64,000 bases of DNA from Thomasclavelia ramosa DSM 1402 (lineage in GTDB: Bacteria > Bacillota_I > Bacilli_A > Erysipelotrichales > Coprobacillaceae): contig NZ_CP036346.1 of NCBI RefSeq assembly GCF_014131695.1, positions 2,356,001 through 2,420,000 on the forward strand, written 5' to 3'. The translations under genes and the position numbers were made by a program. The notes beneath the pieces were generated by a model. It did not search any database. It saw nothing but the letters and a program-made list of their open reading frames with translations, and had not been told where the DNA came from. Positions 1 to 64,000 of the stretch are shown here, in pieces (within the stretch, counting starts at the first letter, position 1; every line of letters begins with the position of its first letter).

Positions 1-106
1 TGGCACTACCACCATATTTAATAACTACGATATCTCCATGGAATTTTTGAATATAACTTAAAGCATCTACTAATACTTGTGCTTTATTTTGCTCAACTGT
101 ATGCAC
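1..106 (-). CDS. argB: Acetylglutamate kinase, N-terminal part, cut by window edge
   Basis: About 35 codons are present before the window ends. The frame from the GTG at 104-106 contains IVVIKYGGSA, the conserved first strand and glycine-rich loop of the amino acid kinase fold of N-acetylglutamate kinase, which phosphorylates N-acetylglutamate in arginine synthesis. The overlapping ATG at 106-108 is in another frame and stops after 12 codons, so GTG is the start; an AGGGGGA ribosome binding site lies just upstream. It follows argJ after 27 bases and is probably the third gene of the argC-argJ-argB transcript. Confidence 0.88.
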   Translation of the reverse strand, partial: MHTVEQNKAQVLVDALSYIQKFHGDIVVIKYGGSA

Positions 107-133
107 ATTATTTCCCCCTTAATTAAATTTTTA

Positions 134-1357
134 TTATGAACGATAGTCAGCGTTGATTTTAACGTAATCGTAAGTTAGATCACATCCCCATGCAATCGCT
201 TTACAATCACCATTATGAATATCAATAATTGCTTTTACTTCGCTGCTTGATAAGATCTTAGTTGCTAATTCTTCACTATAATCAGTCGCCATTCCTTTAG
301 CCACCAATTGCAATTCCCCAAATTCACTAGCAACGCTCAAATCAACATTATATGGATCAAATTGTTCACCAGAATAACCCATTGCACATAATAATCTTCC
401 CCAGTTAGCGTCATTGCCATATACTGCTGTCTTTACTAACGGTGAAGTACAAACGCTTTTAGCGATTACTTTAGCCTGTTGAACTGTATCAGCATTATGA
501 ACTTGAACTTCTAACAATTTAGTTGCACCTTCGCCATCACCGGCAATTGCTTTAGCTAGATATTCATTAACATAATATAAGGCTTCTTTAAATATTTGAT
601 AATCCTGATCTTCTATAACAATTTCTTGATTTCCAGCTAATCCATTAGCTAATAACAAGACTGTATCATTAGTTGAAGTATCACGATCAACAGAAACCAT
701 ATTGAAAGTATCAGGAATTACTTCTTTCAATGCCTTATTTAATAATTCCTTAGAAATATTACAATCGGTTGTAATAAATCCCAGCATGGTTGCCATATTT
801 GGATGAATCATTCCTGACCCCTTACAGCAAGCCCCCAAAGTAACCGTCTTTCCACCGACTTCAATTTCAACAGCAAGATGCTTTGGTTTCGTATCTGTCG
901 TCATAATTGATTCAGCTACGATTACCCCTGCTTCTTGGCTCTCACTTAATAACGGTTTAACAATTGGTACCCCATTAATGATTTTATTCATTGGTAATTG
1001 CTTACCAATTACACCTGTAGAACAAATTAGAACTTCCTCTTTTTCCAATCCAAAATTATCTGCTACAGTTTGAGCAAACTCTTCGTTACATTTTAAACCC
1101 TCATCGCCAGTACAAGCATTTGCGACCCCACTATTAACAGCAATGATTCTAACATGATCATAATTATCAACGATCATCTTATCCCATAACACTGGTGCTG
1201 CCTTAACAATATTTTGGGTAAAAGTTCCTACCGCTTTGGCATCAACTTTACTATAGATCAATGCTAAATCTTTTTTTGCTTTTTTAATACCAACATGTTC
1301 TCCAGCACCTAAATATCCTTTAGGCGAGGTTACCGTTCCATTCTCAATTATTTTCAT
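134..1357 (-). CDS. argJ: Bifunctional ornithine acetyltransferase / N-acetylglutamate synthase
   Basis: ArgJ moves the acetyl group from N-acetylornithine to glutamate, recycling the acetyl group in arginine synthesis; bifunctional versions also use acetyl-CoA. The protein has 407 residues, the usual family length. The self-cleavage region KGSGMIHPNMATML is visible; family knowledge places cleavage before the Thr of the A-T pair, which becomes the nucleophile. A longer frame opens at 1390, but the ATG at 1357 has AAGGGGGA in front of it and begins the conserved MKIIENG opening. The ribosome binding site lies in the 13-base gap after the argC stop, so argC and argJ are tightly coupled. Confidence 0.95.
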   Translation of the reverse strand: MKIIENGTVTSPKGYLGAGEHVGIKKAKKDLALIYSKVDAKAVGTFTQNIVKAAPVLWDKMIVDNYDHVRIIAVNSGVANACTGDEGLKCNEEFAQTVADNFGLEKEEVLICSTGVIGKQLPMNKIINGVPIVKPLLSESQEAGVIVAESIMTTDTKPKHLAVEIEVGGKTVTLGACCKGSGMIHPNMATMLGFITTDCNISKELLNKALKEVIPDTFNMVSVDRDTSTNDTVLLLANGLAGNQEIVIEDQDYQIFKEALYYVNEYLAKAIAGDGEGATKLLEVQVHNADTVQQAKVIAKSVCTSPLVKTAVYGNDANWGRLLCAMGYSGEQFDPYNVDLSVASEFGELQLVAKGMATDYSEELATKILSSSEVKAIIDIHNGDCKAIAWGCDLTYDYVKINADYRS

Positions 1358-1370
1358 TTTATTTTCCCCC

Positions 1371-2408
1371 TTATAAGATTGCTGGAGCAAGCATTAGCCC
1401 CTCTTTTTCATCTAATCCAAACATAATATTCATATTTTGAATTGCTTGGCCAGCTGCTCCTTTAACTAAGTTATCCATAGCTCCCATCATAATAACTCGA
1501 TTTGTCCGTGGATCAACTTTATAATTAATATCAACAAAATTACTAGCCTTAACACTACGTACTTCTGGTAAGACCCCAGATTTCAATACCCTTACAAAAT
1601 ACTCATCATCATAACATTGATAAGCCTTTGCGACATCCACTTCATTAACTCCCTTTTTAAGTTTTGCATAAGCTGTAATTAAGATTCCTCGATTCATTGG
1701 AATTAAATGAGGCGTGAAGTTTAATAATACTTCTTGATTTGCCGCATAACCTAACTGTTCTTCAATTTCCGGAGTATGACGATGACTTGCAACCCCATAA
1801 GACTTGATACTTTCATTTACCTCGCAATATAAGTTTGCGACTTTAGCCCCACGGCCAGCCCCACTAACACCACTTTTAGCATCAATGATCAAAGTATCCA
1901 TATCAATTAAATCCGCCTTAGCTAACGGATAGACTGATAAAATTGAACAAGTTGGATAACATCCTGGATTAGCTATTAATCGTGCCTGTTTCACTTTATC
2001 ACGATTTATCTCACACAGCCCATATACAGCTTCATCGATAAATTGTGGTGAAGCATGATCAATTCCATACCATTGTTCATATGTCTTAACATCTTTAATT
2101 CGATAGTCTGCACTTAAATCAATCACTTTTACTTTGCTTAAAACTTCCTCATTAAGCATTTTGGCACAAACCCCTTGTGGAGTCGCAAAGAAAACCACAT
2201 CAACATCATCAAGATATTTTGTAATATCCTCATCAACACACTGCTGATCCAATAATTTAAAATAGCTGGAATAAACCGAACTATACTCCTCATCAGTGTA
2301 GGTTCTTGATGAAACCCACTTAATTTCCACTTCTTTGTGAGTTAATAAAAATCGGACTAACTCACATCCCCCATATCCAGTTGATCCCACAATTCCTACT
2401 CTAATCAT
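1371..2408 (-). CDS. argC: N-acetyl-gamma-glutamyl-phosphate reductase
   Basis: ArgC reduces N-acetylglutamyl phosphate to the semialdehyde with NADPH. The 345-residue protein starts with the Rossmann motif GSTGYGGCELVR and has the catalytic cysteine in NPGCYPT near residue 150, followed by the SGVSGAGR loop typical of the family. It is the first gene of the minus-strand arg operon and lies directly downstream of an arginine-type T-box leader, so its transcription should respond to uncharged tRNA-Arg. GGAGGACTAGAA precedes the ATG. Confidence 0.96.
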   Translation of the reverse strand: MIRVGIVGSTGYGGCELVRFLLTHKEVEIKWVSSRTYTDEEYSSVYSSYFKLLDQQCVDEDITKYLDDVDVVFFATPQGVCAKMLNEEVLSKVKVIDLSADYRIKDVKTYEQWYGIDHASPQFIDEAVYGLCEINRDKVKQARLIANPGCYPTCSILSVYPLAKADLIDMDTLIIDAKSGVSGAGRGAKVANLYCEVNESIKSYGVASHRHTPEIEEQLGYAANQEVLLNFTPHLIPMNRGILITAYAKLKKGVNEVDVAKAYQCYDDEYFVRVLKSGVLPEVRSVKASNFVDINYKVDPRTNRVIMMGAMDNLVKGAAGQAIQNMNIMFGLDEKEGLMLAPAIL

Positions 2409-2435
2409 TTCTAGTCCTCCATTTCTTTGTTAAAA

Positions 2436-2665
2436 TAAAAAATCGCCTCTTAAACAAGAGACGATTTAACCGCGTTACCACTCTATTTATCATAAGTTGA
2501 CCCTATGATCTCTTTCATCGTTAAGGGTGATTACCCGAAAGCGATACTACTATTTCCCACTTTCCTCTCATAAATGCGCTTCATCCTAACTAGATTACCA
2601 GCCTTCCACCAACGCCAGCTCGCTAAAACCATTATTAAGACTACTCTTTTAGTCACCGAGTTTGG
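2436..2665 (-). promoter_or_regulatory. T-box leader, probable arginine specifier (CGC)
   Basis: On the minus strand the region carries the T-box core AGAGTGGTAACGCG (2471-2484), which base-pairs with an uncharged tRNA 3' end, then a terminator stem (AAATCGTCTC... / ...GAGGCGATTT with a T run, 2438-2467). Stem I hallmarks are present: GAGTAG, GCGTTGGTGGAAGGC, and the GAA that precedes the specifier loop. Using the usual GAA-N-XXX-purine spacing, the specifier is CGC (2576-2578), an arginine codon, which fits the argC gene below it. The specifier call is inference; the T-box itself is clear. Confidence 0.92.
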
Positions 2666-2670
2666 TTATT

Positions 2671-2698
2671 ATTATATTACTAAAAAAAAATTTGTCAA
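2671..2698 (-). promoter_or_regulatory. Promoter of the argCJB T-box transcript
   Basis: TTGACA (2693-2698) and TATAAT (2671-2676) on the minus strand are separated by 16 bases, directly upstream of the T-box leader. Confidence 0.8.
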
Positions 2699-2721
2699 AT
2701 ATTTATTTGAATTTCCAACAA

Positions 2722-2749
2722 TTTAAAAGCATGTGTCGTAAACACATGC
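2722..2749 (-). terminator. Terminator of the ABC-2 exporter operon
   Basis: An eight-base-pair stem GCATGTGT / ACACATGC (2729-2749) is followed on the minus strand by TTTTAAATT, immediately after the permease stop codon. Confidence 0.75.
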
Positions 2750-4360
2750 CTATAATTCTTCAAATCTTTTAATTCCCCAAGTATTTAACAAATAGTAGAA
2801 AGCAATATCGATAATCAAGAAAAGCGCTAGCATTATATAAACATAAGTTACAGCACCAATAAACTCATTTAAATAACCAATATAAATACCACCTATAAAA
2901 ACTACAAGCGCCATCGTTCCAAACATTGTAATCATTACAGCAGCACTTTGTTTTACGACAACAGTCTCATTGATCCAATCAAATTTCGGCTTCCATAAAT
3001 TAATCAATAAACCTAATAAAGCTTCAAAAACCGTAAAAACTATAGGGACGATAATAACTAATAAACTATCTACTAAACTCAATGAAAAAACTACACTTCC
3101 GACAATTGAAAATAACAATCCTGGTGGTACACATAAAGCTAAGTGTAGCATCAATTTACTTTCAAGAATATCTTTAGTTTTAATTGGTAGTGATTTAATG
3201 ATCCATAGACGATTCCCTTCCAACGAGATCAAAGCAGCACTAATAATATTCATTGAATTAGTCCCAATCACTGCCAAACATAACAATGGAACTATAAATT
3301 CATTCACCAAAGCTTGATATTCTGGTGGAATTACTCCCAACATATCTAAAAGCTCAGGACCTTTAATCAAGACAGCACCAGCTAAAACAACGGTAAATGC
3401 AATTCCCAAAGCAGCATTCATCATGACCATCGGATTAGATGTAAAATGTTTTAACTCTCGTTTAAATAACGCTCCCTTTTGGCTACTAAATTTAATATCT
3501 GAATCCTTCAATTTAACTTTCTTTGATGGTGCTTTACTAGTTGCAATACTAATAAAATTCTTCGAAAGAAGATACATTACAATTACAAATGGCCCTACAC
3601 TACAAACTAAATATAGTAACAAACTCACGACATTGACATCACTGATTGCTAAAGCTAAATGATAGATTGGAAATAACGTATTTTGAATCGCTTCACCAAT
3701 CGATTTACCATTAGCTACTAATGCAACCAAATATTCCGGAAGTTTATTAATCAAATAAAAATAGAGTCCTAAAAATCCTAACGATAATACCATAGTAATA
3801 ATTGTTTTATTCCGTATTCGTTTCATTAACATTGCCATTAACCAGCCAAATGCACAAGATAAAGCTAAGGCTAATAACGGCAACGTTATAATGACAATAA
3901 GGAAAAAGAGTAATTTTAAAAGATCAAACGGCACCTGAGTAAAATAAACAATTCCACCAGGGATTGCAATCAATGCCTCATATAAATAGTTGATGATTAA
4001 TACCACAAAAATACGACTTAATAAAATATCACTTGTTTTAATCGGCATTGATAATAATATCTCATTATCTTTAGCACCATAAATTTCTTGTTGGGTTGTA
4101 AAAACACTCCCAATAAAGCAAAGTAAAACAATTAATACTGCCATGATTCCAAAATATAACCATTCATAACCAATTGCCGTAAATGGTTCTAAAACCATAT
4201 TAAACATGTAGCCAAACATTGAACCAAAAACAATGGCAATATAAGCAAACACTAATACCATCAATGCTAATTTACCTATTCCGGCATTTTTATTTTTACT
4301 TCCTTTCATCGATCTCATAAAAATTCCTTGAAACCGAATCTTAATCAATGACTTAAGCAT
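2750..4360 (-). CDS. ABC-2 type exporter permease
   Basis: The 536-residue protein is rich in membrane helices (about 12 hydrophobic segments), with polar stretches near residues 90-110 and 280-310. It is the membrane half of an ABC transporter whose ATPase is encoded just upstream and overlaps it by eight bases. Two ATGs are possible; the one at 4360 (MLKSLIK) has GGAGG at good spacing, while the ATG at 4366 touches the GGAGG. The cargo cannot be told from sequence; large two-half permeases of this kind in Firmicutes are often called generic ABC-2 exporters. Confidence 0.82.
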   Translation of the reverse strand: MLKSLIKIRFQGIFMRSMKGSKNKNAGIGKLALMVLVFAYIAIVFGSMFGYMFNMVLEPFTAIGYEWLYFGIMAVLIVLLCFIGSVFTTQQEIYGAKDNEILLSMPIKTSDILLSRIFVVLIINYLYEALIAIPGGIVYFTQVPFDLLKLLFFLIVIITLPLLALALSCAFGWLMAMLMKRIRNKTIITMVLSLGFLGLYFYLINKLPEYLVALVANGKSIGEAIQNTLFPIYHLALAISDVNVVSLLLYLVCSVGPFVIVMYLLSKNFISIATSKAPSKKVKLKDSDIKFSSQKGALFKRELKHFTSNPMVMMNAALGIAFTVVLAGAVLIKGPELLDMLGVIPPEYQALVNEFIVPLLCLAVIGTNSMNIISAALISLEGNRLWIIKSLPIKTKDILESKLMLHLALCVPPGLLFSIVGSVVFSLSLVDSLLVIIVPIVFTVFEALLGLLINLWKPKFDWINETVVVKQSAAVMITMFGTMALVVFIGGIYIGYLNEFIGAVTYVYIMLALFLIIDIAFYYLLNTWGIKRFEEL

Positions 4361-5066
4361 TGTCATCCTCCAACTCTAGGAACACTTCTTCTAATGAATC
4401 ATCCCCAATGACATCTTGGGTGTTCCCGGATACGACAAGTTTACCCGCTTTAATAATAGCAATTTTATCACAAAGTTTCTCAGCTACTTCAAGAACATGA
4501 GTTGAAAAAAAGATTGCTCCACCACGATCGCACAAATCCCGCATCAAACCCTTTAATAAATGAGAAGCCTTAGGATCTAAGCCTACAAACGGCTCATCCA
4601 TAATTATTAATTTAGGCTCATGGATCAAGGCTGATATTACTGCTAATTTTTGCTTCATCCCATGAGAATATGCACTGATCGGTTCCCCCAAAGAATCTGT
4701 TAGTTCAAACATATCCCCATATTTTTTGATTCTGTCAGTTCGTTCTGCCTGACTGACCCCATATACATCAGCAATAAAATTCAAATATTTGATTCCTGTT
4801 AAATATTCATATAGATCAGGATTATCAGGAATATAGGCCATTACCTTCTTACATGCTAACGGCTCCTCTTTAATTGATTTATTATCAATATAAATATTCC
4901 CTTGATCAAATTCCATAATTCCAGCAATCGACTTTAATGTAGTCGTTTTACCAGCTCCATTATGTCCAATAAAACCATAAATATGACCATTTTCAATCTC
5001 TAATGATAAATTATCGACGGCTTTTTTTTGACCATAAGTTTTTGTCAAATTTTCAATTTTTAACAT
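4353..5066 (-). CDS. ABC transporter ATP-binding protein
   Basis: The 237-residue ATPase shows Walker A GHNGAGKTT, a signature loop reading YSHGMKQKL instead of the classical LSGGQ, Walker B LIIMDEPFVGLD and the switch region STHVLEVAE. It powers the permease encoded just downstream, and the two genes overlap, so they are translated together. The ATG is preceded by GAGGAGAT. Its promoter and two identical-arm palindromes lie upstream, suggesting that the exporter is regulated. Confidence 0.92.
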   Translation of the reverse strand: MLKIENLTKTYGQKKAVDNLSLEIENGHIYGFIGHNGAGKTTTLKSIAGIMEFDQGNIYIDNKSIKEEPLACKKVMAYIPDNPDLYEYLTGIKYLNFIADVYGVSQAERTDRIKKYGDMFELTDSLGEPISAYSHGMKQKLAVISALIHEPKLIIMDEPFVGLDPKASHLLKGLMRDLCDRGGAIFFSTHVLEVAEKLCDKIAIIKAGKLVVSGNTQDVIGDDSLEEVFLELEDDNA

Positions 5067-5116
5067 TTTAATCTCCTCATTTCATAAATAAAATTATTTT
5101 TATTATTTATATTATC

Positions 5117-5145
5117 ATAATATCCTACTTATATCCTAATTGCAA
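5117..5145 (-). promoter_or_regulatory. Promoter of the ABC-2 exporter operon
   Basis: TTGCAA (5140-5145) and TATTAT (5117-5122) on the minus strand are 17 bases apart and about 50 bases before the ATPase start. Confidence 0.55.
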
Positions 5146-5157
5146 GTGATATTGTAA

Positions 5158-5224
5158 CTATTTAGAATATTATCTAAATAGATTGTAACATAATATTAAA
5201 CTATTTAGAATATTTTCTAAATAG
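5158..5224. promoter_or_regulatory. Two 24-base palindromes, probable operator pair
   Basis: Two copies of a palindrome with perfect nine-base arms CTATTTAGA / TCTAAATAG and a six-base AT centre lie at 5158-5181 and 5201-5224. Their centres are 43 bases apart, about four helix turns. They sit just upstream of the exporter promoter. Neither is followed by a T run, so they are not terminators. The binding protein is unknown and no regulator gene is adjacent. Confidence 0.65.
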
Positions 5225-5228
5225 TTAT

Positions 5229-5258
5229 TAAAAAAATATCCTGCTTTAACAGGATATT
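5229..5258 (-). terminator. Terminator of the AI-2E family gene
   Basis: Stem ATATCCTG / CAGGATAT with a TTTTTTT run on the minus strand, about 30 bases after the stop codon at 5286. Confidence 0.8.
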
Positions 5259-5285
5259 CATTTCATTAATAAAAATTACTTAGAT

Positions 5286-6422
5286 TTAATTATTAGTTAT
5301 TTTAGGTTTAGTACCGCTTTTATTAACATGCCCCTTAATAAGAGCATAGACTACTGAAAGAACCGGAACACTAAATAACATTCCTGTAATTCCCCATAAT
5401 CCTCCACCAACCGTTACTGCAAAAAGTACCCAGATCGACGGTAAACCTACTGAAGAGCCTACTACTCGTGGATAAATTAAATCTCCTTCCAGTTGTTGTA
5501 ACACAACTAAGAAAATGATAAAAATCAATGCTTGCATTGGATCAACTGTCAAAATCATAAATGCCCCTATGCCACCACCGATAAATGCCCCTACAATTGG
5601 AACAAAAGCCGTGATCCCTACTAAAGAGCCTACCATTGGAGCATAAGGCAGATTTAACACAGCCATTCCAACGGCACACAAAGTTCCCAAAATGAAAGCT
5701 TCAACTGTTTGACCAATCACAAAATTTGAAAAAGTTGTTCGAGCGAGTGTCCCCACTTCTAACAATTTTACTGAAATACGTTTTGGAATATAGGCATCGA
5801 TCAATTTATGACTTTGGCGTTTTAAAGTTTCTTTACTCATTAATATGTAGAGGGCAAATACAATTCCCACAACTAAATTAAGAATACTTGTAAAGAACAT
5901 TGAAATGACATCAACAGTTGAACCGAGCATTCCAGTAAGTCCAATTTTAAATAAACCACTTAATTCACTTGCAATACTGTTTAAATCAACACTATTGATC
6001 CATGTTTCTAACTGCGGAAAACTATTGCCATTTTGATTGATCCACACTTGTAACTGTTCAAATGTTTCTGGAAAAGATTTAACGATTACTTTTATCGCAT
6101 TTGTTAATTCTGGAATAATTAAAGTAATAATTATTCCAATTACCCCAATAACAATCAACAATGAAACAATAATACTGATCACACGTTTAAAACTAGTATA
6201 CTTTTTATCTAAAATAAATCTAGATAAAATCTTTTCGATTCTAATCATTAATACATTTAAGATAAAAGCAATCATAATTCCTAATAAAAAAGGCATTATT
6301 ACTGCAAGAATACTATTAAAAATATCTAGTATTATTTGAAAATTATTTAAAGCCCAATAACATCCGATACCAATCAATACTATTTCTAATATTTTTTTAT
6401 AGTCGATTTTCACTCCGTCCAT
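5286..6422 (-). CDS. AI-2E family (DUF20) membrane transporter
   Basis: The 378-residue protein has the layout of the AI-2E/PerM family: two or three N-terminal membrane helices, a polar extracytoplasmic part at about residues 90-150, then a C-terminal block of helices containing the glycine- and proline-rich PYAPMVGSLVGITAFVPIVG and PRVVGSSVGLPSIWVLFAV segments. Family members export small molecules or act as sodium/proton-type antiporters; the substrate is unknown here. It is a single-gene unit with its own terminator. Confidence 0.88.
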   Translation of the reverse strand: MDGVKIDYKKILEIVLIGIGCYWALNNFQIILDIFNSILAVIMPFLLGIMIAFILNVLMIRIEKILSRFILDKKYTSFKRVISIIVSLLIVIGVIGIIITLIIPELTNAIKVIVKSFPETFEQLQVWINQNGNSFPQLETWINSVDLNSIASELSGLFKIGLTGMLGSTVDVISMFFTSILNLVVGIVFALYILMSKETLKRQSHKLIDAYIPKRISVKLLEVGTLARTTFSNFVIGQTVEAFILGTLCAVGMAVLNLPYAPMVGSLVGITAFVPIVGAFIGGGIGAFMILTVDPMQALIFIIFLVVLQQLEGDLIYPRVVGSSVGLPSIWVLFAVTVGGGLWGITGMLFSVPVLSVVYALIKGHVNKSGTKPKITNN

Positions 6423-6578
6423 TTTATCCTCCCGATTACTTTAGTTAATCTTATTTTACCACTATTGCTTAAATATGAACAATCAACAAAATATTGCATA
6501 ATTACGAGAAAATATTGCAATTATGAATTCTATAGTTTATTATAATGATAATTTAAAGTTATTTTAAGGGGGAATTAA

Positions 6579-7793
6579 ATGATGAAAGAAAAAGTTATTC
6601 TTGCTTACTCTGGGGGACTAGACACTACTGCTATTATTCCTTGGTTAAAAGAAAATTATGATTATGAAGTAATCTGTTGTTGTATTGATGTTGGTCAAGC
6701 TGAAGAATTAAACGGATTAGAAGAACGAGCTAAAGCATGTGGGGCAACTAAATTATATATTAAAAATGTAGTTGATGAATATGTCAAAGATTATATCATG
6801 CCAACAGTTCAAGCTGATGCTGTATTTGAATATAAGTATTTATTAGGAACAGCAACAGCTAGACCATTAATTGCTAAAATATTAGTTGATGTTGCACGTC
6901 AAGAAGGAGCAACAGCTATTTGTCACGGTGCTACCGGTAAAGGTAACGATCAAATTCGTTTTGAACTCGGTATCAAAGCTCTTGCACCTGATTTAAAGAT
7001 CATTGCTGCATGGCGTGATCCAAAATGGAATATGGACTCTCGTGAATCTGAAATTGAATACTGTCAAGCTCATGGTATCAATCTACCATTCTCTGCTGAT
7101 TCAAGTTATTCACGTGATCGTAATATTTGGCATATTTCTCACGAAGGATTAGAACTGGAAAATCCTGAAAATGCACCAAATTATGACCACTTATTAGTGT
7201 TATCTACATCGCCTGAAAAGGCACCTGAAGAACCAGAGCATGTAGTTATCGAATGGGAAAAAGGATTCCCTGTTAAATTAAATGGTAAAGCAAAATCATT
7301 GACTGCAATCTTAGAAGAATTGAATGAAATTGGCGGAAAACACGGAATTGGAATCATTGATATTGTAGAAAACCGTGTTGTTGGAATGAAATCTCGTGGA
7401 GTTTATGAAACACCAGGAGGAACTATTTTAATGGAAGCTCATCGCCAATTAGAAGAATTAGTTTTAGATCGTGAAACATTAAAATATAAACGGCTAGTTT
7501 CTGTTGAATTTGCAGAATTAGTTTATGCTGCTAAATGGTTCTCACCTTTACGTGAAGCTTTAAGTGCTTTTGTTGATAAAACTCAAGAAGTTGTTAGTGG
7601 TACTACTAAATTCAGATTATATAAGGGGAATATTATTAAAGAAGGAACAACTTCACCTTATTCATTATATGATGAAGATATTGCAAGTTTTGCTACTGGT
7701 GATCTATATGATCATCATGATGCTGAAGGATTCATTACTTTATATGGACTTTCAACAAAAGTAAGAGCAATGAAATTAAATAATAAAGACTAA
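6579..7793 (+). CDS. argG: Argininosuccinate synthase
   Basis: ArgG condenses citrulline and aspartate using ATP. The 404-residue protein opens with the N-type ATP pyrophosphatase P-loop AYSGGLDTT and has GATGKGNDQIRFE and SADSSYSRDRNIWHIS, which line the citrulline and aspartate sites. AAGGGGG lies six bases before the first of two adjacent ATGs. Upstream, two AATATTGCA repeats 21 bases apart resemble paired ARG boxes. argH follows after a small hairpin and both genes likely share a transcript. Confidence 0.97.
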   Translation: MMKEKVILAYSGGLDTTAIIPWLKENYDYEVICCCIDVGQAEELNGLEERAKACGATKLYIKNVVDEYVKDYIMPTVQADAVFEYKYLLGTATARPLIAKILVDVARQEGATAICHGATGKGNDQIRFELGIKALAPDLKIIAAWRDPKWNMDSRESEIEYCQAHGINLPFSADSSYSRDRNIWHISHEGLELENPENAPNYDHLLVLSTSPEKAPEEPEHVVIEWEKGFPVKLNGKAKSLTAILEELNEIGGKHGIGIIDIVENRVVGMKSRGVYETPGGTILMEAHRQLEELVLDRETLKYKRLVSVEFAELVYAAKWFSPLREALSAFVDKTQEVVSGTTKFRLYKGNIIKEGTTSPYSLYDEDIASFATGDLYDHHDAEGFITLYGLSTKVRAMKLNNKD

Positions 7794-7817
7794 TAAAAGG
7801 GCTAATGCCCTTTTATT
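7792..7817 (+). terminator. Hairpin between argG and argH (possible partial terminator)
   Basis: AATAAAAGGGC / GCCCTTTTATT forms a stem with a four-base loop just after the argG stop, ending in a short T stretch. The argH start is only 19 bases further, so it may act as a partial terminator or 3' protector. Confidence 0.5.
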
Positions 7818-7835
7818 ATAACAGGAGGAAATGAA

Positions 7836-9215
7836 ATGAATTTATGGGGTGGACGATTCACTAAACCAACCGATCAGCTAGTTTATGATTTCAATGCATC
7901 AATTAGCTTTGATCAAACTTTTTATACCCAAGATATCCAAGGAAGTATTGCTCATGTCAAAATGCTAGCAAAACAAGGGATTTTAACAAGTGCTGAAGGA
8001 ACTGAAATTGAAACTGCTCTAAATCAAATATTAGAAGACCTTAATACTGGTAAATTAACGATTGATAATAGTCAAGAAGATATTCACAGTTTCGTTGAAT
8101 CTACTTTAATTGAACGAATTGGTAACACTGGTAAAAAGTTACATACTGGAAGAAGCCGTAATGACCAAGTTGCACTCGATATGCGTTTATATACACGCGA
8201 TCAAGTTGTTATATTAAATACTTTAATTCATAATCTATTAATAACGATTAATGATATAATGAAAACTCATATTGAAACAATCATGCCTGGTTTCACACAT
8301 TTACAAAAAGCTCAACCAATTACATTAGCACACCATCTCGGAGCTTATTTTGAAATGTTTAAACGTGATAGCAGCCGATTAGAAGATATTTATAAACGAA
8401 TGAATATCTGCCCATTAGGTTCTGGGGCTCTAGCAGGTACTACCTACCCATTAGATCGCGAATATACTGCTGAACTATTAGGTTTTGATGGACCTTGCTT
8501 AAATAGTATTGATGGGGTAAGTGATCGTGATTATTTGATTGAACTATTAAGTGCTATGGCTACAATGATGATGCATATGTCAAGAATCAGTGAAGAAATT
8601 ATTATTTGGAATACTAATGAATACCAATTCGTCGATTTAGATGACACTTATTCAACTGGCTCTTCAATTATGCCACAAAAAAAGAACCCTGATATCGCTG
8701 AATTAATTAGAGGAAAAACAGGTCGAGTATATGGAGCTTTAACTAGTTTATTAACTACGATGAAAGGTATTCCTCTTGCTTACAATAAAGACATGCAGGA
8801 AGATAAAGAACTTGTCTTTGATGCACTCACAACGACTAAAGGCTGCTTACAATTATTAGACGGAATGTTAAAATCAACAACATTTAATAAAGATAAAATG
8901 CGTAAATCTGCTACTGGTGGATTTACTAATGCTACTGATGCAGCAGACTATTTAGTCAATAAAGGGGTCCCATTTAGAGATGCTCATGGAATTATTGGGC
9001 AGCTAGTCCTATATGCAATTGATCAAAATAAAGATCTTGATGACCTAACAATTGCTGAATTTAAAGCCATTTCAGAGGTTTTTGATGATGATATTTATGA
9101 TGCTATCAACGTTGAAACTTGCGTTAATAAGCGTAATACTATCGGTGCACCTGGTATAACGGCAATGAAACAGGTTATTGCCTTAAATGAAAAATATTTA
9201 GCACAATTTAAATAG
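7836..9215 (+). CDS. argH: Argininosuccinate lyase
   Basis: ArgH splits argininosuccinate into arginine and fumarate, the last step of arginine synthesis. The 459-residue protein carries the superfamily signature [12 protein letters not shown], the helix [10 protein letters not shown] and the catalytic histidine region [12 protein letters not shown]. An AGGAGG site lies seven bases before the ATG. It is the second gene after argG and is closed by a strong terminator. Confidence 0.97.
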
Positions 9216-9244
9216 TACTAGCAGCTGCTAGTACTATTTTTTTA
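9211..9244 (+). terminator. Terminator of argGH
   Basis: A perfect 14-base-pair palindrome centred on AGCAGCTGCT (AATAGTACTAGC / GCTAGTACTATT) overlaps the argH stop and is followed by seven T. Confidence 0.92.
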
Positions 9245-9299
9245 TCCCCCTCTTTTTAAGTGATGTCTCAAAAAATTATTATCTCGGGGATTATCAAGA

Positions 9300-9695
9300 C
9301 TATCTTTTTTTTGCCCACTTTTTAAAATTAATGTCTAAATATTTATTTAATGCTACTGGATCTTTAGTTCGATATAATTCAATCAATCCATATCGATCAT
9401 TTAGCCTTATCTGCTTTTTCTGCAAATAATCGAACATCTTTACAACTTGACTATTGTTTAATATTTGAAAAGAATAAACATCATAATCAGTACGGACATC
9501 TATATCAATATAATAATTTAAAAACACTCTTAGTAATGTAATTTCATATAAAACACTACACATTGAAATATTGAAATCAATAATTTCATTAATAGGAATA
9601 ACTAGATTATTATATTTAATTTCTTCATTATTAAAAAATAAGGTATCACGGTCGATCCATTGTTTAAGTGATTCGTTATTAAAAGAAATTTTCAC
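9300..9695 (-). CDS. Hypothetical protein, possibly the C-terminal part of the broken MerR gene
   Basis: A 131-residue frame opening with GTG at 9695 and no convincing ribosome binding site. The sequence is a mix of short strands and helices with a basic end (KKWAKKR) and matches no family I recognise. It begins 11 bases after the stop of a frameshifted MerR-type regulator on the same strand and in a different frame, so it may be that regulator's effector-binding domain stranded by another frameshift. It could also be an independent downstream gene. Confidence 0.4.
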   Translation of the reverse strand: MKISFNNESLKQWIDRDTLFFNNEEIKYNNLVIPINEIIDFNISMCSVLYEITLLRVFLNYYIDIDVRTDYDVYSFQILNNSQVVKMFDYLQKKQIRLNDRYGLIELYRTKDPVALNKYLDINFKKWAKKR

Positions 9696-9705
9696 CTATC
9701 TACGT

Positions 9706-10006
9706 TTATTTTAATTGTTTATTTTTTTCAATATCTTCTAATTGAATTTTTGTATTTTCAATAAACTCTTTTTTGTTTTTAAAGCATCTCTAATTGAAAA
9801 TTGATTATTTAAGATTAATTTTATTTCATCAATCGATATTTCCATCGACCGGAGCAATAAAATCAATTCTAAAATATCAAGTTCTTTTTTAAATAATTAT
9901 GATAATTATTACTATTCCTCTGAGGTGTAATAAAACCCTCTTTTTCATAATAAATAAGTGTCTGTTTTGCTATTCCCAACATCTCTTCAATTTCATGTGT
10001 TGTCAT
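9706..10006 (-). pseudogene. MerR-family regulator, frameshifted
   Basis: From an ATG at 10006 behind AAAGGAG, the frame gives a MerR DNA-binding opening (EIEEMLGIAKQTLIYYEKEG) but stops after about 45 codons. Shifting frame at a run of A restores ELDILELILLLRSMEISID and IKLILNNQFSIRDAL, the usual second half of the MerR DNA-binding domain. A second shift at another A run restores EFIENTKIQLEDIEKNKQLK, the linker coiled coil. Both lesions are at A-rich runs, so sequencing error cannot be excluded. The promoter in front keeps the MerR-type 19-base spacer. Confidence 0.75.
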
Positions 10007-10029
10007 ACTATCACTCCTTTTTCAATTAT

Positions 10030-10060
10030 ATTAAACACTATATTCTTAGTATACAGTCAA
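10030..10060 (-). promoter_or_regulatory. MerR-type promoter with 19-base spacer
   Basis: TTGACT (10055-10060) and TTTAAT (10030-10035) on the minus strand are 19 bases apart, with an imperfect dyad across the spacer (GTATACT ... ATATAGTG). Long-spacer promoters with a central dyad are the hallmark of MerR-family autoregulation. Confidence 0.55.
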
Positions 10061-10070
10061 GAATAATTAA

Positions 10071-10097
10071 AATAAAAGAACAGCATTAATGCTATTC
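10071..10097 (-). terminator. Terminator of the HTH-PurM gene
   Basis: The stem GAATAGCATT / AATGCTGTTC, read on the minus strand, is followed by TTTTATTTT directly after the stop codon at 10099. Confidence 0.75.
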
Positions 10098-10098
10098 T

Positions 10099-11346
10099 TT
10101 ATAACCAGTTTAATTTATTTTCAAATTCCACTTTATCTTGGCCATTTTCAATTACACCAATTTCATAACAAGGATAGTACTCTGAAAGATGTTCCATGAC
10201 TTGCCTTTTATCCTGTTGACTTACAACAACATTGAAACCAACCCCACAGTTAAATGTATTTAGCATCTCCTTATCATCAATATTACCACGATGTTTTATA
10301 TATTTAAAAATTGGCAAAATATTAATCTTTGCTAAATCAATTTTAGCTGTTAAACCATCGGGAATAACTCGACATAAATTTCCTTCAATTCCACCACCAG
10401 TGATATGTGCCATACCGTGAATCGATACCTTCGTAAACAATCCTTTTAATGCTTGATAATATGGTGTGTGTGGTTTCATAATTTGTTCAATAAATGTTTC
10501 ATTCATGATTCGTTCTAATTTAATTTGAGGATATTTATCCATTAACATTCTAACTAAAGAATAGCCATTTGTATGAAGACCATTTGAAGCAATTGCAAGT
10601 ATAACATCCCCAGCACTAATTTTGGAACCATCAATTACCTTGTCCTTTGCAACTATTCCAGCAATACTTGATGTTAAGACATAAACACCATGTTCAACAA
10701 CTTGAGGTTGAATTGATGTTTCTCCACCCACTAATGAGCATTCATTATTTTGACATGCTTGCGAAATTCCTTTCACCAATGAGGCAATCGTTTCTTTTTC
10801 AGCATTACCACAAACAATCGTATCTAATACCGCTAAGGGCTTTGCTCCCATAACAACAATATCATTAACCAAATGATTAATCATATCATGACAAATCGAT
10901 TCACTATATCCATATTCCATCGCTAGTTTTTGTTTTGAACCTGGTTCCTCCGATTTAAGAACTAAAACGGGATGTTTAATATCTGAAAATGAAATATCAT
11001 ATAAAGAAGCAAACGGTCCTAACCCATTTAAGACCCGTGGATCACTAGTTTTTAAATATTGTTTCATTTCTCTTTTTATGGCATCACTATATGCAATATC
11101 TACCCCTGCCTTACTATATGATAATCCCTCTAGTTCTTTTTCTACACCTGCTAATAATTCATCAACAGTAATCTCTAGTAATGCGGCCAAATCTGATAAT
11201 ATCTCAACATTAGGCAAACCGCCATTTTCCCATTTTGAAACAGCCTGGAAAGAAACAGATAGTTTATTAGCCAATTGTTGTTGAGTTAAACCTTTTTCTT
11301 TACGTTTTAAAGTAATGAATTCACCTACTTTATTTACATTGATCAT
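10099..11346 (-). CDS. XRE-type HTH fused to a PurM (AIR synthase)-like domain
   Basis: The 415-residue protein begins with a Cro/C1 helix-turn-helix (residues about 4-60: FITLKRKEKGLTQQQLANKL, FQAVSKWENG). It continues as a full-length PurM-like module from about residue 85: YSKAGVDI, NGLGPFASLYD, VNDIVVMGAKPLAVLD, GGETS, ASNGLHTNGYSLVR, AHITGGGI and FNCGVGF all match aminoimidazole ribonucleotide synthetase blocks. The usual nucleotide loop GVGTK reads EEPGSKQK, so catalysis is doubtful. The ATG at 11346 has AAGGTGG in front; a longer frame to 11379 lacks one. It may be a transcription factor that senses a purine intermediate. It is divergent from the VanRS-like pair. Confidence 0.82.
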   Translation of the reverse strand: MINVNKVGEFITLKRKEKGLTQQQLANKLSVSFQAVSKWENGGLPNVEILSDLAALLEITVDELLAGVEKELEGLSYSKAGVDIAYSDAIKREMKQYLKTSDPRVLNGLGPFASLYDISFSDIKHPVLVLKSEEPGSKQKLAMEYGYSESICHDMINHLVNDIVVMGAKPLAVLDTIVCGNAEKETIASLVKGISQACQNNECSLVGGETSIQPQVVEHGVYVLTSSIAGIVAKDKVIDGSKISAGDVILAIASNGLHTNGYSLVRMLMDKYPQIKLERIMNETFIEQIMKPHTPYYQALKGLFTKVSIHGMAHITGGGIEGNLCRVIPDGLTAKIDLAKINILPIFKYIKHRGNIDDKEMLNTFNCGVGFNVVVSQQDKRQVMEHLSEYYPCYEIGVIENGQDKVEFENKLNWL

Positions 11347-11581
11347 ATTTATACCACCTTTCTCTTTAATTATAAACATTAATATTAAATAAAAAAATAA
11401 TCTTGCATTTGAGTTATCCCTTATAATTCAACTCTTAGTTGAAACAAAATCTTATCACTATATCTTACTAATCAATAAAAATTATTAAACTAAAAACCTA
11501 ATTCTTACGATTTTCTTAAATATTGGTGTTTAAATTGTTTTTTAAGACAAAATAAGCTAAGATGATTTTTGAGGTGATAAT

Positions 11582-12274
11582 ATGGTTTATAATATCTTAG
11601 TCGTTGATGATGAACAATCTATCGCTGACTTAGTGGAATTATATTTACAAAATGAAAGTTATCAAGTTTTTAAATTTTATCATGGTCAAGAAGCTTTAGA
11701 CAGCTTGAAAAAAAATCATTATGATCTAGCAATTCTTGATGTAATGATGCCCGATTTAGACGGGTTTAGTCTATTAAAAAAAATTCGTGAAGATTATTTT
11801 TTCCCAGTTATTATGCTTACTGCTAAAAATAATGACATGGATAAAATTAACGGTTTGACCTTAGGCGCCGATGATTATTTAACTAAACCCTTTAATCCTC
11901 TAGAATTGGCAGCTCGTGTTAAAACTCAATTACGTCGTTATACCCGTTATAACACTAACGAACCAGCGGTTAATCAACAAATATACGATTTTAATGGTTT
12001 AATGATCAATAATGATAATCATAAGTGTACATTATATGACCAGCCATTAAATTTGACTCCAATTGAATTTTCAATTCTTTGGTATTTATGTTCAAAACGT
12101 GGCAGTGTCGTTACATCAGAAGAACTTTTTGAAGCAGTATGGCAAGAAAAATATTTAGATAACAATAATACCGTAATGGCTCATGTTGCTAGACTGCGGG
12201 AAAAAATGAATGAGAATGCAAGAAAACCCAAATTTGTAAAAACTGTTTGGGGCGTTGGTTATACTATTGAATAA
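11582..12274 (+). CDS. OmpR-type response regulator, VanR-like
   Basis: The 230-residue regulator has a receiver domain (residues 1-120) with the acidic pair DDE near residue 9, phospho-acceptor in LAILDVMMPDLDG and the TAKNN and LTKPF switch residues. An OmpR/PhoB winged helix follows (residues 130-230; LTPIEFSILWYLC, VWGVGYTIE). The opening ILVVDDEQSIADLVELYLQ closely resembles VanR. GAGGTGATA precedes the ATG. The kinase gene overlaps its end, so they form a pair. No vanHAX-type genes are in the window. Confidence 0.93.
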   Translation: MVYNILVVDDEQSIADLVELYLQNESYQVFKFYHGQEALDSLKKNHYDLAILDVMMPDLDGFSLLKKIREDYFFPVIMLTAKNNDMDKINGLTLGADDYLTKPFNPLELAARVKTQLRRYTRYNTNEPAVNQQIYDFNGLMINNDNHKCTLYDQPLNLTPIEFSILWYLCSKRGSVVTSEELFEAVWQEKYLDNNNTVMAHVARLREKMNENARKPKFVKTVWGVGYTIE

Positions 12275-13352
12275 TACTCATTTTAAGCAAAGTCTTACTG
12301 CTAATCTACTTAAAAAAATTGGAATCACAATTAGTGTCACGGTCGTAACTTTTGTTATTTTATTACTTTATTCTTATGAAGTATATCACCAGTATATTTG
12401 GCAAGAATATGATCTTGTCTACCAGGTAGCACAAATCATCAAGGATAATTTAGTGACTATTTCAATTACTTTGATTGCTTTTGATACTATTATTATTTTT
12501 TGGCTTCGCTACCGTGAATCTTTACAGTATATTGAAAAAATGCTTGAAGCGGGAAAAACTTTAGTTGCCGATAATAATTATCTGATCAGTTTACCATATG
12601 AGTTAAAAGAAATTGAAGATCAAATGAATCAAATTAAACGTGAATCTTTACAAAATAAAAAAGCGATTAAACAAGCAGAACAACAAAGGAATGATTTATT
12701 ACTATACCTGGCCCATGATTTAAAGACACCACTAACCTCGATCGTAGGATATTTAGACCTACTAATGAATCAGCCTAATCTCACAATCGAGGAAAAAAGC
12801 AATTATACCAAAATTGCCTATGATAAAGCTATTCGTCTTGAAGAATTAATCGAAGAATTTTTTTCTATTGCTAAATATAATCTTAGTGATATTTCTTTAG
12901 AACGAAAAGCTGTTAATCTTTCAATGATGTTGGTTCAAATCTCTTATGAATTTATGCCTTTATATCATGAAAAAAATATCAACTGTGTTACCAAGATTGA
13001 AGACAATCTGTCTCTTGAATTAGATATTAATCAATTTGAACGAGTCTTTGATAATCTTATTCGTAATGCTATTAATTATAGTAAAGAAAATTCAGATTTA
13101 ATAATCACTGCCAAAAAAGAAGTTGATTGCATTTTTATTCAGGTAGCAAACTTTGTCAAACATATTAGTGAACATAATTTAGAACGTATTTTTCAACCTT
13201 TTGTCCGCTTAGATGAAGCTCGTAATAGCAAAACAGGCGGTTCAGGACTTGGCCTTGCAATTACTAAAAAGATTATTGAGCTCCATGGTGGTACAATTGA
13301 AGCTGATTTAACTGATGATTTAATTACATTTACCATTAAACTACCAATATAA
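12255..13352 (+). CDS. Sensor histidine kinase, VanS-like
   Basis: Two membrane helices (about residues 22-42 and 67-86) flank a very short outside loop. The dimerisation/phospho-acceptor helix LLLYLAHDLKTPLTSIVGYL carries the histidine, and the HATPase domain shows the N box FDNLIRNAINYSKEN and the G box GGSGLGLAI. The AHDLKTPLTS motif is typical of VanS. The start is uncertain: TTG at 12255 (20 bases inside the response regulator gene) or TTG at 12267. The short sensor loop suggests sensing at or in the membrane. Confidence 0.9.
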   Translation: MVILLNNTHFKQSLTANLLKKIGITISVTVVTFVILLLYSYEVYHQYIWQEYDLVYQVAQIIKDNLVTISITLIAFDTIIIFWLRYRESLQYIEKMLEAGKTLVADNNYLISLPYELKEIEDQMNQIKRESLQNKKAIKQAEQQRNDLLLYLAHDLKTPLTSIVGYLDLLMNQPNLTIEEKSNYTKIAYDKAIRLEELIEEFFSIAKYNLSDISLERKAVNLSMMLVQISYEFMPLYHEKNINCVTKIEDNLSLELDINQFERVFDNLIRNAINYSKENSDLIITAKKEVDCIFIQVANFVKHISEHNLERIFQPFVRLDEARNSKTGGSGLGLAITKKIIELHGGTIEADLTDDLITFTIKLPI

Positions 13353-13356
13353 ATAG

Positions 13357-13395
13357 GCTTTAATTTCCTAAAAGTCAGGAATTAAAGCTTTTAAT
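13357..13395 (+). terminator. Terminator of the VanRS-like operon
   Basis: Stem GCTTTAATTTCCT / AGGAATTAAAGC followed by TTTTAATTT. Confidence 0.8.
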
Positions 13396-13411
13396 TTATA
13401 TAATCTTTCTA

Positions 13412-13443
13412 ATAAAAAACAATAAAGGAAAATCCTTTATTGT
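13412..13443 (-). terminator. Terminator of the GH25 gene
   Basis: Stem ACAATAAAGGA / TCCTTTATTGT overlaps the last codons of the lysin gene; on the minus strand it is followed by TTTTTTATT. Confidence 0.85.
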
Positions 13444-14450
13444 CTTAATCTACCTTCCTTTAACAAACGAAGAAGTTCTAAATTTTGTTTTGCACTTCCA
13501 GTATAATCATATATCCCATTTTTTCTTGCTAACTCTCTTCGAGATGCGAATGAAGCATCTACCCCGATTTGGACCAATGCATCTACAAAAGAATCTCCTC
13601 GGTAGGTCGGATTAGATAAATACTGCATCATTCCCGTTATACTATCATTATTCACCCAGCCGAGTCCATTTCCAATCAAATATGGATTTCTCGCTCCCTT
13701 TACGACTCTTCGAATCGTTCCGTGGTTTATATATGGAATCAATGGTGTCGTGCTGTCAGAAGAAACAAACACATGATCGAATGTAACATGATCTCCTACC
13801 TGATAATTAGTAATCGGAGGAATTGTTTCGTCACCTTCAAAGTTATTAAATCCACCTGCTATTATTTCTGCAGGAAAATCTCTATAAGCATAATTTCGAT
13901 CAACCGGTGCATTAATCCCCTCAACAAATCCTTTATCAGTATATTGCCACATATCAAAACCTTCGGCCCCTAATTCTTCAGCATACCGTGCTACCCACTT
14001 TGTATAGCGATCAAATAAAGGTCCAGTTAATTTTTCCGTCCACCAATAATATGATGCATAAAATCCTGGAAAATATCTATTGTTTACTAGTTCTTCAGCC
14101 CATACACGACTATTTCTTTCAATCTGTTCATTCGATAATTGTCCAATTCTTGGATCTTCTAAATCTAAATATACTGGGTATTCCATCTTATATCCTTCAA
14201 CCAATCGCATAACATGTCGTGCTTCAGACAATGCTTCACTTTCAGTTGTTGCATAAGAATACAAATATACCCCAAAAGGAATTCCTAACCGTGTACACTC
14301 ATCAGCATTTCTTTTAAAAGTAGGATCGTCTTGACCAGGAATATCTTGACCATAACCACACCGTAAGATTGCAAAATCAATATGATTTTTAACTAACTCC
14401 CAATCAATTTGACCTTGATATTGTGAAACATCAATACCTTCTCTAACCAT
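13437..14450 (-). CDS. GH25 muramidase with SH3-like and C-terminal wall-binding domains
   Basis: Residues 1-190 are a glycoside hydrolase family 25 lysozyme: GIDVSQYQG carries the first acidic residue (D7) and VYLDLED the catalytic D96/E98 pair, with MWQYTDKG closing the barrel. A linker leads to an SH3-like segment (about 215-270, YQVGDHVTF) and a C-terminal repeat seen in phage lysins (FVDALVQIGVDASFASRREL, YTGSAKQNLELLRLLKEG). There is no signal peptide. GAGGGGGTG precedes the ATG. It looks like an endolysin-type enzyme kept outside any prophage; release could depend on lysis or a holin not seen here. Confidence 0.9.
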   Translation of the reverse strand: MVREGIDVSQYQGQIDWELVKNHIDFAILRCGYGQDIPGQDDPTFKRNADECTRLGIPFGVYLYSYATTESEALSEARHVMRLVEGYKMEYPVYLDLEDPRIGQLSNEQIERNSRVWAEELVNNRYFPGFYASYYWWTEKLTGPLFDRYTKWVARYAEELGAEGFDMWQYTDKGFVEGINAPVDRNYAYRDFPAEIIAGGFNNFEGDETIPPITNYQVGDHVTFDHVFVSSDSTTPLIPYINHGTIRRVVKGARNPYLIGNGLGWVNNDSITGMMQYLSNPTYRGDSFVDALVQIGVDASFASRRELARKNGIYDYTGSAKQNLELLRLLKEGRLRQ

Positions 14451-14680
14451 TTATTCACCCCCTCAAAATACTATATGATTTTTTTTATAAAATGACTTTA
14501 AATTCAACTCTATTTATAATTTTATTTTTATATTATATAGCCAGCTTCTTTTTAGACCATTTTCTATATACTTCGCTGTAAGAAATTTGTAAGATTTTCT
14601 TTAGAGTATCTAAATATATATTCTATTGTCACTTGATATAATAATCATTGTAGAATAGGTTTTTTGATTGGGTGATAAAA

Positions 14681-15205
14681 ATGGAAAAGAAAAATAACTA
14701 TTTGATCAACATCACAATAGCTCTTTGTTCAATATATTATTTTTGGATGCTGATACGAATAATCATTTTAAAGAATGGTTTTATTGATATGGGCTATAAT
14801 AGTAATCTAGTGTTATTCGATTTCATTAATCAATATCACCAGTCAGGGCTAACAAAAGTTCTACTTGTAAATATTATTGGCAATGTTTCCCTATTTATCC
14901 CTTTAAGTATTATCTTGAGACACTATTTTAGTTTTCTAAATAATTACAACATTGCCTTTATTGGTTTTTTTACTAGTCTATCTTTTGAACTAATTCAATT
15001 AGGCACCGGATGGGGAGTTTTTGATATCGATGACATTTTCCTAAATACTCTTGGCTGTTTAATTGGAATAATAATCTATCATTTTATTAATCAGCATCGT
15101 CAAAATAATGTTTCGACTAGTTTATTCTTACTTAGTTTCGGGAGTATCGGATTAATTTCTGTTTATAACTACGCTCCCCTTCTTCTCACTACATTCATCA
15201 TTTAA
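14681..15205 (+). CDS. VanZ-family membrane protein
   Basis: The protein has about 174 residues and five membrane helices. The conserved VanZ core is visible as NIIGNVSLFIPLSIIL and SFELIQLGTGWGVFDIDDIFLNTLGCLIG, matching the (F/S)ELxQ...R/FDxDDxxLNtxGxxxG pattern. VanZ proteins can give low-level resistance to teicoplanin and other lipoglycopeptides. A GTG at 14672 is in frame, but the ATG at 14681 has better spacing from GGGTGAT. It heads an operon with a 34-residue membrane peptide and a C39-like peptidase. Confidence 0.88.
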   Translation: MEKKNNYLINITIALCSIYYFWMLIRIIILKNGFIDMGYNSNLVLFDFINQYHQSGLTKVLLVNIIGNVSLFIPLSIILRHYFSFLNNYNIAFIGFFTSLSFELIQLGTGWGVFDIDDIFLNTLGCLIGIIIYHFINQHRQNNVSTSLFLLSFGSIGLISVYNYAPLLLTTFII

Positions 15206-15216
15206 GGAGCAATATT

Positions 15217-15321
15217 ATGGAAAAAAAATTAAATAAAAAAGAAAAATTCTTTATTGTATTGGTTTTGGGGGTAATTACTATATTTTCAATTGTAATTAAA
15301 TACTATTCAATGCATTTATGA
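15217..15321 (+). CDS. 34-residue single-pass membrane peptide
   Basis: A short gene with an AAGGAG site seven bases before its ATG. Ten mostly lysine-rich residues are followed by one hydrophobic helix (FFIVLVLGVITIFSIVI) and a short polar end. Its TGA overlaps the ATG of the next gene (ATGA), a sign of translational coupling. It lies between VanZ and the C39-like peptidase. I do not recognise the family; coupling and a good ribosome site support that it is real. Confidence 0.72.
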   Translation: MEKKLNKKEKFFIVLVLGVITIFSIVIKYYSMHL

Positions 15322-16046
15322 AACTTAAAAAATTAAAAAAAATTCCTGCTTTTATCGCTTTTATCATTATATTTATATTTGGTTACTTATGTCTCCAAAT
15401 AATCCCTCCCCTACTATACAATGATAATTCAGGTGCACTTGATAAGGTAGACTGCCCCCAATACATTAATGAATTTGTTGATAAAAATCCTCAAGCAATT
15501 GAACTGAAAGAAAATTATCAACCCAATGAAAACACCGATCCTATTATCTTAGATAGTCCTAATGGCATCCCTTTATATATCCAATGGGATAAGCGCTGGG
15601 CATATACTACATATGGTGATGAAATTATTGGAACTGCCGGTTGTGGCCCTACCTGTCTATCGATGGTTGCTGTTGGCTTAACTGGCAAAACAACTTATAA
15701 CCCACGCTATGTTGCTAAATATGCTATTAAGAACGATTTTCTTGAAGGCAGTATGACAAGATGGGCATTGATGGAAAGCGGCTGTAATGAATTTGGCTTA
15801 ATCGCTTCTGCTGTGCCATTGAGCAAAAATGAAATGTTTAAGCAATTAGATGCTGGTCATCCAATCATCGCCAGTTTACGTCCTGGCGATTTTACAACGA
15901 CTGGTCACTTTATTGTCATTACTAAAACTATTAATGACAAGTTTTTAGTTAATGATCCTAACAGTAAAGAAAATAGTCATAAGCAATGGTCATATAGCCA
16001 ATTAGCTCCTCAAATCAAAGCTATGTGGGCTTATAATACGATTTAG
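15318..16046 (+). CDS. Membrane-anchored C39-like cysteine peptidase
   Basis: The 242-residue protein has one N-terminal membrane helix (about residues 10-32) and an outside papain-like domain. The catalytic cysteine lies in GTAGCGPTCLSM (near residue 108), the histidine in GHFIVI (near 196) and the acidic/amide residue in VNDPNS, the C39_2 arrangement. Unlike bacteriocin-processing C39 domains it is not fused to an ABC exporter. It is the last gene of the VanZ operon; substrate unknown, possibly a wall or secreted peptide. Confidence 0.86.
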   Translation: MKLKKLKKIPAFIAFIIIFIFGYLCLQIIPPLLYNDNSGALDKVDCPQYINEFVDKNPQAIELKENYQPNENTDPIILDSPNGIPLYIQWDKRWAYTTYGDEIIGTAGCGPTCLSMVAVGLTGKTTYNPRYVAKYAIKNDFLEGSMTRWALMESGCNEFGLIASAVPLSKNEMFKQLDAGHPIIASLRPGDFTTTGHFIVITKTINDKFLVNDPNSKENSHKQWSYSQLAPQIKAMWAYNTI

Positions 16047-16073
16047 GACTACCAAATGGTAGTCCTTTTTTTA
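16045..16073 (+). terminator. Terminator of the VanZ operon
   Basis: Stem AGGACTACC / GGTAGTCCT overlapping the stop codon, followed by seven T. Confidence 0.92.
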
Positions 16074-16895
16074 TAATTCCCGTTTTTCTTTAACTCCGTA
16101 TTTTAAATGATACAGGGCTTCTAAAACCTCAAAAATATAGGTTATTGAAAATTTACCAATCAGTGAATGATGATCTGTTCCAACCTTTAAGATCATATCG
16201 ATACTATCACTATAAACAAATTCATCCAATTGAGAAATAACAATCTTATAGGCCGGACTCTTAGAAATTACTCGCATAACATCTGGATGATCAGTCATAA
16301 ATCCTCCTGCAATACTTGAAACAATAATTACATCATTTTCATCTAATCCTTCTACCGTCAAAATTTGCTGTTCTAAAGGATACATCCCACTACATTCTTT
16401 ACCCAAATATGATAGTTCAATCTGTAATTGCATCGATACTGATTGAGTAAAAAAGTTTCCAGCAAAACAAACCTTATTTGCATCATGAATTTTATCGACA
16501 ATAAATTCCAGGTCTTCATAAGATACACTCTCGTATGTTTCTTTTAAATTATCTAAAATATTATCAAAATGAGCTTTAAACACTTCTTTACCTTTATGTA
16601 AATACTGCCTTTGGGGCAACTGATGATCAAACTGTAATCTGAGTGTATCGCGATTAAAATAATTTAAATTCATGGTAATATCCATTTTAAAATCAGCAAA
16701 TGATTCATAATTTAGTTTTCTGCATAATCGGGAAATCGTTGCTGTTGAAACAAAACAAAGCTCTGCTACATCAGTTATTGTACTTCCCGGAATCACATAG
16801 ATATTTTGAAGAATTTTTCTTGCTGCATTAGCATAAACATCATTTATGCTCGTTGTATTAATAAAATTAACTAAATTATAAAAAGCTCCGCGCAT
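16071..16895 (-). CDS. RpiR/MurR-family regulator, paired with phosphatase (copy 1)
   Basis: The 274-residue protein has an RpiR-type helix-turn-helix at residues about 1-75 (ITDVAELCFVSTATISRLCR) and a SIS sugar-phosphate isomerase-like domain from about 125 to 250 (IVDKIHDANKVCFAGNFFTQ, DVIIVSSIAGG). The usual glycine/serine sugar-phosphate loop is altered (AGNFFTQS), so its ligand may differ from that of classical members. It starts three bases after the upstream phosphatase gene. The same gene order recurs at 28.6-30.1 kb. Confidence 0.88.
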   Translation of the reverse strand: MRGAFYNLVNFINTTSINDVYANAARKILQNIYVIPGSTITDVAELCFVSTATISRLCRKLNYESFADFKMDITMNLNYFNRDTLRLQFDHQLPQRQYLHKGKEVFKAHFDNILDNLKETYESVSYEDLEFIVDKIHDANKVCFAGNFFTQSVSMQLQIELSYLGKECSGMYPLEQQILTVEGLDENDVIIVSSIAGGFMTDHPDVMRVISKSPAYKIVISQLDEFVYSDSIDMILKVGTDHHSLIGKFSITYIFEVLEALYHLKYGVKEKREL

Positions 16896-16898
16896 TCC

Positions 16899-17645
16899 CT
16901 ACTCCTCCTTATTAACAATAATAATTTTGCCATCATCTAGGCATAAACAATTTAACTGTCCAATCACACCACAAGCCAAACCACCATCAATTCCAATTTT
17001 ATTTTGATGGACATCATCAACCCAAATATCAAAACTCCGATCCTTGTTTAACATCGCTGTTGGAGTATGACCAAAAATATAAATCTTTGTCAAATCACCT
17101 CGTGCATGATAAAAATCATCTCGAATCCATAAAAGAGAATTTAATTTTTGTTCTTTTAGTGGATAACGAACATCGATTCCAGCATGAACTAACACATATT
17201 TTTGTTGATTTACCTCAATTTCTAAATAATTAGGAAGATTAATCAAATATTCATACAGACTTTTAAAAAAAGCTGTCCGGATAACACGATAATCTTCATA
17301 TCTAAATTTATCTTTTTGAAGATATTCACGAATATTTCTCATCGTTGTATCACCACCATTGGCTAACCATAATTTTAACGCCCGTGAAGGATAATCAAAA
17401 TCATCATAATAAACTCCATAATATAAAGCTTCTTGCCACATGTATTCATGATTTCCTTTTATTAAAATAATATTATTATGATCTTGAATATAAAATAATA
17501 TTTTTAGACTGTCAGGTCCACGATCACAAATATCACCAATTATATATAAAATATCATTTTCACTAAATGATATCGTTTCTAGTAATTTTATCAATAAGTC
17601 AAAGTGACCATGTAGATCACTGATGACATAAGTTTTACCCGTCAT
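16899..17645 (-). CDS. PPP-family metallophosphatase (copy 1)
   Basis: A 248-residue calcineurin-like phosphatase with the two-metal motifs DLHGH, GDICDRG and GNHEYM in the first 80 residues and the later histidines in HAGID and GHTPTAM. It resembles lambda-type Ser/Thr phosphatases and diadenosine tetraphosphatases; the true substrate cannot be read from sequence. The frame is open to 17681, but the ATG at 17645 follows AGGTGAT and gives exactly the same length as its paralogue at 29389. The first gene of a two-gene unit with an RpiR regulator. Confidence 0.88.
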   Translation of the reverse strand: MTGKTYVISDLHGHFDLLIKLLETISFSENDILYIIGDICDRGPDSLKILFYIQDHNNIILIKGNHEYMWQEALYYGVYYDDFDYPSRALKLWLANGGDTTMRNIREYLQKDKFRYEDYRVIRTAFFKSLYEYLINLPNYLEIEVNQQKYVLVHAGIDVRYPLKEQKLNSLLWIRDDFYHARGDLTKIYIFGHTPTAMLNKDRSFDIWVDDVHQNKIGIDGGLACGVIGQLNCLCLDDGKIIIVNKEE

Positions 17646-17702
17646 TTTATCACCTAATCTTATCATATCATACTTTAGCATTAAAATATCACTTGATTTA
17701 TT

Positions 17703-17716
17703 TGTAAGCGCTTTAC
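17703..17716 (+). promoter_or_regulatory. cre-like site (possible CcpA binding)
   Basis: TGTAAGCGCTTTAC matches 12 of 14 positions of the catabolite repression element and lies between the divergent phosphatase and EIIB-like genes, upstream of the promoter at 17732. Confidence 0.5.
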
Positions 17717-17731
17717 TATTTTAGAAAAAAT

Positions 17732-17760
17732 TTGTCTTTACCTTTATTTTTGATTATACT
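17732..17760 (+). promoter_or_regulatory. Promoter of the EIIB-like orphan
   Basis: TTGTCT (17732-17737), a 17-base spacer, then TATACT (17755-17760), 25 bases before the ATG. Confidence 0.65.
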
Positions 17761-17784
17761 TATATTTGTAAGGAGGGGATAATT

Positions 17785-18429
17785 ATGGTCGACGAATTCT
17801 ATTTGGACGTTAATCTTGAATTGTTTGTACAATGGTTATTTGGAAATAAAAATAAGTATGATCATAATATACTATGTACATTAAAAAGCAATGAACCTTA
17901 CGGGAAAACTATCACTTTTAATTATTATAATATTAGTGGTTCAATTGTTATTTGGGCTAATGGTATCATTGAAGAACAAATCTTTGATGATGAAGAAAAT
18001 TTATTATTCTATCTTCATTACAAACTCGTTAGTTTAGCTCAAGGACAAAAATTATTTTACGACTTCTACGATTCATTGACCAAACATACAAAATGTCCCC
18101 CACTTAAAATAATTTTATGTTGCTCAGGCGGTTTATCATCATCATTCTTTGCAAATAAGCTAGCTGAACTAATCTCCTTAAAACACCTTAATTATGAAAT
18201 TATTCCTCTTGGCTTCTATCAGTTAAATAGTAGTTATTTGGACTGTGATGCAATTTACCTAGCACCACAAATTTCATACTTAGAACCACAGGCAATGAAT
18301 ATTGTTAAAAATACCGTGCCAGTACACTGTGTTACACCAAGTGTTTATGCAACATACAATTATCGTGGGTTATTAGATATGATTACAAATGAAAATATAT
18401 CTAAAACCAAAGAAAACGGAACTATTTAG
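17785..18429 (+). CDS. Orphan PTS EIIB-like protein with unrecognised N-terminal domain (copy 1)
   Basis: The 214-residue protein ends in a lactose/cellobiose-type EIIB fold: strand LKIILCC, phospho-cysteine loop CSGGLSSS (Cys113), helix FFANKLAELI, and LAPQISYLEPQA, which matches the conserved GPQ segment of EIIB. Residues 1-105 form a domain I do not recognise (motifs IVIWANGIIEEQ and LFYLHYKL). No EIIC or EIIA lies beside it; it is divergent from the phosphatase-RpiR unit. AAGGAGGGG precedes the ATG. A paralogue with both domains is at 59313. A phosphorylation-dependent signalling role is inference. Confidence 0.8.
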   Translation: MVDEFYLDVNLELFVQWLFGNKNKYDHNILCTLKSNEPYGKTITFNYYNISGSIVIWANGIIEEQIFDDEENLLFYLHYKLVSLAQGQKLFYDFYDSLTKHTKCPPLKIILCCSGGLSSSFFANKLAELISLKHLNYEIIPLGFYQLNSSYLDCDAIYLAPQISYLEPQAMNIVKNTVPVHCVTPSVYATYNYRGLLDMITNENISKTKENGTI

Positions 18430-18441
18430 CTCCGTTTTTAT
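18413..18441 (+). terminator. Terminator of the EIIB-like gene
   Basis: Stem AAAACGGA / TCCGTTTT overlapping the stop codon, then TTTATTT. Confidence 0.75.
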
Positions 18442-19424
18442 TTACCTAAAGTCGCTACCATAACTGCTTTGATAGTATGCATTCTATTTTCTGCTTCATC
18501 AAAAACAACCGAATTAGCACTTCTAAAGACTTCATCTTCAACTTCACGAATATCAATACCTTGTTCGTATTTTTCTTTTGCAAGAGTAGTTTCAAAATCG
18601 TGGAATGAAGGTAGACAGTGCATAAATAAAGTTTTATCATTACCTGTTTTAGCCATCATTGCCTGAGTTACTTTATATGGTGATAATAATTTCACCCGTT
18701 GTGGATATAATTCTTCTGCTTCACCCATTGAAACCCAAATATCAGTATAGATAACATCAGCATCTCTTACCGCTTCATCAACATTATCTGTCACCATAAA
18801 ACTTCCACCAGATTTTTCGGCCTCAGCTTTACAATAGGCTACTACTTCCGGATCCATTTGTAGTTCACTAGGCCCTAATGCAACAAAATGCATCCCCATT
18901 TTAGCTGCTCCATACATCAAACCATAACAAACATTGTTACGAATATCACCCGTAAAAACAAACTTCACTTCGTTAAGCGGCTTATCTAAATGCTCTTCAA
19001 TCGTTAAAAAGTCTGCTAAAGTCTGAGTTGGATGATCTACATCTGTCAATCCATTCCATACTGGTATTCCTGAATATTTTGCTAACGCTTCAACTGTACT
19101 TTGTTCAAATCCTCTAAATTCAATTCCATCATACATTCTTCCAAGTACTTTGGCAGTATCTTCAATTGATTCTTTTTTCCCCATTTGTGAATTACTTAAA
19201 AAAGTAACATGAGCCCCTTCATCTAATGCTGCCACTTCAAAAGCACATCTTGTTCTCGTTGAAGTTTTTTCAAATAACAAAACAATATTCTTACCCGCTA
19301 AGCTATTACTCGTTTTTCCTTCCTTTTTATCTTTTTTTAGCTGATGAGCTAAATCAAGAAAATATCTAATCTCTTCTTTTGAAAAATCTTTAAGTGTTAA
19401 AAAATTTCTACCATACAAATCCAT
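18438..19424 (-). CDS. argF: Ornithine carbamoyltransferase
   Basis: OTC joins ornithine and carbamoyl phosphate to citrulline. The 328-residue protein has the carbamoyl phosphate motif [12 protein letters not shown] (near residue 53), HPTQTLADF and the ornithine-side HCLPSFHD near residue 270. The biosynthetic role (argF) is preferred because argB, C, J, G and H lie nearby and no arcA or arcC is seen; a catabolic arcB cannot be excluded. It is a single-gene unit 9 kb from the other arg genes and has no T-box. Confidence 0.92.
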
Positions 19425-19464
19425 TATAAATCCCCCTTTATAATTTTATTCTTAATTCTAACAA

Positions 19465-19498
19465 AAATAAAAGCAATAATCAACTAATTGATTATTGC
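19465..19498 (-). terminator. Terminator after the 63-residue gene
   Basis: Stem GCAATAATCAA / TTGATTATTGC covers the end of the small gene; TTTTATTTTT follows on the minus strand. Confidence 0.85.
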
Positions 19499-19675
19499 AG
19501 GTTCACTATCTTCTTTTTCAAACATTTCTTTAATATTATCTTTCGACTTGATTACCAACTCTCTAATTTGTTTTAATGTTTCGTCTGTCACTAAAATATC
19601 AAAGGCTTCTTGAGCTGAAGTTGCTTCTACAGCAATTGATAGATCTAAGCGAAACAATTTCTTTTCATTATCCAT
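19484..19675 (-). CDS. Small acidic protein of unknown function
   Basis: A 63-residue frame with an AAAGGAGG site at ideal spacing and a terminator overlapping its stop. The sequence begins with a strand-like segment (LFRLDLSIAVEA), followed by an amphipathic helix rich in charged residues. I do not recognise the family. It lies 13 bases downstream of hflX on the same strand and is probably co-transcribed with it. Confidence 0.65.
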   Translation of the reverse strand: MDNEKKLFRLDLSIAVEATSAQEAFDILVTDETLKQIRELVIKSKDNIKEMFEKEDSEPAIIN

Positions 19676-19688
19676 TTCAAAACCTCCT

Positions 19689-20918
19689 TTAATGTTTTAA
19701 TAAATATTGATCATACTGTACCATAAATCTTGGATGAGCTTCGATTTTCATATAAATACTATTTTCTAAATACTGAAATTCTAACACTAAACAATGCTGA
19801 TGTAAATACTTAAATACTTCACCATCTTGATAAGGAATATTTAAATCATAGATTGCATAATCTTTAAAAAGGATATCGCTGATTGACTTTTCTAATACTT
19901 CTAGTCCAATACGTTCCTTAGCAGAAATAAATGCATATGGCTCTAACGGTACAATAAAGCCATATTTATTTAAATCAACTTTGTTATATGCATAAATCAT
20001 CGGCGTATCCTTTATCCCTAATTCTTTTAAAACTGCATTAGTAGTATTAATATACTGCTCATAATTAGGGTTGGAAGCATCAACAACATGAATCAACAAA
20101 TCGGCTTCAACTACTTCTTCTAAAGTTGAACGGAAAGCTTGAATCAAATGATGCGGTAAACGCTCAATAAAACCAACTGTATCTGTCAATAAACAGGGGT
20201 GCTGATTGATCGTAATATGCCGTGTCGCTGTTTCTAATGTTGCAAATAGCATATCTTTTTGCAATACCTGCTTATTTTTATTTAGACAAAAAGCATTCAT
20301 TAAAGTACTTTTGCCGCTATTAGTATAACCGACTAAAGCAATAACCTTCATCTCATTGTCTTTTCGTCTTTTTCGTTGATTTTGACGCTGTTTAACAATA
20401 TTAGCTAATTGCTTTTTAGCATTAAAGATTTGATTTGAAACCAAACGACGATCTAATTCAATTTGTTTTTCACCGCTTCCTCTGAATCCCGAACCACCCT
20501 GCTGGCTGTATAAATGTTCTTTCATGCCCGCTAGACGTGGCAATAAATATTGACCTTTAGCTATTTCAACTTGCAGTTTTGCTTCTTTGGTTTTCGCTCG
20601 AACTTCAAAAATTCGTAAAATTAGAGCAGTTCGGTCAGTTACTTCAATATCTAAAATATCTGTTAAATTTTTTACTTGTAGTGGTGATAATTCTTCGTTA
20701 AAAATCACTAGGTCAAGATTATCTAACTGTCCTTTAATTTCTTGAACCTTTCCAGTACCAATATATAATGAAGGATTAATCTTATCAAGATTTTGCACAC
20801 ATCTTTTTATCACTTCAATATTACATGCTTTACATAATTCCTCTAATTCAATTAATGAATTATCTAAATCATAATTCATTTCTTTATATCTAACACCGAC
20901 TATTAATGCCTTCATCAT
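19689..20918 (-). CDS. hflX: Ribosome-associated GTPase HflX
   Basis: HflX binds the ribosome and splits stalled or stressed particles. The roughly 410-residue protein has the N-terminal HflX domain (about 1-100), a basic coiled-coil linker (KQRQNQRKRRKD) preceded by the SGFRGSGEKQIELDRR motif, then the G domain with GYTNSGKSTLM (G1), DTVGFIERLPH (G3) and NKVDL (G4). Two adjacent ATGs (20918 and 20915) follow GGGGTG; 20918 is reported. The small gene at 19484 follows closely. Confidence 0.94.
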   Translation of the reverse strand: MMKALIVGVRYKEMNYDLDNSLIELEELCKACNIEVIKRCVQNLDKINPSLYIGTGKVQEIKGQLDNLDLVIFNEELSPLQVKNLTDILDIEVTDRTALILRIFEVRAKTKEAKLQVEIAKGQYLLPRLAGMKEHLYSQQGGSGFRGSGEKQIELDRRLVSNQIFNAKKQLANIVKQRQNQRKRRKDNEMKVIALVGYTNSGKSTLMNAFCLNKNKQVLQKDMLFATLETATRHITINQHPCLLTDTVGFIERLPHHLIQAFRSTLEEVVEADLLIHVVDASNPNYEQYINTTNAVLKELGIKDTPMIYAYNKVDLNKYGFIVPLEPYAFISAKERIGLEVLEKSISDILFKDYAIYDLNIPYQDGEVFKYLHQHCLVLEFQYLENSIYMKIEAHPRFMVQYDQYLLKH

Positions 20919-20972
20919 TTCACCCCACTCCATTTTACCTTATCTAATCTTATATTACTAGAAGGAAAGCAT

Positions 20973-21887
20973 ATGAAAAAATTCAATTACTATTTTACTT
21001 TACTATTAGTTGCCTTTATTACACTATTTTCATTCTTTAACATGTTTCAAATTGTTTCACTCTCTAATAATGTGATTAAAATAATTATTAATAATCTATT
21101 ACCTTCATTATTACCATTTATGATCCTTATTTCACTCTGTTTATCTTTAGGGTTATTAAATCTCTTTAGCTATTTAATCCAATGGATCTTTAAACCATTA
21201 TTTAAATTATCACCAATCATGTCTTCTATATACTTCATCTCATTTTTTTGTGGTTATCCAACTAATGTTAAAATGATCAAAGAAGCATATGAATTAAATT
21301 ATATTAATTCTCAAGAATTACAACATCTTTTATCTATTGCTTCATTTGCTTCAATTTCCTTTATTTTTGTATCATTGCATCTTGAATATCCATTGATCAT
21401 ATATTTTTGTCATCTAGCACCTAGTATTATTAAAGCTTTATTTTATCACCAGCATTATGAGTTTCAAAGTTTGAAGGAATCAATCATTAGACTAAAAAAG
21501 CCCCATGTCAGTTTTGTGGAAGCTTTGAAACAAAGCATTTTAAGTTCATGTTATGCTTTTATTTTCATCCTTGGTTATATGCTGGTTTTTCAATTTGTAG
21601 GATATGCTATTGGTCATATTATTAAGGACAGCTTCATTAATGCTATTATTCAGGGAGTTCTTGAGTTTAGTTCTGGAAGTCTTCAACTATTACAATTTAG
21701 TCATACCCCGCTAGTATATAGCTTAATTTGTTTTAATCTATCTTTTAGTGGTCTTAGTGTAATGATGCAAACGGATAATCTTTTAGATGGAATTGACTAT
21801 AGTTTTAAGGCTTATTTCAAAGCTCGCTTATTTCATGGTCTTTGTTCATTTACCTTATGTCTATTAATTTTAACTTATCTGTTATGA
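20973..21887 (+). CDS. YlbJ-like nucleoside-recognition-domain membrane protein
   Basis: The 304-residue protein has about eight membrane helices. Features of the YlbJ/SpoIIM-associated family are seen: LPSLLPFMILISLCLSLGL near residue 45 and FFCGYPTNVKMI near residue 95, corresponding to the conserved G(Y/F)P motif. YlbJ proteins are needed for sporulation in Bacillus and Clostridium; the molecular role is unknown. It is divergent from hflX with a short shared promoter region. GAAGGAAAG precedes the ATG. Confidence 0.8.
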   Translation: MKKFNYYFTLLLVAFITLFSFFNMFQIVSLSNNVIKIIINNLLPSLLPFMILISLCLSLGLLNLFSYLIQWIFKPLFKLSPIMSSIYFISFFCGYPTNVKMIKEAYELNYINSQELQHLLSIASFASISFIFVSLHLEYPLIIYFCHLAPSIIKALFYHQHYEFQSLKESIIRLKKPHVSFVEALKQSILSSCYAFIFILGYMLVFQFVGYAIGHIIKDSFINAIIQGVLEFSSGSLQLLQFSHTPLVYSLICFNLSFSGLSVMMQTDNLLDGIDYSFKAYFKARLFHGLCSFTLCLLILTYLL

Positions 21888-22007
21888 GCTTATCATTTTT
21901 TTAACCATCTTATTATTTTTAATGAAATAATTTTTTCATTTATTAAAAAGAATCGTCCTCGACAAATATTTTCAGTATAATAGAAAGATGTAAAGAGGAG
22001 AATGATT

Positions 22008-22865
22008 ATGGAAAGCAAATTTAAAATAATTATTATGGATGTTGATGGAACATTAACCAACAGTCAAAAAATTGTTACCCCAAAAACTAAAGCAGCTTTA
22101 ATGAAAGCACAAGAGTTAGGTATTAAATTAATTTTAGCTTCTGGGCGTCCAACATCTGGCCTTATTGGATTAGGGCATGAATTACAAATGGATAAATATC
22201 ATGGTTTATTCGTATGTTATAATGGTAGTAAAGTTGTTGACTGCCAAACAAAAGAAGAATTATTTAATCAACCATTGAGCATTGAAGAAGGCAAAGCTGT
22301 CTTAGAGCATATGAAGAAGTTCGATCGTGTACGTCCAATGATTGACAAAGGTGAATATATGTTTGTCAACAATGTTTATGATAACTATATTAATTTCAAT
22401 GGTGCACCATTCAATGTTATTGAATATGAATCACGTGGTGGAAACTATAAGTTATGTGAGATTGACGATTTAGCAGCTTTTGCTGATTTTGAGATCAATA
22501 AAATCTTAACTACTAGTGATCCTGAATATCTTCAAGAACACTATCAAGAAATGATGGAACCATTTAAAGATAGTCTAAGCTGTATGTTTACCGGTCCTTT
22601 CTACTTTGAATTTACGGCTCAAGGAATTGATAAAGCTAAAGCTTTAGATACTGTTTTAAAACCAATGGGTTATAGCCAAGATGAAATGATTGCTTTTGGT
22701 GATGGTCATAATGATGCATCAATGGTTAAATATGCAGGAACAGGTGTTGCTATGGCTAATGCCGTTCAAGACTTAAAAGATATTAGTCAATATATAACTT
22801 TATCTAATGATGAAGATGGTATTGCTGAAGCATTATATAAATACATTCCAGAATTAAAAGATTAG
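22008..22865 (+). CDS. HAD-superfamily Cof-type sugar phosphatase
   Basis: A 285-residue HAD hydrolase of the Cof/IIB subfamily with motif I MDVDGTLT, motif II LASGRPTSG, the motif III lysine in the central region and motif IV FGDGHNDASMV. Members dephosphorylate sugar phosphates or flavin and pyridoxal phosphates. Two ATGs are in frame; the second (22008) has GAGGAG at seven bases, so it is chosen. It stands alone between its promoter region and a terminator. Confidence 0.93.
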   Translation: MESKFKIIIMDVDGTLTNSQKIVTPKTKAALMKAQELGIKLILASGRPTSGLIGLGHELQMDKYHGLFVCYNGSKVVDCQTKEELFNQPLSIEEGKAVLEHMKKFDRVRPMIDKGEYMFVNNVYDNYINFNGAPFNVIEYESRGGNYKLCEIDDLAAFADFEINKILTTSDPEYLQEHYQEMMEPFKDSLSCMFTGPFYFEFTAQGIDKAKALDTVLKPMGYSQDEMIAFGDGHNDASMVKYAGTGVAMANAVQDLKDISQYITLSNDEDGIAEALYKYIPELKD

Positions 22866-22890
22866 TACGCTGAAGCGTACTTTTTCTTTT
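22864..22890 (+). terminator. Terminator of the HAD phosphatase gene
   Basis: Stem AGTACGC / GCGTACT followed by TTTTCTTTT, starting at the stop codon. Confidence 0.88.
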
Positions 22891-22915
22891 ATTAATAATA
22901 ATTATCAATAAGCTA

Positions 22916-22967
22916 TTGACATATACTAACAAAAGATATACTATAATAGTAACCATTACTATTATAG
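22916..22967 (+). promoter_or_regulatory. Promoter and Fur-family operator of the perR-rbr operon
   Basis: TTGACA (22916-22921) is followed at 17 bases by TACTAT. A perfect 12-base inverted repeat with a three-base centre (CTATAATAGTAA / TTACTATTATAG, 22941-22967) covers the -10 and start site. Its core fits the 7-1-7 Fur-family layout TxxTAAx-n-ATTAxxA, here TAGTAAC-C-ATTACTA. Autoregulation by the PerR-type protein below is inferred. Confidence 0.8.
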
Positions 22968-22982
22968 AAAAGGAGGTAGCGT

Positions 22983-23372
22983 ATGCCAAAGACAAGATAC
23001 TCTAAACAGCGTGAATTGATTTACGAAAATTTAAAAGCAAGATGCGATCATCCTACTGCTGAAGCTATTTATAGTGATTTAAAAAAAGATAACCCCGGCT
23101 TAAGTTTAGGAACTGTTTATCGTAATCTTAACTTTTTAGCTGATGCTAAAATGATCAGAAAATTAGATGTTGGTCAAACAATCGTCCATTTCGACGGGGA
23201 CATTAGTGATCATTATCATTTTATCTGTAATGAATGTAATCAAGTGTTTGACATCACTTACCATGATGAAAACATTAGTAATGTAGTACAAGAACATACT
23301 AAACATCATATCGAAAAAACGGATATTGTTTTTAGCGGTATATGTGAAGAATGTTTAAAAAAGAAAAATTAA
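22983..23372 (+). CDS. perR: Fur-family repressor, PerR type
   Basis: The 129-residue protein has the Fur-family winged helix (HPTAEAIYSDL, SLGTVYRNLNFL) and the metal sites: HYHFICNEC with the first CxxC and CEEC near the C-terminus for structural zinc, plus histidines at HFDGD and HH. The PerR assignment rests on its short length and its place in front of rubrerythrin, an oxidative stress protein, with which it forms an operon (24-base gap). AAAGGAGG precedes the ATG. Confidence 0.85.
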   Translation: MPKTRYSKQRELIYENLKARCDHPTAEAIYSDLKKDNPGLSLGTVYRNLNFLADAKMIRKLDVGQTIVHFDGDISDHYHFICNECNQVFDITYHDENISNVVQEHTKHHIEKTDIVFSGICEECLKKKN

Positions 23373-23396
23373 AGAAAATAACGGAGGAAACTAACT

Positions 23397-23981
23397 ATGA
23401 CACTTAAAGGAACTAAAACAGCTAACAACTTAATGCATGCATTTGCGGGAGAAAGCCAAGCACGTAATCGCTATACTTACTATGCTTCAATCGCTAAAAA
23501 AGAAGGATTTGTACAAATTCAAAATATTTTCTTAGAAACAGCAAATCAAGAAAAAGAACATGCCAAAAGATTAATGAAATTAATGAATAAAGATTTAGCC
23601 GGAGAAACATTATATACTGATGGAAACTTCCCAGTATTATTAGGTACTACTGCTGAAAACTTAAAAGCAGCTGCTGCAGGAGAAAACGAAGAATATACAG
23701 ATATGTATCCAAGTTTTGCTAAAACAGCTCGTGAAGAAGGATTTGAAGATATTGCTACAGTTTTAGACAGCATTGCAATTGCTGAAAAACATCATGAAGA
23801 AAGATATTTAAAATTATTAGCAGCTTTAGAAGCTGGTAATACATTTAAAAGAGAAACACCAGTTGTATGGAAATGTAATAACTGTGGATTTATTTTCGAA
23901 GGTTTAGAAGCACCAGAAAGATGTCCAGCTTGTGATCATCCTCAAGCTCACTTTGAAGTAAATACTTTCTTTTTAGGATAA
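23397..23981 (+). CDS. rbr: Rubrerythrin
   Basis: Rubrerythrin reduces hydrogen peroxide in anaerobes. The 194-residue protein has the ferritin-like di-iron domain ([39 protein letters not shown]) and a C-terminal rubredoxin-like iron site with two CxxC pairs (CNNCG, CPACDH). It is the second gene after the PerR-type repressor and is closed by a terminator; derepression by peroxide is inferred from this order. Confidence 0.96.
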
Positions 23982-23987
23982 TTATTT

Positions 23988-24013
23988 AAAGCCCTTACTA
24001 GAGGGCTTTTTAT
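23988..24013 (+). terminator. Terminator of the perR-rbr operon
   Basis: Stem AAAGCCCT / AGGGCTTT followed by TTATTATT. Confidence 0.85.
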
Positions 24014-24086
24014 TATTAATATTAAAAAACTGCTTTGAATAGTTTCTTTTGTACAGTCTAACTGCTATCTATATAAATCAACTATT

Positions 24087-24152
24087 TTAGTGATTAAAAT
24101 ATAATTGAAAACTAAATTTGATGATAGCAATTAATTCTTTTATATTTTTCAT
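24087..24152 (-). CDS. Possible 21-residue peptide gene
   Basis: A very short frame with an unusually strong AGGAGGTGG site eight bases before its ATG, in the otherwise empty region between rubrerythrin and the Mrr-type gene. The peptide is amphipathic with a basic start (MKNIKELIAIIKFSF...). No -10/-35 pair or terminator is convincing. It might be a small toxin or leader peptide, or chance. Confidence 0.3.
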   Translation of the reverse strand: MKNIKELIAIIKFSFQLYFNH

Positions 24153-24277
24153 TCTTGCCACCTCCTACACTTATATAATAATCTATTTTAATAGTACAAA
24201 CCATCGAACTTCATGACAATATTCTTACAATTTTGTAATATTTAATTTTATGATATAATGACTAGCGAGGTGCGACA

Positions 24278-24982
24278 ATGAAACTAATTATCTTATGGCT
24301 CATTAATACAATTTTTGTTTTACCCTTAAAAATAATTACTATACTTTTTAAACTAATATATAAAATAATTAAAAATATTTACTTTAATAATTTAGATTTA
24401 GAATATATCAATACAATGGATGGTCATGATTTTGAGTATTTCACCAAAACATTATTAGAAAAAAACGGCTTTAAACAAGTGAATGTCAGCCAAAGCAGTA
24501 GCGATTATGGAATTGATGTCTTTGCATATAAAAACAAATATACATATGCTATACAATGTAAACGTTACAGCAAAACAGTAGGAATCAAAGCAGTTCAGGA
24601 AGCAAAAAGCGGTTGTGAATACTATCAGTGCGATATTCCAGTAGTCTTCACTAACAATACTTTTAGCAGTGCTGCAATTAATCTCGCTAAAAATACAAAT
24701 GTTGAGTTATGGGATCAAGATACTCTTTATCACTATTTAAAAAAATCTAAGATTTTAACTAAATCATTACCACTTTATTATCCTCTGTTTACCTTCATTA
24801 CTACCGCCATTTTATCTTATTACTATTTACAGCATCAAGACTATTTACTGATTCCTTTATTGATAAATATGTTTTTGTTTATCAGTATCATTGTTAAAAT
24901 TTTGAAAGATAAAAAAAAGACTCCTATTATTTTAAAAGAGCCTGAATATACGATTCATGATTATCACGATACTATTCAATAG
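24278..24982 (+). CDS. Membrane-anchored Mrr-type restriction endonuclease-like protein
   Basis: The 234-residue protein has an N-terminal membrane helix (about 3-25), then a PD-(D/E)xK nuclease domain of the Mrr_cat type: MDGHDFEYFTKTLLEKNGF, the catalytic aspartate in SDYGIDVFA and the Q-x-K pair in AIQCKRY (near residue 105), followed by VQEAKSG and PVVFTNN. Two more membrane helices (about 165-210) end the protein. Mrr domains cut modified DNA; a membrane-bound version suggests defence against incoming DNA. Its end overlaps the convergent gene at 24972 by 11 bases. Confidence 0.82.
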   Translation: MKLIILWLINTIFVLPLKIITILFKLIYKIIKNIYFNNLDLEYINTMDGHDFEYFTKTLLEKNGFKQVNVSQSSSDYGIDVFAYKNKYTYAIQCKRYSKTVGIKAVQEAKSGCEYYQCDIPVVFTNNTFSSAAINLAKNTNVELWDQDTLYHYLKKSKILTKSLPLYYPLFTFITTAILSYYYLQHQDYLLIPLLINMFLFISIIVKILKDKKKTPIILKEPEYTIHDYHDTIQ

Positions 24983-24990
24983 TATCGTTT
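24966..24990 (+). terminator. Terminator palindrome at convergent gene ends
   Basis: ACGATACTATT / AATAGTATCGT spans the stop codons of both convergent genes and is followed on plus by TTTATTATTT. Confidence 0.6.
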
Positions 24991-25622
24991 ATTATTTGCT
25001 TTTGCTTATGATAATAATAAAATAAACATAACCCTGCTAGAGTAATTACAATTATAACAATCATAATAAAACAATGCATAAAAAAGGTTTCTGGTAAAAT
25101 ATTGATTACCGGATCACTACGATAATCAAATACCCAATAATTGTTTCTAAATACAATTTGATGAAAAGTTATAAAAGCACTTTCAAAATCTAATGCTACA
25201 ACAAAACCCAACATTGCTGGTACAATAATAGTAATCAGCCCAGTAAGCTTTAAAAAACGATATTCTTTTTCTTTAAATCGTCTAATTACTAACGGTAATG
25301 AGATCAACCCACTAACTACCATAATTACCTGGATTGCCTCAAAAATTGTTTTTACTTCTTCAAAATGAATCCTACCGTTTGTTGACATTACAAAATCTGG
25401 CAGATTCAACGTTCCCCGATAAAAGATCGACTGATATGCAATTAAAACATCGTAATTCTTTTTTATTGTTTCAACTGACATTCCACTCGTTAAATCAATT
25501 CCTAAATAATTAATATCTAAATAATACAGCTGTTTAAAAAAGACAGTGAATACTATTGCTAATGAAATAATAAATAACATTAACATCGTTGCTAAAAAAA
25601 TGTCTTTTTTATTATAACTCAT
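24972..25622 (-). CDS. DUF1461 (TIGR01906 family) membrane protein
   Basis: The 216-residue protein has four or five membrane helices and an outside part with the features of this family (LDINYLGIDLTSGMSVETIK, NYDVLIAY). Function is unknown. The frame is open to 25652, but the ATG at 25622 overlaps the trmL stop region, the usual arrangement in coupled genes. It is the last gene of an aroE-rdgB-trmL-DUF1461 run. Confidence 0.8.
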   Translation of the reverse strand: MSYNKKDIFLATMLMLFIISLAIVFTVFFKQLYYLDINYLGIDLTSGMSVETIKKNYDVLIAYQSIFYRGTLNLPDFVMSTNGRIHFEEVKTIFEAIQVIMVVSGLISLPLVIRRFKEKEYRFLKLTGLITIIVPAMLGFVVALDFESAFITFHQIVFRNNYWVFDYRSDPVINILPETFFMHCFIMIVIIVITLAGLCLFYYYHKQKQIINDTIE

Positions 25623-26121
25623 ATAAGAAATCTTCCCCTTTTTGAACTTCAACTTTTGAAAGATTTGGATAACTTTGTTGTCTTAAAACCTCGTAAATAC
25701 AAATAGCAGCACAATTTGATAGATTCAAACTTCTAACTTTATCACTCATCGGGATTCTTAAACAACGATCTAAATGCTTGGTTAAAATTTCTTTAGGTAT
25801 TCCATCATGTTCATGACCAAAAAATAAATAATGTTCTTTTTTATCATCGCTAAAGTCTTGATCAGTGTAACAAAGATGTGAATAACGCGTAAAAAAATGA
25901 TATTCTCCAGGATTTTTTTGTTCAAACTCTTCATAGTTTTCATAAACATACAAATTTAGATCTTTAACATAATCTAATCCCGCACGTTTCATTTTTTTAT
26001 CATCTAATTCAAAACTCATTGGTTTAATAATGTGTAAACTAGTGTTAGTAGCGACACACGTTCTCATAATATTCCCTGTATTTTGGGGAATGGCTGGATG
26101 AACTAATACGATATGATTCAT
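25612..26121 (-). CDS. trmL: tRNA (cytidine/uridine-2'-O-)-methyltransferase TrmL
   Basis: TrmL methylates the wobble ribose at position 34 of certain leucine tRNAs with S-adenosylmethionine. The 169-residue SPOUT protein shows HPAIPQNTGNIMRTC at the start, FGHEHDGIPKEIL and the knot-forming C-terminal IPMSDKVRSLNLSNCAAIC. It abuts rdgB with no gap and overlaps the DUF1461 gene. Confidence 0.94.
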   Translation of the reverse strand: MNHIVLVHPAIPQNTGNIMRTCVATNTSLHIIKPMSFELDDKKMKRAGLDYVKDLNLYVYENYEEFEQKNPGEYHFFTRYSHLCYTDQDFSDDKKEHYLFFGHEHDGIPKEILTKHLDRCLRIPMSDKVRSLNLSNCAAICIYEVLRQQSYPNLSKVEVQKGEDFLYEL

Positions 26122-26709
26122 TTATAATATCTCCTTTAAAATCGTATATAATTTTTTTAAAGCTTTAGCTCGATGTGAGTATTTATTTTTTTCCTCCATT
26201 GACATCATTGCCGAAGTCATCTGACATGGCGGAAAATAGAAAATTGGATCGTATCCAAACCCATTAGCTCCTTCAATTTTATCATTGATCAAGCCTTCCA
26301 TCGTTTCTTCAATTAAAATTGGTTCTTGACCAGGTATAACTAAAGCCAGCGCACAAACAAAGCGAGCAGTACGCTCTTTATCTTTAAGCGCATCAATTAT
26401 GTATTGATTTTTAATATTATAACTAGTATCTGCACCTAAAAAACGTGCTGAATAAATTCCTGGTTGTTTGTCTAAAGCATCAACTTCTAGACCACTATCG
26501 TCCGCTAAGACCGGCTTGTTAACAATATTTGCAATTGTTTGAGCTTTAATCAGTGCATTCTCTTTAAATGTTGTTCCTGTTTCTTCAATTTCCAATTCTT
26601 GCTCTAAAACATCTTTCATCGATAATACTTCAATATCAATATCTTTAAGCATTGCTTTAATTTCTTTGATTTTTCCTTGATTAGTTGAAGCAACAATTAT
26701 TTCTTTCAT
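26122..26709 (-). CDS. rdgB: XTP/dITP pyrophosphatase (RdgB/HAM1 family)
   Basis: Removes non-canonical purine triphosphates such as dITP and XTP. The 195-residue protein opens with the family signature IIVASTNQGKIKEI and has ADDSGLEVDAL, PGIYSARF and the C-terminal GFGYDPIFY and SHRAKAL blocks, which bind the base and phosphates. It shares one base with the end of aroE, so translation is coupled. Confidence 0.95.
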   Translation of the reverse strand: MKEIIVASTNQGKIKEIKAMLKDIDIEVLSMKDVLEQELEIEETGTTFKENALIKAQTIANIVNKPVLADDSGLEVDALDKQPGIYSARFLGADTSYNIKNQYIIDALKDKERTARFVCALALVIPGQEPILIEETMEGLINDKIEGANGFGYDPIFYFPPCQMTSAMMSMEEKNKYSHRAKALKKLYTILKEIL

Positions 26710-27578
26710 TATTTTACCTCGATTCCTAGTACTTTTTTTACTTCATTAATTGGCATTTCTTGACCTGTCCATATTTTAAATGATTCAACTCCTTGATAAA
26801 GCAGCATCAATTCACCATTCATCGTTGCACAACCCGCTTCTTTTGCTAATCGCAGCATTTTTGTAACTGCAGGCTGATAAATAATATCAGCTACTTTTAA
26901 ATCTGGTTTAAAATAAGAAGCATCTGGTACTACTGATCGTTCTAACATCGGTTCCATACCGACACCAGTAGTATTGATAAAAAGATAACTGCTGTGCATA
27001 TCTTTTTTCAAACTTTCTAAATCACTTAAAGATTTTAAGGTAATCGTACAACCTGTTTCAATAATTGTATTATTGATTATCTCCTGAAACTCTGTACGCA
27101 TAGTTCGGTTATAAACGATTATTTCTTTTACCCCATCTAAAGCAAGCTGTACCATAATTGCAGTTGACGCACCGCCGGCTCCGACCATAGTTATCTTTTT
27201 GTCTTTAATCAACCATCCTTGCTCTTCAAGACTTCTAGTAAAGCCAATTCCATCGGTAATCGTACCATAATATTTTCCATCTTTAAAAGTAATTGTGTTC
27301 ACTGCATTACATAATCTTGAAGCTGTTGATATTTCATCAAGGTACGGAATAATATTTTGTTTATGAGGCATTGAAACATTAGCTCCTCTAACTTTCATCG
27401 CCTTAAACCCAGCAATCGTATCTTTTAATTCCTCACTCTTTATATCAAATGCTAAATAAACACTATCAAGGCCTAATTGTTCAAAGGCTGTATTATGCAT
27501 CGCTGGTGATTTAGAATGATGTGCAGGACTAGCGATAAAAGCATATAAACTTGTTGTTGCACTAATTTGTGATTTCAT
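26709..27578 (-). CDS. aroE: Shikimate dehydrogenase
   Basis: Reduces 3-dehydroshikimate with NADPH in the chorismate pathway. The 289-residue protein has the substrate motifs SPAHHSKSPAMHN and GANVSMPHKQ (catalytic Lys), the dinucleotide loop GAGGAS and NRT, and the C-terminal GELMLLYQGVESF. The length is closer to the YdiB-type quinate/shikimate enzymes than to the shortest AroE. It heads the minus-strand run with rdgB and trmL. Confidence 0.93.
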   Translation of the reverse strand: MKSQISATTSLYAFIASPAHHSKSPAMHNTAFEQLGLDSVYLAFDIKSEELKDTIAGFKAMKVRGANVSMPHKQNIIPYLDEISTASRLCNAVNTITFKDGKYYGTITDGIGFTRSLEEQGWLIKDKKITMVGAGGASTAIMVQLALDGVKEIIVYNRTMRTEFQEIINNTIIETGCTITLKSLSDLESLKKDMHSSYLFINTTGVGMEPMLERSVVPDASYFKPDLKVADIIYQPAVTKMLRLAKEAGCATMNGELMLLYQGVESFKIWTGQEMPINEVKKVLGIEVK

Positions 27579-27635
27579 GATCTCCCTCCATTTTTTAAAA
27601 GTATTATAGCATGGATGACAGAAAGTTTGCAGTTT

Positions 27636-27664
27636 TTGAAAAAAATATATATTATTTTTATAAT
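27636..27664 (+). promoter_or_regulatory. Promoter of the ChbG-type deacetylase gene
   Basis: TTGAAA (27636-27641), 17-base spacer, TATAAT (27659-27664), 38 bases before the start codon. Confidence 0.7.
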
Positions 27665-27701
27665 AGCCTATAATGGAGATATAGATACGGAGGACTATGA
27701 A

Positions 27702-28442
27702 ATGATAAAAAAATTAATTGTTAATGCTGACGATTTTGGTATGACCGAAGGAAATTCAATTGGTATTTTAATGGCACATGCTGATGGAATTCTTACATCA
27801 ACTACATGTATGATGAATATGCCATTTGCTAAATTTGCTTTAGATCAAGCTAAAAATTATCCAGATTTAGGTGTTGGGATCCACTTAGTCTTAACAGTTG
27901 GGAGACCATTAGTAGATGGTGCTAAAAGTTATACTGATAAAGATGGTAACTTTATTCGTCCAAAAGACTATCCAGATCATCAACCCCATGCTGATCCTGA
28001 AGAATTATACACAGAGTGGAAAGCTCAAATAGAGAAATTCATTGAAATAGCTGGTAAAAAACCAACTCATATTGACTCTCATCACCATGTTCATCTATTA
28101 CCGCAACATCAAGAAGTGGTAATTAAATTAGCAAGAGAATATGATCTACCGATCAGACAACGGGACCAAATCATTGATAATTATGAATATGTACGTTGTA
28201 ATGATCAAATGTATGATGATTTGATCACTTATGATTTTATGTCTAATTCAATGAAAGTTGATGAAGAAACTTTAGAATATATGTGTCATCCTGCATATGT
28301 TGATCAACGTTTATACGATATGACTAGTTATTGCTTACCACGAATGAAAGAATTGGCATTATTACGTAGTGAAGAAATGAAAAACTTTATTAAGGATAAT
28401 AACATTCAATTAATTAACTATAGTGATTTAAAAAAGATATAA
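27702..28442 (+). CDS. ChbG/YdjC-family carbohydrate deacetylase
   Basis: The 246-residue protein belongs to the YdjC/ChbG family that removes acetyl groups from chitooligosaccharides or related diacetylated sugars. The metal site is seen in NADDFGMTEG, HLVLTVGRP and HIDSHHHVHLLP. The frame is open to 27615, but the ATG at 27702 has GGAGGA before it and the promoter lies inside the longer frame, so the shorter form is correct. It stands alone, so the physiological sugar is unclear. Confidence 0.92.
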   Translation: MIKKLIVNADDFGMTEGNSIGILMAHADGILTSTTCMMNMPFAKFALDQAKNYPDLGVGIHLVLTVGRPLVDGAKSYTDKDGNFIRPKDYPDHQPHADPEELYTEWKAQIEKFIEIAGKKPTHIDSHHHVHLLPQHQEVVIKLAREYDLPIRQRDQIIDNYEYVRCNDQMYDDLITYDFMSNSMKVDEETLEYMCHPAYVDQRLYDMTSYCLPRMKELALLRSEEMKNFIKDNNIQLINYSDLKKI

Positions 28443-28472
28443 ATGGATTTAAAAATAAAAATTAATTATTAT

Positions 28473-28506
28473 ATAAAAGGCTGTAAAACAGTCTTTTATT
28501 TTTTAT
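28473..28506 (+). terminator. Terminator of the deacetylase gene
   Basis: Stem AAAAGGCTGT / ACAGTCTTTT with one wobble pair, followed by ATTTTTTAT. Confidence 0.8.
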
Positions 28507-28512
28507 ATAGAT

Positions 28513-28546
28513 TAAAAGGATCTCCATTTTGGAAATCCTCTTTTAA
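28513..28546 (-). terminator. Probable terminator of the RpiR gene (copy 2)
   Basis: An imperfect stem AAAAGGAT-TCC / GGA-ATCC-TTTT between the two convergent units, 35 bases after the RpiR stop on the minus strand. Confidence 0.5.
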
Positions 28547-28579
28547 TAATTAACAAAAAAAGATAAATTATTATTCATT

Positions 28580-29332
28580 TTACAAATAGTATTGTTGATA
28601 ATAATGTACTCTTAATAAATCACAAATAGTCATAATTTGATAATTAAAATTGATTCCATCAAATTTTCCCGGGACTTGAATTACATAATCAGAAATCTTA
28701 TATTCATCTAAAGCATATGTTTTATTTTGAGTAATTAAAATAGAGGTTGTTAAATCAACCCGTAATTCTTTTTTTATTTCAACAAATGAATTCATTGACC
28801 TACCTGTTGCAGACACAAAAATAGTAACATCATTTTCATCAAGCTGGATATCTTTATCAAAATTATGATACTGAATTACTGGTTTCCCAAAACTAACTAA
28901 GTCAGTTTGAAATTCTACTGCAATAGACATCGGATATAAAGCTCCTATTAAAACAACACGCTTAGCTTTAAAGATAGCTTCACAAATAGTCGAGATATAT
29001 TCACTCATTACTTCATTCGAACAAGATTTTTCCATTTCATCAATCAGCTGCTCACTATTAACCCCAAGCATTCGAGCCCGAATCTGATCTAAACGAATCA
29101 TATGTGATCTCAACAGTTCGGCTTTAAATGTATCATAATCATCAAAACCAAGCAAAGCACAAAACCTTAAAATATCCTCTTTACTGATTTGACTTTTTTC
29201 ACTAACTTCATTGAAAGATAAATCCTCTAATTCTAAGTAATGATAAACAATGAATTTACAAAAACGATAATGTGAATCATAAAGCAATGTCCCATTTAAA
29301 TACGTTAATATTCTACTTATTAATAAATTCAT
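28580..29332 (-). CDS. RpiR/MurR-family regulator, paired with phosphatase (copy 2)
   Basis: The 250-residue protein has an RpiR-type helix-turn-helix (about 1-75; FNEVSEKSQISKEDILRFC) and a SIS domain (about 110-235; ICEAIFKAKRVVLIGALYPM, DVTIFVSATGRS). The sugar-phosphate loop again departs from the common GxGxS form. It lies 56 bases downstream of a phosphatase gene, the same order as at 16.1-17.6 kb, though the two RpiR proteins have diverged widely. Confidence 0.85.
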   Translation of the reverse strand: MNLLISRILTYLNGTLLYDSHYRFCKFIVYHYLELEDLSFNEVSEKSQISKEDILRFCALLGFDDYDTFKAELLRSHMIRLDQIRARMLGVNSEQLIDEMEKSCSNEVMSEYISTICEAIFKAKRVVLIGALYPMSIAVEFQTDLVSFGKPVIQYHNFDKDIQLDENDVTIFVSATGRSMNSFVEIKKELRVDLTTSILITQNKTYALDEYKISDYVIQVPGKFDGINFNYQIMTICDLLRVHYYQQYYL

Positions 29333-29388
29333 AAAATACCTCCCTTGATTTAATTCTACTCTTATTAATTTTAAAATTAGAGTTTTTT

Positions 29389-30135
29389 CTATTCCTGAAT
29401 AGCCAATTCACTTTTTTTAATTACAAATACTTCTTGAGTATTTAAACATAAACAATTTAGCTGCCCTTTATCAAATGGTCCTAAACCGCCATCAATCCCG
29501 ATCTTATCTTTAAAAACCGGATCATACCAAACATCAAAACAGCCACTTGCCTGATGAATATAACAAGTTGGCGTATGACCAAAAATAATAATCTTATTAT
29601 CCAAACCTTTTGACATAAAGAAATACTCGCGCATCCATGCACATTCTTCTTCAGTTTGTTCATATAACCCCTTTTCAGGATTGATTCCTGCATGAATCAA
29701 TACATAATCTTGACCATTACAATTCAGTTCAATAAATGAAGGACAACGGTCAATGTAATCAATCATCATCTTATAAAACGCCGCTTTAATTACTTTATAA
29801 TCACAGTCATTAAATGCTTTTTTATGTAAATATTCATGGTAGCTGTGAAATGTTTTATTTCCACCATTTTGAGCCCACATCCGGCCTTGTGATGAAGCAG
29901 GGTCATCAACTTTAAAAGCATCACGCATCATAATCTCGTGATTTCCCTTAATTAAATGAATGTTATCAAATTTTTGAATATATAAATAAATTTTTAAGCT
30001 ATCTGGACCTCGATCACAACAATCCCCTAAAATATATAGAACATCATCATCAGAAAAATTAATTTTTTCCAACATTTTGATAAAAATATTGTAGTGGCCA
30101 TGAAGGTCAGAAAGTACATATATATTTTTAGGCAT
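29389..30135 (-). CDS. PPP-family metallophosphatase (copy 2)
   Basis: The 248-residue protein is exactly as long as its paralogue at 16899, with the same motifs DLHGH, GDCCDRG, GNHEIM, HAGIN and GHTPTCY and a shared ending (IGIDGGL...GQLNCLCL). A GTG at 30144 is in frame, but the ATG at 30135 has AAAGGGTGAT at correct spacing. Substrate unknown. It forms a two-gene unit with the RpiR gene downstream. Confidence 0.88.
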   Translation of the reverse strand: MPKNIYVLSDLHGHYNIFIKMLEKINFSDDDVLYILGDCCDRGPDSLKIYLYIQKFDNIHLIKGNHEIMMRDAFKVDDPASSQGRMWAQNGGNKTFHSYHEYLHKKAFNDCDYKVIKAAFYKMMIDYIDRCPSFIELNCNGQDYVLIHAGINPEKGLYEQTEEECAWMREYFFMSKGLDNKIIIFGHTPTCYIHQASGCFDVWYDPVFKDKIGIDGGLGPFDKGQLNCLCLNTQEVFVIKKSELAIQE

Positions 30136-30242
30136 TACTATCACCCTTTCTTATTTAAGTTTATCATTAAACAAACATTTTTTAAACAGATATGCTAAAA
30201 GTAATCAGTAATTTTTTGATTTAATAAGGCTTTTTCACAAAA

Positions 30243-30276
30243 TAAAAACAGCAATTTATTTCCTTAAAATTGCTGC
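30243..30276 (-). terminator. Terminator of the ECF-S/kinase operon
   Basis: Stem CAGCAATTT / AAATTGCTG followed on the minus strand by TTTTTATTTTG, one base after the kinase stop. Confidence 0.85.
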
Positions 30277-31326
30277 TTAATTACTATAATATTGCAAATC
30301 CGCAACATTAAAAATATTATACTGATCAAAATATTTATTCTCTAAAGGAATCCAGATTTTCTTAAATTTCTCATACATCATCTCACCATTACGCATTAAA
30401 ATACGCTTAGCTTGAATATCATCAGATACGTTCAAAGCAATCGTGAAATCATAAAACATTCCAAAATACGGATGCATACTGTAAGTTCCCTCAATAACAT
30501 TAAAGCGAGAATATGGAATTAATTCTACATGAGCTTCTAAAGCCATCTTTGAACAATCAAAACGCTGATATTTAACGCTTTCCTGATGTTGCAAAGGAAC
30601 AATTACTGTTTCTTTAAAACGTTCATAATCAATATTTCCACCCGGTTCATTTAAACGAGCAGCAGTTCGTTGAAAAGGCTGTAAGAAAAAATCATCCATT
30701 TTAAAAAGATTTGTTTCAAAAATTGCCTTAATCATTTCACCAAGGGTCGACTTCCCTGCACCACATTTTCCATCAATAGCAATATTTAAACGATCGGTTG
30801 TTTGCAATAATTGATTAATTTTTAAAATTACGGGAAAATAGCTATAAATCTGTTTATTAATAACTCGATAATGTGGCTGATATAGTTCCCGATATGTTGA
30901 TGAATGACTAATAGGAGGATAATTAAGTTTCTCGTAATTTTCGATTTCTAAACAAATTTGCCTATAATCAAAACTAATTGTCCCTCTTTGACAAGCACTC
31001 TTTAATTGCTCTAACTTATTAATGAAGGAAATAATACTCCCGTTCATTAGTTTAGCAGAATATACAAATAATTGATTTAATGTAAGCAGTTCTAATTCAC
31101 CAGCATTTCCTAAGTAAACACGAACCAAATCATTCCCTATGTCTTCTTCAATAAAACTATTATTTTTTAACTGCTTTGCCTCATCTTTTAAACGCTTTAA
31201 ACTAGTCTCAGGATCATCAATCATATGTCCACCACCAAATTCATTTTGATAAATCAATTTAATAATATCCTGAGCCTTCATTTGGGGATATTTCTCTAGC
31301 TGAGTTTTAACGAGTGCACTAATCAT
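30277..31326 (-). CDS. Uridine kinase-like P-loop protein with an N-terminal extension
   Basis: The C-terminal half (about 175-349) is a PRK/uridine kinase-type domain: P-loop IDGKCGAGKSTLG, then KMDDFFLQPFQRTAARLNEP, a dGNIDYERF acceptor-side motif and the LID-like RILMRNGEMM. Residues 1-170 form a helical domain with EFGGGHMIDDPETSLKRL that I know only as an extension of such kinases. It overlaps the upstream ECF S-component gene by eight bases, so it probably phosphorylates the imported vitamin or nucleoside, trapping it; this is inference. Confidence 0.78.
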   Translation of the reverse strand: MISALVKTQLEKYPQMKAQDIIKLIYQNEFGGGHMIDDPETSLKRLKDEAKQLKNNSFIEEDIGNDLVRVYLGNAGELELLTLNQLFVYSAKLMNGSIISFINKLEQLKSACQRGTISFDYRQICLEIENYEKLNYPPISHSSTYRELYQPHYRVINKQIYSYFPVILKINQLLQTTDRLNIAIDGKCGAGKSTLGEMIKAIFETNLFKMDDFFLQPFQRTAARLNEPGGNIDYERFKETVIVPLQHQESVKYQRFDCSKMALEAHVELIPYSRFNVIEGTYSMHPYFGMFYDFTIALNVSDDIQAKRILMRNGEMMYEKFKKIWIPLENKYFDQYNIFNVADLQYYSN

Positions 31327-31858
31327 TATTATATTTAATTAAATGCGCATTTTCTAATGCCATAATTAATATTGGAATCACGATCAGCTGTAATATGATT
31401 CCAGGAATTGCATTGGTAAAAGCTCCAGCTATAAAGATTGCAAATTCAAATGGCTGTCCTGCCATTCCATATAATATTGCACTAATAATTCCCCAGATTA
31501 CTCTTCCACCAATCATCGCTATTCCTAAAGCAATATAAGTATTGAGCGGCTTTTTAGCTAAACGATTATAAAATAACCCTGTTAAAGCTCCATAAGCAGC
31601 TAATTCAAAAGCCATAGCTAATGCAGTTGGATACATTGGCGGCATTGTAAATAACATACTTCTAAGCAATGGTAAGATAAAGCCAACAATTAATCCTAAC
31701 GGCCACCCGCAAACAAACCCACAAATCAATACTGGGATATGCATTGGTAACAACATGTTGCCGATACTTGGTATCTGCATCGTAAAAAACGGTAAAACAA
31801 TTCCTACTGCCAAGAAAAAACCAGCTAAAACGATATTTCTAACACTTAAATTTTTCAT
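31319..31858 (-). CDS. ECF transporter S component (substrate-binding membrane subunit)
   Basis: The 179-residue protein has six membrane helices and the S-component layout (VRNIVLAGFFLAVGIVLPFF, LLPMHIPVLICGFVCGWPLG, then GLIVGFILPLLRS), which captures a vitamin or precursor for the energy-coupling factor module. Which vitamin is not clear. The frame is open to 31891, but the ATG at 31858 has GGAGGGAAA before it, and the longer frame would run into the leader terminator. It is co-transcribed with the kinase gene. Confidence 0.85.
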   Translation of the reverse strand: MKNLSVRNIVLAGFFLAVGIVLPFFTMQIPSIGNMLLPMHIPVLICGFVCGWPLGLIVGFILPLLRSMLFTMPPMYPTALAMAFELAAYGALTGLFYNRLAKKPLNTYIALGIAMIGGRVIWGIISAILYGMAGQPFEFAIFIAGAFTNAIPGIILQLIVIPILIMALENAHLIKYNND

Positions 31859-31880
31859 TTTTCCCTCCTTATAAAACATG

Positions 31881-31976
31881 AAAAAAGCCATAAAAATACC
31901 TGTTTTTCAAAACAGTCTACTACCTTCATGGCATAATGTTATCTTCTTGACAACGTCTATTCTTGCTTTAATCATG
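31881..31976 (-). promoter_or_regulatory. Structured leader with terminator before the ECF S-component gene (unidentified)
   Basis: Between the promoter and the start codon the minus-strand transcript folds into a hairpin (GTTGTC / GATAAC) and then a strong terminator: outer stem GCCAT / ATGGC (31887-31932), inner stem CTGTTTT / AAAACAG, and a T6 run at 31881-31886. An intrinsic terminator in front of a vitamin transporter gene suggests a riboswitch or other attenuation. I could not match it to TPP, preQ1, folate, biotin-linked or other leaders I know. Confidence 0.7.
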
Positions 31977-31983
31977 TATAAAA

Positions 31984-32012
31984 ATTTTATCGATAAACCA
32001 CAGTTTTGTCAA
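31984..32012 (-). promoter_or_regulatory. Promoter of the ECF-S/kinase operon
   Basis: TTGACA (32007-32012), 17-base spacer, TAAAAT (31984-31989) on the minus strand. Confidence 0.75.
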
Positions 32013-32040
32013 CATCAATAATCAAGTTCAATCGCTTAGG

Positions 32041-32480
32041 CAATAATTTTTTTTAAATAAAAGAGTTATTGATGACTGTCAGTAGAAATTGTGTATGTAT
32101 GCACCACAAAATAATCTTAAATTAACTATTTTCCTATATTCAGGTAAAATAAAGGTTACCAAAAATTTAATCTTTTAATTGGACTAGCTTCATCAAAATA
32201 ATTAATTTCCTATCAATATCAAGCTAGTATTATTGAAGAAGATGAGCGTTTTATCTCTATAGGCACATTTTAAAAGAGCAATTAACTATACTGATACTTA
32301 AAAATAATCATCAAAACATACAATTTCTACCAATCAATTAACACCTCTATGTTATCGTACTTTTATCAACAAAGATGATTATGATGTTATTCTTAGTATT
32401 AATAAAGCTGATTGATTAGGTATTTTTGATATTGATATAATTTATTCCCGAACAAAAATTTAAAACCGTAATAAATGCAA
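32041..32480 (+). pseudogene. Possible decayed coding sequence, family unknown
   Basis: This 440-base stretch has no open gene. On the plus strand pieces of protein-like sequence remain, for example FINKDDYDVILSINKAD and, after a stop, LGIFDIDIIYS (32370-32450), and QASIIEEDERFISIGTF (32221-32270), broken by stops and frame changes. The pieces read as remnants of one gene, but I cannot name it. Confidence 0.3.
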
Positions 32481-32528
32481 ATAAAAAAATCTATTAATAA
32501 TGAATCATAAATTCATTATCATAGATCT

Positions 32529-33287
32529 TTATTTATTTGGCTTAATCATTAGATATAGTGGTAATCCTAACAAAACTCCACCACCAATCATATTACCAAA
32601 AGTTACTACGATCATATGTATAGCAATCAAACCAAAGTTAGCACCACTTCCTAAAGCCCCTATCGTTAAAGTGAAAGAACCCATATTAGCAATACTATGT
32701 TCGAATCCAGGTAAAACAAATGCCATAACCACAATCATCATAATAATTGTTTTGGCCGTATCGTCCTGCATCTTCATCCCTACGTAAGCACCTACACAAA
32801 CGATAAAGTTACATAAAACTGCTTTGACTAATAATTCAATGATATCAAAACTTAATTTTGTATTTGCACAACTAACAACATATTCCGAAAGCAGTTCATG
32901 ATTACTACCACTAATAAAAAATAAATAACAAACTAGTGCAATTCCTACAAAATTCCCAAAATAACAAACTATCCACATGGGAATTATCTGACGAAACTTC
33001 AATTTCTTACCATAAACAGGAATCATTGTTGTAAAACAATTTCCTGTAAATAACTCTGATCCTAAAATTACAATAATTACTAATCCGATTCCAAATGAAC
33101 CTGCTACAGCAATTTTTGAAGCAATTAAATTATCTTTAAATAGCAATGTTCCTAATGTTGTTGATAAGATCGTCGCTAATCCTAAATATAATCCCGCAAC
33201 TACTGAACGAGCAAAGAAGCGCCCAATATCATCACGACACATTTCATATTTTTTTATCCCTAAATCTGATAACATTTCAAAACTCAT
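32529..33287 (-). CDS. Formate/nitrite channel family protein (FNT)
   Basis: The 252-residue protein has six membrane helices. FNT family signatures are present: FARSVVAGLYLGLA, GSELFTGNCFT and VLPGFEHSIANMGSF, which line the pore of FocA/NirC pentamers. The formate or nitrite substrate cannot be told apart from sequence. The frame is open to 33323, but the ATG at 33287 follows GGAGGG. It is a single-gene unit, divergent from an MFS permease. Confidence 0.92.
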   Translation of the reverse strand: MSFEMLSDLGIKKYEMCRDDIGRFFARSVVAGLYLGLATILSTTLGTLLFKDNLIASKIAVAGSFGIGLVIIVILGSELFTGNCFTTMIPVYGKKLKFRQIIPMWIVCYFGNFVGIALVCYLFFISGSNHELLSEYVVSCANTKLSFDIIELLVKAVLCNFIVCVGAYVGMKMQDDTAKTIIMMIVVMAFVLPGFEHSIANMGSFTLTIGALGSGANFGLIAIHMIVVTFGNMIGGGVLLGLPLYLMIKPNK

Positions 33288-33416
33288 ATTGAAACCCTCC
33301 AAACCTGTTTCATTATAAACCATTATTCTTCCAAGTTCAACAAATTACTTGTCTGGTGCTATGTTGTAAAAAATATAGCTCTTATACCGGATTCTAGATA
33401 TTCTTTTCCAAAAAAT

Positions 33417-33430
33417 GAAAAAGCGCTTAC
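33417..33430 (+). promoter_or_regulatory. cre-like site upstream of the MFS permease
   Basis: AAAAAGCGCTTAC lies about 55 bases before the MFS start and shares the AAGCGCTT core with the sites at 17703 and 44339. Confidence 0.4.
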
Positions 33431-33485
33431 TTAAAAAATTTCAGTGATAAAATCGAAGCATCAAAAAATATTTGGAGGGTCATAC

Positions 33486-34649
33486 ATGTTCAAAAAGGGA
33501 AGTTATATCTACTACGCCTTAGGAAATGGGATGTTCTATTTTTCATGGGCAATGTTTTCTTGTATCATTTCTGTCTATCTTGCTGGAATAAACTGCTCGG
33601 CTACTGAAATTTCATTAATCACTTCGGCTGCGGCTTTGTTTGCAATGGCGACTCAACCAATTACAGGTTTTCTAGCTGATAAATTTAAAAGTCCAAAACT
33701 AGTCGCAATTATAACTGGTGCATTAACAATTATTTTTGGTTTACTATTTGCTTCAACAAAGTCTTTTATCTTTTTATTTTTATTGAACGGCTTCACTCAA
33801 GGTTGTTTAAACGGAATTACCGCCTTAACAGATCGTTTAGCTACTGCCTCACCATATCCATTTGGAGCAATCAGAGTTTGGGGATCTATTCTTTATGCTA
33901 TTGCTGCTCAGGTAAGCGGTATTGTTTATGACTATATTTCACCAACTGCAAACTTCTATATTTTTGCAGCTGGTCTATTGCTCATGTTGTTTTCTTTTTA
34001 TATGATGCACGATGCTAAACCGCTTATCGTTGGTAAAGCAGCCAAAGTAACAACTAAAGAAGTTTTAAAACATTTATGGCACAACAAACCTTTTAAAATT
34101 TTTATGTTAATCTATATTCTTTTTCAAGGCCCAAGTTCTGCCCAAATGGTTTACCTCCCATTAGTAATCAAAGGTTTAGGAGGGACTACTACGATTGTAG
34201 GAACGACTCTGTTATTTAGTACCTTATCAGAGATCCCTGCTGTCTTATTTTCAGATCGTTATATGAAAAAGATTTCATATAAAGCTTTAATGATATTTGC
34301 CTGTGTTTTATCTATCATTCGCTTTGTCTGGTATTCAACTTGTCCAGCACCATATTTGATTATGTCTGTTTTCTTTTTTCAAGGTCTAACAACAATTGTT
34401 TTTATTCTTGTTGCTGTAAGAATTATATTAGATTTAGTTGATGAACAATATGTCAATAGTGCCTATGGTATTTCATCGATGTTAGCCAAAGGCTTTTCAG
34501 CTTTGATTTTTCAAATCATTGGAGGTCGAGTTTTAGATATTTTCCCAGGAAATAATGGCTATACCATTATGTATCTAATTTTTGCTTCTTCAATTACAAT
34601 TGCTTTGATCTTATGTTTTAAATTCAAGTTTACTAAAAAAGTTGAATAA
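33486..34649 (+). CDS. MFS transporter (MFS_1-like/nucleoside-sugar type)
   Basis: The 387-residue protein has twelve membrane helices in two halves of six and the LacY/NupG-like layout. The loop between helices 2 and 3 reads GFLADKFKSPKL, the MFS A-motif, and GAIRVWGSILYAIAAQVSG resembles a signature of the MFS_1-like and nucleoside:proton group. Substrate unknown. The frame is open to 33444, but the ATG at 33486 has GGAGGG at seven bases. A cre-like site suggests control by CcpA. Confidence 0.86.
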   Translation: MFKKGSYIYYALGNGMFYFSWAMFSCIISVYLAGINCSATEISLITSAAALFAMATQPITGFLADKFKSPKLVAIITGALTIIFGLLFASTKSFIFLFLLNGFTQGCLNGITALTDRLATASPYPFGAIRVWGSILYAIAAQVSGIVYDYISPTANFYIFAAGLLLMLFSFYMMHDAKPLIVGKAAKVTTKEVLKHLWHNKPFKIFMLIYILFQGPSSAQMVYLPLVIKGLGGTTTIVGTTLLFSTLSEIPAVLFSDRYMKKISYKALMIFACVLSIIRFVWYSTCPAPYLIMSVFFFQGLTTIVFILVAVRIILDLVDEQYVNSAYGISSMLAKGFSALIFQIIGGRVLDIFPGNNGYTIMYLIFASSITIALILCFKFKFTKKVE

Positions 34650-34687
34650 TCTAATCATGAAATGCAATAATTATTAATATTATAAAT

Positions 34688-34846
34688 ATGGTGGAAAATT
34701 TTGACAATCATAAAAAAGTAGATGAACAAAATCGCAAAATCGTTTTACAATTAGAAGCTGCCACTTCTTTATATCAAATGCGCGGCTTCCAATTCACCGA
34801 CGAACTTGATTTAAAAAATGAAAAGGTCATGGTTTTAAAAAAGTAA
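34688..34846 (+). pseudogene. GNAT acetyltransferase C-terminal fragment
   Basis: A 52-residue frame without a ribosome binding site. LQLEAATSLYQMRGFQFTDEL matches the last helix and strand of GNAT acetyltransferases (A..LY...GF), but the whole acetyl-CoA binding part is missing. It looks like a remnant; a terminator follows at its stop. Confidence 0.6.
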
Positions 34847-34873
34847 TCTAGTCAATAATTAGATTACTTTTTT
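34841..34873 (+). terminator. Terminator after the GNAT remnant
   Basis: Stem AGTAATCTA / TAGATTACT followed by TTTTT. Confidence 0.85.
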
Positions 34874-34877
34874 CAGC

Positions 34878-34906
34878 TTGTTTAGAAACATTTATCAGTG
34901 TACAAT
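34878..34906 (+). promoter_or_regulatory. Promoter of nadE
   Basis: TTGTTT (34878-34883), 17-base spacer, TACAAT (34901-34906), 22 bases before the ATG. Confidence 0.6.
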
Positions 34907-34927
34907 ATAGTCATTGGAGGAGATATA

Positions 34928-36832
34928 ATGAAAGATGGATACATCCGTGTCGCTGCTGGTTCTTTTGAAACTAGTATTGCTAACGTAAAAAATAATAGTG
35001 AAAATATTTGTAACTTAATTAATGAAGCTTATCATAATGATGCTAGAGTTTTAGTTCTACCCGAGCTTTGTTTAACCGGATATACTTGTGAAGATCTTTT
35101 CAATCAAGATCGCTTATTAAATGAGGCTAAACAGCAACTGCAAACAATTATCACTGCAACAAATAATAAAGATTTAATCACCATTGTCGGTTTACCTTAT
35201 CAACATTTAAATAGTCTTTATAATGTAGCTGCAGTAATTCATCAAGGGGCGCTGCTTGCCTTAGTCCCTAAAACACATATTCCTAATTATCAGGAATTTT
35301 ATGAAGCTCGTCGTTTTGAACAAGCCCCAAAAGAAAATACACTGACAAACTTTAATGGTCAAAAGATACCTTTTGGAACTCACTATGTTTTTGCTTCAAC
35401 AACTAATTCAGATTTTAAATTTGGAGTTGAAATTTGTGAAGATCTTTGGTTACCAGATGCCCCAAGTACTAAACTGGCTTTAAATGGTGCTAATTTAATT
35501 TTAAATCCTTCTGCCAGCAATGAAATTACAACAAAAAGCGATTATCGTCGTTTACTAGTAAGTTCTCAATCAGCTCGTTTAGTTTGTGGCTATGTTTATT
35601 GTAATGCCGGTAATGGCGAAAGTACCACAGATGTTGTTTTTAGTGGGCATCACATTATTAGTGAAAATGGAACAATGATCAAAGAGAGCCGAGGTTTTGA
35701 CAGTGAACTGATCTATGGTGATCTCGATTTAAAGAAATTATCAAGTGAACGTCGAAAAATGACAACTTTTAAATCATATCATAATTATGAAACTATTTAT
35801 TTTGATTCAACAAATATCGATTTAAATACCACATATTATTATGATCCCCACCCATTTGTCCCTAGTAATCGAGACTTACGGGCTAAACGCTGTAAAGAGG
35901 TATTTGATATCCAAACAAGAGGTTTAATGCAACGCTTAAAAGCCACCGGAATCAAAAAAGTCGTTATTGGTATTTCGGGGGGGTTAGATTCTACCTTAGC
36001 CTTATTAGTATGTACGATGGCCTTCAAAAAGCTAAATTATGATACAAAAGATATTATTGCAATTACAATGCCTTGTTTTGGAACTACTTCAAGGACTAAA
36101 AACAATGCCTTAGGATTAATGGAAGAATTAGCTGTAACAAGTATTGAAGTTGATATTACAGAATCTGTCCGTATTCAATTTAGAGATATTGAACAAGATG
36201 AAAATATTCATGATGTTACTTATGAAAATGTTCAAGCAAGAACAAGAACAGAAATTCTCATGAATAAAGCTAATCAAGTTGGTGGTCTTGTGATTGGAAC
36301 TGGAGATTTATCAGAAGTTGCTTTAGGCTGGTCAACATACAATGGCGATCATATGTCAATGTATGCAGTAAATGTCTCTGTTCCTAAAACCTTAGTTCGT
36401 TATTTAGTTGATTACATAGCTAGTTTGTATCATGGAGAAAAATTAGAAACAATCTTAAAAGATATACTAGATACACCTGTTTCACCAGAGTTATTACCTC
36501 AAGAAAATGATCAGATCGTTCAAAAAACTGAAGATATCGTAGGTCCATATGAGCTGCATGATTTCTTTATTTATCATATGGTCCGTTTTGGTGATGAACC
36601 ACGTAAACTATATCGTAAAACTAAACTAGCTTTTAAAGATAAATACGACAAAAAAACTATTAAGAAATGGCTAACTAAATTTTATTGGCGTTTCTTTAGC
36701 CAACAATTTAAACGTAGCTGTATCCCAGATGGTCCTAAAGTTGGAAGTGTCTCTCTCTCTCCTCGTGGTGACTGGCGAATGCCAAGTGATGCAAACGTAA
36801 GTAACTGGATCGATGAAATCGAAAAAATATAA
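34928..36832 (+). CDS. nadE: Glutamine-hydrolysing NAD+ synthase
   Basis: Makes NAD from deamido-NAD using ammonia released from glutamine. Of 634 residues, the first 300 form a nitrilase-type glutaminase with the catalytic triad in LPELCLTGYT (Glu), VPKTHIPNY (Lys) and FGVEICEDLW (Cys). The rest is the synthetase domain with GISGGLDSTLA and GTGDLSEVALGWSTYNGDHM. A longer frame starts at 34898, but the ATG at 34928 has GGAGGAGA in front and the promoter overlaps the longer frame. Single-gene unit. Confidence 0.96.
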   Translation: MKDGYIRVAAGSFETSIANVKNNSENICNLINEAYHNDARVLVLPELCLTGYTCEDLFNQDRLLNEAKQQLQTIITATNNKDLITIVGLPYQHLNSLYNVAAVIHQGALLALVPKTHIPNYQEFYEARRFEQAPKENTLTNFNGQKIPFGTHYVFASTTNSDFKFGVEICEDLWLPDAPSTKLALNGANLILNPSASNEITTKSDYRRLLVSSQSARLVCGYVYCNAGNGESTTDVVFSGHHIISENGTMIKESRGFDSELIYGDLDLKKLSSERRKMTTFKSYHNYETIYFDSTNIDLNTTYYYDPHPFVPSNRDLRAKRCKEVFDIQTRGLMQRLKATGIKKVVIGISGGLDSTLALLVCTMAFKKLNYDTKDIIAITMPCFGTTSRTKNNALGLMEELAVTSIEVDITESVRIQFRDIEQDENIHDVTYENVQARTRTEILMNKANQVGGLVIGTGDLSEVALGWSTYNGDHMSMYAVNVSVPKTLVRYLVDYIASLYHGEKLETILKDILDTPVSPELLPQENDQIVQKTEDIVGPYELHDFFIYHMVRFGDEPRKLYRKTKLAFKDKYDKKTIKKWLTKFYWRFFSQQFKRSCIPDGPKVGSVSLSPRGDWRMPSDANVSNWIDEIEKI

Positions 36833-36833
36833 C

Positions 36834-36873
36834 AAAAAGGTTTTGTATTTAAAATCAATACAAAACCTTTTTT
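36834..36873. terminator. Bidirectional terminator between nadE and groEL
   Basis: AAAAAGGTTTTGTATT / AATACAAAACCTTTTT stem with T runs on both strands between the convergent genes. Confidence 0.92.
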
Positions 36874-36874
36874 A

Positions 36875-38497
<1,623 letters not shown>

Positions 38498-38504
38498 TTA
38501 CCTC

Positions 38505-38765
38505 CTAAGCAATATAAGCTAAAATATCTTTTTCTTCGATGACAATATAATCTACTTCGTCAATTTTAATATTAGTTCCTGAATATTCTTTGTAAACAAC
38601 TTTACTATTTTCTTTAATTTCGGATTTACAATCAGGACCTAAAGCAACAACTGTTGCTACACTGGGAATCTTTTTTGTTTCGGTTGTTAAAATAATTCCG
38701 CTAGATGTTTTATTTTCTACTTCATCTTTTTTCAAAATAACATTATCATGTAATGGCTTAATCAT
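38505..38765 (-). CDS. groES: Co-chaperonin GroES
   Basis: The 86-residue lid of GroEL, with MIKPLHDNVILKK at the start and the mobile loop TSSGIILTTETKKIPS. A GTG at 38774 is in frame, but it overlaps the GGAG site; the ATG at 38765 is correctly spaced from AAAGGAG. First gene of groESL. Confidence 0.97.
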   Translation of the reverse strand: MIKPLHDNVILKKDEVENKTSSGIILTTETKKIPSVATVVALGPDCKSEIKENSKVVYKEYSGTNIKIDEVDYIVIEEKDILAYIA

Positions 38766-38780
38766 TTTAATCACTCCTTT

Positions 38781-38851
38781 TTAGCACTAGCCATTCCTAA
38801 GTGCTAAAATTATTATATCCTTTTCTAGCACTTTGTCAATACAAGTGCTAA
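38781..38851 (-). promoter_or_regulatory. groESL promoter with two CIRCE operators
   Basis: TTGACA (38834-38839) and TATAAT (38812-38817) on the minus strand, 16 bases apart. CIRCE 1 (38781-38807) has arms TTAGCACTA / AAGTGCTAA with a nine-base gap and lies after the start site. CIRCE 2 (38826-38850) has arms TAGCACTT / AAGTGCTA, also nine bases apart, and overlaps the -35. HrcA is the known CIRCE repressor; its gene is not in the window. Confidence 0.92.
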
Positions 38852-38859
38852 TTTTTTAC

Positions 38860-38889
38860 AAAAAAAGATTCTTCAAAAAAGAAGAACCT
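38860..38889 (-). terminator. Terminator of the MATE gene
   Basis: Stem AGGTTCTTC / GAAGAATCT (one mismatch) with TTTTTT on the minus strand, overlapping the stop. Confidence 0.75.
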
Positions 38890-40222
38890 AGTCATATAAC
38901 CAGTTAGCTTTATAATAATATATGCCTAATACAAGCGAACTAAAAATCCAAGAAACTGGCCAGCCTAAATTTACAAAAACAATGTTATGGAAAATGTTAG
39001 TTGTTACTGTAACCCAGATTACTCTAAAAATACACCAGCACCCAATTAGAACAAACATTGGAATATTGGTTCTTCCAACACCCCGCAAAACACCACAAAT
39101 ACATTGGGATAGAGTTAAAAATAAATAGCCTGGAGCAATACATAACATCATCGTTCGTCCATATTCAATTACTTGGGAATTTGATGAAAAAATTCTTAAT
39201 AAATACGGGGTTGTAAAAACAATAATGATTGTCAGTGTCAAAATGATCCCACAGCTGATCAAAGTTCCAATACGTGCCCCTTTTTTTATTCTTTCATATT
39301 CTTGTGCACCCTTATTTTGTCCAACAAAAGTTGTTAATGCCATTGCAAAACTTAAAACCGGTAAGATAGCAAATCCATCGATTTTAGTATATGAACCTGT
39401 TCCAGCCATCGCATAAGCACCAAACACATTAATATTTGACTGCATAATAATATTTGAAAAAGAAACTACCGCATTTTGCATTGCACTAGGCATTCCAATC
39501 TTAGCTGTCTTTTTTAAAATATCGGGATAAAAATGAATCTGCTGCAATTCTAGTTTATACATTTCTTTAGATCTCACTAAAATATAAATTGATAATAATG
39601 CGCTAGTGATCTGAGCAATCGTAGTAGCAATCGCCACCCCAGCAATTCCCATCTTAAAAATTACAACAAATACCAAATCTAAAATAATATTTACAATCGA
39701 TGAAACAACTAAAAAATATAATGGATATTTAGAATCACCAACCGCTCTTAAGATTCCACTAATCATGTTATAAATAATTAAACCAATTACTCCTAAAAAA
39801 TAAATCCGTAAATAAATAATGCTCTGCCCAATTACGGATGAATCAACTCTTACCCATTTTAAGATTATTGGGGTGAAAATCACTCCGACTATTGTTGTGA
39901 TAAGACTTGAAACAAGCGCTAAAGCCATTGCTGTATGAACACCTTCTTTAACTCCCTGACAATCTTGAGCTCCAAAATAATTAGAAATTAAAACACCGGC
40001 ACCTAATGATAACCCCATAAAAAAACTAACCAGCATATCAATAATTGGTCCACTGGAATTTACTGCTGCTAAAGCTTGATCACCAATAAAATTACCTACA
40101 ACGATACTATCGACTGTATTATACAGCTGTTGAAATAAATTTCCAACCAATAATGGTATCGCAAACACGATCAGCTGTTTTGCAATATTGCCATGTGTCA
40201 TTAAACCATTTTTCCCTTCCAT
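38888..40222 (-). CDS. MATE-family efflux transporter
   Basis: The 444-residue protein has twelve membrane helices in two similar halves. Family blocks include IPLLVGNLFQQLYNTVDSIV with VVGNFIG near the start and the matching second-half segment. Members export cationic drugs and dyes with sodium or protons; no substrate can be assigned. Single-gene unit with its own terminator, downstream of a PTS operon terminator. Confidence 0.92.
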   Translation of the reverse strand: MEGKNGLMTHGNIAKQLIVFAIPLLVGNLFQQLYNTVDSIVVGNFIGDQALAAVNSSGPIIDMLVSFFMGLSLGAGVLISNYFGAQDCQGVKEGVHTAMALALVSSLITTIVGVIFTPIILKWVRVDSSVIGQSIIYLRIYFLGVIGLIIYNMISGILRAVGDSKYPLYFLVVSSIVNIILDLVFVVIFKMGIAGVAIATTIAQITSALLSIYILVRSKEMYKLELQQIHFYPDILKKTAKIGMPSAMQNAVVSFSNIIMQSNINVFGAYAMAGTGSYTKIDGFAILPVLSFAMALTTFVGQNKGAQEYERIKKGARIGTLISCGIILTLTIIIVFTTPYLLRIFSSNSQVIEYGRTMMLCIAPGYLFLTLSQCICGVLRGVGRTNIPMFVLIGCWCIFRVIWVTVTTNIFHNIVFVNLGWPVSWIFSSLVLGIYYYKANWLYD

Positions 40223-40280
40223 TATTTTCCCTCCAAATATCTACAGTATACTCCAGTACACTAATGATTAAAATAGCTAA

Positions 40281-40316
40281 CTAAAAAACTGATCACCAAA
40301 TGATGATCAGTTTTTA
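40281..40316 (-). terminator. Terminator of the alpha-glucoside PTS operon
   Basis: Stem AAAACTGATCA / TGATCAGTTTT with TTTTT on the minus strand, about 20 bases after the IIA stop. Confidence 0.9.
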
Positions 40317-40334
40317 ACCAATAATACTTTTCTA

Positions 40335-40823
40335 TTATTTTTTATAAACCATGATCGGATCGTTAGCCGCTTTAACCTCTTTATTTGTTAAGAACTGCTC
40401 CGGTTGAAAATCACCAGGATTAGTTACAACAACCATTGTAAGAGTATCCATCTCTTTTGATTTCAAAAATGCTTCATCGAATTTTATTAATGGATCACCC
40501 GACTCTACTTTAGCTTCAACTTCTGTTAAAACTTCAAATCCTTCCCCTTCTAACGAAACTGTATCCATCCCCACATGGATCAATATTTCTAGACCATCCT
40601 CACTCAACAGACCAACTGCATGTCCAGAATTAGGCATTAACATTTTAACTGTCCCCTTAAACGGCGCTACAACTGTATCTGTAGTAGGCTTGATGGCAAT
40701 TCCTTCCCCCATCATTTTTTCTGAAAAGACAGGATCTGGCACTTCTTCAATTGAAAGTGTCGTCCCGGTTAGTGGTGCTAATACTTCTACTGATTTACTT
40801 TTTTTCTTAAACAAATTTAACAT
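40335..40823 (-). CDS. PTS EIIA, glucose (Crr) family, alpha-glucoside operon
   Basis: The 162-residue protein is a stand-alone EIIA-Glc domain: APLTGTTLSIEEVPDPVF, FSEKMMGEGIAI and the phospho-histidine loop EILIHVGMDTVSL (His near residue 92), with histidine support from NSGHAVG. It passes phosphate from HPr to the EIIB domain of the IICB at 42688, which lacks its own IIA. Last gene of the four-gene operon. Confidence 0.93.
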   Translation of the reverse strand: MLNLFKKKSKSVEVLAPLTGTTLSIEEVPDPVFSEKMMGEGIAIKPTTDTVVAPFKGTVKMLMPNSGHAVGLLSEDGLEILIHVGMDTVSLEGEGFEVLTEVEAKVESGDPLIKFDEAFLKSKEMDTLTMVVVTNPGDFQPEQFLTNKEVKAANDPIMVYKK

Positions 40824-40835
40824 TCCTGATTCCTC

Positions 40836-41327
40836 CTAGAATAGTATTCCTAATCTAATTTTAACAAATAAAACTAATCCGTACAACATACCAAGCGGAA
40901 TCAATCCCACTAACATCGCTTTAGTACTATTATTTATAGTGAATTTTTTTATTGCAAACATTCCTTTACCATACTCTTGGAAAGTACCATAAATGATGAG
41001 AAAACTACAAATCATATTAAATGAACTAACTTGATAGACAATTAAGATCCATAACGGAATTAATAATCCATCACGTTTTTTTCGATCTTTAAGATCTTGA
41101 CAGATATTGCGCATTGCAAGATAACAAAATGGCATTGCTAGAACGAGTAATAATTGTCCCACAATCAAAGGTTCATTAAACATCTTTTCAATATCCCCTT
41201 GGGCCATAAATAAATACAAGAATCCAAGAATCAAGATAGGAATACCCACAAATAGATATTTTACAATATCCAAGGCACTCATTCCTTTAAAAAATTTAAA
41301 TATTGATTGTAGTTTTCCGTACACCAT
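40836..41327 (-). CDS. Small membrane protein in the alpha-glucoside PTS operon, unknown
   Basis: A 163-residue protein with four or five membrane helices (about 25-45, 55-75, 95-120 and 140-160) and the charged loop CQDLKDRKKRDG. I do not recognise the family. AGGAGG lies eight bases before the ATG at 41327; a GTG at 41333 is too close. It sits between the GH4 glucosidase and EIIA genes, ten to fifteen bases from each, so it belongs to the operon. Confidence 0.75.
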   Translation of the reverse strand: MVYGKLQSIFKFFKGMSALDIVKYLFVGIPILILGFLYLFMAQGDIEKMFNEPLIVGQLLLVLAMPFCYLAMRNICQDLKDRKKRDGLLIPLWILIVYQVSSFNMICSFLIIYGTFQEYGKGMFAIKKFTINNSTKAMLVGLIPLGMLYGLVLFVKIRLGILF

Positions 41328-41342
41328 TTTCACTTCCTCCTA

Positions 41343-44277
<2,935 letters not shown>

Positions 44278-44305
44278 ATTCTAAACTCTCCTCACTTTTC
44301 TAATG

Positions 44306-44319
44306 TATAGGTCCCTATA
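44306..44319. repeat. Small palindrome in the leader of the alpha-glucoside operon
   Basis: TATAG-GTCC-CTATA lies between the cre-like site and the IICB start; it could form a short 5' hairpin or bind a protein. No function is claimed. Confidence 0.35.
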
Positions 44320-44338
44320 TGCCTATCTTAACAATAAT

Positions 44339-44352
44339 TAAAAGCGCTTACA
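44339..44352 (-). promoter_or_regulatory. cre-like site of the alpha-glucoside PTS operon
   Basis: On the minus strand TGTAAGCGCTTTTA fits the catabolite repression element with one or two mismatches. It lies downstream of the probable promoter, a position where CcpA would block elongation. Confidence 0.65.
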
Positions 44353-44394
44353 ATATTTTGAAGGCTGTTTGTACCGATGTTAAGATAATAGCCC

Positions 44395-44424
44395 ATTATC
44401 ACATTTTAACGTGAAATTTCACAA
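44395..44424 (-). promoter_or_regulatory. Promoter and GTGA-N4-TCAC operator of the alpha-glucoside PTS operon
   Basis: TTGTGA (44419-44424) and GATAAT (44395-44400) on the minus strand are 18 bases apart. The perfect 12-base palindrome GTGAAATTTCAC (44411-44422) overlaps the -35. A similar palindrome precedes the second GH4 operon at 52825. Confidence 0.6.
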
Positions 44425-44425
44425 A

Positions 44426-44458
44426 TAAAAAAGAAGCAAGATTATAAAAATCTTGCTT
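44426..44458 (-). terminator. Terminator of the LacI-controlled PTS operon
   Basis: Stem AAGCAAGAT / ATCTTGCTT with CTTTTTTATTT on the minus strand, overlapping the last gene's stop. Confidence 0.9.
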
Positions 44459-45104
44459 AATGATCAATTATGATTTTTCTGCCTAATAAACCCGGATAAT
44501 CCCCTGAGGCAATCTTTTCTAGGTTATCCTGATGAGCAATAAACCATTTATTTTTCTTCTTTAAAATCTTTTTACGCTTTTCTAAAATATCGCCAGTTCC
44601 TTTTAATAATAAACAAATAGTTATAAAGCCTTCTTTACTAACCGCTATAGGAGTGTAATGTAAAGTAGCACTATAACATTCAACGATCGTACCTTTCGGA
44701 ACATAGAAAAGTTCACATTTAGAACTATTATATGTGTCATCTTGCATATCCCATATATGCCCAACTACTAAAATATAATCAGTGACTGCAATAATTGTTT
44801 CACTTCCTTGATGATATTCAATTCCACTTAATTCAACATTATCACCGGCGACAATACCTGCAATTATTTCTAAATAACCATAAACACGATGTGACAGCTC
44901 AATAATCGAAGACAATTGTTCTACTTCTAAAACGCTAGGAAGATAAAAGTTATCTTGTTTAGCTGCCTGAACAAAGTCTATACAAAATTCAATTGCTTCA
45001 TCAATATTATTATCAATAACCTTACCATAAGTTCTAAAAGCTTCGTCAGTAATACTTTTGATTGTATATTCAGGATTTAAAGTTTGAATTATTTCTAATG
45101 ACAT
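44457..45104 (-). CDS. DUF4867-like protein (cupin-type), last gene of the allose-type PTS operon
   Basis: The 215-residue protein starts LEIIQTLNPEYTIKSITDEAF and has a cupin-like strand pattern in the second half (GHIWDMQDDTYNSSK, LFYVPKGTIVECYSATLHYTP). I associate it from memory with DUF4867, a family found in sugar operons. One base separates it from rpiB, so it is part of the operon. A role as sugar-phosphate isomerase or mutarotase is conceivable but unproven. Confidence 0.7.
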   Translation of the reverse strand: MSLEIIQTLNPEYTIKSITDEAFRTYGKVIDNNIDEAIEFCIDFVQAAKQDNFYLPSVLEVEQLSSIIELSHRVYGYLEIIAGIVAGDNVELSGIEYHQGSETIIAVTDYILVVGHIWDMQDDTYNSSKCELFYVPKGTIVECYSATLHYTPIAVSKEGFITICLLLKGTGDILEKRKKILKKKNKWFIAHQDNLEKIASGDYPGLLGRKIIIDH

Positions 45105-45105
45105 C

Positions 45106-45558
45106 TTACTTACATTGCCTCACTTCAATATCTTTGAGCATATCAATTCTAACTTGATGACGCCCACCTTCATACTCACCAGTTAACCAGGCATCAACAA
45201 TCATTTTTGCAAGTTCAATTCCTACTACTCGTGCGCCAAAAGCCAGCATATTAGTATTATTATGCTCTCTTGATAATTTGGCTGAATATGGCTCACTACA
45301 TGTCACACAGCGAATTCCATTTACTTTGTTGGCAGCCAAAGAAATTCCTACGCCTGTTCCGCAGATTACGATACCTTTATCAACCTCACCATTTACAACT
45401 GCATTAGCGACCGCTTCACCAGAAACTGGATAATTAAATCTTTCACTGCTATCAGTACCATAATTGATTACTTCATAGCCATATTTTGCTTCAATATACT
45501 CTCTGATCACATTTTTATATTCAACTGCAACATGATCATTTCCAATTCCAATTTTCAT
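45106..45558 (-). CDS. rpiB: RpiB-type sugar-phosphate isomerase (ribose-5-P / allose-6-P)
   Basis: The 150-residue protein belongs to the RpiB/LacAB family: GIGNDHVAVEYK at the start, the catalytic cysteine in GIVICGTGVGISLAANK, and SREHNNTNMLAFGAR. RpiB proteins convert ribose-5-phosphate to ribulose-5-phosphate, and some convert allose-6-phosphate to allulose-6-phosphate. Next to an AlsE-like epimerase and a PTS carrier, the second role is preferred. In operon, four bases after EIIA. Confidence 0.9.
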   Translation of the reverse strand: MKIGIGNDHVAVEYKNVIREYIEAKYGYEVINYGTDSSERFNYPVSGEAVANAVVNGEVDKGIVICGTGVGISLAANKVNGIRCVTCSEPYSAKLSREHNNTNMLAFGARVVGIELAKMIVDAWLTGEYEGGRHQVRIDMLKDIEVRQCK

Positions 45559-45561
45559 TTT

Positions 45562-46053
45562 CTACTCCTCTATCTCAATAATAATATCATTATTACTTTT
45601 ATTTCCTAAATTACATTTGATTTGTGCATATTGAGCAGTATTTGTCACTACCATCAAGACTGTTGGATCGTAACCAGCTTCTCTAATTGCATCAAAATCA
45701 ACCTTTAGTAAAATATCGCCACGTACAACCGTATCACCTTGTTTCTTCATTGAGATAAAATGTTTACCGTTTAATTCAACAGTATCAATTCCAACATGAA
45801 TCAATAATTCTACACCTTTATCCGTCTTAATTCCAACCGCATGTTTTGTAGGAAAAAAACTTACAATTTGACCACCGATTGGGGCAGTTATTTGTTTCTC
45901 TGATGCTATGATGCCTACTCCTTTTCCCAATGCTTCACTATTAAATACTTGATCATTTGTATCTTTGATATCAATTACTTTTCCAGCTACTGGTGCACTA
46001 ATACGATATGGTTCAACTTCTACTTTTTTCTTCCATTTATTAAATAATCCCAT
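45562..46053 (-). CDS. PTS EIIA, glucose family, allose-type operon
   Basis: The 163-residue stand-alone EIIA-Glc domain has ISAPVAGKVIDIKD, FNSEALGKGVGII and the phospho-histidine loop LLIHVGIDTVEL, with THAVG nearby. It serves the IIBC at 47674. A GTG at 46062 is in frame, but the ATG at 46053 is better placed from AGGTG. Confidence 0.92.
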   Translation of the reverse strand: MGLFNKWKKKVEVEPYRISAPVAGKVIDIKDTNDQVFNSEALGKGVGIIASEKQITAPIGGQIVSFFPTKHAVGIKTDKGVELLIHVGIDTVELNGKHFISMKKQGDTVVRGDILLKVDFDAIREAGYDPTVLMVVTNTAQYAQIKCNLGNKSNNDIIIEIEE

Positions 46054-46062
46054 TATTTTCAC

Positions 46063-46998
46063 CTATTTATTAACACTTGCCATTCTAAAATATGTATAAG
46101 GTCGCCCTTTAATTGAAATACTCAATTGGTGAATATTCTCTGGTGAAGTACATCCCGAAAAGCCACCATCACCAATAGCATGAATATCAGCACCAGTTTC
46201 TTTCATCTTTAACGCAATCAAGCGTACCGTATCTGGGTCAGCCCCTTCAACTGAACTATTCAAAAAGCTCATTGCCAGAGTGCCTGGTTTATAACTATGA
46301 ATGTATTCAACTAGTTCCCGAATCATCGTGACACTGATGCCTGCTCTACTTCCTGGGGCTGGTAAATCAATACAATCAGCTCCCGCATCAATCAATTCTT
46401 TAATTATCTCTTTAGCATCTCGATTAGCCAGAGGATCTCCGAGCACCTTTTCGTTTATACCATCTTCCCATTTTCCAGCAAAGACGAATAATTGATCACC
46501 ATACTTTTCCTTGATCCATTTAGTACAAGCAATTACGTCATTAATTGAAGTTCCACTACCAGGATTACCACCCAAAACAATAAAATCAACTCCCATGTCA
46601 ACACATTTTTGAACATGTTCAGGTGTACAAAGCATTCCTTCACGGCGATATAAAGCTTTTTTACCACCGTCTTCAAATCCCGCTTTGGGACAACCTAAAT
46701 AAATCCCAAGTGGCCTTTTACAACGTTGCCTTAAGGTTTGGTAAGATAATCCTTGAAGTCCTTTATTATTTTCCATATTATCTAAATCCATTGTATTAAG
46801 CATAACCATATCAGCACCAAAAGCAAACATCACCTCAGAATTAGTTATTCCTCTAACTAATCCTTCACCAGCAAATAATAAATGCTGTCCCATGATTACC
46901 CGCCCTTCTGATTTAAAAATTGATTCTTTCAATTCCATCGGTGTCATTTTTTCAAAATCACTGCCTGAAGCACTAATTAGTCTAATTACATCGCTCAT
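46063..46998 (-). CDS. TIM-barrel protein of unknown function in a PTS operon
   Basis: A 311-residue protein with the look of a (beta/alpha)8 barrel: GADMVMLNTMDL, MGVDFIVLGGNPGSGTSIND, DAGADCIDLPAPGSRAGI and GADIHAIGDGGFSG are strand-loop units whose glycine-rich loops could bind phosphate. Databases have called relatives haloacid dehalogenase-like or PEP phosphonomutase-like, but no HAD motif is visible. It is placed between the epimerase and EIIA genes with one-to-nine-base gaps, so it likely acts on the same sugar phosphate. Confidence 0.7.
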   Translation of the reverse strand: MSDVIRLISASGSDFEKMTPMELKESIFKSEGRVIMGQHLLFAGEGLVRGITNSEVMFAFGADMVMLNTMDLDNMENNKGLQGLSYQTLRQRCKRPLGIYLGCPKAGFEDGGKKALYRREGMLCTPEHVQKCVDMGVDFIVLGGNPGSGTSINDVIACTKWIKEKYGDQLFVFAGKWEDGINEKVLGDPLANRDAKEIIKELIDAGADCIDLPAPGSRAGISVTMIRELVEYIHSYKPGTLAMSFLNSSVEGADPDTVRLIALKMKETGADIHAIGDGGFSGCTSPENIHQLSISIKGRPYTYFRMASVNK

Positions 46999-46999
46999 T

Positions 47000-47650
47000 T
47001 TATAGTCCTCTCAATTCTTTAATTATTTCTTGATAACTCTTCTCTTTACCAAATAAAGCACTCGTTCCTAAGATAAAACCTTCTACCCCAATACTTGACA
47101 GCATAGCAATCCGCTCCGGCGAACATGCCCCATCAATCATCACTTTATAGCCAAATTCTTCTTTTTTGGCACAAAATTGTTTAAATTTATCATCAACAAA
47201 ATTTAAATACTTTTGACCAGCAAAACCTGGATTAACACTCATTACCATCACATAATCGACAAGCGATAATGTTTCTTTTACACTTTCATAAGATGTCCCA
47301 GGATTTACTACGATTCCAGCTTGCGCTCCAGCATCTTTGATCATTTGCAAAGTTCTAGTTATATGCACATCACTTTCAGGATGGACATATATAATCTTTA
47401 CCCCTAATTGTGCAAATTTTTTTACATATGCCCCAGGATTTACTACCATCAGATGAACATCACAAGGTTTATTTGCTGTTTTGCAAATATATTCAATATC
47501 TTGCAGTCCCATTCCAAAATTTGGAACAAAACTCCCATCCATTACATCAAGGTGAAAAATATCAATTCCACTTTCCTCTAATTTTCTTATTTCATTTTCA
47601 AGATTACCAAAATTAGCACACATCATTGATGGACATAATAGTTTTTTCAT
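47000..47650 (-). CDS. alsE: Ribulose-phosphate 3-epimerase family (AlsE-like)
   Basis: The 216-residue barrel has LCPSMMCANFGNLENEI, the metal-binding HLDVMDGSFVPNFGMG, DVHLMVVNPGAYV, MSVNPGFAGQKY and the final IDGACSP...FILGTSALF phosphate loop. Family members are Rpe and the D-allulose-6-phosphate 3-epimerase AlsE. AlsE is preferred because it lies in a PTS operon with RpiB, where the two would turn allose-6-phosphate into fructose-6-phosphate; a plain rpe role is possible. Confidence 0.85.
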   Translation of the reverse strand: MKKLLCPSMMCANFGNLENEIRKLEESGIDIFHLDVMDGSFVPNFGMGLQDIEYICKTANKPCDVHLMVVNPGAYVKKFAQLGVKIIYVHPESDVHITRTLQMIKDAGAQAGIVVNPGTSYESVKETLSLVDYVMVMSVNPGFAGQKYLNFVDDKFKQFCAKKEEFGYKVMIDGACSPERIAMLSSIGVEGFILGTSALFGKEKSYQEIIKELRGL

Positions 47651-47673
47651 ATTTTTTCTCCCCTAAATGTTTC

Positions 47674-49035
47674 TTAATCATTACTGCGATCGTATCCAAA
47701 TAGATAAGTCAAAACAGCTGAAGCGACAAATGCAAATACCATTGCAATACAAAATCCTACAAATCCTTCACCAAAAAATAATGGGAATGATAAAACTCCA
47801 ACTGGTCCCCCCGCTAAAGCTGCAGCATTAACAAATCCAGCAATCCCACCAGAAACTGCTGCACATCCAACTGCAATATAGAAAGGCTTTTTATATTTCA
47901 AATTGACCCCGTAAATAGCCGGTTCTGTAATTGAGAAGAATCCAGTTACTGCTGCTGACATTGCATTTTGTCGAATTTGTGAATTTTTTGATTTTAAAGC
48001 AACACCTAAAGCTGCACCTGCTTGTGCCCAGTTACTTGGACCAGTCACGGCATTGATAGTATTTCTTCCATACATTGCTAAATTTATTTGTCCAAGTGGA
48101 ACAATTCCCCAATGTAAACCAAAAACTACTAATACCTGCCATAATCCACCTAAAAGAATTCCACAAATAGTTGGATTTAAATTATAGATCCATGTATAGC
48201 CTTCACCGATAAATGATTGTAAATAACTTGTTACTGGACCAATGATCATAAACATTAATGGCACTGTAATCAATAAAGTAATTAATGGCGTTAAAACATT
48301 TCGAGCTACTGCATGAATATATTTAGTACACAATTTTTCTAATTTTGACATGAAATATATTGTTACAATAATTGGAACAACAGAAGAACCATAACCTTGA
48401 GCTGGGAATAATACATCAAACCCAAACATTTTCATCCCTGTTTCACCTTGAACCAATCCTTGAATCGTTGGACTCACTAAAGCCAAACTAATTGCTACTG
48501 CAATATATGGATTACATTTAAATTTTTTAGCTGACGTATAAGCTAAATAAATTGGTAAAAACGAATATACTGCATTATATACTTCATTTAAAACAATGTA
48601 TAAACCACTTTCAGCAGACATTCCTAAAATGCTAGTAGCAAACATCAATAAAGCCCTAATCATCCCGGCTCCAATCAATGCCGGTAAAATTGGAGTAAAA
48701 ATTCCTGTAACTAATTCAATTACTTGATCAATAAATTTTCCTTTTACCTTTAAATCATCTTTTTCCACTACATCAATTTCTTTTCCTGAAATCCCTGTCA
48801 ATGCTTCGATTGCATCAAAAGCTTGGGCAACCTCATTACCGATTATAACCTGGAATTGTCCCCCGCTCTCTACTACATTAATAACTCCCTCAATTTTAAC
48901 AACTTTGTCTTTTGAAGCTTTTCCTTGATCTTTTAATTTAAATCTTAACCGTGTTGCACAATGAGTTAAAGAAGCAATATTTGCTTTACCACCGATATGC
49001 TCAATAATTTGAGCTGCCATCTTATTAAAATCCAT
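47674..49035 (-). CDS. PTS EIIBC, glucose/sucrose superfamily, probable allose/allulose carrier
   Basis: The 453-residue carrier begins with an EIIB domain (residues 1-80; phospho-cysteine in SLTHCATRLRFKLKD) and continues as a ten-helix EIIC (GIFTPILPALIGAGMI, GFFSITEPAIYGVNLKYKKP). The EIIA is separate (45562). The sugar is inferred from downstream rpiB and alsE genes. It is divergent from a LacI regulator across a region with three LacI-type operators. Confidence 0.9.
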   Translation of the reverse strand: MDFNKMAAQIIEHIGGKANIASLTHCATRLRFKLKDQGKASKDKVVKIEGVINVVESGGQFQVIIGNEVAQAFDAIEALTGISGKEIDVVEKDDLKVKGKFIDQVIELVTGIFTPILPALIGAGMIRALLMFATSILGMSAESGLYIVLNEVYNAVYSFLPIYLAYTSAKKFKCNPYIAVAISLALVSPTIQGLVQGETGMKMFGFDVLFPAQGYGSSVVPIIVTIYFMSKLEKLCTKYIHAVARNVLTPLITLLITVPLMFMIIGPVTSYLQSFIGEGYTWIYNLNPTICGILLGGLWQVLVVFGLHWGIVPLGQINLAMYGRNTINAVTGPSNWAQAGAALGVALKSKNSQIRQNAMSAAVTGFFSITEPAIYGVNLKYKKPFYIAVGCAAVSGGIAGFVNAAALAGGPVGVLSFPLFFGEGFVGFCIAMVFAFVASAVLTYLFGYDRSND

Positions 49036-49095
49036 AAACCCTTTCCTTAGCCAGAATGATCTCTATTCTACTATTTTCCTCTCTTATAGTTTAGA

Positions 49096-49110
49096 TGCAA
49101 TTTTCTTGCA
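49096..49110. repeat. Short inverted repeat in the PTS EIIBC leader
   Basis: TGCAA-TTTTC-TTGCA lies between operator 1 and the EIIBC start on the minus strand; role unclear. Confidence 0.3.
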
Positions 49111-49116
49111 TTTATT

Positions 49117-49241
49117 TGCGTAAACGTTTAACCTAACTGGTAAAAAAATAACGGCGCCATCACTTTACGTAAACGTTTACCTAGATTAAAAATACCATAC
49201 AAATAGGTAAATGTCAACATTTTTACGTAAACGTTTACGTA
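49117..49241. promoter_or_regulatory. Three LacI-type operators between the PTS operon and its LacI gene
   Basis: Three palindromes share the core GTAAACGTTTA: 49119-49130 (CGTAAACGTTTA), 49167-49181 (ACGTAAACGTTTACC) and 49224-49241 (TACGTAAACGTTTACGTA, fully symmetric). Centres are 49 and 58 bases apart. The central CG and symmetric arms are typical of LacI-family operators, and the divergent LacI protein is the obvious binder; a CcpA cre role is less likely because all three are more symmetric than cre. Confidence 0.88.
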
Positions 49242-49264
49242 AAAATTAATAAAACCTGCTAATA

Positions 49265-49293
49265 TTTACATTCATAGCCTATTCATGTATAAT
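49265..49293 (+). promoter_or_regulatory. Promoter of the LacI-family regulator
   Basis: TTTACA (49265-49270), 17-base spacer, TATAAT (49288-49293), 30 bases before the start; operator 3 ends 23 bases upstream of it. Confidence 0.7.
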
Positions 49294-49323
49294 TTATATA
49301 ATCTTAACAAGCAAGGAGATAAC

Positions 49324-50340
49324 ATGGATAATCATAAAAAAAAACTATCAATTAAAGATATTGCTGCAATTTCTGGAGTTAGCATTGCAACTGTTTCCAG
49401 AGTATTAAATAATAAAGGCGGATATTCAAAAGAAACAGAAGAAAAAATTAATGCTTTAGCTAAATCATATGGCTATGTTTCTAATATGAATGCCAAAAGT
49501 CTTAGAGAATCGAAATCACAGACGATTGGTTTAATCGTTCCAGACATCAGCAATGATTTTTTTGCGACTCTAGCATTACATATTGAAAATTATTCAGCAA
49601 AACATAACTACTCTGTTTTTATTTGTAATAGTGCAAATAATGTTCAAAAAGAAAAAGATTATTTTAAAAGTTTAGCAAGCAAGTGTGTCGACGGCATTAT
49701 TTGTATCAGTGGTTTAAATAAATTAACAGAAGACATCATTTATAATGACATTCCCATTGTATGTATAGATCGCTATCCTGAAAATAATAAAACTATTCCT
49801 CGAATTTCTAGTGATGATATTCATGCAGCTTTTTTAGCCACTGAACATTTGATCAAAAAAGGCTGTAGAGATATTGTTTTTATTTCTAGTTTCACCGCTG
49901 ATTATGAGAAAAAAGAGCGTTATTTAGGATATAAAAAAGCTTTAGATACTTACGGTATTCCACTTGATAAAAATTATATCTTACAAACTCAAGGAAAAGA
50001 ACCAAGCCAAATTGAAGCTGAAATATTAATAACAGACTTTTTAAAAACACAGCGCAGGATTGATGGTATTTTTGCTTCTAGTGATTTAGCTGCCTTAGGA
50101 GCCTTGTATGCACTAAAACGAGCAAATCTTAAAGTTCCCGAACAAGTCAAATTAATCGGATTTGATAATACTTTATATTCACGGTTACCTACCCCCTCAA
50201 TTTCAACAATTGAAAGGAATCCAAAGATGCTTGCTGAAAAGGGCTGTGAAGTTCTATTGAATATGATTCAAGGAAAAGACATTGGTTCGATCGATACAAT
50301 TGTTCCTGTTGTCTTAGTAGAACGAGAGTCAAGTAAATAA
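49324..50340 (+). CDS. LacI-family transcriptional regulator of the allose-type PTS operon
   Basis: The 338-residue protein has the LacI helix-turn-helix (SIKDIAAISGVSIATVSRVL) with hinge helix residues near 60, and a periplasmic-binding-protein-like sensor domain (TIGLIVPDISNDFFATLALH, GIFASSDLAALGAL, IGFDNT). A longer frame opens at 49285, but the ATG at 49324 has AAGGAGAT at good spacing. It is divergent from the PTS operon and its three operators. Confidence 0.93.
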   Translation: MDNHKKKLSIKDIAAISGVSIATVSRVLNNKGGYSKETEEKINALAKSYGYVSNMNAKSLRESKSQTIGLIVPDISNDFFATLALHIENYSAKHNYSVFICNSANNVQKEKDYFKSLASKCVDGIICISGLNKLTEDIIYNDIPIVCIDRYPENNKTIPRISSDDIHAAFLATEHLIKKGCRDIVFISSFTADYEKKERYLGYKKALDTYGIPLDKNYILQTQGKEPSQIEAEILITDFLKTQRRIDGIFASSDLAALGALYALKRANLKVPEQVKLIGFDNTLYSRLPTPSISTIERNPKMLAEKGCEVLLNMIQGKDIGSIDTIVPVVLVERESSK

Positions 50341-50440
50341 AAACCTCCGCATCAATGATCAATCTTTTCAAAGGGGCAATGAAATAATTAAGTTTCATCA
50401 GCTCTAAATACAAGATTGTACCACTAAGCGCAGGTTTTTT
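50340..50440. terminator. Long imperfect hairpin, bidirectional terminator
   Basis: Between convergent lacI and rpiR genes a 100-base imperfect palindrome folds as four stacked stems: AAACCT-CGC / GCG-AGGTTT, CAATCTT / AAGATTG (50360-50366 with 50412-50418), GGGGC / GCTCT and ATGAAA / TTTCAT, separated by nearly symmetric internal loops. T runs follow on both strands. It is far longer than a normal terminator. Confidence 0.75.
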
Positions 50441-50442
50441 AG

Positions 50443-51234
50443 TTATTCAGCATAATTTTGATTTCCTTGTTGAAATAACTTTTTTTGTTGATAGTTATGG
50501 TAATTTGCAAACAATAATTCCGTTAATGCAAAAAACATTGTTGGTGAAGTATATGCTGTTTCGAAAACAATAGGAAAATCACCAAAAAAGATATAAATTG
50601 GTTCATCAGCCAGCAAAGATAAACTGTTAGCATTTATCCTAGTAATCGAGATTGTTTTGCTTCCTACTGTCTTGGCCACCTTAGCAATTCTAATTACCGA
50701 TTCACTTTCTCCCGTCAAAGAAATAATAATCAATAAATCATCCGCAGTGATTGCTCGTGCTAACATATTAATTTCACTATCACCATTAACTAATGTCATA
50801 ATAATTCCTAATTTCAAAAATTGGCGCGACAATTCTTTTGCCACTGATCTTTGAATCGTCCCACTAGAAACTACAAAAATACGTTTAGCATGATCAATCA
50901 TACGACAACAGGTATTGTAATCACGATTTTGTAATTCTCTAATCATTTTAGCGTGATTTTCAAATAATGCATAAATATTTACTGTCTTGCCTAATCCTAC
51001 ATCGGCAAGGGTCTGTTCATTGCGCAAGTAATATTTTAGCTCTGCAAATCCCTCTAACCCAATTTTTTTAGAAAAACGTAATATCGTTGTCCTTGAAACA
51101 TTACATTTTTTTCCTAAATCTTCAATTGTGATTTTTGTGCATACTTCACGATGATTATTAATATAATTCCATATATATAAATCACTTTCATTCAAATCAT
51201 CAAAATGAAGATTTACTAATTCGTTTAATTGCAT
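50443..51234 (-). CDS. RpiR/MurR-family regulator, probable alpha-glucoside regulator
   Basis: The 263-residue protein has an RpiR helix-turn-helix (ITIEDLGKKCNVSRTTILRF) and a SIS domain with the classical serine-rich loop (VVSSGTIQRSVAKELSRQF, IISLTGESESVI). It lies downstream of a GH4 phosphoglucosidase on the same strand, so it likely senses a phosphorylated glucoside, as GlvR/MalR-type RpiR proteins do. The GTGA-N4-TCAC palindromes at 44411 and 52825 are candidates for its operators. Confidence 0.88.
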   Translation of the reverse strand: MQLNELVNLHFDDLNESDLYIWNYINNHREVCTKITIEDLGKKCNVSRTTILRFSKKIGLEGFAELKYYLRNEQTLADVGLGKTVNIYALFENHAKMIRELQNRDYNTCCRMIDHAKRIFVVSSGTIQRSVAKELSRQFLKLGIIMTLVNGDSEINMLARAITADDLLIIISLTGESESVIRIAKVAKTVGSKTISITRINANSLSLLADEPIYIFFGDFPIVFETAYTSPTMFFALTELLFANYHNYQQKKLFQQGNQNYAE

Positions 51235-51294
51235 CTTTTCATCCGTCCTTTATTATTTAAGTATAACAAAAAAATTTTTTGCAATAAATGATAA

Positions 51295-51321
51295 AATAGC
51301 GAAGTTAAAAACTTCGCTATT
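51295..51321 (-). terminator. Terminator after the second GH4 gene
   Basis: Stem AATAGCGAAGTT / AACTTCGCTATT then TTATCATTT on the minus strand, between the GH4 and RpiR genes. It may separate or only attenuate RpiR expression. Confidence 0.75.
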
Positions 51322-51365
51322 ACTACAACAAAATTCAAATAAAGAGATATAGTAAGGGAGTGTTA

Positions 51366-52712
51366 TTATTTGAATTCAGGCCAAAATGCTTTATTAGCTT
51401 CAATTAGGTCATCTAGAATCACTTTAGCTAAATCCGTATCAACTACTGTACGATTTAATACTAACGCCTGTAATAATTTCAATTTATTACATTCTAAGAA
51501 TCCATCAACTGTTAATTTTTCATATGCATATTGATTTTCTAATAATCCTTTATAGAAAGTATCTACTGGATCCATAGCTAGTGGTTCAACACCATTTGCC
51601 CCAACCCGACAAGCTACTTCTACCATCATCTCACTATCTAAATTTGGAATACATCCTCTATTTTTAGTAATAATTAAGAAAATATCGTTTGTATTATTAG
51701 CTATTGATGTTGCTAAATCAACAATGTAAGTAGCATGAACACCGCGATTAGGATCTAATTCATATTTAGTTCCCTTTAAAGCGCCTAGTTTAATTACTTC
51801 TTTCATCATATTATAAGTATCTTTTTCTTTACCATCCATTACTTCATTTGCACGAGTGTAATTAGGATCTGATTCTTCAACAACATGACGAGGATATAAA
51901 TAATATTTTAAATATGTATTTGGTAAATACTCAGGAAAATCCTTGACCATTGTTGACATAAAATTATAAGTATCTACCCATGATTTTTCGCGAACATGTT
52001 CATCTTCTGAACCTTTTTTAAAAATTTCTCCAGCCATTAGTTGCTCCCGAACAGAAGGCATTAAATCTGCTCCCGTCTTCTTATCATATAAATGAGTAAA
52101 CCATCCAAAATGGTTTAGTCCAAAATATCGTGGTTCAAAATCTTTACGTTGACATCCTAATAATTTTGCATAAGCATCCATAATTGCAATTGGCATATCA
52201 CAAATGTTTAAGATACGATAATCATCAGGGAAAATTCGTTTTGTTGCTTCCGCTACAATTGCTGCTGGATTTGAATAATTTAAAATCCATGCTTCTGGAG
52301 AATGTTTACGAATTTGTTTAACTAACTCAATAATTGCAGGGACACTGCGTAATCCATAGGCAAAACCACCTGCCCCACATGTTTCCTGACCAACACATCC
52401 ATGTACTAATGGGATTTTTTCATCCTTTTCACGCATTGGCAAACGTCCCGCTCTAATTTGCATTAAAGCAAAATCTACATCTTTAAAAGCAACATCAGGA
52501 TCAGTAGTGTAAATAAATTCTTCCAATTCAGGATAATATTCCCTCATTAAAATTTCACCATATTGTCCCATGATTTCTTGCCGTTCAGCTTCATTATCAT
52601 ATAGAACTACTCGCTTTAAAGGAAATACATCTTTTTTACTTGCAAGCATGGCCATTAAATCTGGATTTCGGTGACTACCACCACCAACAATTACTACATT
52701 ATATTTTTTCAT
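51366..52712 (-). CDS. GH4 6-phosphoglucosidase (second copy)
   Basis: The 448-residue protein is a GH4 NAD- and Mn-dependent phosphoglucosidase with NICDMPIAIM, LNHFGWF and [13 protein letters not shown]. It is clearly homologous to the enzyme at 41343. The nucleotide loop reads VVGGGSHRNPD where GGGSTxTPG is usual, so substrate or cofactor placement may differ. No PTS carrier is beside it; it may share the carrier at 42688. AAGG lies ahead of the ATG. Confidence 0.92.
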   Translation of the reverse strand: MKKYNVVIVGGGSHRNPDLMAMLASKKDVFPLKRVVLYDNEAERQEIMGQYGEILMREYYPELEEFIYTTDPDVAFKDVDFALMQIRAGRLPMREKDEKIPLVHGCVGQETCGAGGFAYGLRSVPAIIELVKQIRKHSPEAWILNYSNPAAIVAEATKRIFPDDYRILNICDMPIAIMDAYAKLLGCQRKDFEPRYFGLNHFGWFTHLYDKKTGADLMPSVREQLMAGEIFKKGSEDEHVREKSWVDTYNFMSTMVKDFPEYLPNTYLKYYLYPRHVVEESDPNYTRANEVMDGKEKDTYNMMKEVIKLGALKGTKYELDPNRGVHATYIVDLATSIANNTNDIFLIITKNRGCIPNLDSEMMVEVACRVGANGVEPLAMDPVDTFYKGLLENQYAYEKLTVDGFLECNKLKLLQALVLNRTVVDTDLAKVILDDLIEANKAFWPEFK

Positions 52713-52824
52713 CTCAAATACCTTCTTTCTATGACTTTACTTTAGCACTTGCTTTAAGGTCTCACAATACTTTCAAAGCTAATCGTGCAAAGACCATATA
52801 CTTAGGTATTCTTCACAAAAAAGC

Positions 52825-52836
52825 GTGACTTTTCAC
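52825..52836 (-). promoter_or_regulatory. GTGA-N4-TCAC palindrome upstream of the second GH4 gene
   Basis: GTGACTTTTCAC, embedded in TTTTTGTGAAAAGTCAC on the minus strand, resembles the palindrome overlapping the promoter at 44411. Confidence 0.5.
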
Positions 52837-52864
52837 AAAAAAAGATCTAGCAATACTAGATCTT
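52836..52864 (-). terminator. Terminator of the lipoprotein gene
   Basis: Stem AAGATCTAG / CTAGATCTT with TTTTTTTG on the minus strand, overlapping the stop. Confidence 0.9.
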
Positions 52865-53834
52865 AAAGATTAACAATAAATACTTTTCCATTATATGTGA
52901 TTCTAACTGATTTCTCCCCATTTGCAACAGCATCACTAACTTCAAAAACAAAATGAATCATCCCACTTTGACCCGGAGTCAATACAGTAGTGCTGGCACT
53001 AGCTAAATTACTACGATCATCTTTTTCATAAAATGAATTTGCTGGATATTCATTACTATCTTTATCAACCAATTTAGCTACAGCAATATTAGATGCTGTG
53101 ATGTCACTTTCTGAAATATTTTTTATCGAAGTAGTCAAAACAACAAAACTATTTCCATCATTTTGAACTTGATAATAAGTATATAAACCAACCGGATTAG
53201 CAGGCTCCAGCTTTTTTGTAATATTTACTGCTTGTAAAGCAATTTCACCGCGACCATCTAATACAATCGTATCATTTAAATTCTTACTTTCATAATTTTT
53301 AGCAATATCCGTTAATTTAAAACTCATATTCGCTTCTTTAGGATTTTCTTCATCAACAGTAGTAAGCTTAAATTCTATATTATTTTTTAACAAACTTGGT
53401 TTAACTTCGGCATAAAAATGCACTTTATTAGTCCCCTCAGCAGCTAAACTTCCACCTTGACTAATTGTTTTTCCATCTTCACTTACCATTGCTGTTGAAG
53501 CGACATAATCAGTTTTATCAATAACAAATGTTCCCTTCAACGTACTAGATAGCTTCATTTCCTTTTTTTGTAGATTAGTCATATACATAGTCACATCAAT
53601 TAATACATTTGTTGACTTAGATGGTTTATAGTATGTATAAAAACTTCCAATTACATCAGGGGTAATTTGCTGTGGTCTACTAATCGTTTCAATTTTATAT
53701 GAAACTAAATCATCAAACTTATTTTCTTTTCCCATTTCAATTTTTGCCGGCTCATTCTCTTTACTCCCACCACTACACGCAGTAAGACCTAAAACCATCA
53801 AAAATACTAATAAAATTTTACTCAATCTTTTCAT
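52863..53834 (-). CDS. Lipoprotein with two DUF4352-like repeats
   Basis: The 323-residue protein starts with a lipoprotein signal (ILLVFLMVLGLTACSGG; lipid-bearing Cys20). The rest has two similar beta-rich halves beginning IGSFYTYY (about residue 62) and VGLYTYYQ (about residue 215), each with a long central strand series ending in an HFxxEV motif (VHFYAEV, IHFVFEV). The repeat style resembles DUF4352/immunoglobulin-like extracellular proteins. Function unknown. It is a single-gene unit behind a possible attenuator. Confidence 0.8.
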   Translation of the reverse strand: MKRLSKILLVFLMVLGLTACSGGSKENEPAKIEMGKENKFDDLVSYKIETISRPQQITPDVIGSFYTYYKPSKSTNVLIDVTMYMTNLQKKEMKLSSTLKGTFVIDKTDYVASTAMVSEDGKTISQGGSLAAEGTNKVHFYAEVKPSLLKNNIEFKLTTVDEENPKEANMSFKLTDIAKNYESKNLNDTIVLDGRGEIALQAVNITKKLEPANPVGLYTYYQVQNDGNSFVVLTTSIKNISESDITASNIAVAKLVDKDSNEYPANSFYEKDDRSNLASASTTVLTPGQSGMIHFVFEVSDAVANGEKSVRITYNGKVFIVNL

Positions 53835-53897
53835 TATATCGACTTCCTCCCTTTAATACCTTAATTGTACTTTATTGAATTGACTTATTCAACCGCA

Positions 53898-53945
53898 TCA
53901 TTCCATCAATAAAAAAAGCATTGATATATTCAATACTTTTTTCAC
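53898..53945 (-). other. Hairpin and tiny ORF in the lipoprotein leader
   Basis: In the 110 bases before the lipoprotein gene, a stem AAAAAAGTATTGA / TCAATGCTTTTTT (53911-53942) forms a terminator-like hairpin on the minus strand. A 15-codon GTG-started frame behind AAGG covers it. This could be an attenuator or only the end of a short transcript. Confidence 0.4.
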
Positions 53946-54204
53946 CCCTTAAATTTAATTATACTATAAATTATATAAAAATAAATAAAAACAACAACAT
54001 TTGAAAGATGCTTGAAAAATCATCTTTTTAGGTATATATTTGAAGTAGATAAAAGGAAGAGTTCTAAAAAAACATAATAATAAAAAATTAGAACAGGAGC
54101 CTTTTAAAGAAACGTTAAAACAACATGATAATATAAGGCAAAGTAATAGAAGATGCGTAGATGAAAAGTGAAATTAAAAAGTTGTTGAAAACGTTTCGAA
54201 AATC
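53946..54204. other. Gene-poor stretch, nothing certain
   Basis: No gene is supported. On the minus strand, TATAAT-like sequence near 53960 probably belongs to the lipoprotein promoter. On plus, a 27-codon stretch without stops (54090-54170) has no ribosome site or family match. A terminator at 54205 implies a plus-strand transcript ends here, perhaps a small RNA. Confidence 0.35.
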
Positions 54205-54243
54205 AAAAGAATTGTGGCTGAGTAAACCACAATTCTTTTTTTA
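54205..54243 (+). terminator. Orphan terminator, possible end of a small RNA
   Basis: Stem AAAAGAATTGTGG / CCACAATTCTTTT followed by TTT; no gene upstream on the plus strand. Confidence 0.75.
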
Positions 54244-54314
54244 TTTGAAATCTTCTTATTAACATTACTAATAATAAGTGTTACTATTAAACTAAACGTA
54301 AGGGGGTGCAAACA

Positions 54315-56063
54315 ATGATCAAAGACGACTTTTTAACTCTAACTGCTCAAAAATTTATCAATACATATTTCACTAGCAGAAATTTTGATCAAGTCAAGAA
54401 TATGTTTGCTCCAGAAGGCTCATGGCTAGGGGCTAGTAATAATACTATGGCAAACAACCTTAAACAATTTGATCAATACTTTAAAGAGGGGTGTAACGAG
54501 GGTTATGTTCCTGAAATTACCTTTCAAGATTGTTATGTTATCTACAACGACGATAATATTGGAATCGTTTATTGTAATTATCATTTACATATCGAAAGCA
54601 AAGGAGCCCTTTTTGATATGGATCAACGGGTAACGATTGTTTTAAAACAATTTAATACTACACTTAAAATTATTCATGTTCATGCCTCGACCCCCAATGA
54701 TGCAATTAGTCAAGAAGAATTCTATACCAATGAAATTGCTAAACTCGGATATAAAGAGTTACAACAAGCTTTAAAGAAAAAAAATGAACAAATTGAAATG
54801 ATTATCAGAACAACCGCCGGGGGAATGAAAGGTAGTCTTGATGATGAATTTTATACTTACTTTTATGTTAATGAAGAGCTCTGTAAAATGCTTGGTTATA
54901 CTTATGATGAATTCATGGAAATGAGTCATGGTACTGCTGTTGGCGCAGTCTATCCACCTGATTTACCTGCTGCTTTAGCAGATTGTAAACGATGTTTTGC
55001 CATCGGACCAGAATACAAAACAGAATATCGGATTCGAAAAAAAGACGGAAGTTTATTATGGGTAATGGATAGCGGACGTAAAGTTACAGATGAAAACGGT
55101 CAAGTAGTAATAAATAGTATCATTACTGATATCTCTGAACTTAAAGAAATGGTCAATCGTTTAAAAATTGATCAAGAACGCTATGAAATTGTATCTCAGT
55201 TATCTGATGATATTATTTTTGAATATGATGTTGAAAATAATTCACTAGTATACCAACAGCTACAAGCTGATACTCCAGTCAAAAATATATTGACTAATTT
55301 TTTGACAGTTGATTTAAAAAATACTCATTTATATCATGGTGATATCGAACGCTTTAAAAAGGATTTGAAGATAATTTTATCAAATCAAGTTTCTAATGAA
55401 TTATATAAATTGGAATATCGTTTTGCAATCGCACCACAAAGTTATACTTGGTACCGTCTAACTTTTCGACGGATATTTGATAATGATAATAAATTAACTA
55501 AAGTTGTCGGCAAAGTTGTTGATATTTCCTCAGAATTACGATTAAAACACCAGTCAATAACAGATCCCCTAACCGGAACATATAACCGTTTATATATTAC
55601 TAGCGCGATTCAAGAATATTGTCATATCTTAAAAAATAATCTTTCCTATGCTTGTATCTTAATTGACATTGATTATTTTAAAAAAATCAATGATACTTAT
55701 GGTCATATCATCGGTGATCGTTTTCTAATTGAAATTGTAAAAATAATTAAGTGTTTCTTTCGAGCAAGTGATTTAATTGGAAGAATTGGTGGTGATGAAT
55801 TTTTAATCTTTATCAAAGATATATATGATAAAGAGATCGTCCGCGAAAAGGCAAATGCTTTAATTAAAAAAATTCATGAATATGTCACTGCCAATAACTA
55901 TCCTAAAGAAATTAGTATTTCTATGGGAATTCATATCGATAATCGACCAGAGATATCTTTTACTGAATTATATAATAAAGTTGATATTGCTCTATATAAT
56001 GCTAAACACAATGGACGAGATCGTTATGTCTATTACCATGAAGGTATGACTTATCCTAAATAA
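54315..56063 (+). CDS. Diguanylate cyclase with SnoaL-like and PAS sensor domains
   Basis: The 582-residue protein starts with a SnoaL/NTF2-like fold (about 1-135; AQKFINTYFTSRNFDQVKNMF). It has a PAS domain (about 160-280; DEFYTYFYVNEELCKMLGYT, IRKKDGSLLWVMDSGR), a second PAS-like region (285-410) and a C-terminal GGDEF domain (about 420-580) with RASD inhibitory site and GRIGGDEFLIF active site. It should make cyclic di-GMP in response to a small ligand or redox signal. No EAL domain is present. The ATG at 54315 follows AAGGGGGTG; GTG at 54306 is too close. Confidence 0.92.
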   Translation: MIKDDFLTLTAQKFINTYFTSRNFDQVKNMFAPEGSWLGASNNTMANNLKQFDQYFKEGCNEGYVPEITFQDCYVIYNDDNIGIVYCNYHLHIESKGALFDMDQRVTIVLKQFNTTLKIIHVHASTPNDAISQEEFYTNEIAKLGYKELQQALKKKNEQIEMIIRTTAGGMKGSLDDEFYTYFYVNEELCKMLGYTYDEFMEMSHGTAVGAVYPPDLPAALADCKRCFAIGPEYKTEYRIRKKDGSLLWVMDSGRKVTDENGQVVINSIITDISELKEMVNRLKIDQERYEIVSQLSDDIIFEYDVENNSLVYQQLQADTPVKNILTNFLTVDLKNTHLYHGDIERFKKDLKIILSNQVSNELYKLEYRFAIAPQSYTWYRLTFRRIFDNDNKLTKVVGKVVDISSELRLKHQSITDPLTGTYNRLYITSAIQEYCHILKNNLSYACILIDIDYFKKINDTYGHIIGDRFLIEIVKIIKCFFRASDLIGRIGGDEFLIFIKDIYDKEIVREKANALIKKIHEYVTANNYPKEISISMGIHIDNRPEISFTELYNKVDIALYNAKHNGRDRYVYYHEGMTYPK

Positions 56064-56067
56064 TTGT

Positions 56068-56150
56068 TAAAGACCATATAAAATGAAGCGCCCCTAAAAG
56101 CTCGACATAGCCAACTAAAAGGGGTTGCTTCAAGATTTACATAGTCTTTA
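56068..56150. terminator. Long imperfect hairpin between convergent genes
   Basis: An 83-base palindromic element directly after the GGDEF stop: TAAAGAC / GTCTTTA outer stem, TGAAGC / GCTTCA (56084-56089 with 56127-56132) and CCCCT / AGGGG, around a loop containing GCT / AGC. It could end transcripts from both sides but lacks a strong T run; a mobile palindromic element is another option. Confidence 0.55.
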
Positions 56151-56203
56151 ATTATCATTATTACTTTTGTTTTCTTCTCATATTCTAACTCACTTGACCT
56201 TCT

Positions 56204-57679
56204 TTATAAGTTAAGCGTTTTAGTTTTAATTTGATCACAAAAATATTTATCATGTTCAACAAATAATACTGTCGGTTTAAATATTAGCAATAATTCCTGA
56301 ACCTGCATTCGCGTAAAAATATCTAAATAATTTAATGGTTCATCTAAAATAAATAAATGAGCTTCTTGGCATAACACTCCCGCTAACATTACTTTTTTCT
56401 TTTGACCTTTACTATAAGTACTAATCTCCTGAGTAAATAGTTCGCGAGAAAAATCTAATTTTCTTAAAATAGCTTTAAACAAACTTAAATCAATATCAAG
56501 ACTATTTGCATAATCATCCAGCTTTCCTTTTAAATGACTATCATCTTGACTTAGATACGCTATTTTTAGATTATTTCCAATATTTACCTTTCCTTGATAA
56601 TTATTACTTTCTTTCATAATAATTTTAATTATACTTGTCTTCCCTGAACCATTTTTTCCAGCAAGATTAAGTCGATCTCCCTGATTAATATCAAAACTTA
56701 AATTTTCAACAATAATATGTTTATCATAACTAATCGTAACATGATTAAAATAACATAGTTGCTGTTTTGAGTATTCAAGTGGAAAGATCTTTAATTTTTC
56801 GATTGTTTCAATATTTTTTAATAAATCACTTTTTTCTTCGATTGCTTTACTTTGACGTCGTTCAATATTTTTAGAGCGTTGCATCATTTTAGCTGCTTTA
56901 TGACCAACATAACCTTTATCTGGTTTTAAACCAGCAACCTTTACACTTTTAGTAGCTTCCACTTTATTTGACCAATCTTCATTTTGACGAGCTGCCTTTT
57001 TCAAACGCCCAATATCTTTTTTTAACTGCTCATTCTTTTCTATTTCCCTCTTATCATTATTCATTTTCAAATCATACCAAAGGGAAAAATTCCCTTTTAT
57101 CACTTCGATACTATTACGATTTATAGCTAAGACATGATCTATACAACGATCTAAAAAATCACGATCATGGCTTACCAATATAAAACTTTTCTTTCGTTTC
57201 AAATATTTACTTAGTAAAAGTCGACCGTGATAATCCAAATGATTTGTTGGTTCATCAATTAAAATAAAATCATGAGGCTTGCAAAAAAGAATGGCCAATA
57301 ATACTTTAGTTTGTTGTCCTTTTGATAAGGTAGCGAAATTTTGTTCTAAAACCTCATTTTCCACATCAAGTAATGATAATTCTCTTTGTACTTCCCATAA
57401 TTCAAATTCACCAAGAATATTCTCAACAATTTTTAAAGTCCTAATATTTTCATTTTCAATATGATACGGAAAATAGTCAAAGATATAATTAGGGGTAATA
57501 TAGCCCCGATATTCATATTTAGACATCAATAATTCTAACAACGTAGTCTTCCCTTTACCATTTCGACCAATCAATCCAAGTTTCCAATTTGTATCAATTT
57601 GAAAACTAACATTATCAAATACCTTTTCAATCTGATTATCATATTTAAACGATAAATTCTTTACGTCTAATAAACCCAT
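56204..57679 (-). CDS. ABC-F ribosomal protection protein, Lsa-like
   Basis: The 491-residue protein has two ABC domains and no membrane helices, the ABC-F layout. Walker A motifs GRNGKGKTTLL and GKNGSGKTSIIK, signatures LSKGQQTKVLLA and YSKGQKKKVMLA, and Walker B LIDEPTNHLD and LDEPLNYLD are visible; a basic linker (KKAARQNEDWSNKVEATK) lies between. FQIDTNWKLGLIGRNGKGKT is very close to the opening of Lsa(A), which protects ribosomes from lincosamides, pleuromutilins and streptogramin A. Start at 57679 after AGGAGG. The long leader with a tiny ORF suggests drug-induced attenuation. Confidence 0.88.
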   Translation of the reverse strand: MGLLDVKNLSFKYDNQIEKVFDNVSFQIDTNWKLGLIGRNGKGKTTLLELLMSKYEYRGYITPNYIFDYFPYHIENENIRTLKIVENILGEFELWEVQRELSLLDVENEVLEQNFATLSKGQQTKVLLAILFCKPHDFILIDEPTNHLDYHGRLLLSKYLKRKKSFILVSHDRDFLDRCIDHVLAINRNSIEVIKGNFSLWYDLKMNNDKREIEKNEQLKKDIGRLKKAARQNEDWSNKVEATKSVKVAGLKPDKGYVGHKAAKMMQRSKNIERRQSKAIEEKSDLLKNIETIEKLKIFPLEYSKQQLCYFNHVTISYDKHIIVENLSFDINQGDRLNLAGKNGSGKTSIIKIIMKESNNYQGKVNIGNNLKIAYLSQDDSHLKGKLDDYANSLDIDLSLFKAILRKLDFSRELFTQEISTYSKGQKKKVMLAGVLCQEAHLFILDEPLNYLDIFTRMQVQELLLIFKPTVLFVEHDKYFCDQIKTKTLNL

Positions 57680-57699
57680 TTCCACTCCTCCTAACAATA

Positions 57700-57821
57700 T
57701 AAAAAGCTACAAGAAAATATACACTCGTAGCTTAAATAGAATCTTAGAATCGGATTTAGTTAAAAGGATATATTTTCTCGCGCACAAAAACAGTAACTCA
57801 AAGTATACTGTTATTAAATTT
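57700..57821 (-). promoter_or_regulatory. Attenuator leader of the ABC-F gene
   Basis: The minus-strand leader has a hairpin AACAGTA / TACTGTT with T run (57785-57813) and a second terminator AAGCTAC / GTAGCTT with T5 (57700-57733) just before the gene. GAAAATATA and TATATTTTC (57770-57778 and 57713-57721) can pair instead, an anti-terminator form that involves the loop of the second terminator. Together with the tiny ORF at 57821 this fits ribosome-mediated attenuation. Confidence 0.75.
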
Positions 57822-57841
57822 TAGCAAGAAAATTTATACAT
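57821..57841 (-). CDS. Six-codon leader peptide (MYKFSC) of the ABC-F gene
   Basis: An ATG at 57841 follows GAGGTGGAAGG and encodes only MYKFSC before TAA. It lies early in the ABC-F leader, before the two hairpins, as in known drug-responsive leaders in which a stalled ribosome changes the fold. Confidence 0.6.
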   Translation of the reverse strand: MYKFSC

Positions 57842-57863
57842 CCTTCCACCTCGTTTCTATATA

Positions 57864-57891
57864 ATCATATCAAATTTATTTAATAATACAA
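57864..57891 (-). promoter_or_regulatory. Promoter of the ABC-F transcript
   Basis: TTGTAT (57886-57891) and TATGAT (57864-57869) on the minus strand, 16 bases apart, upstream of the tiny ORF. Confidence 0.55.
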
Positions 57892-57896
57892 GGCTT

Positions 57897-58247
57897 TTAT
57901 TGATACTTACTATCAATCATATCAATAAAACATTCTAAAGCACCAATCTCATCATTAAAATAATATAAACTTAAGATATCTTGTTTTGAATAATGATTTT
58001 TAATGAATCGATAAAAAACATCCCGCTTGTATGGAGGTAATAAATTTATATCCAAATGCTGCTCATCAACAAATTTTTCTACTTGTTCCATCATTAAATC
58101 ATATTCATCAATCAAACAATCCTGCCCATAATTTCGTGCCATGTATTCAGCATAACCTAAAAATAGTTGTTTAAACCTTTCACCATCAATATTTTTAATA
58201 TATTCCTTTAAACACATGACCAATAATTGTATATCTTTTTCTGACAT
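57897..58247 (-). CDS. Hypothetical helical protein
   Basis: A 116-residue acidic, mostly helical protein (MSEKDIQLLVMCLKEYIK, LLPPYKRDVFYRFIK). I do not recognise the family. It lies downstream of the ROK gene on the same strand, but a terminator at 58271 separates them. The frame is complete; no strong Shine-Dalgarno is evident (GGTGATAAG). Confidence 0.55.
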   Translation of the reverse strand: MSEKDIQLLVMCLKEYIKNIDGERFKQLFLGYAEYMARNYGQDCLIDEYDLMMEQVEKFVDEQHLDINLLPPYKRDVFYRFIKNHYSKQDILSLYYFNDEIGALECFIDMIDSKYQ

Positions 58248-58270
58248 CTTATCACCAATTAAATTATTAA

Positions 58271-58300
58271 CAAGAAAAGCATCTTTTATTATAGATGCTT
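58271..58300 (-). terminator. Terminator of the EIIB-like/ROK operon
   Basis: Stem AAGCATCT / AGATGCTT then TTTCTTG on the minus strand, overlapping the ROK stop. Confidence 0.75.
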
Positions 58301-59309
58301 AAATAATCGATTGTTTTTTTATGACAAGATTTGTTTTTAAAGAATCTTTACAAATCAGTTGTAAACCAATTAAAATATACTCACTTAAATTAGTTACTTT
58401 TTTTATCTTAGGAAGATATTTAGCCGGAACCATCTGTTTCAATGTTTCATCTAAATCACTAGCACGCTCAAGATTAGTACAACTAATAGCTACGATTTCG
58501 GGATTTACGATCGCGGTTAAACAAATTACAATCTTACTCAACAATTCAATCGTTCCGTGGGGAGACTGAAGCAATTTCAATTGATCATCTTGACTCAAGG
58601 GTAAATATTGTATCTCACCAGCACAATTAGTTTTACCTGTTACAAGTTGACCGTTAATTACTGTTCCAACACCACCATACCCTTCACCTGGTTGAAATAA
58701 CAGACAGACATTTTCATAATTTTTTTCTGCTAGATAAAAACCAATTACTGCTGTATTTACATCATTACCCAATATGATCACTTGACTATATTTATTGGTT
58801 AGTAATGAATATAAATCAATATCATTAAAATTTGTTAATCCAGTTGAAGTAACTCGCCCATCATTAATAATCCCTGGCATACTTATTCCAATAACTTTTA
58901 TATTATCAAACTTAGCTAAAACGATGTTAATAATATCATAAATATCATTAACTTTAACTTCCTTTTTGATTACTTCATCACTAAAAACTATTTCATCTGC
59001 CAGATTATAAACCCGATAAATCAAGTGTACCCGCCGGTATTCTTTATTAACCGAAATCGTTAGCATCCGAGAATAATCGCTATTCAAAGAATAAACAACA
59101 CTCTTTCTTCCTCCCGTCGATTCTAACTCACCATCTTTTAATACTTCATTACTTGCCAGCAATTCCTTTAAAATATTTGTAATTGTAGCTAAACTTAGCC
59201 CAGTCGCTAAAGCTAATTGATTTTTAGTACAAGTTTCTTGCTCCATAAAAATATCCATGACTTTATCCCGATTTATTTGTCGTAGATTTTTAGTATTACT
59301 GATATTCAT
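58299..59309 (-). CDS. ROK-family transcriptional regulator (NagC/XylR type)
   Basis: The 336-residue protein has an N-terminal winged helix (KNQLALATGLSLATITNILK, STGGRKSVVYSL) and a ROK sugar-kinase-like domain (VIGISMPGIINDG, IILGNDVNTAVIGFYL, GEGYGGVGTVINGQLVTG, CAGEIQYLP). The usual zinc-site CxCGxxGC is absent (NCAGEIQY then SPHGTIE), so this member may lack the metal site. It follows the EIIB-like orphan after three bases and probably regulates that operon. Confidence 0.9.
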   Translation of the reverse strand: MNISNTKNLRQINRDKVMDIFMEQETCTKNQLALATGLSLATITNILKELLASNEVLKDGELESTGGRKSVVYSLNSDYSRMLTISVNKEYRRVHLIYRVYNLADEIVFSDEVIKKEVKVNDIYDIINIVLAKFDNIKVIGISMPGIINDGRVTSTGLTNFNDIDLYSLLTNKYSQVIILGNDVNTAVIGFYLAEKNYENVCLLFQPGEGYGGVGTVINGQLVTGKTNCAGEIQYLPLSQDDQLKLLQSPHGTIELLSKIVICLTAIVNPEIVAISCTNLERASDLDETLKQMVPAKYLPKIKKVTNLSEYILIGLQLICKDSLKTNLVIKKQSII

Positions 59310-59312
59310 AGG

Positions 59313-59930
59313 TTATTTTTCCTCCTTGTTTTGATACCAATCATAAATGATTTTTAATGCTCCTGAATAATCATTTGTTGCAAAAATGCGTGTTGGTATC
59401 GTTACTACCTCTTTATCTGGCAAACGTCGCTTAGCTTGTGGCAGCATATAAGCAACTTGCGGTGCAATTAAAATAATATCATAATCATTAGCAATCTCAA
59501 ATAAGCGTGAATATCCTGTTGCAAAAATCTCATATGATAGATTTTCCAATTTTGCCAGCTCTTGCATTTTACTTGCAAATAAAGTTGTTGTCAGACCACC
59601 GCTACAGCATAATAAAACTCTTATTTGCGGCCGATTAGTTGCTTCTAATGCACAATTAATCATTTCTTTAAACAACTCCACTGCATGATTAAAATGTGTT
59701 AATTGAAAATGAAGATAAAAGATTTTTTCCTTTGTTTGACGATCATTTAACTCTTCCTCAAAAATTCCCTTGCCATAATAAATTATTTTCCCAATTACTA
59801 TTTCATTACTGATGATGATCGTATTATTATCATTGTCATCAACTTTGATATTTAAACTATAATGATTGTTTTGCATTAATATCCATTTTAAATAAATCGA
59901 TGCATTGATTCCCTGCAAGAACTCATCCAT
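59313..59930 (-). CDS. Orphan PTS EIIB-like protein with unrecognised N-terminal domain (copy 2)
   Basis: The 205-residue paralogue of the protein at 17785. Its N-terminal domain (1-100) shares IIYYGKGIFEEELN and FYLHFQL with the first copy, and the C-terminal EIIB fold has VLLCCSGGLTTTLFASKM (phospho-cysteine candidate Cys109) and LIAPQVAYMLPQAK. A longer frame to 60005 runs through the promoter and operator and has no start site support; the ATG at 59930 has GGGGAGGTG. No EIIA or EIIC is adjacent; a ROK regulator follows. Confidence 0.8.
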   Translation of the reverse strand: MDEFLQGINASIYLKWILMQNNHYSLNIKVDDNDNNTIIISNEIVIGKIIYYGKGIFEEELNDRQTKEKIFYLHFQLTHFNHAVELFKEMINCALEATNRPQIRVLLCCSGGLTTTLFASKMQELAKLENLSYEIFATGYSRLFEIANDYDIILIAPQVAYMLPQAKRRLPDKEVVTIPTRIFATNDYSGALKIIYDWYQNKEEK

Positions 59931-59948
59931 TATGAGCACCTCCCCTAA

Positions 59949-59971
59949 CTTATGACAAGTATTGTCATAAG
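59949..59971. promoter_or_regulatory. Operator palindrome at the start of the EIIB-like/ROK operon
   Basis: A perfect palindrome with ten-base arms CTTATGACAA / TTGTCATAAG and a three-base centre sits one base after the -10, covering the start site. The ROK protein encoded in the operon is the likely binder. Confidence 0.75.
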
Positions 59972-59972
59972 T

Positions 59973-60001
59973 ATTATAATATATTTTGTATCCGTTTACA
60001 A
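59973..60001 (-). promoter_or_regulatory. Promoter of the EIIB-like/ROK operon
   Basis: TTGTAA (59996-60001), 17-base spacer, TATAAT (59973-59978) on the minus strand. Confidence 0.75.
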
Positions 60002-60026
60002 TCAATCTATTAAGTTAATAAAACAG

Positions 60027-60056
60027 GCACTAATTTTGTTAATAAAACTAGCGCCT
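60027..60056 (-). terminator. Probable terminator of the cyclase operon
   Basis: An imperfect stem GGC-CTA-TTTT / AAAA-TAG-GCC downstream of the MarR pseudogene on the minus strand; the T run is weak. Confidence 0.5.
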
Positions 60057-60069
60057 CTGAACAATACTG

Positions 60070-60514
60070 CTATTTGCTTAATTCTTCAATTTGATGGTTT
60101 AAATAATTATTACAGTTAAAAATTCTTTAACAACTATCATTTTTTGCTCATCTTGTCATTTTAAAAAAGTTATATCACGTTCAATATACTTTTGATGTCG
60201 TGCCTGCTGCTCTAAAAATAAATGTTCTCTGGCAACTGTAAGTTTAAAATATATCTCTTTTTTATTATTATCATTTTGATATGTTGTTATTAAATTATTA
60301 GAAACTAATTTTTTGATAATTTTACTAATTCCCCACGAGTCATTTTTAGGTGTTCTGCTATTTTTGTAATGTTAGGCCCATCAAGAATTCCAATTGCATC
60401 AAGACAATGAATTACTGAATAACCATAACCTTGCAAACTGCTGCTTTGGGTTAGCTTTGATAATATATCTTGTTTTTCGTATAGTTCAGTAAATAAATCG
60501 AGAATCACTTGCAT
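60070..60514 (-). pseudogene. MarR-family regulator with several disabling mutations
   Basis: The intact start (60514; MQVILDLFTELYEKQDILSK, NITKIAEHLKMTRG) is a MarR N-terminus. A frameshift near GGGG at about 60330 must be skipped to read ISKIIKKLVSNNLITTY, the recognition helix and wing. Then KKEIYFKLTVAREHLF, an in-frame TGA after ITFLK, and a further shift before CNNYLNHQIEELSK complete the family fold. With three lesions, loss of function is certain unless the sequence is faulty. It abuts the cyclase gene. Confidence 0.85.
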
Positions 60515-60515
60515 T

Positions 60516-61061
60516 TTAATCTACCTTGGCAACTACCCGACATGGCAAGCCTGTCATTTCACTAAATTTCATCGGATAAGTATTTATAGTAAACTCATTT
60601 TGCATTAATAAACTTTCTAGATTATCTAAATTTTCAACAACAAATGCATTATGATCAGCACAATATTGATCCATCGGCGTATGTTCTTTACCGCGACGAA
60701 TCCCAGCACAATCAATTCCAATAATACTAACTTTCTTATCTAACAATTTTTCAATCAGATTATTTGATAATTGAGGGTGGGCTTGAAAATATTCTTTAGT
60801 ACCATATCCTGCCTTTTCTAAAAATCCTGTATAAAAAATCACAAAATCACCAGATCTAATTTTTTCCAAATCAATCACTTCAATTTCATCAATACCTCGG
60901 ACATCAAAAATAACTCCATTTCTTTCTAAATAAGATAATGGAAACTCTTTGTTCATCACATCAAAATGAGTGCCTAAATGCCCAAAATTAGCTTTACTTT
61001 CATTTCCTTTAGCATCCTGAGTTAGTTTTGGAGTAACTTCTAAAGTTAAATCAATAAACAT
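60516..61061 (-). CDS. Cyclase/kynurenine formamidase-family hydrolase
   Basis: The 181-residue metal-dependent hydrolase has the family core HLGTHFDV and later GIDCAGI with a histidine pair region (EHTPMD, DHNAF). Family members hydrolyse N-formylkynurenine or related amides and esters; the substrate here is unknown. AGGAGGA precedes the ATG. A perfect palindrome that could bind a MarR protein lies just upstream, and the broken MarR gene follows directly. Confidence 0.87.
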   Translation of the reverse strand: MFIDLTLEVTPKLTQDAKGNESKANFGHLGTHFDVMNKEFPLSYLERNGVIFDVRGIDEIEVIDLEKIRSGDFVIFYTGFLEKAGYGTKEYFQAHPQLSNNLIEKLLDKKVSIIGIDCAGIRRGKEHTPMDQYCADHNAFVVENLDNLESLLMQNEFTINTYPMKFSEMTGLPCRVVAKVD

Positions 61062-61076
61062 ATTCTTCCTCCTTAT

Positions 61077-61096
61077 ATTGTTTCTTTGGAAACAAT
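61077..61096. promoter_or_regulatory. MarR-type operator in front of the cyclase gene
   Basis: ATTGTTTC-TTTG-GAAACAAT, a perfect eight-base inverted repeat with a four-base centre, lies 15 bases upstream of the cyclase start. The size and AT-rich arms suit MarR dimers. Confidence 0.6.
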
Positions 61097-61097
61097 T

Positions 61098-61484
61098 CTA
61101 CAGCATATTTACAACCTTTTTGTCATTCTTGATTAGATCACGTTTATTCTTACCATCAAGTACTAATCTAAAAACAACAAACTTACATTCTTTCGTACTA
61201 CGATTAATCAATGTATGAATACTATCTTTAACTAATATTAAATCATTTGGCTGAACTCTTTGCCGCATTCTCTTATCATTATCTAAATAGTGGATTTCTA
61301 TCTCTCCTTCAATAATTAAGATTACTTCCTCGATAGCTTGATGAAAATGCCATACTTGTTCAGTTTGCGGTGGTAAACTGTTTAAGTGAACTTCATACTC
61401 GTCAAACAAATAATAGGCAACATGAGTTCCATCTTTTTTATTTACGATGATTGCATCATCAGGCTTTTTAATTATTAGTCCCAT
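61098..61484 (-). CDS. Cupin-domain protein
   Basis: A 128-residue single-domain cupin. Metal-site motif 1 is seen in QVWHFHQAIEEVILIIEG (two His and a Glu), motif 2 in PNDLILVKDSIHTLIN. Such proteins bind or convert small acids or sugars. It overlaps the GNAT gene by ten bases and precedes the cyclase, so the three probably form one operon. Confidence 0.87.
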   Translation of the reverse strand: MGLIIKKPDDAIIVNKKDGTHVAYYLFDEYEVHLNSLPPQTEQVWHFHQAIEEVILIIEGEIEIHYLDNDKRMRQRVQPNDLILVKDSIHTLINRSTKECKFVVFRLVLDGKNKRDLIKNDKKVVNML

Positions 61485-61927
61485 TGTTTTATCATATACC
61501 TTTCTTTGGTTTTAAATCCTAGTTTTTGATATAGTGCGATTGCATCTTTTGAAGAATTCAAGCAAATCATTCCACATTTACCTTGTCCTTTTGTTAATAA
61601 GTCACTAACAATTCTACTAGCAATACCTTGATGACGATATTTTTCATCTACCCATATATTTGTTAACTGCCCCATAATTCCTGAAGGATTTTCATTTGAT
61701 GGCATTAAGGAATATAAGTATAATGTTCCTGAAGCAGCCAATAATTCATTATCAAATCCTAATAATGTAAAACAGGTACCATTGATAATACCTGTTTTGT
61801 AGAAATCACGAATCTTGTTAATTGTCTGTGGTAAGATTTCCTGATTAGAAAACAGTCTTAAATCACGTGTCCTTAACTCCACTAAAAAATCTAAATCATT
61901 TATATCAGCATAACGAAAATTTAACAT
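61475..61927 (-). CDS. GNAT-family N-acetyltransferase
   Basis: The 150-residue protein has the GNAT fold: RYADINDLDFLVEL at the start, the acetyl-CoA motif KYRHQGIASRIVSDLL (R/QxxG-x-A) near residue 105 and the final ALYQKLGFKTKERYMIK. The target amine is unknown. The frame is open to 61936, but the ATG at 61927 is better placed. It heads the GNAT-cupin-cyclase unit. Confidence 0.9.
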   Translation of the reverse strand: MLNFRYADINDLDFLVELRTRDLRLFSNQEILPQTINKIRDFYKTGIINGTCFTLLGFDNELLAASGTLYLYSLMPSNENPSGIMGQLTNIWVDEKYRHQGIASRIVSDLLTKGQGKCGMICLNSSKDAIALYQKLGFKTKERYMIKQWD

Positions 61928-62000
61928 TATTATCACTCACTTTCACTATTATTCATTATATCATGAAAGCTTTACTTCTGATATTCCTTTAACAATAATC

Positions 62001-62444
62001 TTAATTATCATTTTCTTTTTCTATTTCTTTTATCTTAGCATTATATTTTTTAGCTTCATTTCGATTATAAAAATAAAAACCCGTCCAAATACTTGTAAAG
62101 ATAATAATTGCCATTAATATAAAAGTGATAACATAGCCGATATTGCTAATTGGCATCCATCCCAATTTATATGCTATTAATAAATATCCACCCAGCCCAA
62201 TCGTAAAATGAAAAGCTATTTGTTTTCTTAAACTTAAACTTTCAATTTTATAAACATATGAAGTCGAACCACAACAAACTCCAACTACCATTGCTCCTAC
62301 TGCATGCATGACAAAATTTTCCATCAAAGGTTCTAAAAACGTGCTGCCAATCACTGTATAACCAATTAGATTTATTACTACCAAAAACGTACATCCCCAA
62401 GCAATCCCACCAAAAAAATAACTCACTAAATCTTTAAAGCGCAT
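62001..62444 (-). CDS. DUF3021 membrane protein, partner of LytTR regulator
   Basis: The 147-residue protein has four membrane helices (about 8-28, 40-62, 70-92 and 100-122) and a charged end. DUF3021 proteins nearly always follow a LytTR regulator and act as its membrane inhibitor in LytTR regulatory systems (as HdrM or BrsM do in streptococci). The gene starts three bases after the LytTR gene; GGGGGTG precedes the ATG. Confidence 0.85.
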   Translation of the reverse strand: MRFKDLVSYFFGGIAWGCTFLVVINLIGYTVIGSTFLEPLMENFVMHAVGAMVVGVCCGSTSYVYKIESLSLRKQIAFHFTIGLGGYLLIAYKLGWMPISNIGYVITFILMAIIIFTSIWTGFYFYNRNEAKKYNAKIKEIEKENDN

Positions 62445-62447
62445 TCT

Positions 62448-62891
62448 CTACACCCCCAATCTTTCTTTAAACAGTTTTCGATAACTACGGGTTATGATTT
62501 CTTCAAGACCATTCTTCATAACTATTTCCATCGTTCCATTAAAAGATGCTTCAACATGATTAATACGCTTAATATTGATGATTGCAAATTTTGATATACG
62601 TACAAAATCTTTTCCTAATTGTTCTTGTACTTCATAGAGCGGTTTATTTAAAACATAGCGTTCTTTTTTCAAATCATATAATGCTAATTCTCGCCCTTCA
62701 GTACGAATCAGCTCAATTTTTACTGGATCGATTATATAGATCTTACCATTGTTTTGAGCCGTAAAAATCATTTCTTCACACTCTTTTTCCAAAATTGTAA
62801 TCGCAGCTTGAAGCGATGGTGTCAGCTTAGCTACATTTATCACTGCCCAAGGCTCTTGACAATTAGGATCAATCTTTAATTCAACTTTCAC
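62448..62891 (-). CDS. LytTR DNA-binding regulator
   Basis: The 147-residue protein (start GTG at 62891; a GTG at 62900 is possible but touches the AAGG site) has a small N-terminal part and a LytTR domain from about residue 45: DPVKIELIRTEGRELALY, LYEVQEQLGKDFVRISKFAIINI. No receiver domain is present, as in membrane-inhibited LytTR systems. It is paired with DUF3021. A weak -35 and an upstream inverted repeat suggest self-activation. Confidence 0.88.
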   Translation of the reverse strand: MKVELKIDPNCQEPWAVINVAKLTPSLQAAITILEKECEEMIFTAQNNGKIYIIDPVKIELIRTEGRELALYDLKKERYVLNKPLYEVQEQLGKDFVRISKFAIINIKRINHVEASFNGTMEIVMKNGLEEIITRSYRKLFKERLGV

Positions 62892-62929
62892 GCTTTTCAC
62901 ACCTTTCTTTAATACATCTATTATATCAT

Positions 62930-62983
62930 AATCATTTATTAGCTTCGTGCATTTTACCTTTCTATTTGGTAACTTGAAAGTTA
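62930..62983 (-). promoter_or_regulatory. Promoter region of the LytTR operon with inverted repeat
   Basis: TATAAT (62930-62935) has no good -35. TAACTT-GA-AAGTTA (62970-62983) is a perfect inverted repeat in the activator position upstream, a candidate LytTR site. Confidence 0.5.
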
Positions 62984-63023
62984 ATAACTACATGATAAAC
63001 ATTAATTCTCTGCATATCTATAC

Positions 63024-63053
63024 CATAAAAAAACAGCACCATAAAGTGCTGTT
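63024..63053 (-). terminator. Terminator of the small-peptide operon
   Basis: Stem AACAGCAC / GTGCTGTT followed by TTTTTTTATGG on the minus strand, three bases after the 35-residue gene. Confidence 0.92.
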
Positions 63054-63055
63054 CT

Positions 63056-63163
63056 CTATTCTTGAGCATTGGAGTTATCAAGATATTGGTCATCATATTC
63101 CATAATATGATTTTCATAATCAATTTCATCTTGATCTTTAATTTCTTTATCTCTGCGTTTCAC
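63056..63163 (-). CDS. 35-residue acidic peptide
   Basis: A GTG-started frame behind GAGGTGA at eight bases. The sequence is basic at the start (KRRDKEIK) and strongly acidic afterwards (DEIDYENHIMEYDDQ). It is the second gene of a unit with a 40-residue membrane peptide and is closed by a strong terminator. Family unknown; it could be an antitoxin or immunity peptide, but this is a guess. Confidence 0.7.
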   Translation of the reverse strand: MKRRDKEIKDQDEIDYENHIMEYDDQYLDNSNAQE

Positions 63164-63194
63164 TTAGCAGCTCACCTCATTACTAGTATGCGCA

Positions 63195-63317
63195 TTAAAG
63201 CATAATTAAATCCAACAAATAAGAACTTAAGGTTGCAATCGTAGAACCCATAATTATTATCCCCGTAATAACCGTTAAAATTCCTTTACCACTAAAATTC
63301 ATTTCTTTGTTTTCCAT
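63195..63317 (-). CDS. 40-residue single-pass membrane peptide
   Basis: An ATG-started frame behind GGAGGG at seven bases. A polar start of twelve residues is followed by a long hydrophobic segment (ILTVITGIIIMGSTIATLSS) and a second short one (YLLDLIML). It is the first gene after a promoter covered by two operators of the divergent S24-type repressor. Size and layout are like membrane toxins or small bacteriocins; no family is recognised. Confidence 0.75.
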   Translation of the reverse strand: MENKEMNFSGKGILTVITGIIIMGSTIATLSSYLLDLIML

Positions 63318-63374
63318 AATCTTTCCCTCCATCATTAGTATCTATTTATTCATCTTTTTATATCAATATTTTTT

Positions 63375-63451
63375 AAGTGTCTTTATAAGACACTTTTAAT
63401 ATACATCCATTCCATTATTTTGTCAACAAAAAGTATCTTTTTTCGACACTT
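63375..63451 (-). promoter_or_regulatory. Repressed promoter with two operators for the small-peptide operon
   Basis: TTGACA (63421-63426) and TATATT (63398-63403) on the minus strand, 17 bases apart. Operator 1 (63375-63395; AAGTGTC-N7-GACACTT, perfect) lies at the start site and operator 2 (63431-63451; AAGTATC-N7-GACACTT) just upstream of the -35. Confidence 0.85.
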
Positions 63452-63465
63452 TTGTTAATTAATGA

Positions 63466-63505
63466 TTGCACAACTAGTTATTTAATAGTAAAATTAAGAC
63501 ACAAG
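63466..63505 (+). promoter_or_regulatory. Promoter of the S24 repressor with a half-operator
   Basis: TTGCAC (63466-63471), 17-base spacer, TAAAAT (63489-63494); AAGACAC, one operator half, lies at the start site, hinting at autoregulation. Confidence 0.7.
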
Positions 63506-63517
63506 GAGTGAATACAA

Positions 63518-64000
63518 ATGACCGGTGAACGAATAAAAAAATTACGTAAAGAAAAAGGCTTAACTCAAGAGCAATTAGGTAACTTACTTGGGGTTAAAAA
63601 ATCAGCCATCGCAAAATATGAAAACAATCGAGTTGAGAATTTAAAAAAGGACACGATTCAAAAACTATCTGAAATTTTTGATGTTCCTGCTTCATACTTT
63701 TTAGGAATTGACGAGAGCAATCAACCTATTATTACTGATTCAATTACTATTCCTTTATACAGTGATATTAGTTGTGGAACTGGTCTTTTTGTTGATGACA
63801 ATGTTGATGAATATATATCCTTACCTGAAACATTACTTTCACCCAGTAAAGAATATTTTTGTCAATATGCCGATGGTGACAGCATGATCAATGAAAATAT
63901 CAATCAAGGTGATTTAATTGTATTTGAAAAAAGTAATCAAATTAGAAATGGTGAGGTTGGCTGCTTTACAATCGATGATAATGTTGCTACATGTAAAAAA
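63518..64000 (+). CDS. S24 (LexA/CI-like) repressor, cut by window edge
   Basis: The first 161 codons are present. An XRE helix-turn-helix (about 5-60; RIKKLRKEKGLTQEQLGNLL, KKSAIAKYENNRVENL) is followed by a C-terminal peptidase S24 domain with the nucleophile in GDSMINENINQGDLIVFEKS. The expected catalytic lysine and cleavage-site region cannot be confirmed because the gene runs off the window; ISCGTG near residue 90 may be the cleavage region. AAGGAGTG precedes the ATG. It faces the small-peptide operon and its paired operators. Confidence 0.9.
   Translation, partial: MTGERIKKLRKEKGLTQEQLGNLLGVKKSAIAKYENNRVENLKKDTIQKLSEIFDVPASYFLGIDESNQPIITDSITIPLYSDISCGTGLFVDDNVDEYISLPETLLSPSKEYFCQYADGDSMINENINQGDLIVFEKSNQIRNGEVGCFTIDDNVATCKK

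Follow-up and report, generated by a model that had tools for sequence, protein, structure and literature searches.

A helix-turn-helix–PurM fusion of Thomasclavelia ramosa that may sense a purine-pathway molecule and switch its own gene

BzdR joins an XRE DNA-binding domain to a shikimate-kinase-like, enzyme-derived ligand domain, and the available part of its description proposes loss of enzyme activity as a step on the way to a regulator (PMC3602430). Trigger enzymes such as BirA, NadR and PutA likewise combine an enzyme module with a DNA-binding domain and have few targets (PMC8249747, in the portion available), and autoregulatory XRE regulators carry an XRE domain and have a palindrome before their own gene (PMC12565409, in the portion available). 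Here we describe a protein of the gut bacterium Thomasclavelia ramosa DSM 1402 in which an XRE-type helix-turn-helix (HTH) domain precedes a module of the AIR synthetase PurM. Its C-terminal fold differs from that of BzdR (AIRS/AIRS_C, with the shikimate-kinase-like domain absent), and whereas BzdR controls benzoate genes according to the available text, the only site found for the fusion lies at its own promoter. It belongs to a different enzyme family from the trigger enzymes, and its catalysis is putative although the architecture fits; unlike the autoregulatory XRE regulators, as far as the available text describes them, it has a PurM ligand domain and a composite two-part site. The simplest account of the fusion is a self-regulating, enzyme-derived switch with the ligand site of PurM, which would work like BzdR or a trigger enzyme. 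Among the papers listed in our literature searches, none dealt with an HTH–PurM protein or with a bacterial regulator whose ligand module is a PurM, and the regulators named in the available parts of the related literature include none that senses FGAM.

The gene lies in a 64,000-nt stretch of the T. ramosa chromosome (contig NZ_CP036346.1, positions 2,356,001 to 2,420,000), which we call the window; coordinates are window positions unless a locus is named. The open reading frame runs from 11379 to 10099 on the minus strand and encodes 426 aa from the first ATG. In relatives the second Met is the start, which gives 11346–10099 (minus strand, 415 aa) as the likely gene, in agreement with the coordinates in an earlier note on this DNA. 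Residues are numbered on the 426-aa ORF. The features of the gene are as follows:

10099..11346, minus strand: gene of the HTH–PurM fusion, counted from the conserved Met (415 aa); the ORF itself reaches 11379
11155..11307, minus strand: XRE/Cro-type HTH_3 domain, ORF residues 25–75
10144..11121, minus strand: AIR synthetase-type (PurM) module spanning residues 87–412, TIGR00878
10927..10950, minus strand: EEPGSKQK loop in place of the DGVGTK loop, residues 144–151; signature of the EE-type PurM clade
10711..10713, minus strand: Ile223, at the position of E. coli PurM Glu144; altered in every fusion and in no comparison PurM
10381..10383, minus strand: Gly333, at the position of E. coli PurM Glu255; every fusion has Gly here, every comparison PurM an acid

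Both domains scored above their profile cut-offs. HTH_3 reached 52.1 bits against a Pfam cut-off of 23, which places the N-terminal domain in the XRE/HTH_3 family; AIRS and AIRS_C both exceeded their Pfam cut-offs, and the purM equivalog TIGR00878 scored 281.4 bits against 236.35. AIR synthetases were the nearest solved sequences and folds, and the whole fold and most proposed active-site residues are like those of E. coli PurM (PDB 1CLI). The PurM blocks GGETS, GLHTNGYSLV and AHITGGGI are all present, as the earlier note had read them, and its description of a DNA-binding domain joined to a full-length PurM module is borne out by the profile scores and by 82 full-length orthologues. The AlphaFold model, made with 20 similar sequences, was weak (mean pLDDT 65 over the N-terminal half of the PurM module), and we therefore make no claim about active-site geometry.

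A collection scan gave 160 encoding relatives, and the best 80 of these were all full-length fusions from assemblies labelled mostly Clostridia. Together with one genome of the same family as T. ramosa (G010), they are about 68–77% identical to the window fusion. Because all 82 orthologues, the window protein included, are full-length fusions, the HTH–PurM architecture is far beyond chance. A search of 40 genomes (that of T. ramosa and 39 relatives) found a full-length copy at 71% identity in one relative (G010) and 40–42% versions in two genomes of the same genus (G005 and G008); the remaining strong matches listed were canonical PurMs or HTH domains alone. The exact DNA pattern for EEPGSKQK hit 2 genomes among the 116 searched in the order of Blautia parvula, and the centre genome itself is one of them. 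The gene is thus sparse and probably moves horizontally. We discarded a phage or plasmid origin: tblastn found no close copy in the plasmid and phage collections, and the matches listed (20 of 63 and 20 of 197 records) were all below 60% identity and included no HTH–PurM fusion.

The T. ramosa genome (3.25 Mb, one contig) holds a second AIRS-family match, a canonical purM of 341 aa between a purN-like ORF and purC-/purE-like ORFs, the purC being confirmed by PF01259. Compared with an ordinary purM, the fusion is thus an extra gene in a genome with a normal purM, and it stands alone outside the pur cluster. The separate gene that the earlier note had looked for is therefore present, and the situation which that note had said would count against its reading, the fusion being the only purM, does not hold. 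We checked 32 fusion genomes with TIGR00878, 30 with the main type and two (G005, G008) with a divergent type. A canonical purM above 420 bits was present in 24 of them, and six others (G050, G057, G059, G060, G061 and G064) had instead a weaker-scoring PurM type of 391–407 aa, viewed in full for G060, so that 30 of 32 carry another PurM-type gene. In the other two (G047, G065) the fusion was the only PurM found, and a re-check agreed; these are metagenome assemblies, in which a missing purM may be an assembly gap. Both have purC, adjoined by purF- and purB-like ORFs named by eye.

We compared PurM residues, in E. coli numbering, across 82 fusions (the T. ramosa locus, G010 and 80 Clostridia loci, with the divergent L005 and L006 left out) and 32 comparison PurMs (27 canonical and 5 HTH-less). 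Residues 143–151 of the window fusion read SEEPGSKQK at the place of the GTDGVGTK-like loop, with Asp→Glu, Gly→Glu and Thr→Ser and with Gly and Lys kept. Relative to E. coli PurM, the protein has the N-terminal HTH, Asp65→Glu, Gly66→Glu, Thr69→Ser, Glu144→Ile, Ser191→Thr and Glu255→Gly. The available portions of two PurM papers propose His190, Asp65, Asp94 and His247 (PMC3261824) and Asp94, His247, Thr249 and Arg259 (PMC5919458) as active-site residues. Five of these six are identical in all 82 fusions, and the sixth, D65, is Glu in 82/82 and likewise in 5/5 HTH-less relatives; G66 is also Glu in every fusion. The equivalents of D86, D94, H190, N192, H247, T249 and R259 are all unchanged in 82/82. 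Glu144, present in 32/32 comparison PurMs, is Ile in 81 fusions and Val in one, and is the only position common to canonical and HTH-less PurMs that the fusions have lost outright. Glu255 is Gly in all 82, against Glu in 27/27 canonical PurMs and Glu or Asp in 5/5 HTH-less ones. We found no role given for Glu144 or Glu255 in the literature consulted, and the structural model is too weak to locate them. The absence of two universal acids from every fusion argues against ordinary AIR synthesis.

The loop itself marks a PurM clade. A search of 291 genomes of the class of Blautia yielded a first HTH-less relative (G264); a DNA pattern then matched 11 of 398 genomes of the phylum, four of them PurM-like and G264 among these, and a family search added G238. 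All five proteins carry the EEPGSKQ loop, lack an HTH and are 45–51% identical to the PurM part of the fusion:

L184:7773-8819: HTH-less EE-type PurM, sole PurM of its genome
L185:8323-9363: HTH-less EE-type PurM, sole PurM of its genome
L186:8740-9819: HTH-less EE-type PurM, sole PurM of its genome
L149:6631-7731: HTH-less EE-type PurM, sole PurM of its genome
L187:3208-4479: HTH-less EE-type PurM, sole PurM of its genome

None of the five genomes has another purM above the cut-off, and all five have purC. The EE-type copy of G238 is interrupted by an insert, and its pieces score below the cut-off. In G499, one of the five, a cluster without purM contains purE, a purB-like gene (292 bits, below the 326 cut-off), purF, purN, purC and purD; purL and purQ-like matches lie elsewhere, and no purH was seen, in the 1.34 of about 2.2 Mb inspected. 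As the sole PurM beside a near-complete purine pathway, the EE-type protein very likely serves G499 as AIR synthetase, as judged from gene content. A tree separates canonical PurMs from every EE-type protein at 99/99; the grouping of the fusions reaches only 64/59, and the HTH-less proteins fall into two groups. We met no description of an HTH-less EE-type PurM in our literature search. Next to the one at L149, positions 7979-10560 encode a glycyl-radical enzyme (PFL-like plus Gly_radical) and an activase-like ORF named by eye. A loop shared with HTH-less relatives that are the only PurM of their genomes is not the mark of a dead enzyme. The earlier note had taken the swapped loop as a sign of a decommissioned or altered domain; the loop does not support decommissioning, and the signs of an altered enzyme are found instead in Glu144→Ile/Val and Glu255→Gly.

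A conserved palindrome lies upstream of the fusion gene, within 11347–11581, the very region that the earlier note had named for a DNA pull-down. It belongs to a longer element, TCAAC-N5-GTTGA-N11-AAAYTC-N9-GTTATTG, whose end lies some 50 nt upstream of the start codon in most loci. A palindrome before its own gene is the arrangement expected, at the level of sequence, of an XRE regulator. The promoter features are:

11427..11443, minus strand: perfect palindrome TTCAAC-N5-GTTGAA, candidate operator
11395..11442, minus strand: composite 48-nt element (palindrome half-sites, AAAYTC and GTTATTG), 3 mismatches here
11369..11374, minus strand: TATAAT, a likely –10 box that follows the composite element by 20 nt

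Of 84 upstream regions, 77 matched the composite element with at most 5 mismatches over 23 scored positions (30 perfectly), against 0/1680 base-shuffled controls. This comparison counts the element in the sequences from which it was derived, and simple shuffling does not take away their relatedness. The seven without it at this threshold were L065, L070, L073, L087, L095, L005 and L006. Among the 77 matches the fixed letters were 64–100% conserved (most >90%) and the intervening letters far less. The best –10-like hexamer fell 20–21 nt past the element end in 64/77, and the element therefore spans the –35 region. At ≤3 mismatches it occurred once per genome in 13/16 genomes, T. ramosa included, each time just upstream of the fusion; it was absent at that threshold from G005 and G008 (divergent type) and from G047, and a reversed-pattern control gave no match. 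Three further copies of the exact palindrome exist in the T. ramosa genome: two fall within ORFs and the third separates two ORFs, with no clear link.

The surroundings of the gene offer no partner. Across 82 loci, no gene family keeps a fixed position next to the fusion; the most frequent neighbours, ABC transporters, appear in 20/82 at scattered positions, and we rejected a conserved operon partner. A same-strand downstream neighbour lies within 60 nt in 12/81 loci. With no fixed neighbour and few close downstream genes, the likeliest output would be the fusion's own product. Elsewhere in the window, the interval from the fusion gene to a 131-aa ORF at 9300-9695 (minus strand, no Pfam match) contains a frameshifted MerR-like regulator remnant, recognized by eye, at 9690-10070 (minus strand), which starts MTTHEIEEMLGIAKQTLIYYEKEG and continues in another frame. 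The only Rfam match in the window is a T-box leader at 2454-2665 (minus strand, 126 bits).

More divergent HTH–PurMs were also found. The protein at L152:5597-6919 (minus strand) has lost D65, D94, H190, N192, H247, T249 and R259; it is preceded by the palindrome with 2 mismatches and GGTTATTG, and it heads a run of same-strand genes for an AraC-type regulator and two ABC transporters. The main fusion is present in this genome as well. L006 has D65Q, N192Y and H247N, and the stretch L006:1510-4242 comprises this divergent gene and, close behind it, HAD-like and PTS-permease-like ORFs recognized by eye. Upstream of both L005 and L006 is a symmetrically changed palindrome, TTCAAT-N5-ATTGAA. The sites of L005/L006 and L152 fail the strict composite threshold.

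We modestly favor the reading that the fusion is an autoregulated, enzyme-derived one-gene switch with a PurM-type ligand site. The second PurM-like protein of this gut bacterium would then probably sense a purine-pathway molecule and switch its own gene. The XRE domain, most likely as a dimer, would bind the two-part operator in the fusion gene's own promoter; the PurM module would most likely bind FGAM or a closely similar phosphoribosyl compound, together with ATP; and the bound ligand would alter the affinity for DNA, with expression of the gene following a build-up of the ligand. The sequences show that the fusion exists and how widely it is spread, that a separate purM is present, that the conserved site is restricted to the fusion's own promoter, and which residues are kept or lost; DNA binding, repression and the ligand are inferred, as is whether the module still turns over substrate. 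The switch reading draws on the 82 full-length orthologues, the element at the gene's own promoter, the catalytic candidates kept in 82/82, and the related sites upstream of the more divergent HTH–PurMs (L005/L006, L152). Counting against it, the sole detectable target is its own gene, which is unusual unless the protein's activity is the output; the two lost acids, the seven upstream regions without the element, its counting in the sequences that defined it and the weak structural model also weigh on that side.

One alternative is a working second AIR synthetase, a backup isozyme whose HTH just sets its own level. The TIGR00878 score above cut-off fits this, as do the same-loop HTH-less relatives that are the only PurM in 5/5 genomes, all with purC (one with purE, B, F, N, C and D and purL and Q besides), and the two genomes, G047 and G065, that show purC with purF-/purB-like ORFs beside it and no other purM. 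We nevertheless consider it rather unlikely: Glu144 and Glu255 are lost in every fusion but acidic in 32/32 other PurMs, another PurM-type gene accompanies the fusion in 30/32 genomes, and the two exceptions are the metagenome assemblies. A transcription factor for other purine genes, sensing FGAM, AIR or ATP as the earlier note had proposed, would agree with the domain architecture and the separate canonical purM. Operators at purine genes would be expected of such a repressor, but in the 13/13 genomes having it the composite site stands solely before the fusion, palindrome-only genome scans gave no consistent second target among the loci examined gene by gene, and the site is absent from the upstream stretches of purE, purM and HTH-less PurMs that we checked. 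The protein does carry the DNA-binding domain that this proposal requires, but no tie to other purine genes was found, and we judge this explanation improbable. In a further alternative, another regulator would bind the element, with the HTH serving dimerization or some other role. Yet the element accompanies the gene across Clostridia and as far as the T. ramosa lineage, and the divergent L005/L006 proteins pair with a symmetrically changed palindrome, which makes this the least probable of the explanations.

Tentatively, and with less assurance than for the switch itself, the family may be a record of an enzyme becoming a transcription factor, from an HTH-less sole AIR synthetase, through a self-regulating fusion minus two acids, to HTH-keeping descendants that lack the catalytic site, have a related operator and head other operons (L152, L006), the sensed molecule being FGAM or a related phosphoribosyl intermediate. 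The purM model score alone would annotate the fusion as an AIR synthetase, a warning for annotation. With a sole enzyme, a self-regulated fusion and a degenerate regulator side by side, the family allows the transition from enzyme to regulator to be studied directly by experiment. If FGAM is what it senses, the fusion would serve as a natural purine-intermediate sensor.

Follow-up and report, generated by a model that had tools for sequence, protein, structure and literature searches.

We find that a PTS EIIB-like unit with an additional N-terminal domain (N-domain) is coupled to a ROK protein, either through a neighbouring gene or through fusion into one polypeptide, and this coupling is well supported. 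The unit was studied from a 64,000-nucleotide stretch of the Thomasclavelia ramosa DSM 1402 genome, hereafter the window, and in particular from the protein encoded at positions 59313..59930 of its minus strand. With moderate confidence, drawing on sequence comparison and on analogy, we propose that this protein may act as the phosphate-sensing component of a two-part regulator, in which PTS phosphate carried on the EIIB cysteine would control the ROK partner.

A three-gene cassette with an EIIB-like and a ROK gene

The host genome consists of one contig of 3.25 Mb, and the cassette is read from the minus strand of the window. Its first gene (59313..59930) is an ORF for a 205-residue protein that opens with an ATG at 59930, downstream of the Shine-Dalgarno-like AGGGGAGG. 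The second gene (58299..59309, minus strand) starts 3 bp past the stop codon of the first and encodes a 336-residue protein with an HTH and a degenerate ROK domain. The third (57897..58247, minus strand) encodes a 116-residue protein with no Pfam match; across 98 genomes searched in all, it was found in nine of nine genomes of the same genus and in none of the others. This small gene stays 3' of the EIIB-like gene even in loci without the ROK gene (L134-L136).

A paralogue is encoded in the window at 17785-18429 (plus strand, 214 residues); it has no adjacent ROK gene and is placed in clade A of the EIIB tree. The two window proteins are alike over their full length, far beyond chance (E 5.7e-32 over residues 1-197), and we could confirm in both the motifs from which the original prediction had derived their kinship: GIFEEEL and GIIEEQI near residue 58, and FYLHFQL and FYLHYKL at residues 71-77, along with CCSGGL and APQ in the window proteins. 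The prediction was also right that EIIA and EIIC genes are absent beside either copy and that an HTH-ROK gene adjoins the copy at 59313. It had described this copy as the second member of a pair, which understates the family: the host genome holds eight N-domain-EIIB paralogues. Three of them, 464-468 aa long, end in a ROK domain (Pfam ROK 2e-11 to 9e-14), and the other five are short.

The region in front of the cassette (all features on the minus strand) contains several elements of possible regulatory significance. A terminator-like hairpin (60025..60056; consensus match only) parts the cassette from the upstream genes, and a promoter-like sequence TTGTAA-17-TATAAT (59973..60001; consensus match only) lies 5' of the cassette. 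An operator-like palindrome, TGTAAACGGATACA, is positioned over the -35 box (59987..60000). Between the promoter and the start codon there is a dyad with 11-bp arms, ACTTATGACAATACTTGTCATAAGT (59948..59972), which is not conserved in orthologues. The palindrome recurs at the matching place in L131 and L133, both of which have the ROK gene; it is absent from the ROK-less orthologues L134-L136 and from L132, where the EIIB-like gene closely follows another gene. With only two exact copies in the genome, i.e. one beyond this cassette, TGTAAACGGATACA is ruled out as an abundant genome-wide site. It also fits the CcpA cre consensus and could be either a candidate ROK operator or a candidate CcpA catabolite-repression site. 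Upstream of the ROK-less orthologue, L134 (3614-5467) and L136 (3824-5677) encode a protein that by eye resembles a Firmicute fructose-1,6-bisphosphatase.

Split pairs and fusions among the relatives

The nearest named relatives are Thomasclavelia and Erysipelatoclostridium strains. A search across genomes recovered a family much wider than a pair: all 43 genomes searched in the host's family, from 20 of 20 genera, carry the N-domain-EIIB unit, mostly within ORFs of 460-490 aa that end in a ROK domain. Full-length matches were also obtained in part of a second family of the order, where the weaker matches, near 1e-17, are likely plain EIIB proteins. Of the 122 distinct members, 90 counted as fusions and the remaining 32 as short copies. 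The scan of named genomes yielded 79 loci, nearly all of them fusions, including some in Hungatella-like and Selenomonadaceae assemblies. An N-domain-only search found no N-domain outside the order in 392 sampled genomes of the phylum. The copies in Hungatella-like and Selenomonadaceae assemblies therefore appear to have arrived by transfer, or in some MAGs may reflect errors of binning. The fused copies in these assemblies, some of which are MAGs, are L168, L172, L174, L176, L177, L182, L183, L185, L201 and L206. We found no description of a ROK-EIIB fusion in the open-access literature.

The split arrangement, in which the two genes lie close together or overlap, recurs in Erysipelatoclostridium An173, other Thomasclavelia, Kandleria vitulina, Eggerthia catenaformis and one further Erysipelotrichaceae genome. 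The EIIB tree gathers the fused copies in a block (100/100 branch) located beside the split clades and away from the ROK-free clade that includes the copy at 17785. Four short copies fall inside this block, and at least one of them is a broken fusion. The ROK tree likewise unites the fused domains in one group (99/99), next to which the split partners are placed. Outside the fused and split ROKs lie three HTH-ROKs from the host genome that come without an EIIB. Because kinases make up the outer group of the ROK tree, possession of the HTH appears to be the ancestral state, which the fusions later lost.

Two loci with apparently damaged copies were noted in addition. At L075:8455-9860 a fused gene seems to be interrupted where the EIIB part gives way to the ROK part, and intact relatives of it exist. 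In the host genome, weak EIIB-like fragments (E 0.1-9) at C1:580066-580287 lie about 2 kb before an HTH-ROK gene at C1:582236; to judge by these matches, the two are possibly a decayed split pair.

An EIIB domain with few transporter neighbours

The C-terminal part of the window protein (residues 101-205; 59316..59630, minus strand) is an EIIB domain of the cellobiose/chitobiose type, as had been predicted. Pfam PTS_IIB (PF02302) covers residues 104-187 with 43 bits, above the curated cut-off of 23.6, and in the AlphaFold2 model of the protein (mean pLDDT 93.1) residues 102-204 match EIIB-cellobiose 1iib with Z 18.6 and an rmsd of 1.3 over 103/103 residues. Cys109, the second cysteine of CCSGGL in the loop CCSGGLTT (codon 59606-59604, minus strand), aligns with the phospho-cysteine of EIIB, and the APQ segment corresponds to residues 156-158 of the domain. 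Both Cys109 and Gly112 are found in 68 of 68 members, and Thr114/Thr115 in 67 of 68. Lactose/cellobiose-type EIIA proteins are encoded in the host genome.

The surroundings of the fused copies are diverse. Among the 142 genes within two places of them, the commonest Pfam families (rRNA methylase, RpiR/SIS regulators, GH1 and EIIB) are represented by 3-5 genes each in raw counts, and EIIC by at most two. The fused genes are thus scattered orphans, and homologues were not found regularly beside EIIC, in agreement with the original prediction. Short copies of clade A adjoin a metallophosphoesterase and RpiR-like regulators. The combination of metallophosphoesterase and RpiR-like regulator is a recurrent three-gene setting that occurs with short copies in Thomasclavelia and with a fused copy in Hungatella-like genomes (window 16071-17681; L174:4407-5928; L182:4355-5928). 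In six genera (L055, L056, L057, L058, L059 and L060), the fused gene is followed on its 3' side by a gene for a 142-aa P-loop protein with weak AAA matches only, which we take to be BrxF-like.

The neighbourhoods bear on whether the window protein could be a working transport EIIB, a soluble protein that serves EIICs from other loci in trans, the ROK being merely co-transcribed or regulating the EIIB gene. Its cysteine and phosphate loop are intact, and relatives at L017, L018, L019 and L063 have further EIIB genes or a PTS operon as neighbours, as would suit such a role. However, EIIC neighbours are rare, most relatives carry the N-domain-EIIB unit joined to a non-kinase ROK, and the extra conserved N-domain would be superfluous for transport, so that we regard a transport function as rather unlikely.

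The EIIB fold is also similar to that of low-molecular-weight phosphatases, for example YwlE (Z about 8-9), and a histidine of the N-domain, His74 (codon 59711-59709, minus strand), is as invariant as Cys109, being present in 68 of 68 members. These features could be accommodated if EIIB and ROK cooperate in response to a signal other than PTS phosphate, with the protein sensing redox state or a phospho-ligand through its cysteine. The sequence is nevertheless plainly that of a lactose/cellobiose EIIB, and the best structural match is EIIB-cellobiose, with the Z of 18.6; we think a signal of this other kind unlikely.

A ROK partner without kinase motifs

Several Thomasclavelia genomes retain the EIIB-like gene without an adjacent ROK, and in two of these, G035 and G042, no ROK of the window subfamily was found. 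In these two genomes the EIIB-like protein may therefore do a job that does not involve ROK. The missing ROK beside the orthologue in several genomes of the genus is what would be expected if the neighbourhood had no functional meaning, the members of the split pair being co-transcribed and their proteins independent. Yet close or overlapping pairs recur in several genera, and exactly these two parts have been fused, which makes a neighbourhood without function quite improbable in our judgement. About 30 of the 43 genomes also carry a separate HTH-ROK of the window ROK's subfamily; these separate proteins are possible partners for the HTH-less fusions.

The window ROK protein matches PF00480 at 1.9e-12, and its best sequence match among solved structures is the Listeria repressor Lmo0178 (9e-13), with an alignment that extends from residue 5 through the HTH. 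Its HTH is recognised by HTH_24 at 0.0019 with 18.2 bits, below the cut-off of 21.9 for that family. In a motif check, the zinc motif CxCGxxGC, DxGGT and GEIGH were found in 0 of 63 fused and 0 of 7 split ROKs, and the alignment shows that the zinc segment is missing altogether. Most canonical ROKs of the same genome retain at least one of the three motifs. Their loss suggests that the ROK domain is probably not a kinase. The Asp of NDxN is kept in most fused and split ROKs.

The AlphaFold2 model of a fused protein (mean pLDDT 90.3) has three confidently modelled domains: the N-domain, the EIIB domain and, after a linker of about 20 residues with the lowest confidence, the ROK domain from residue 223. 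No HTH was recognised in this model. The ROK part is similar to ROK kinases and repressors with Z up to 23.6, and to Mlc in its EIIB complex (3bp8) with Z 18.7. The widely kept catalytic Asp of NDxN and the Cys-phosphate donor in the same chain could point to an enzyme, whose ROK part would phosphorylate a sugar with EIIB as the donor in place of ATP. This is very unlikely in view of the absence of the phosphate-1 motif DxGGT, of GEIGH and of the zinc motif from 63/63 fused copies, and of the HTH that the split ROKs possess.

A TriTu-like N-terminal domain

The N-domain (residues 1-98; 59637..59930, minus strand) has an alpha-beta5-alpha order in the window model, with a helix at residues 3-18, five strands and a helix at 80-98. 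Its match to the TriTu immunity protein 7zhm_C has Z 8.7 and an rmsd of 2.6 over 82/87 residues, which is near the level of common arrangements, and Foldseek reports the similarity with probability 1.00 and E 2e-3. Pfam TriTu (PF24689) matches 8 of 68 members at E <= 0.5 (best 7.2e-5); the window protein, at 14.7 bits, is below the Pfam cut-off of 27. The predicted TriTu likeness, a fold match accompanied by weak sequence support, is modest but consistent.

According to the original prediction the N-terminal domain was new. It is indeed neither EIIA nor PRD: no Pfam match to either was found in the singly scanned proteins, nor among the 25 commonest families across 68 members. Its standing as a new fold is weakened by the TriTu-like match, in a comparison that covered Foldseek-found domains and leaves other relatives possible. 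Designed PPR proteins, met when the N-domain profile was compared with PDB sequences, matched over a short helical stretch only and were judged a compositional chance. Ig_NUP210_4th and similar Pfam matches were seen in a single member, were absent from others, and were dropped.

The phylum-wide N-domain search showed that the domain is nearly always linked to EIIB. A viral antitoxin has been noted as broadly sharing the TriTu fold (PMC12487901), which fits a general binding fold, and the N-domain is probably a protein-interaction module. That it retains a TriTu-like immunity or antitoxin role, in protection from an ADP-ribosylating toxin or in a toxin-antitoxin pair, as the fold (Z 8.7) and the weak Pfam TriTu matches might hint, is scarcely credible when no ADP-ribosyltransferase family appears in the neighbour Pfam results (for the fused copies, the 25 commonest families listed), the TriTu match of the window protein is below the cut-off, and the domain hardly ever occurs apart from EIIB.

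A proposed PTS-responsive regulator

Our preference for a two-part regulator comes from the fusion, the recurrent split pairs, the agreement of the EIIB and ROK trees, the invariant Cys109 with its nearly invariant phosphate loop, the EIIA in the genome, the rarity of EIIC, the lost ROK motifs, the fused model with its resemblance to Mlc in 3bp8, and the precedent of Mlc itself. Against it count the ROK-less Thomasclavelia orthologues, the ROK-less copies of clade A, a fused form without a recognised DNA-binding domain, the differing fold of EIIB-Glc, and a palindrome that could instead serve CcpA. The original prediction had tied an orphan EIIB to a ROK regulator, and this tie has gained from the fusion in most relatives and from the co-directional split pairs in several genera; that the protein reads the state of the PTS is a step that we infer.

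We also infer the phosphorylation, the EIIB-ROK contact, the DNA target, the N-domain function and the output of the fused form. Under the proposed mechanism, a lactose/cellobiose-type EIIA encoded elsewhere in the genome would transfer phosphate onto Cys109. The EIIB domain would keep this phosphate from sugar and EIIC, and would instead control the ROK protein encoded directly behind it. The contact between EIIB and ROK would depend on the phosphorylation state, comparable to that of dephosphorylated EIIB-Glc and Mlc in E. coli, and the HTH-ROK would bind or leave its operator, for which the palindrome that overlaps its own promoter is a candidate. Most relatives have both halves merged into one polypeptide, with loss of the HTH, and this fused form could exert its effect by associating with ROKs of the same subfamily that do bear an HTH.

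A further-reaching proposal, which we offer tentatively and consider doubtful, is that the fused proteins constitute an undescribed class of one-polypeptide PTS signal transducers, built of a TriTu-like N-domain, EIIB and a non-catalytic ROK, which have multiplied within the genomes of gut Erysipelotrichales to many copies each and are also found in Hungatella-like and Selenomonadaceae assemblies. Such proteins would sense EIIA-dependent phosphorylation and would trap or release HTH-bearing ROKs of the same subfamily, giving a ROK signalling network without sugar ligands.

It is already known that PTS flux is conveyed to transcription via PRD regulators and via Mlc with EIIB-Glc, and EIIB-ROK control has so far been tied to a membrane transporter. 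If the two-part regulator is real, the dedicated soluble EIIB beside or fused to a motif-less ROK would mean that control of ROK by EIIB has evolved into a module in its own right. Gut Erysipelotrichales, some of which have eight or more copies, would then possess a hitherto unseen layer of carbohydrate regulation. The split and fused forms provide natural test pairs.

Comparison with known systems

Each part of the system has known counterparts. The lactose/cellobiose PTS EIIB (ChbB/CelA, 1iib) has the same fold and phosphate loop as the window EIIB; in contrast to it, the window family adds the N-domain, usually has no nearby EIIC and fuses to ROK. The TriTu immunity protein (7zhm_C, PF24689) resembles the modelled N-domain in fold and gives weak profile matches, but the N-domain has no visible toxin partner and forms part of EIIB proteins and of EIIB-ROK fusions. 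ROK repressors and kinases (Lmo0178 5f7p, NagC, Mlc) are related through the PF00480 match, and the split form has the same HTH-ROK layout. Unlike them, the ROKs described here have lost the zinc motif, DxGGT and GEIGH, and the fused forms have the EIIB unit in place of the HTH.

PRD regulators of the MtlR, CelR and LicR type possess an EIIB-like domain, EIIB-Gat-like, with a conserved cysteine that is used in regulation rather than transport. They combine HTH, PRD and often EIIA in one chain, whereas the window family has no PRD or EIIA and its partner is a ROK. EIIB-like domains in PRD regulators have been described (PMC11537053, PMC3478281), and they serve in these proteins as phospho-switches (PMC11537053).

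In the Mlc and EIIB-Glc system of E. coli (PDB 3bp8), a ROK is governed by a PTS EIIB domain, Mlc works without a small inducer, and the ROK fold matches. EIIB-Glc is part of a membrane transporter, whereas the EIIB studied here is soluble, of the cellobiose type, equipped with the N-domain, and encoded next to the ROK or in one chain with it. Mlc retains its HTH, whereas the fused form has none. The fold of EIIB-Glc differs from that of cellobiose-type EIIB, and the Mlc contact therefore cannot be copied to the window EIIB. Dephosphorylated EIICB-Glc binds and sequesters Mlc, taking it off its operator (PMC3901232). As far as tested, the system in Thomasclavelia and its relatives appears to be a variant of PTS-ROK control rather than a new kind, with a fused form that could be more.
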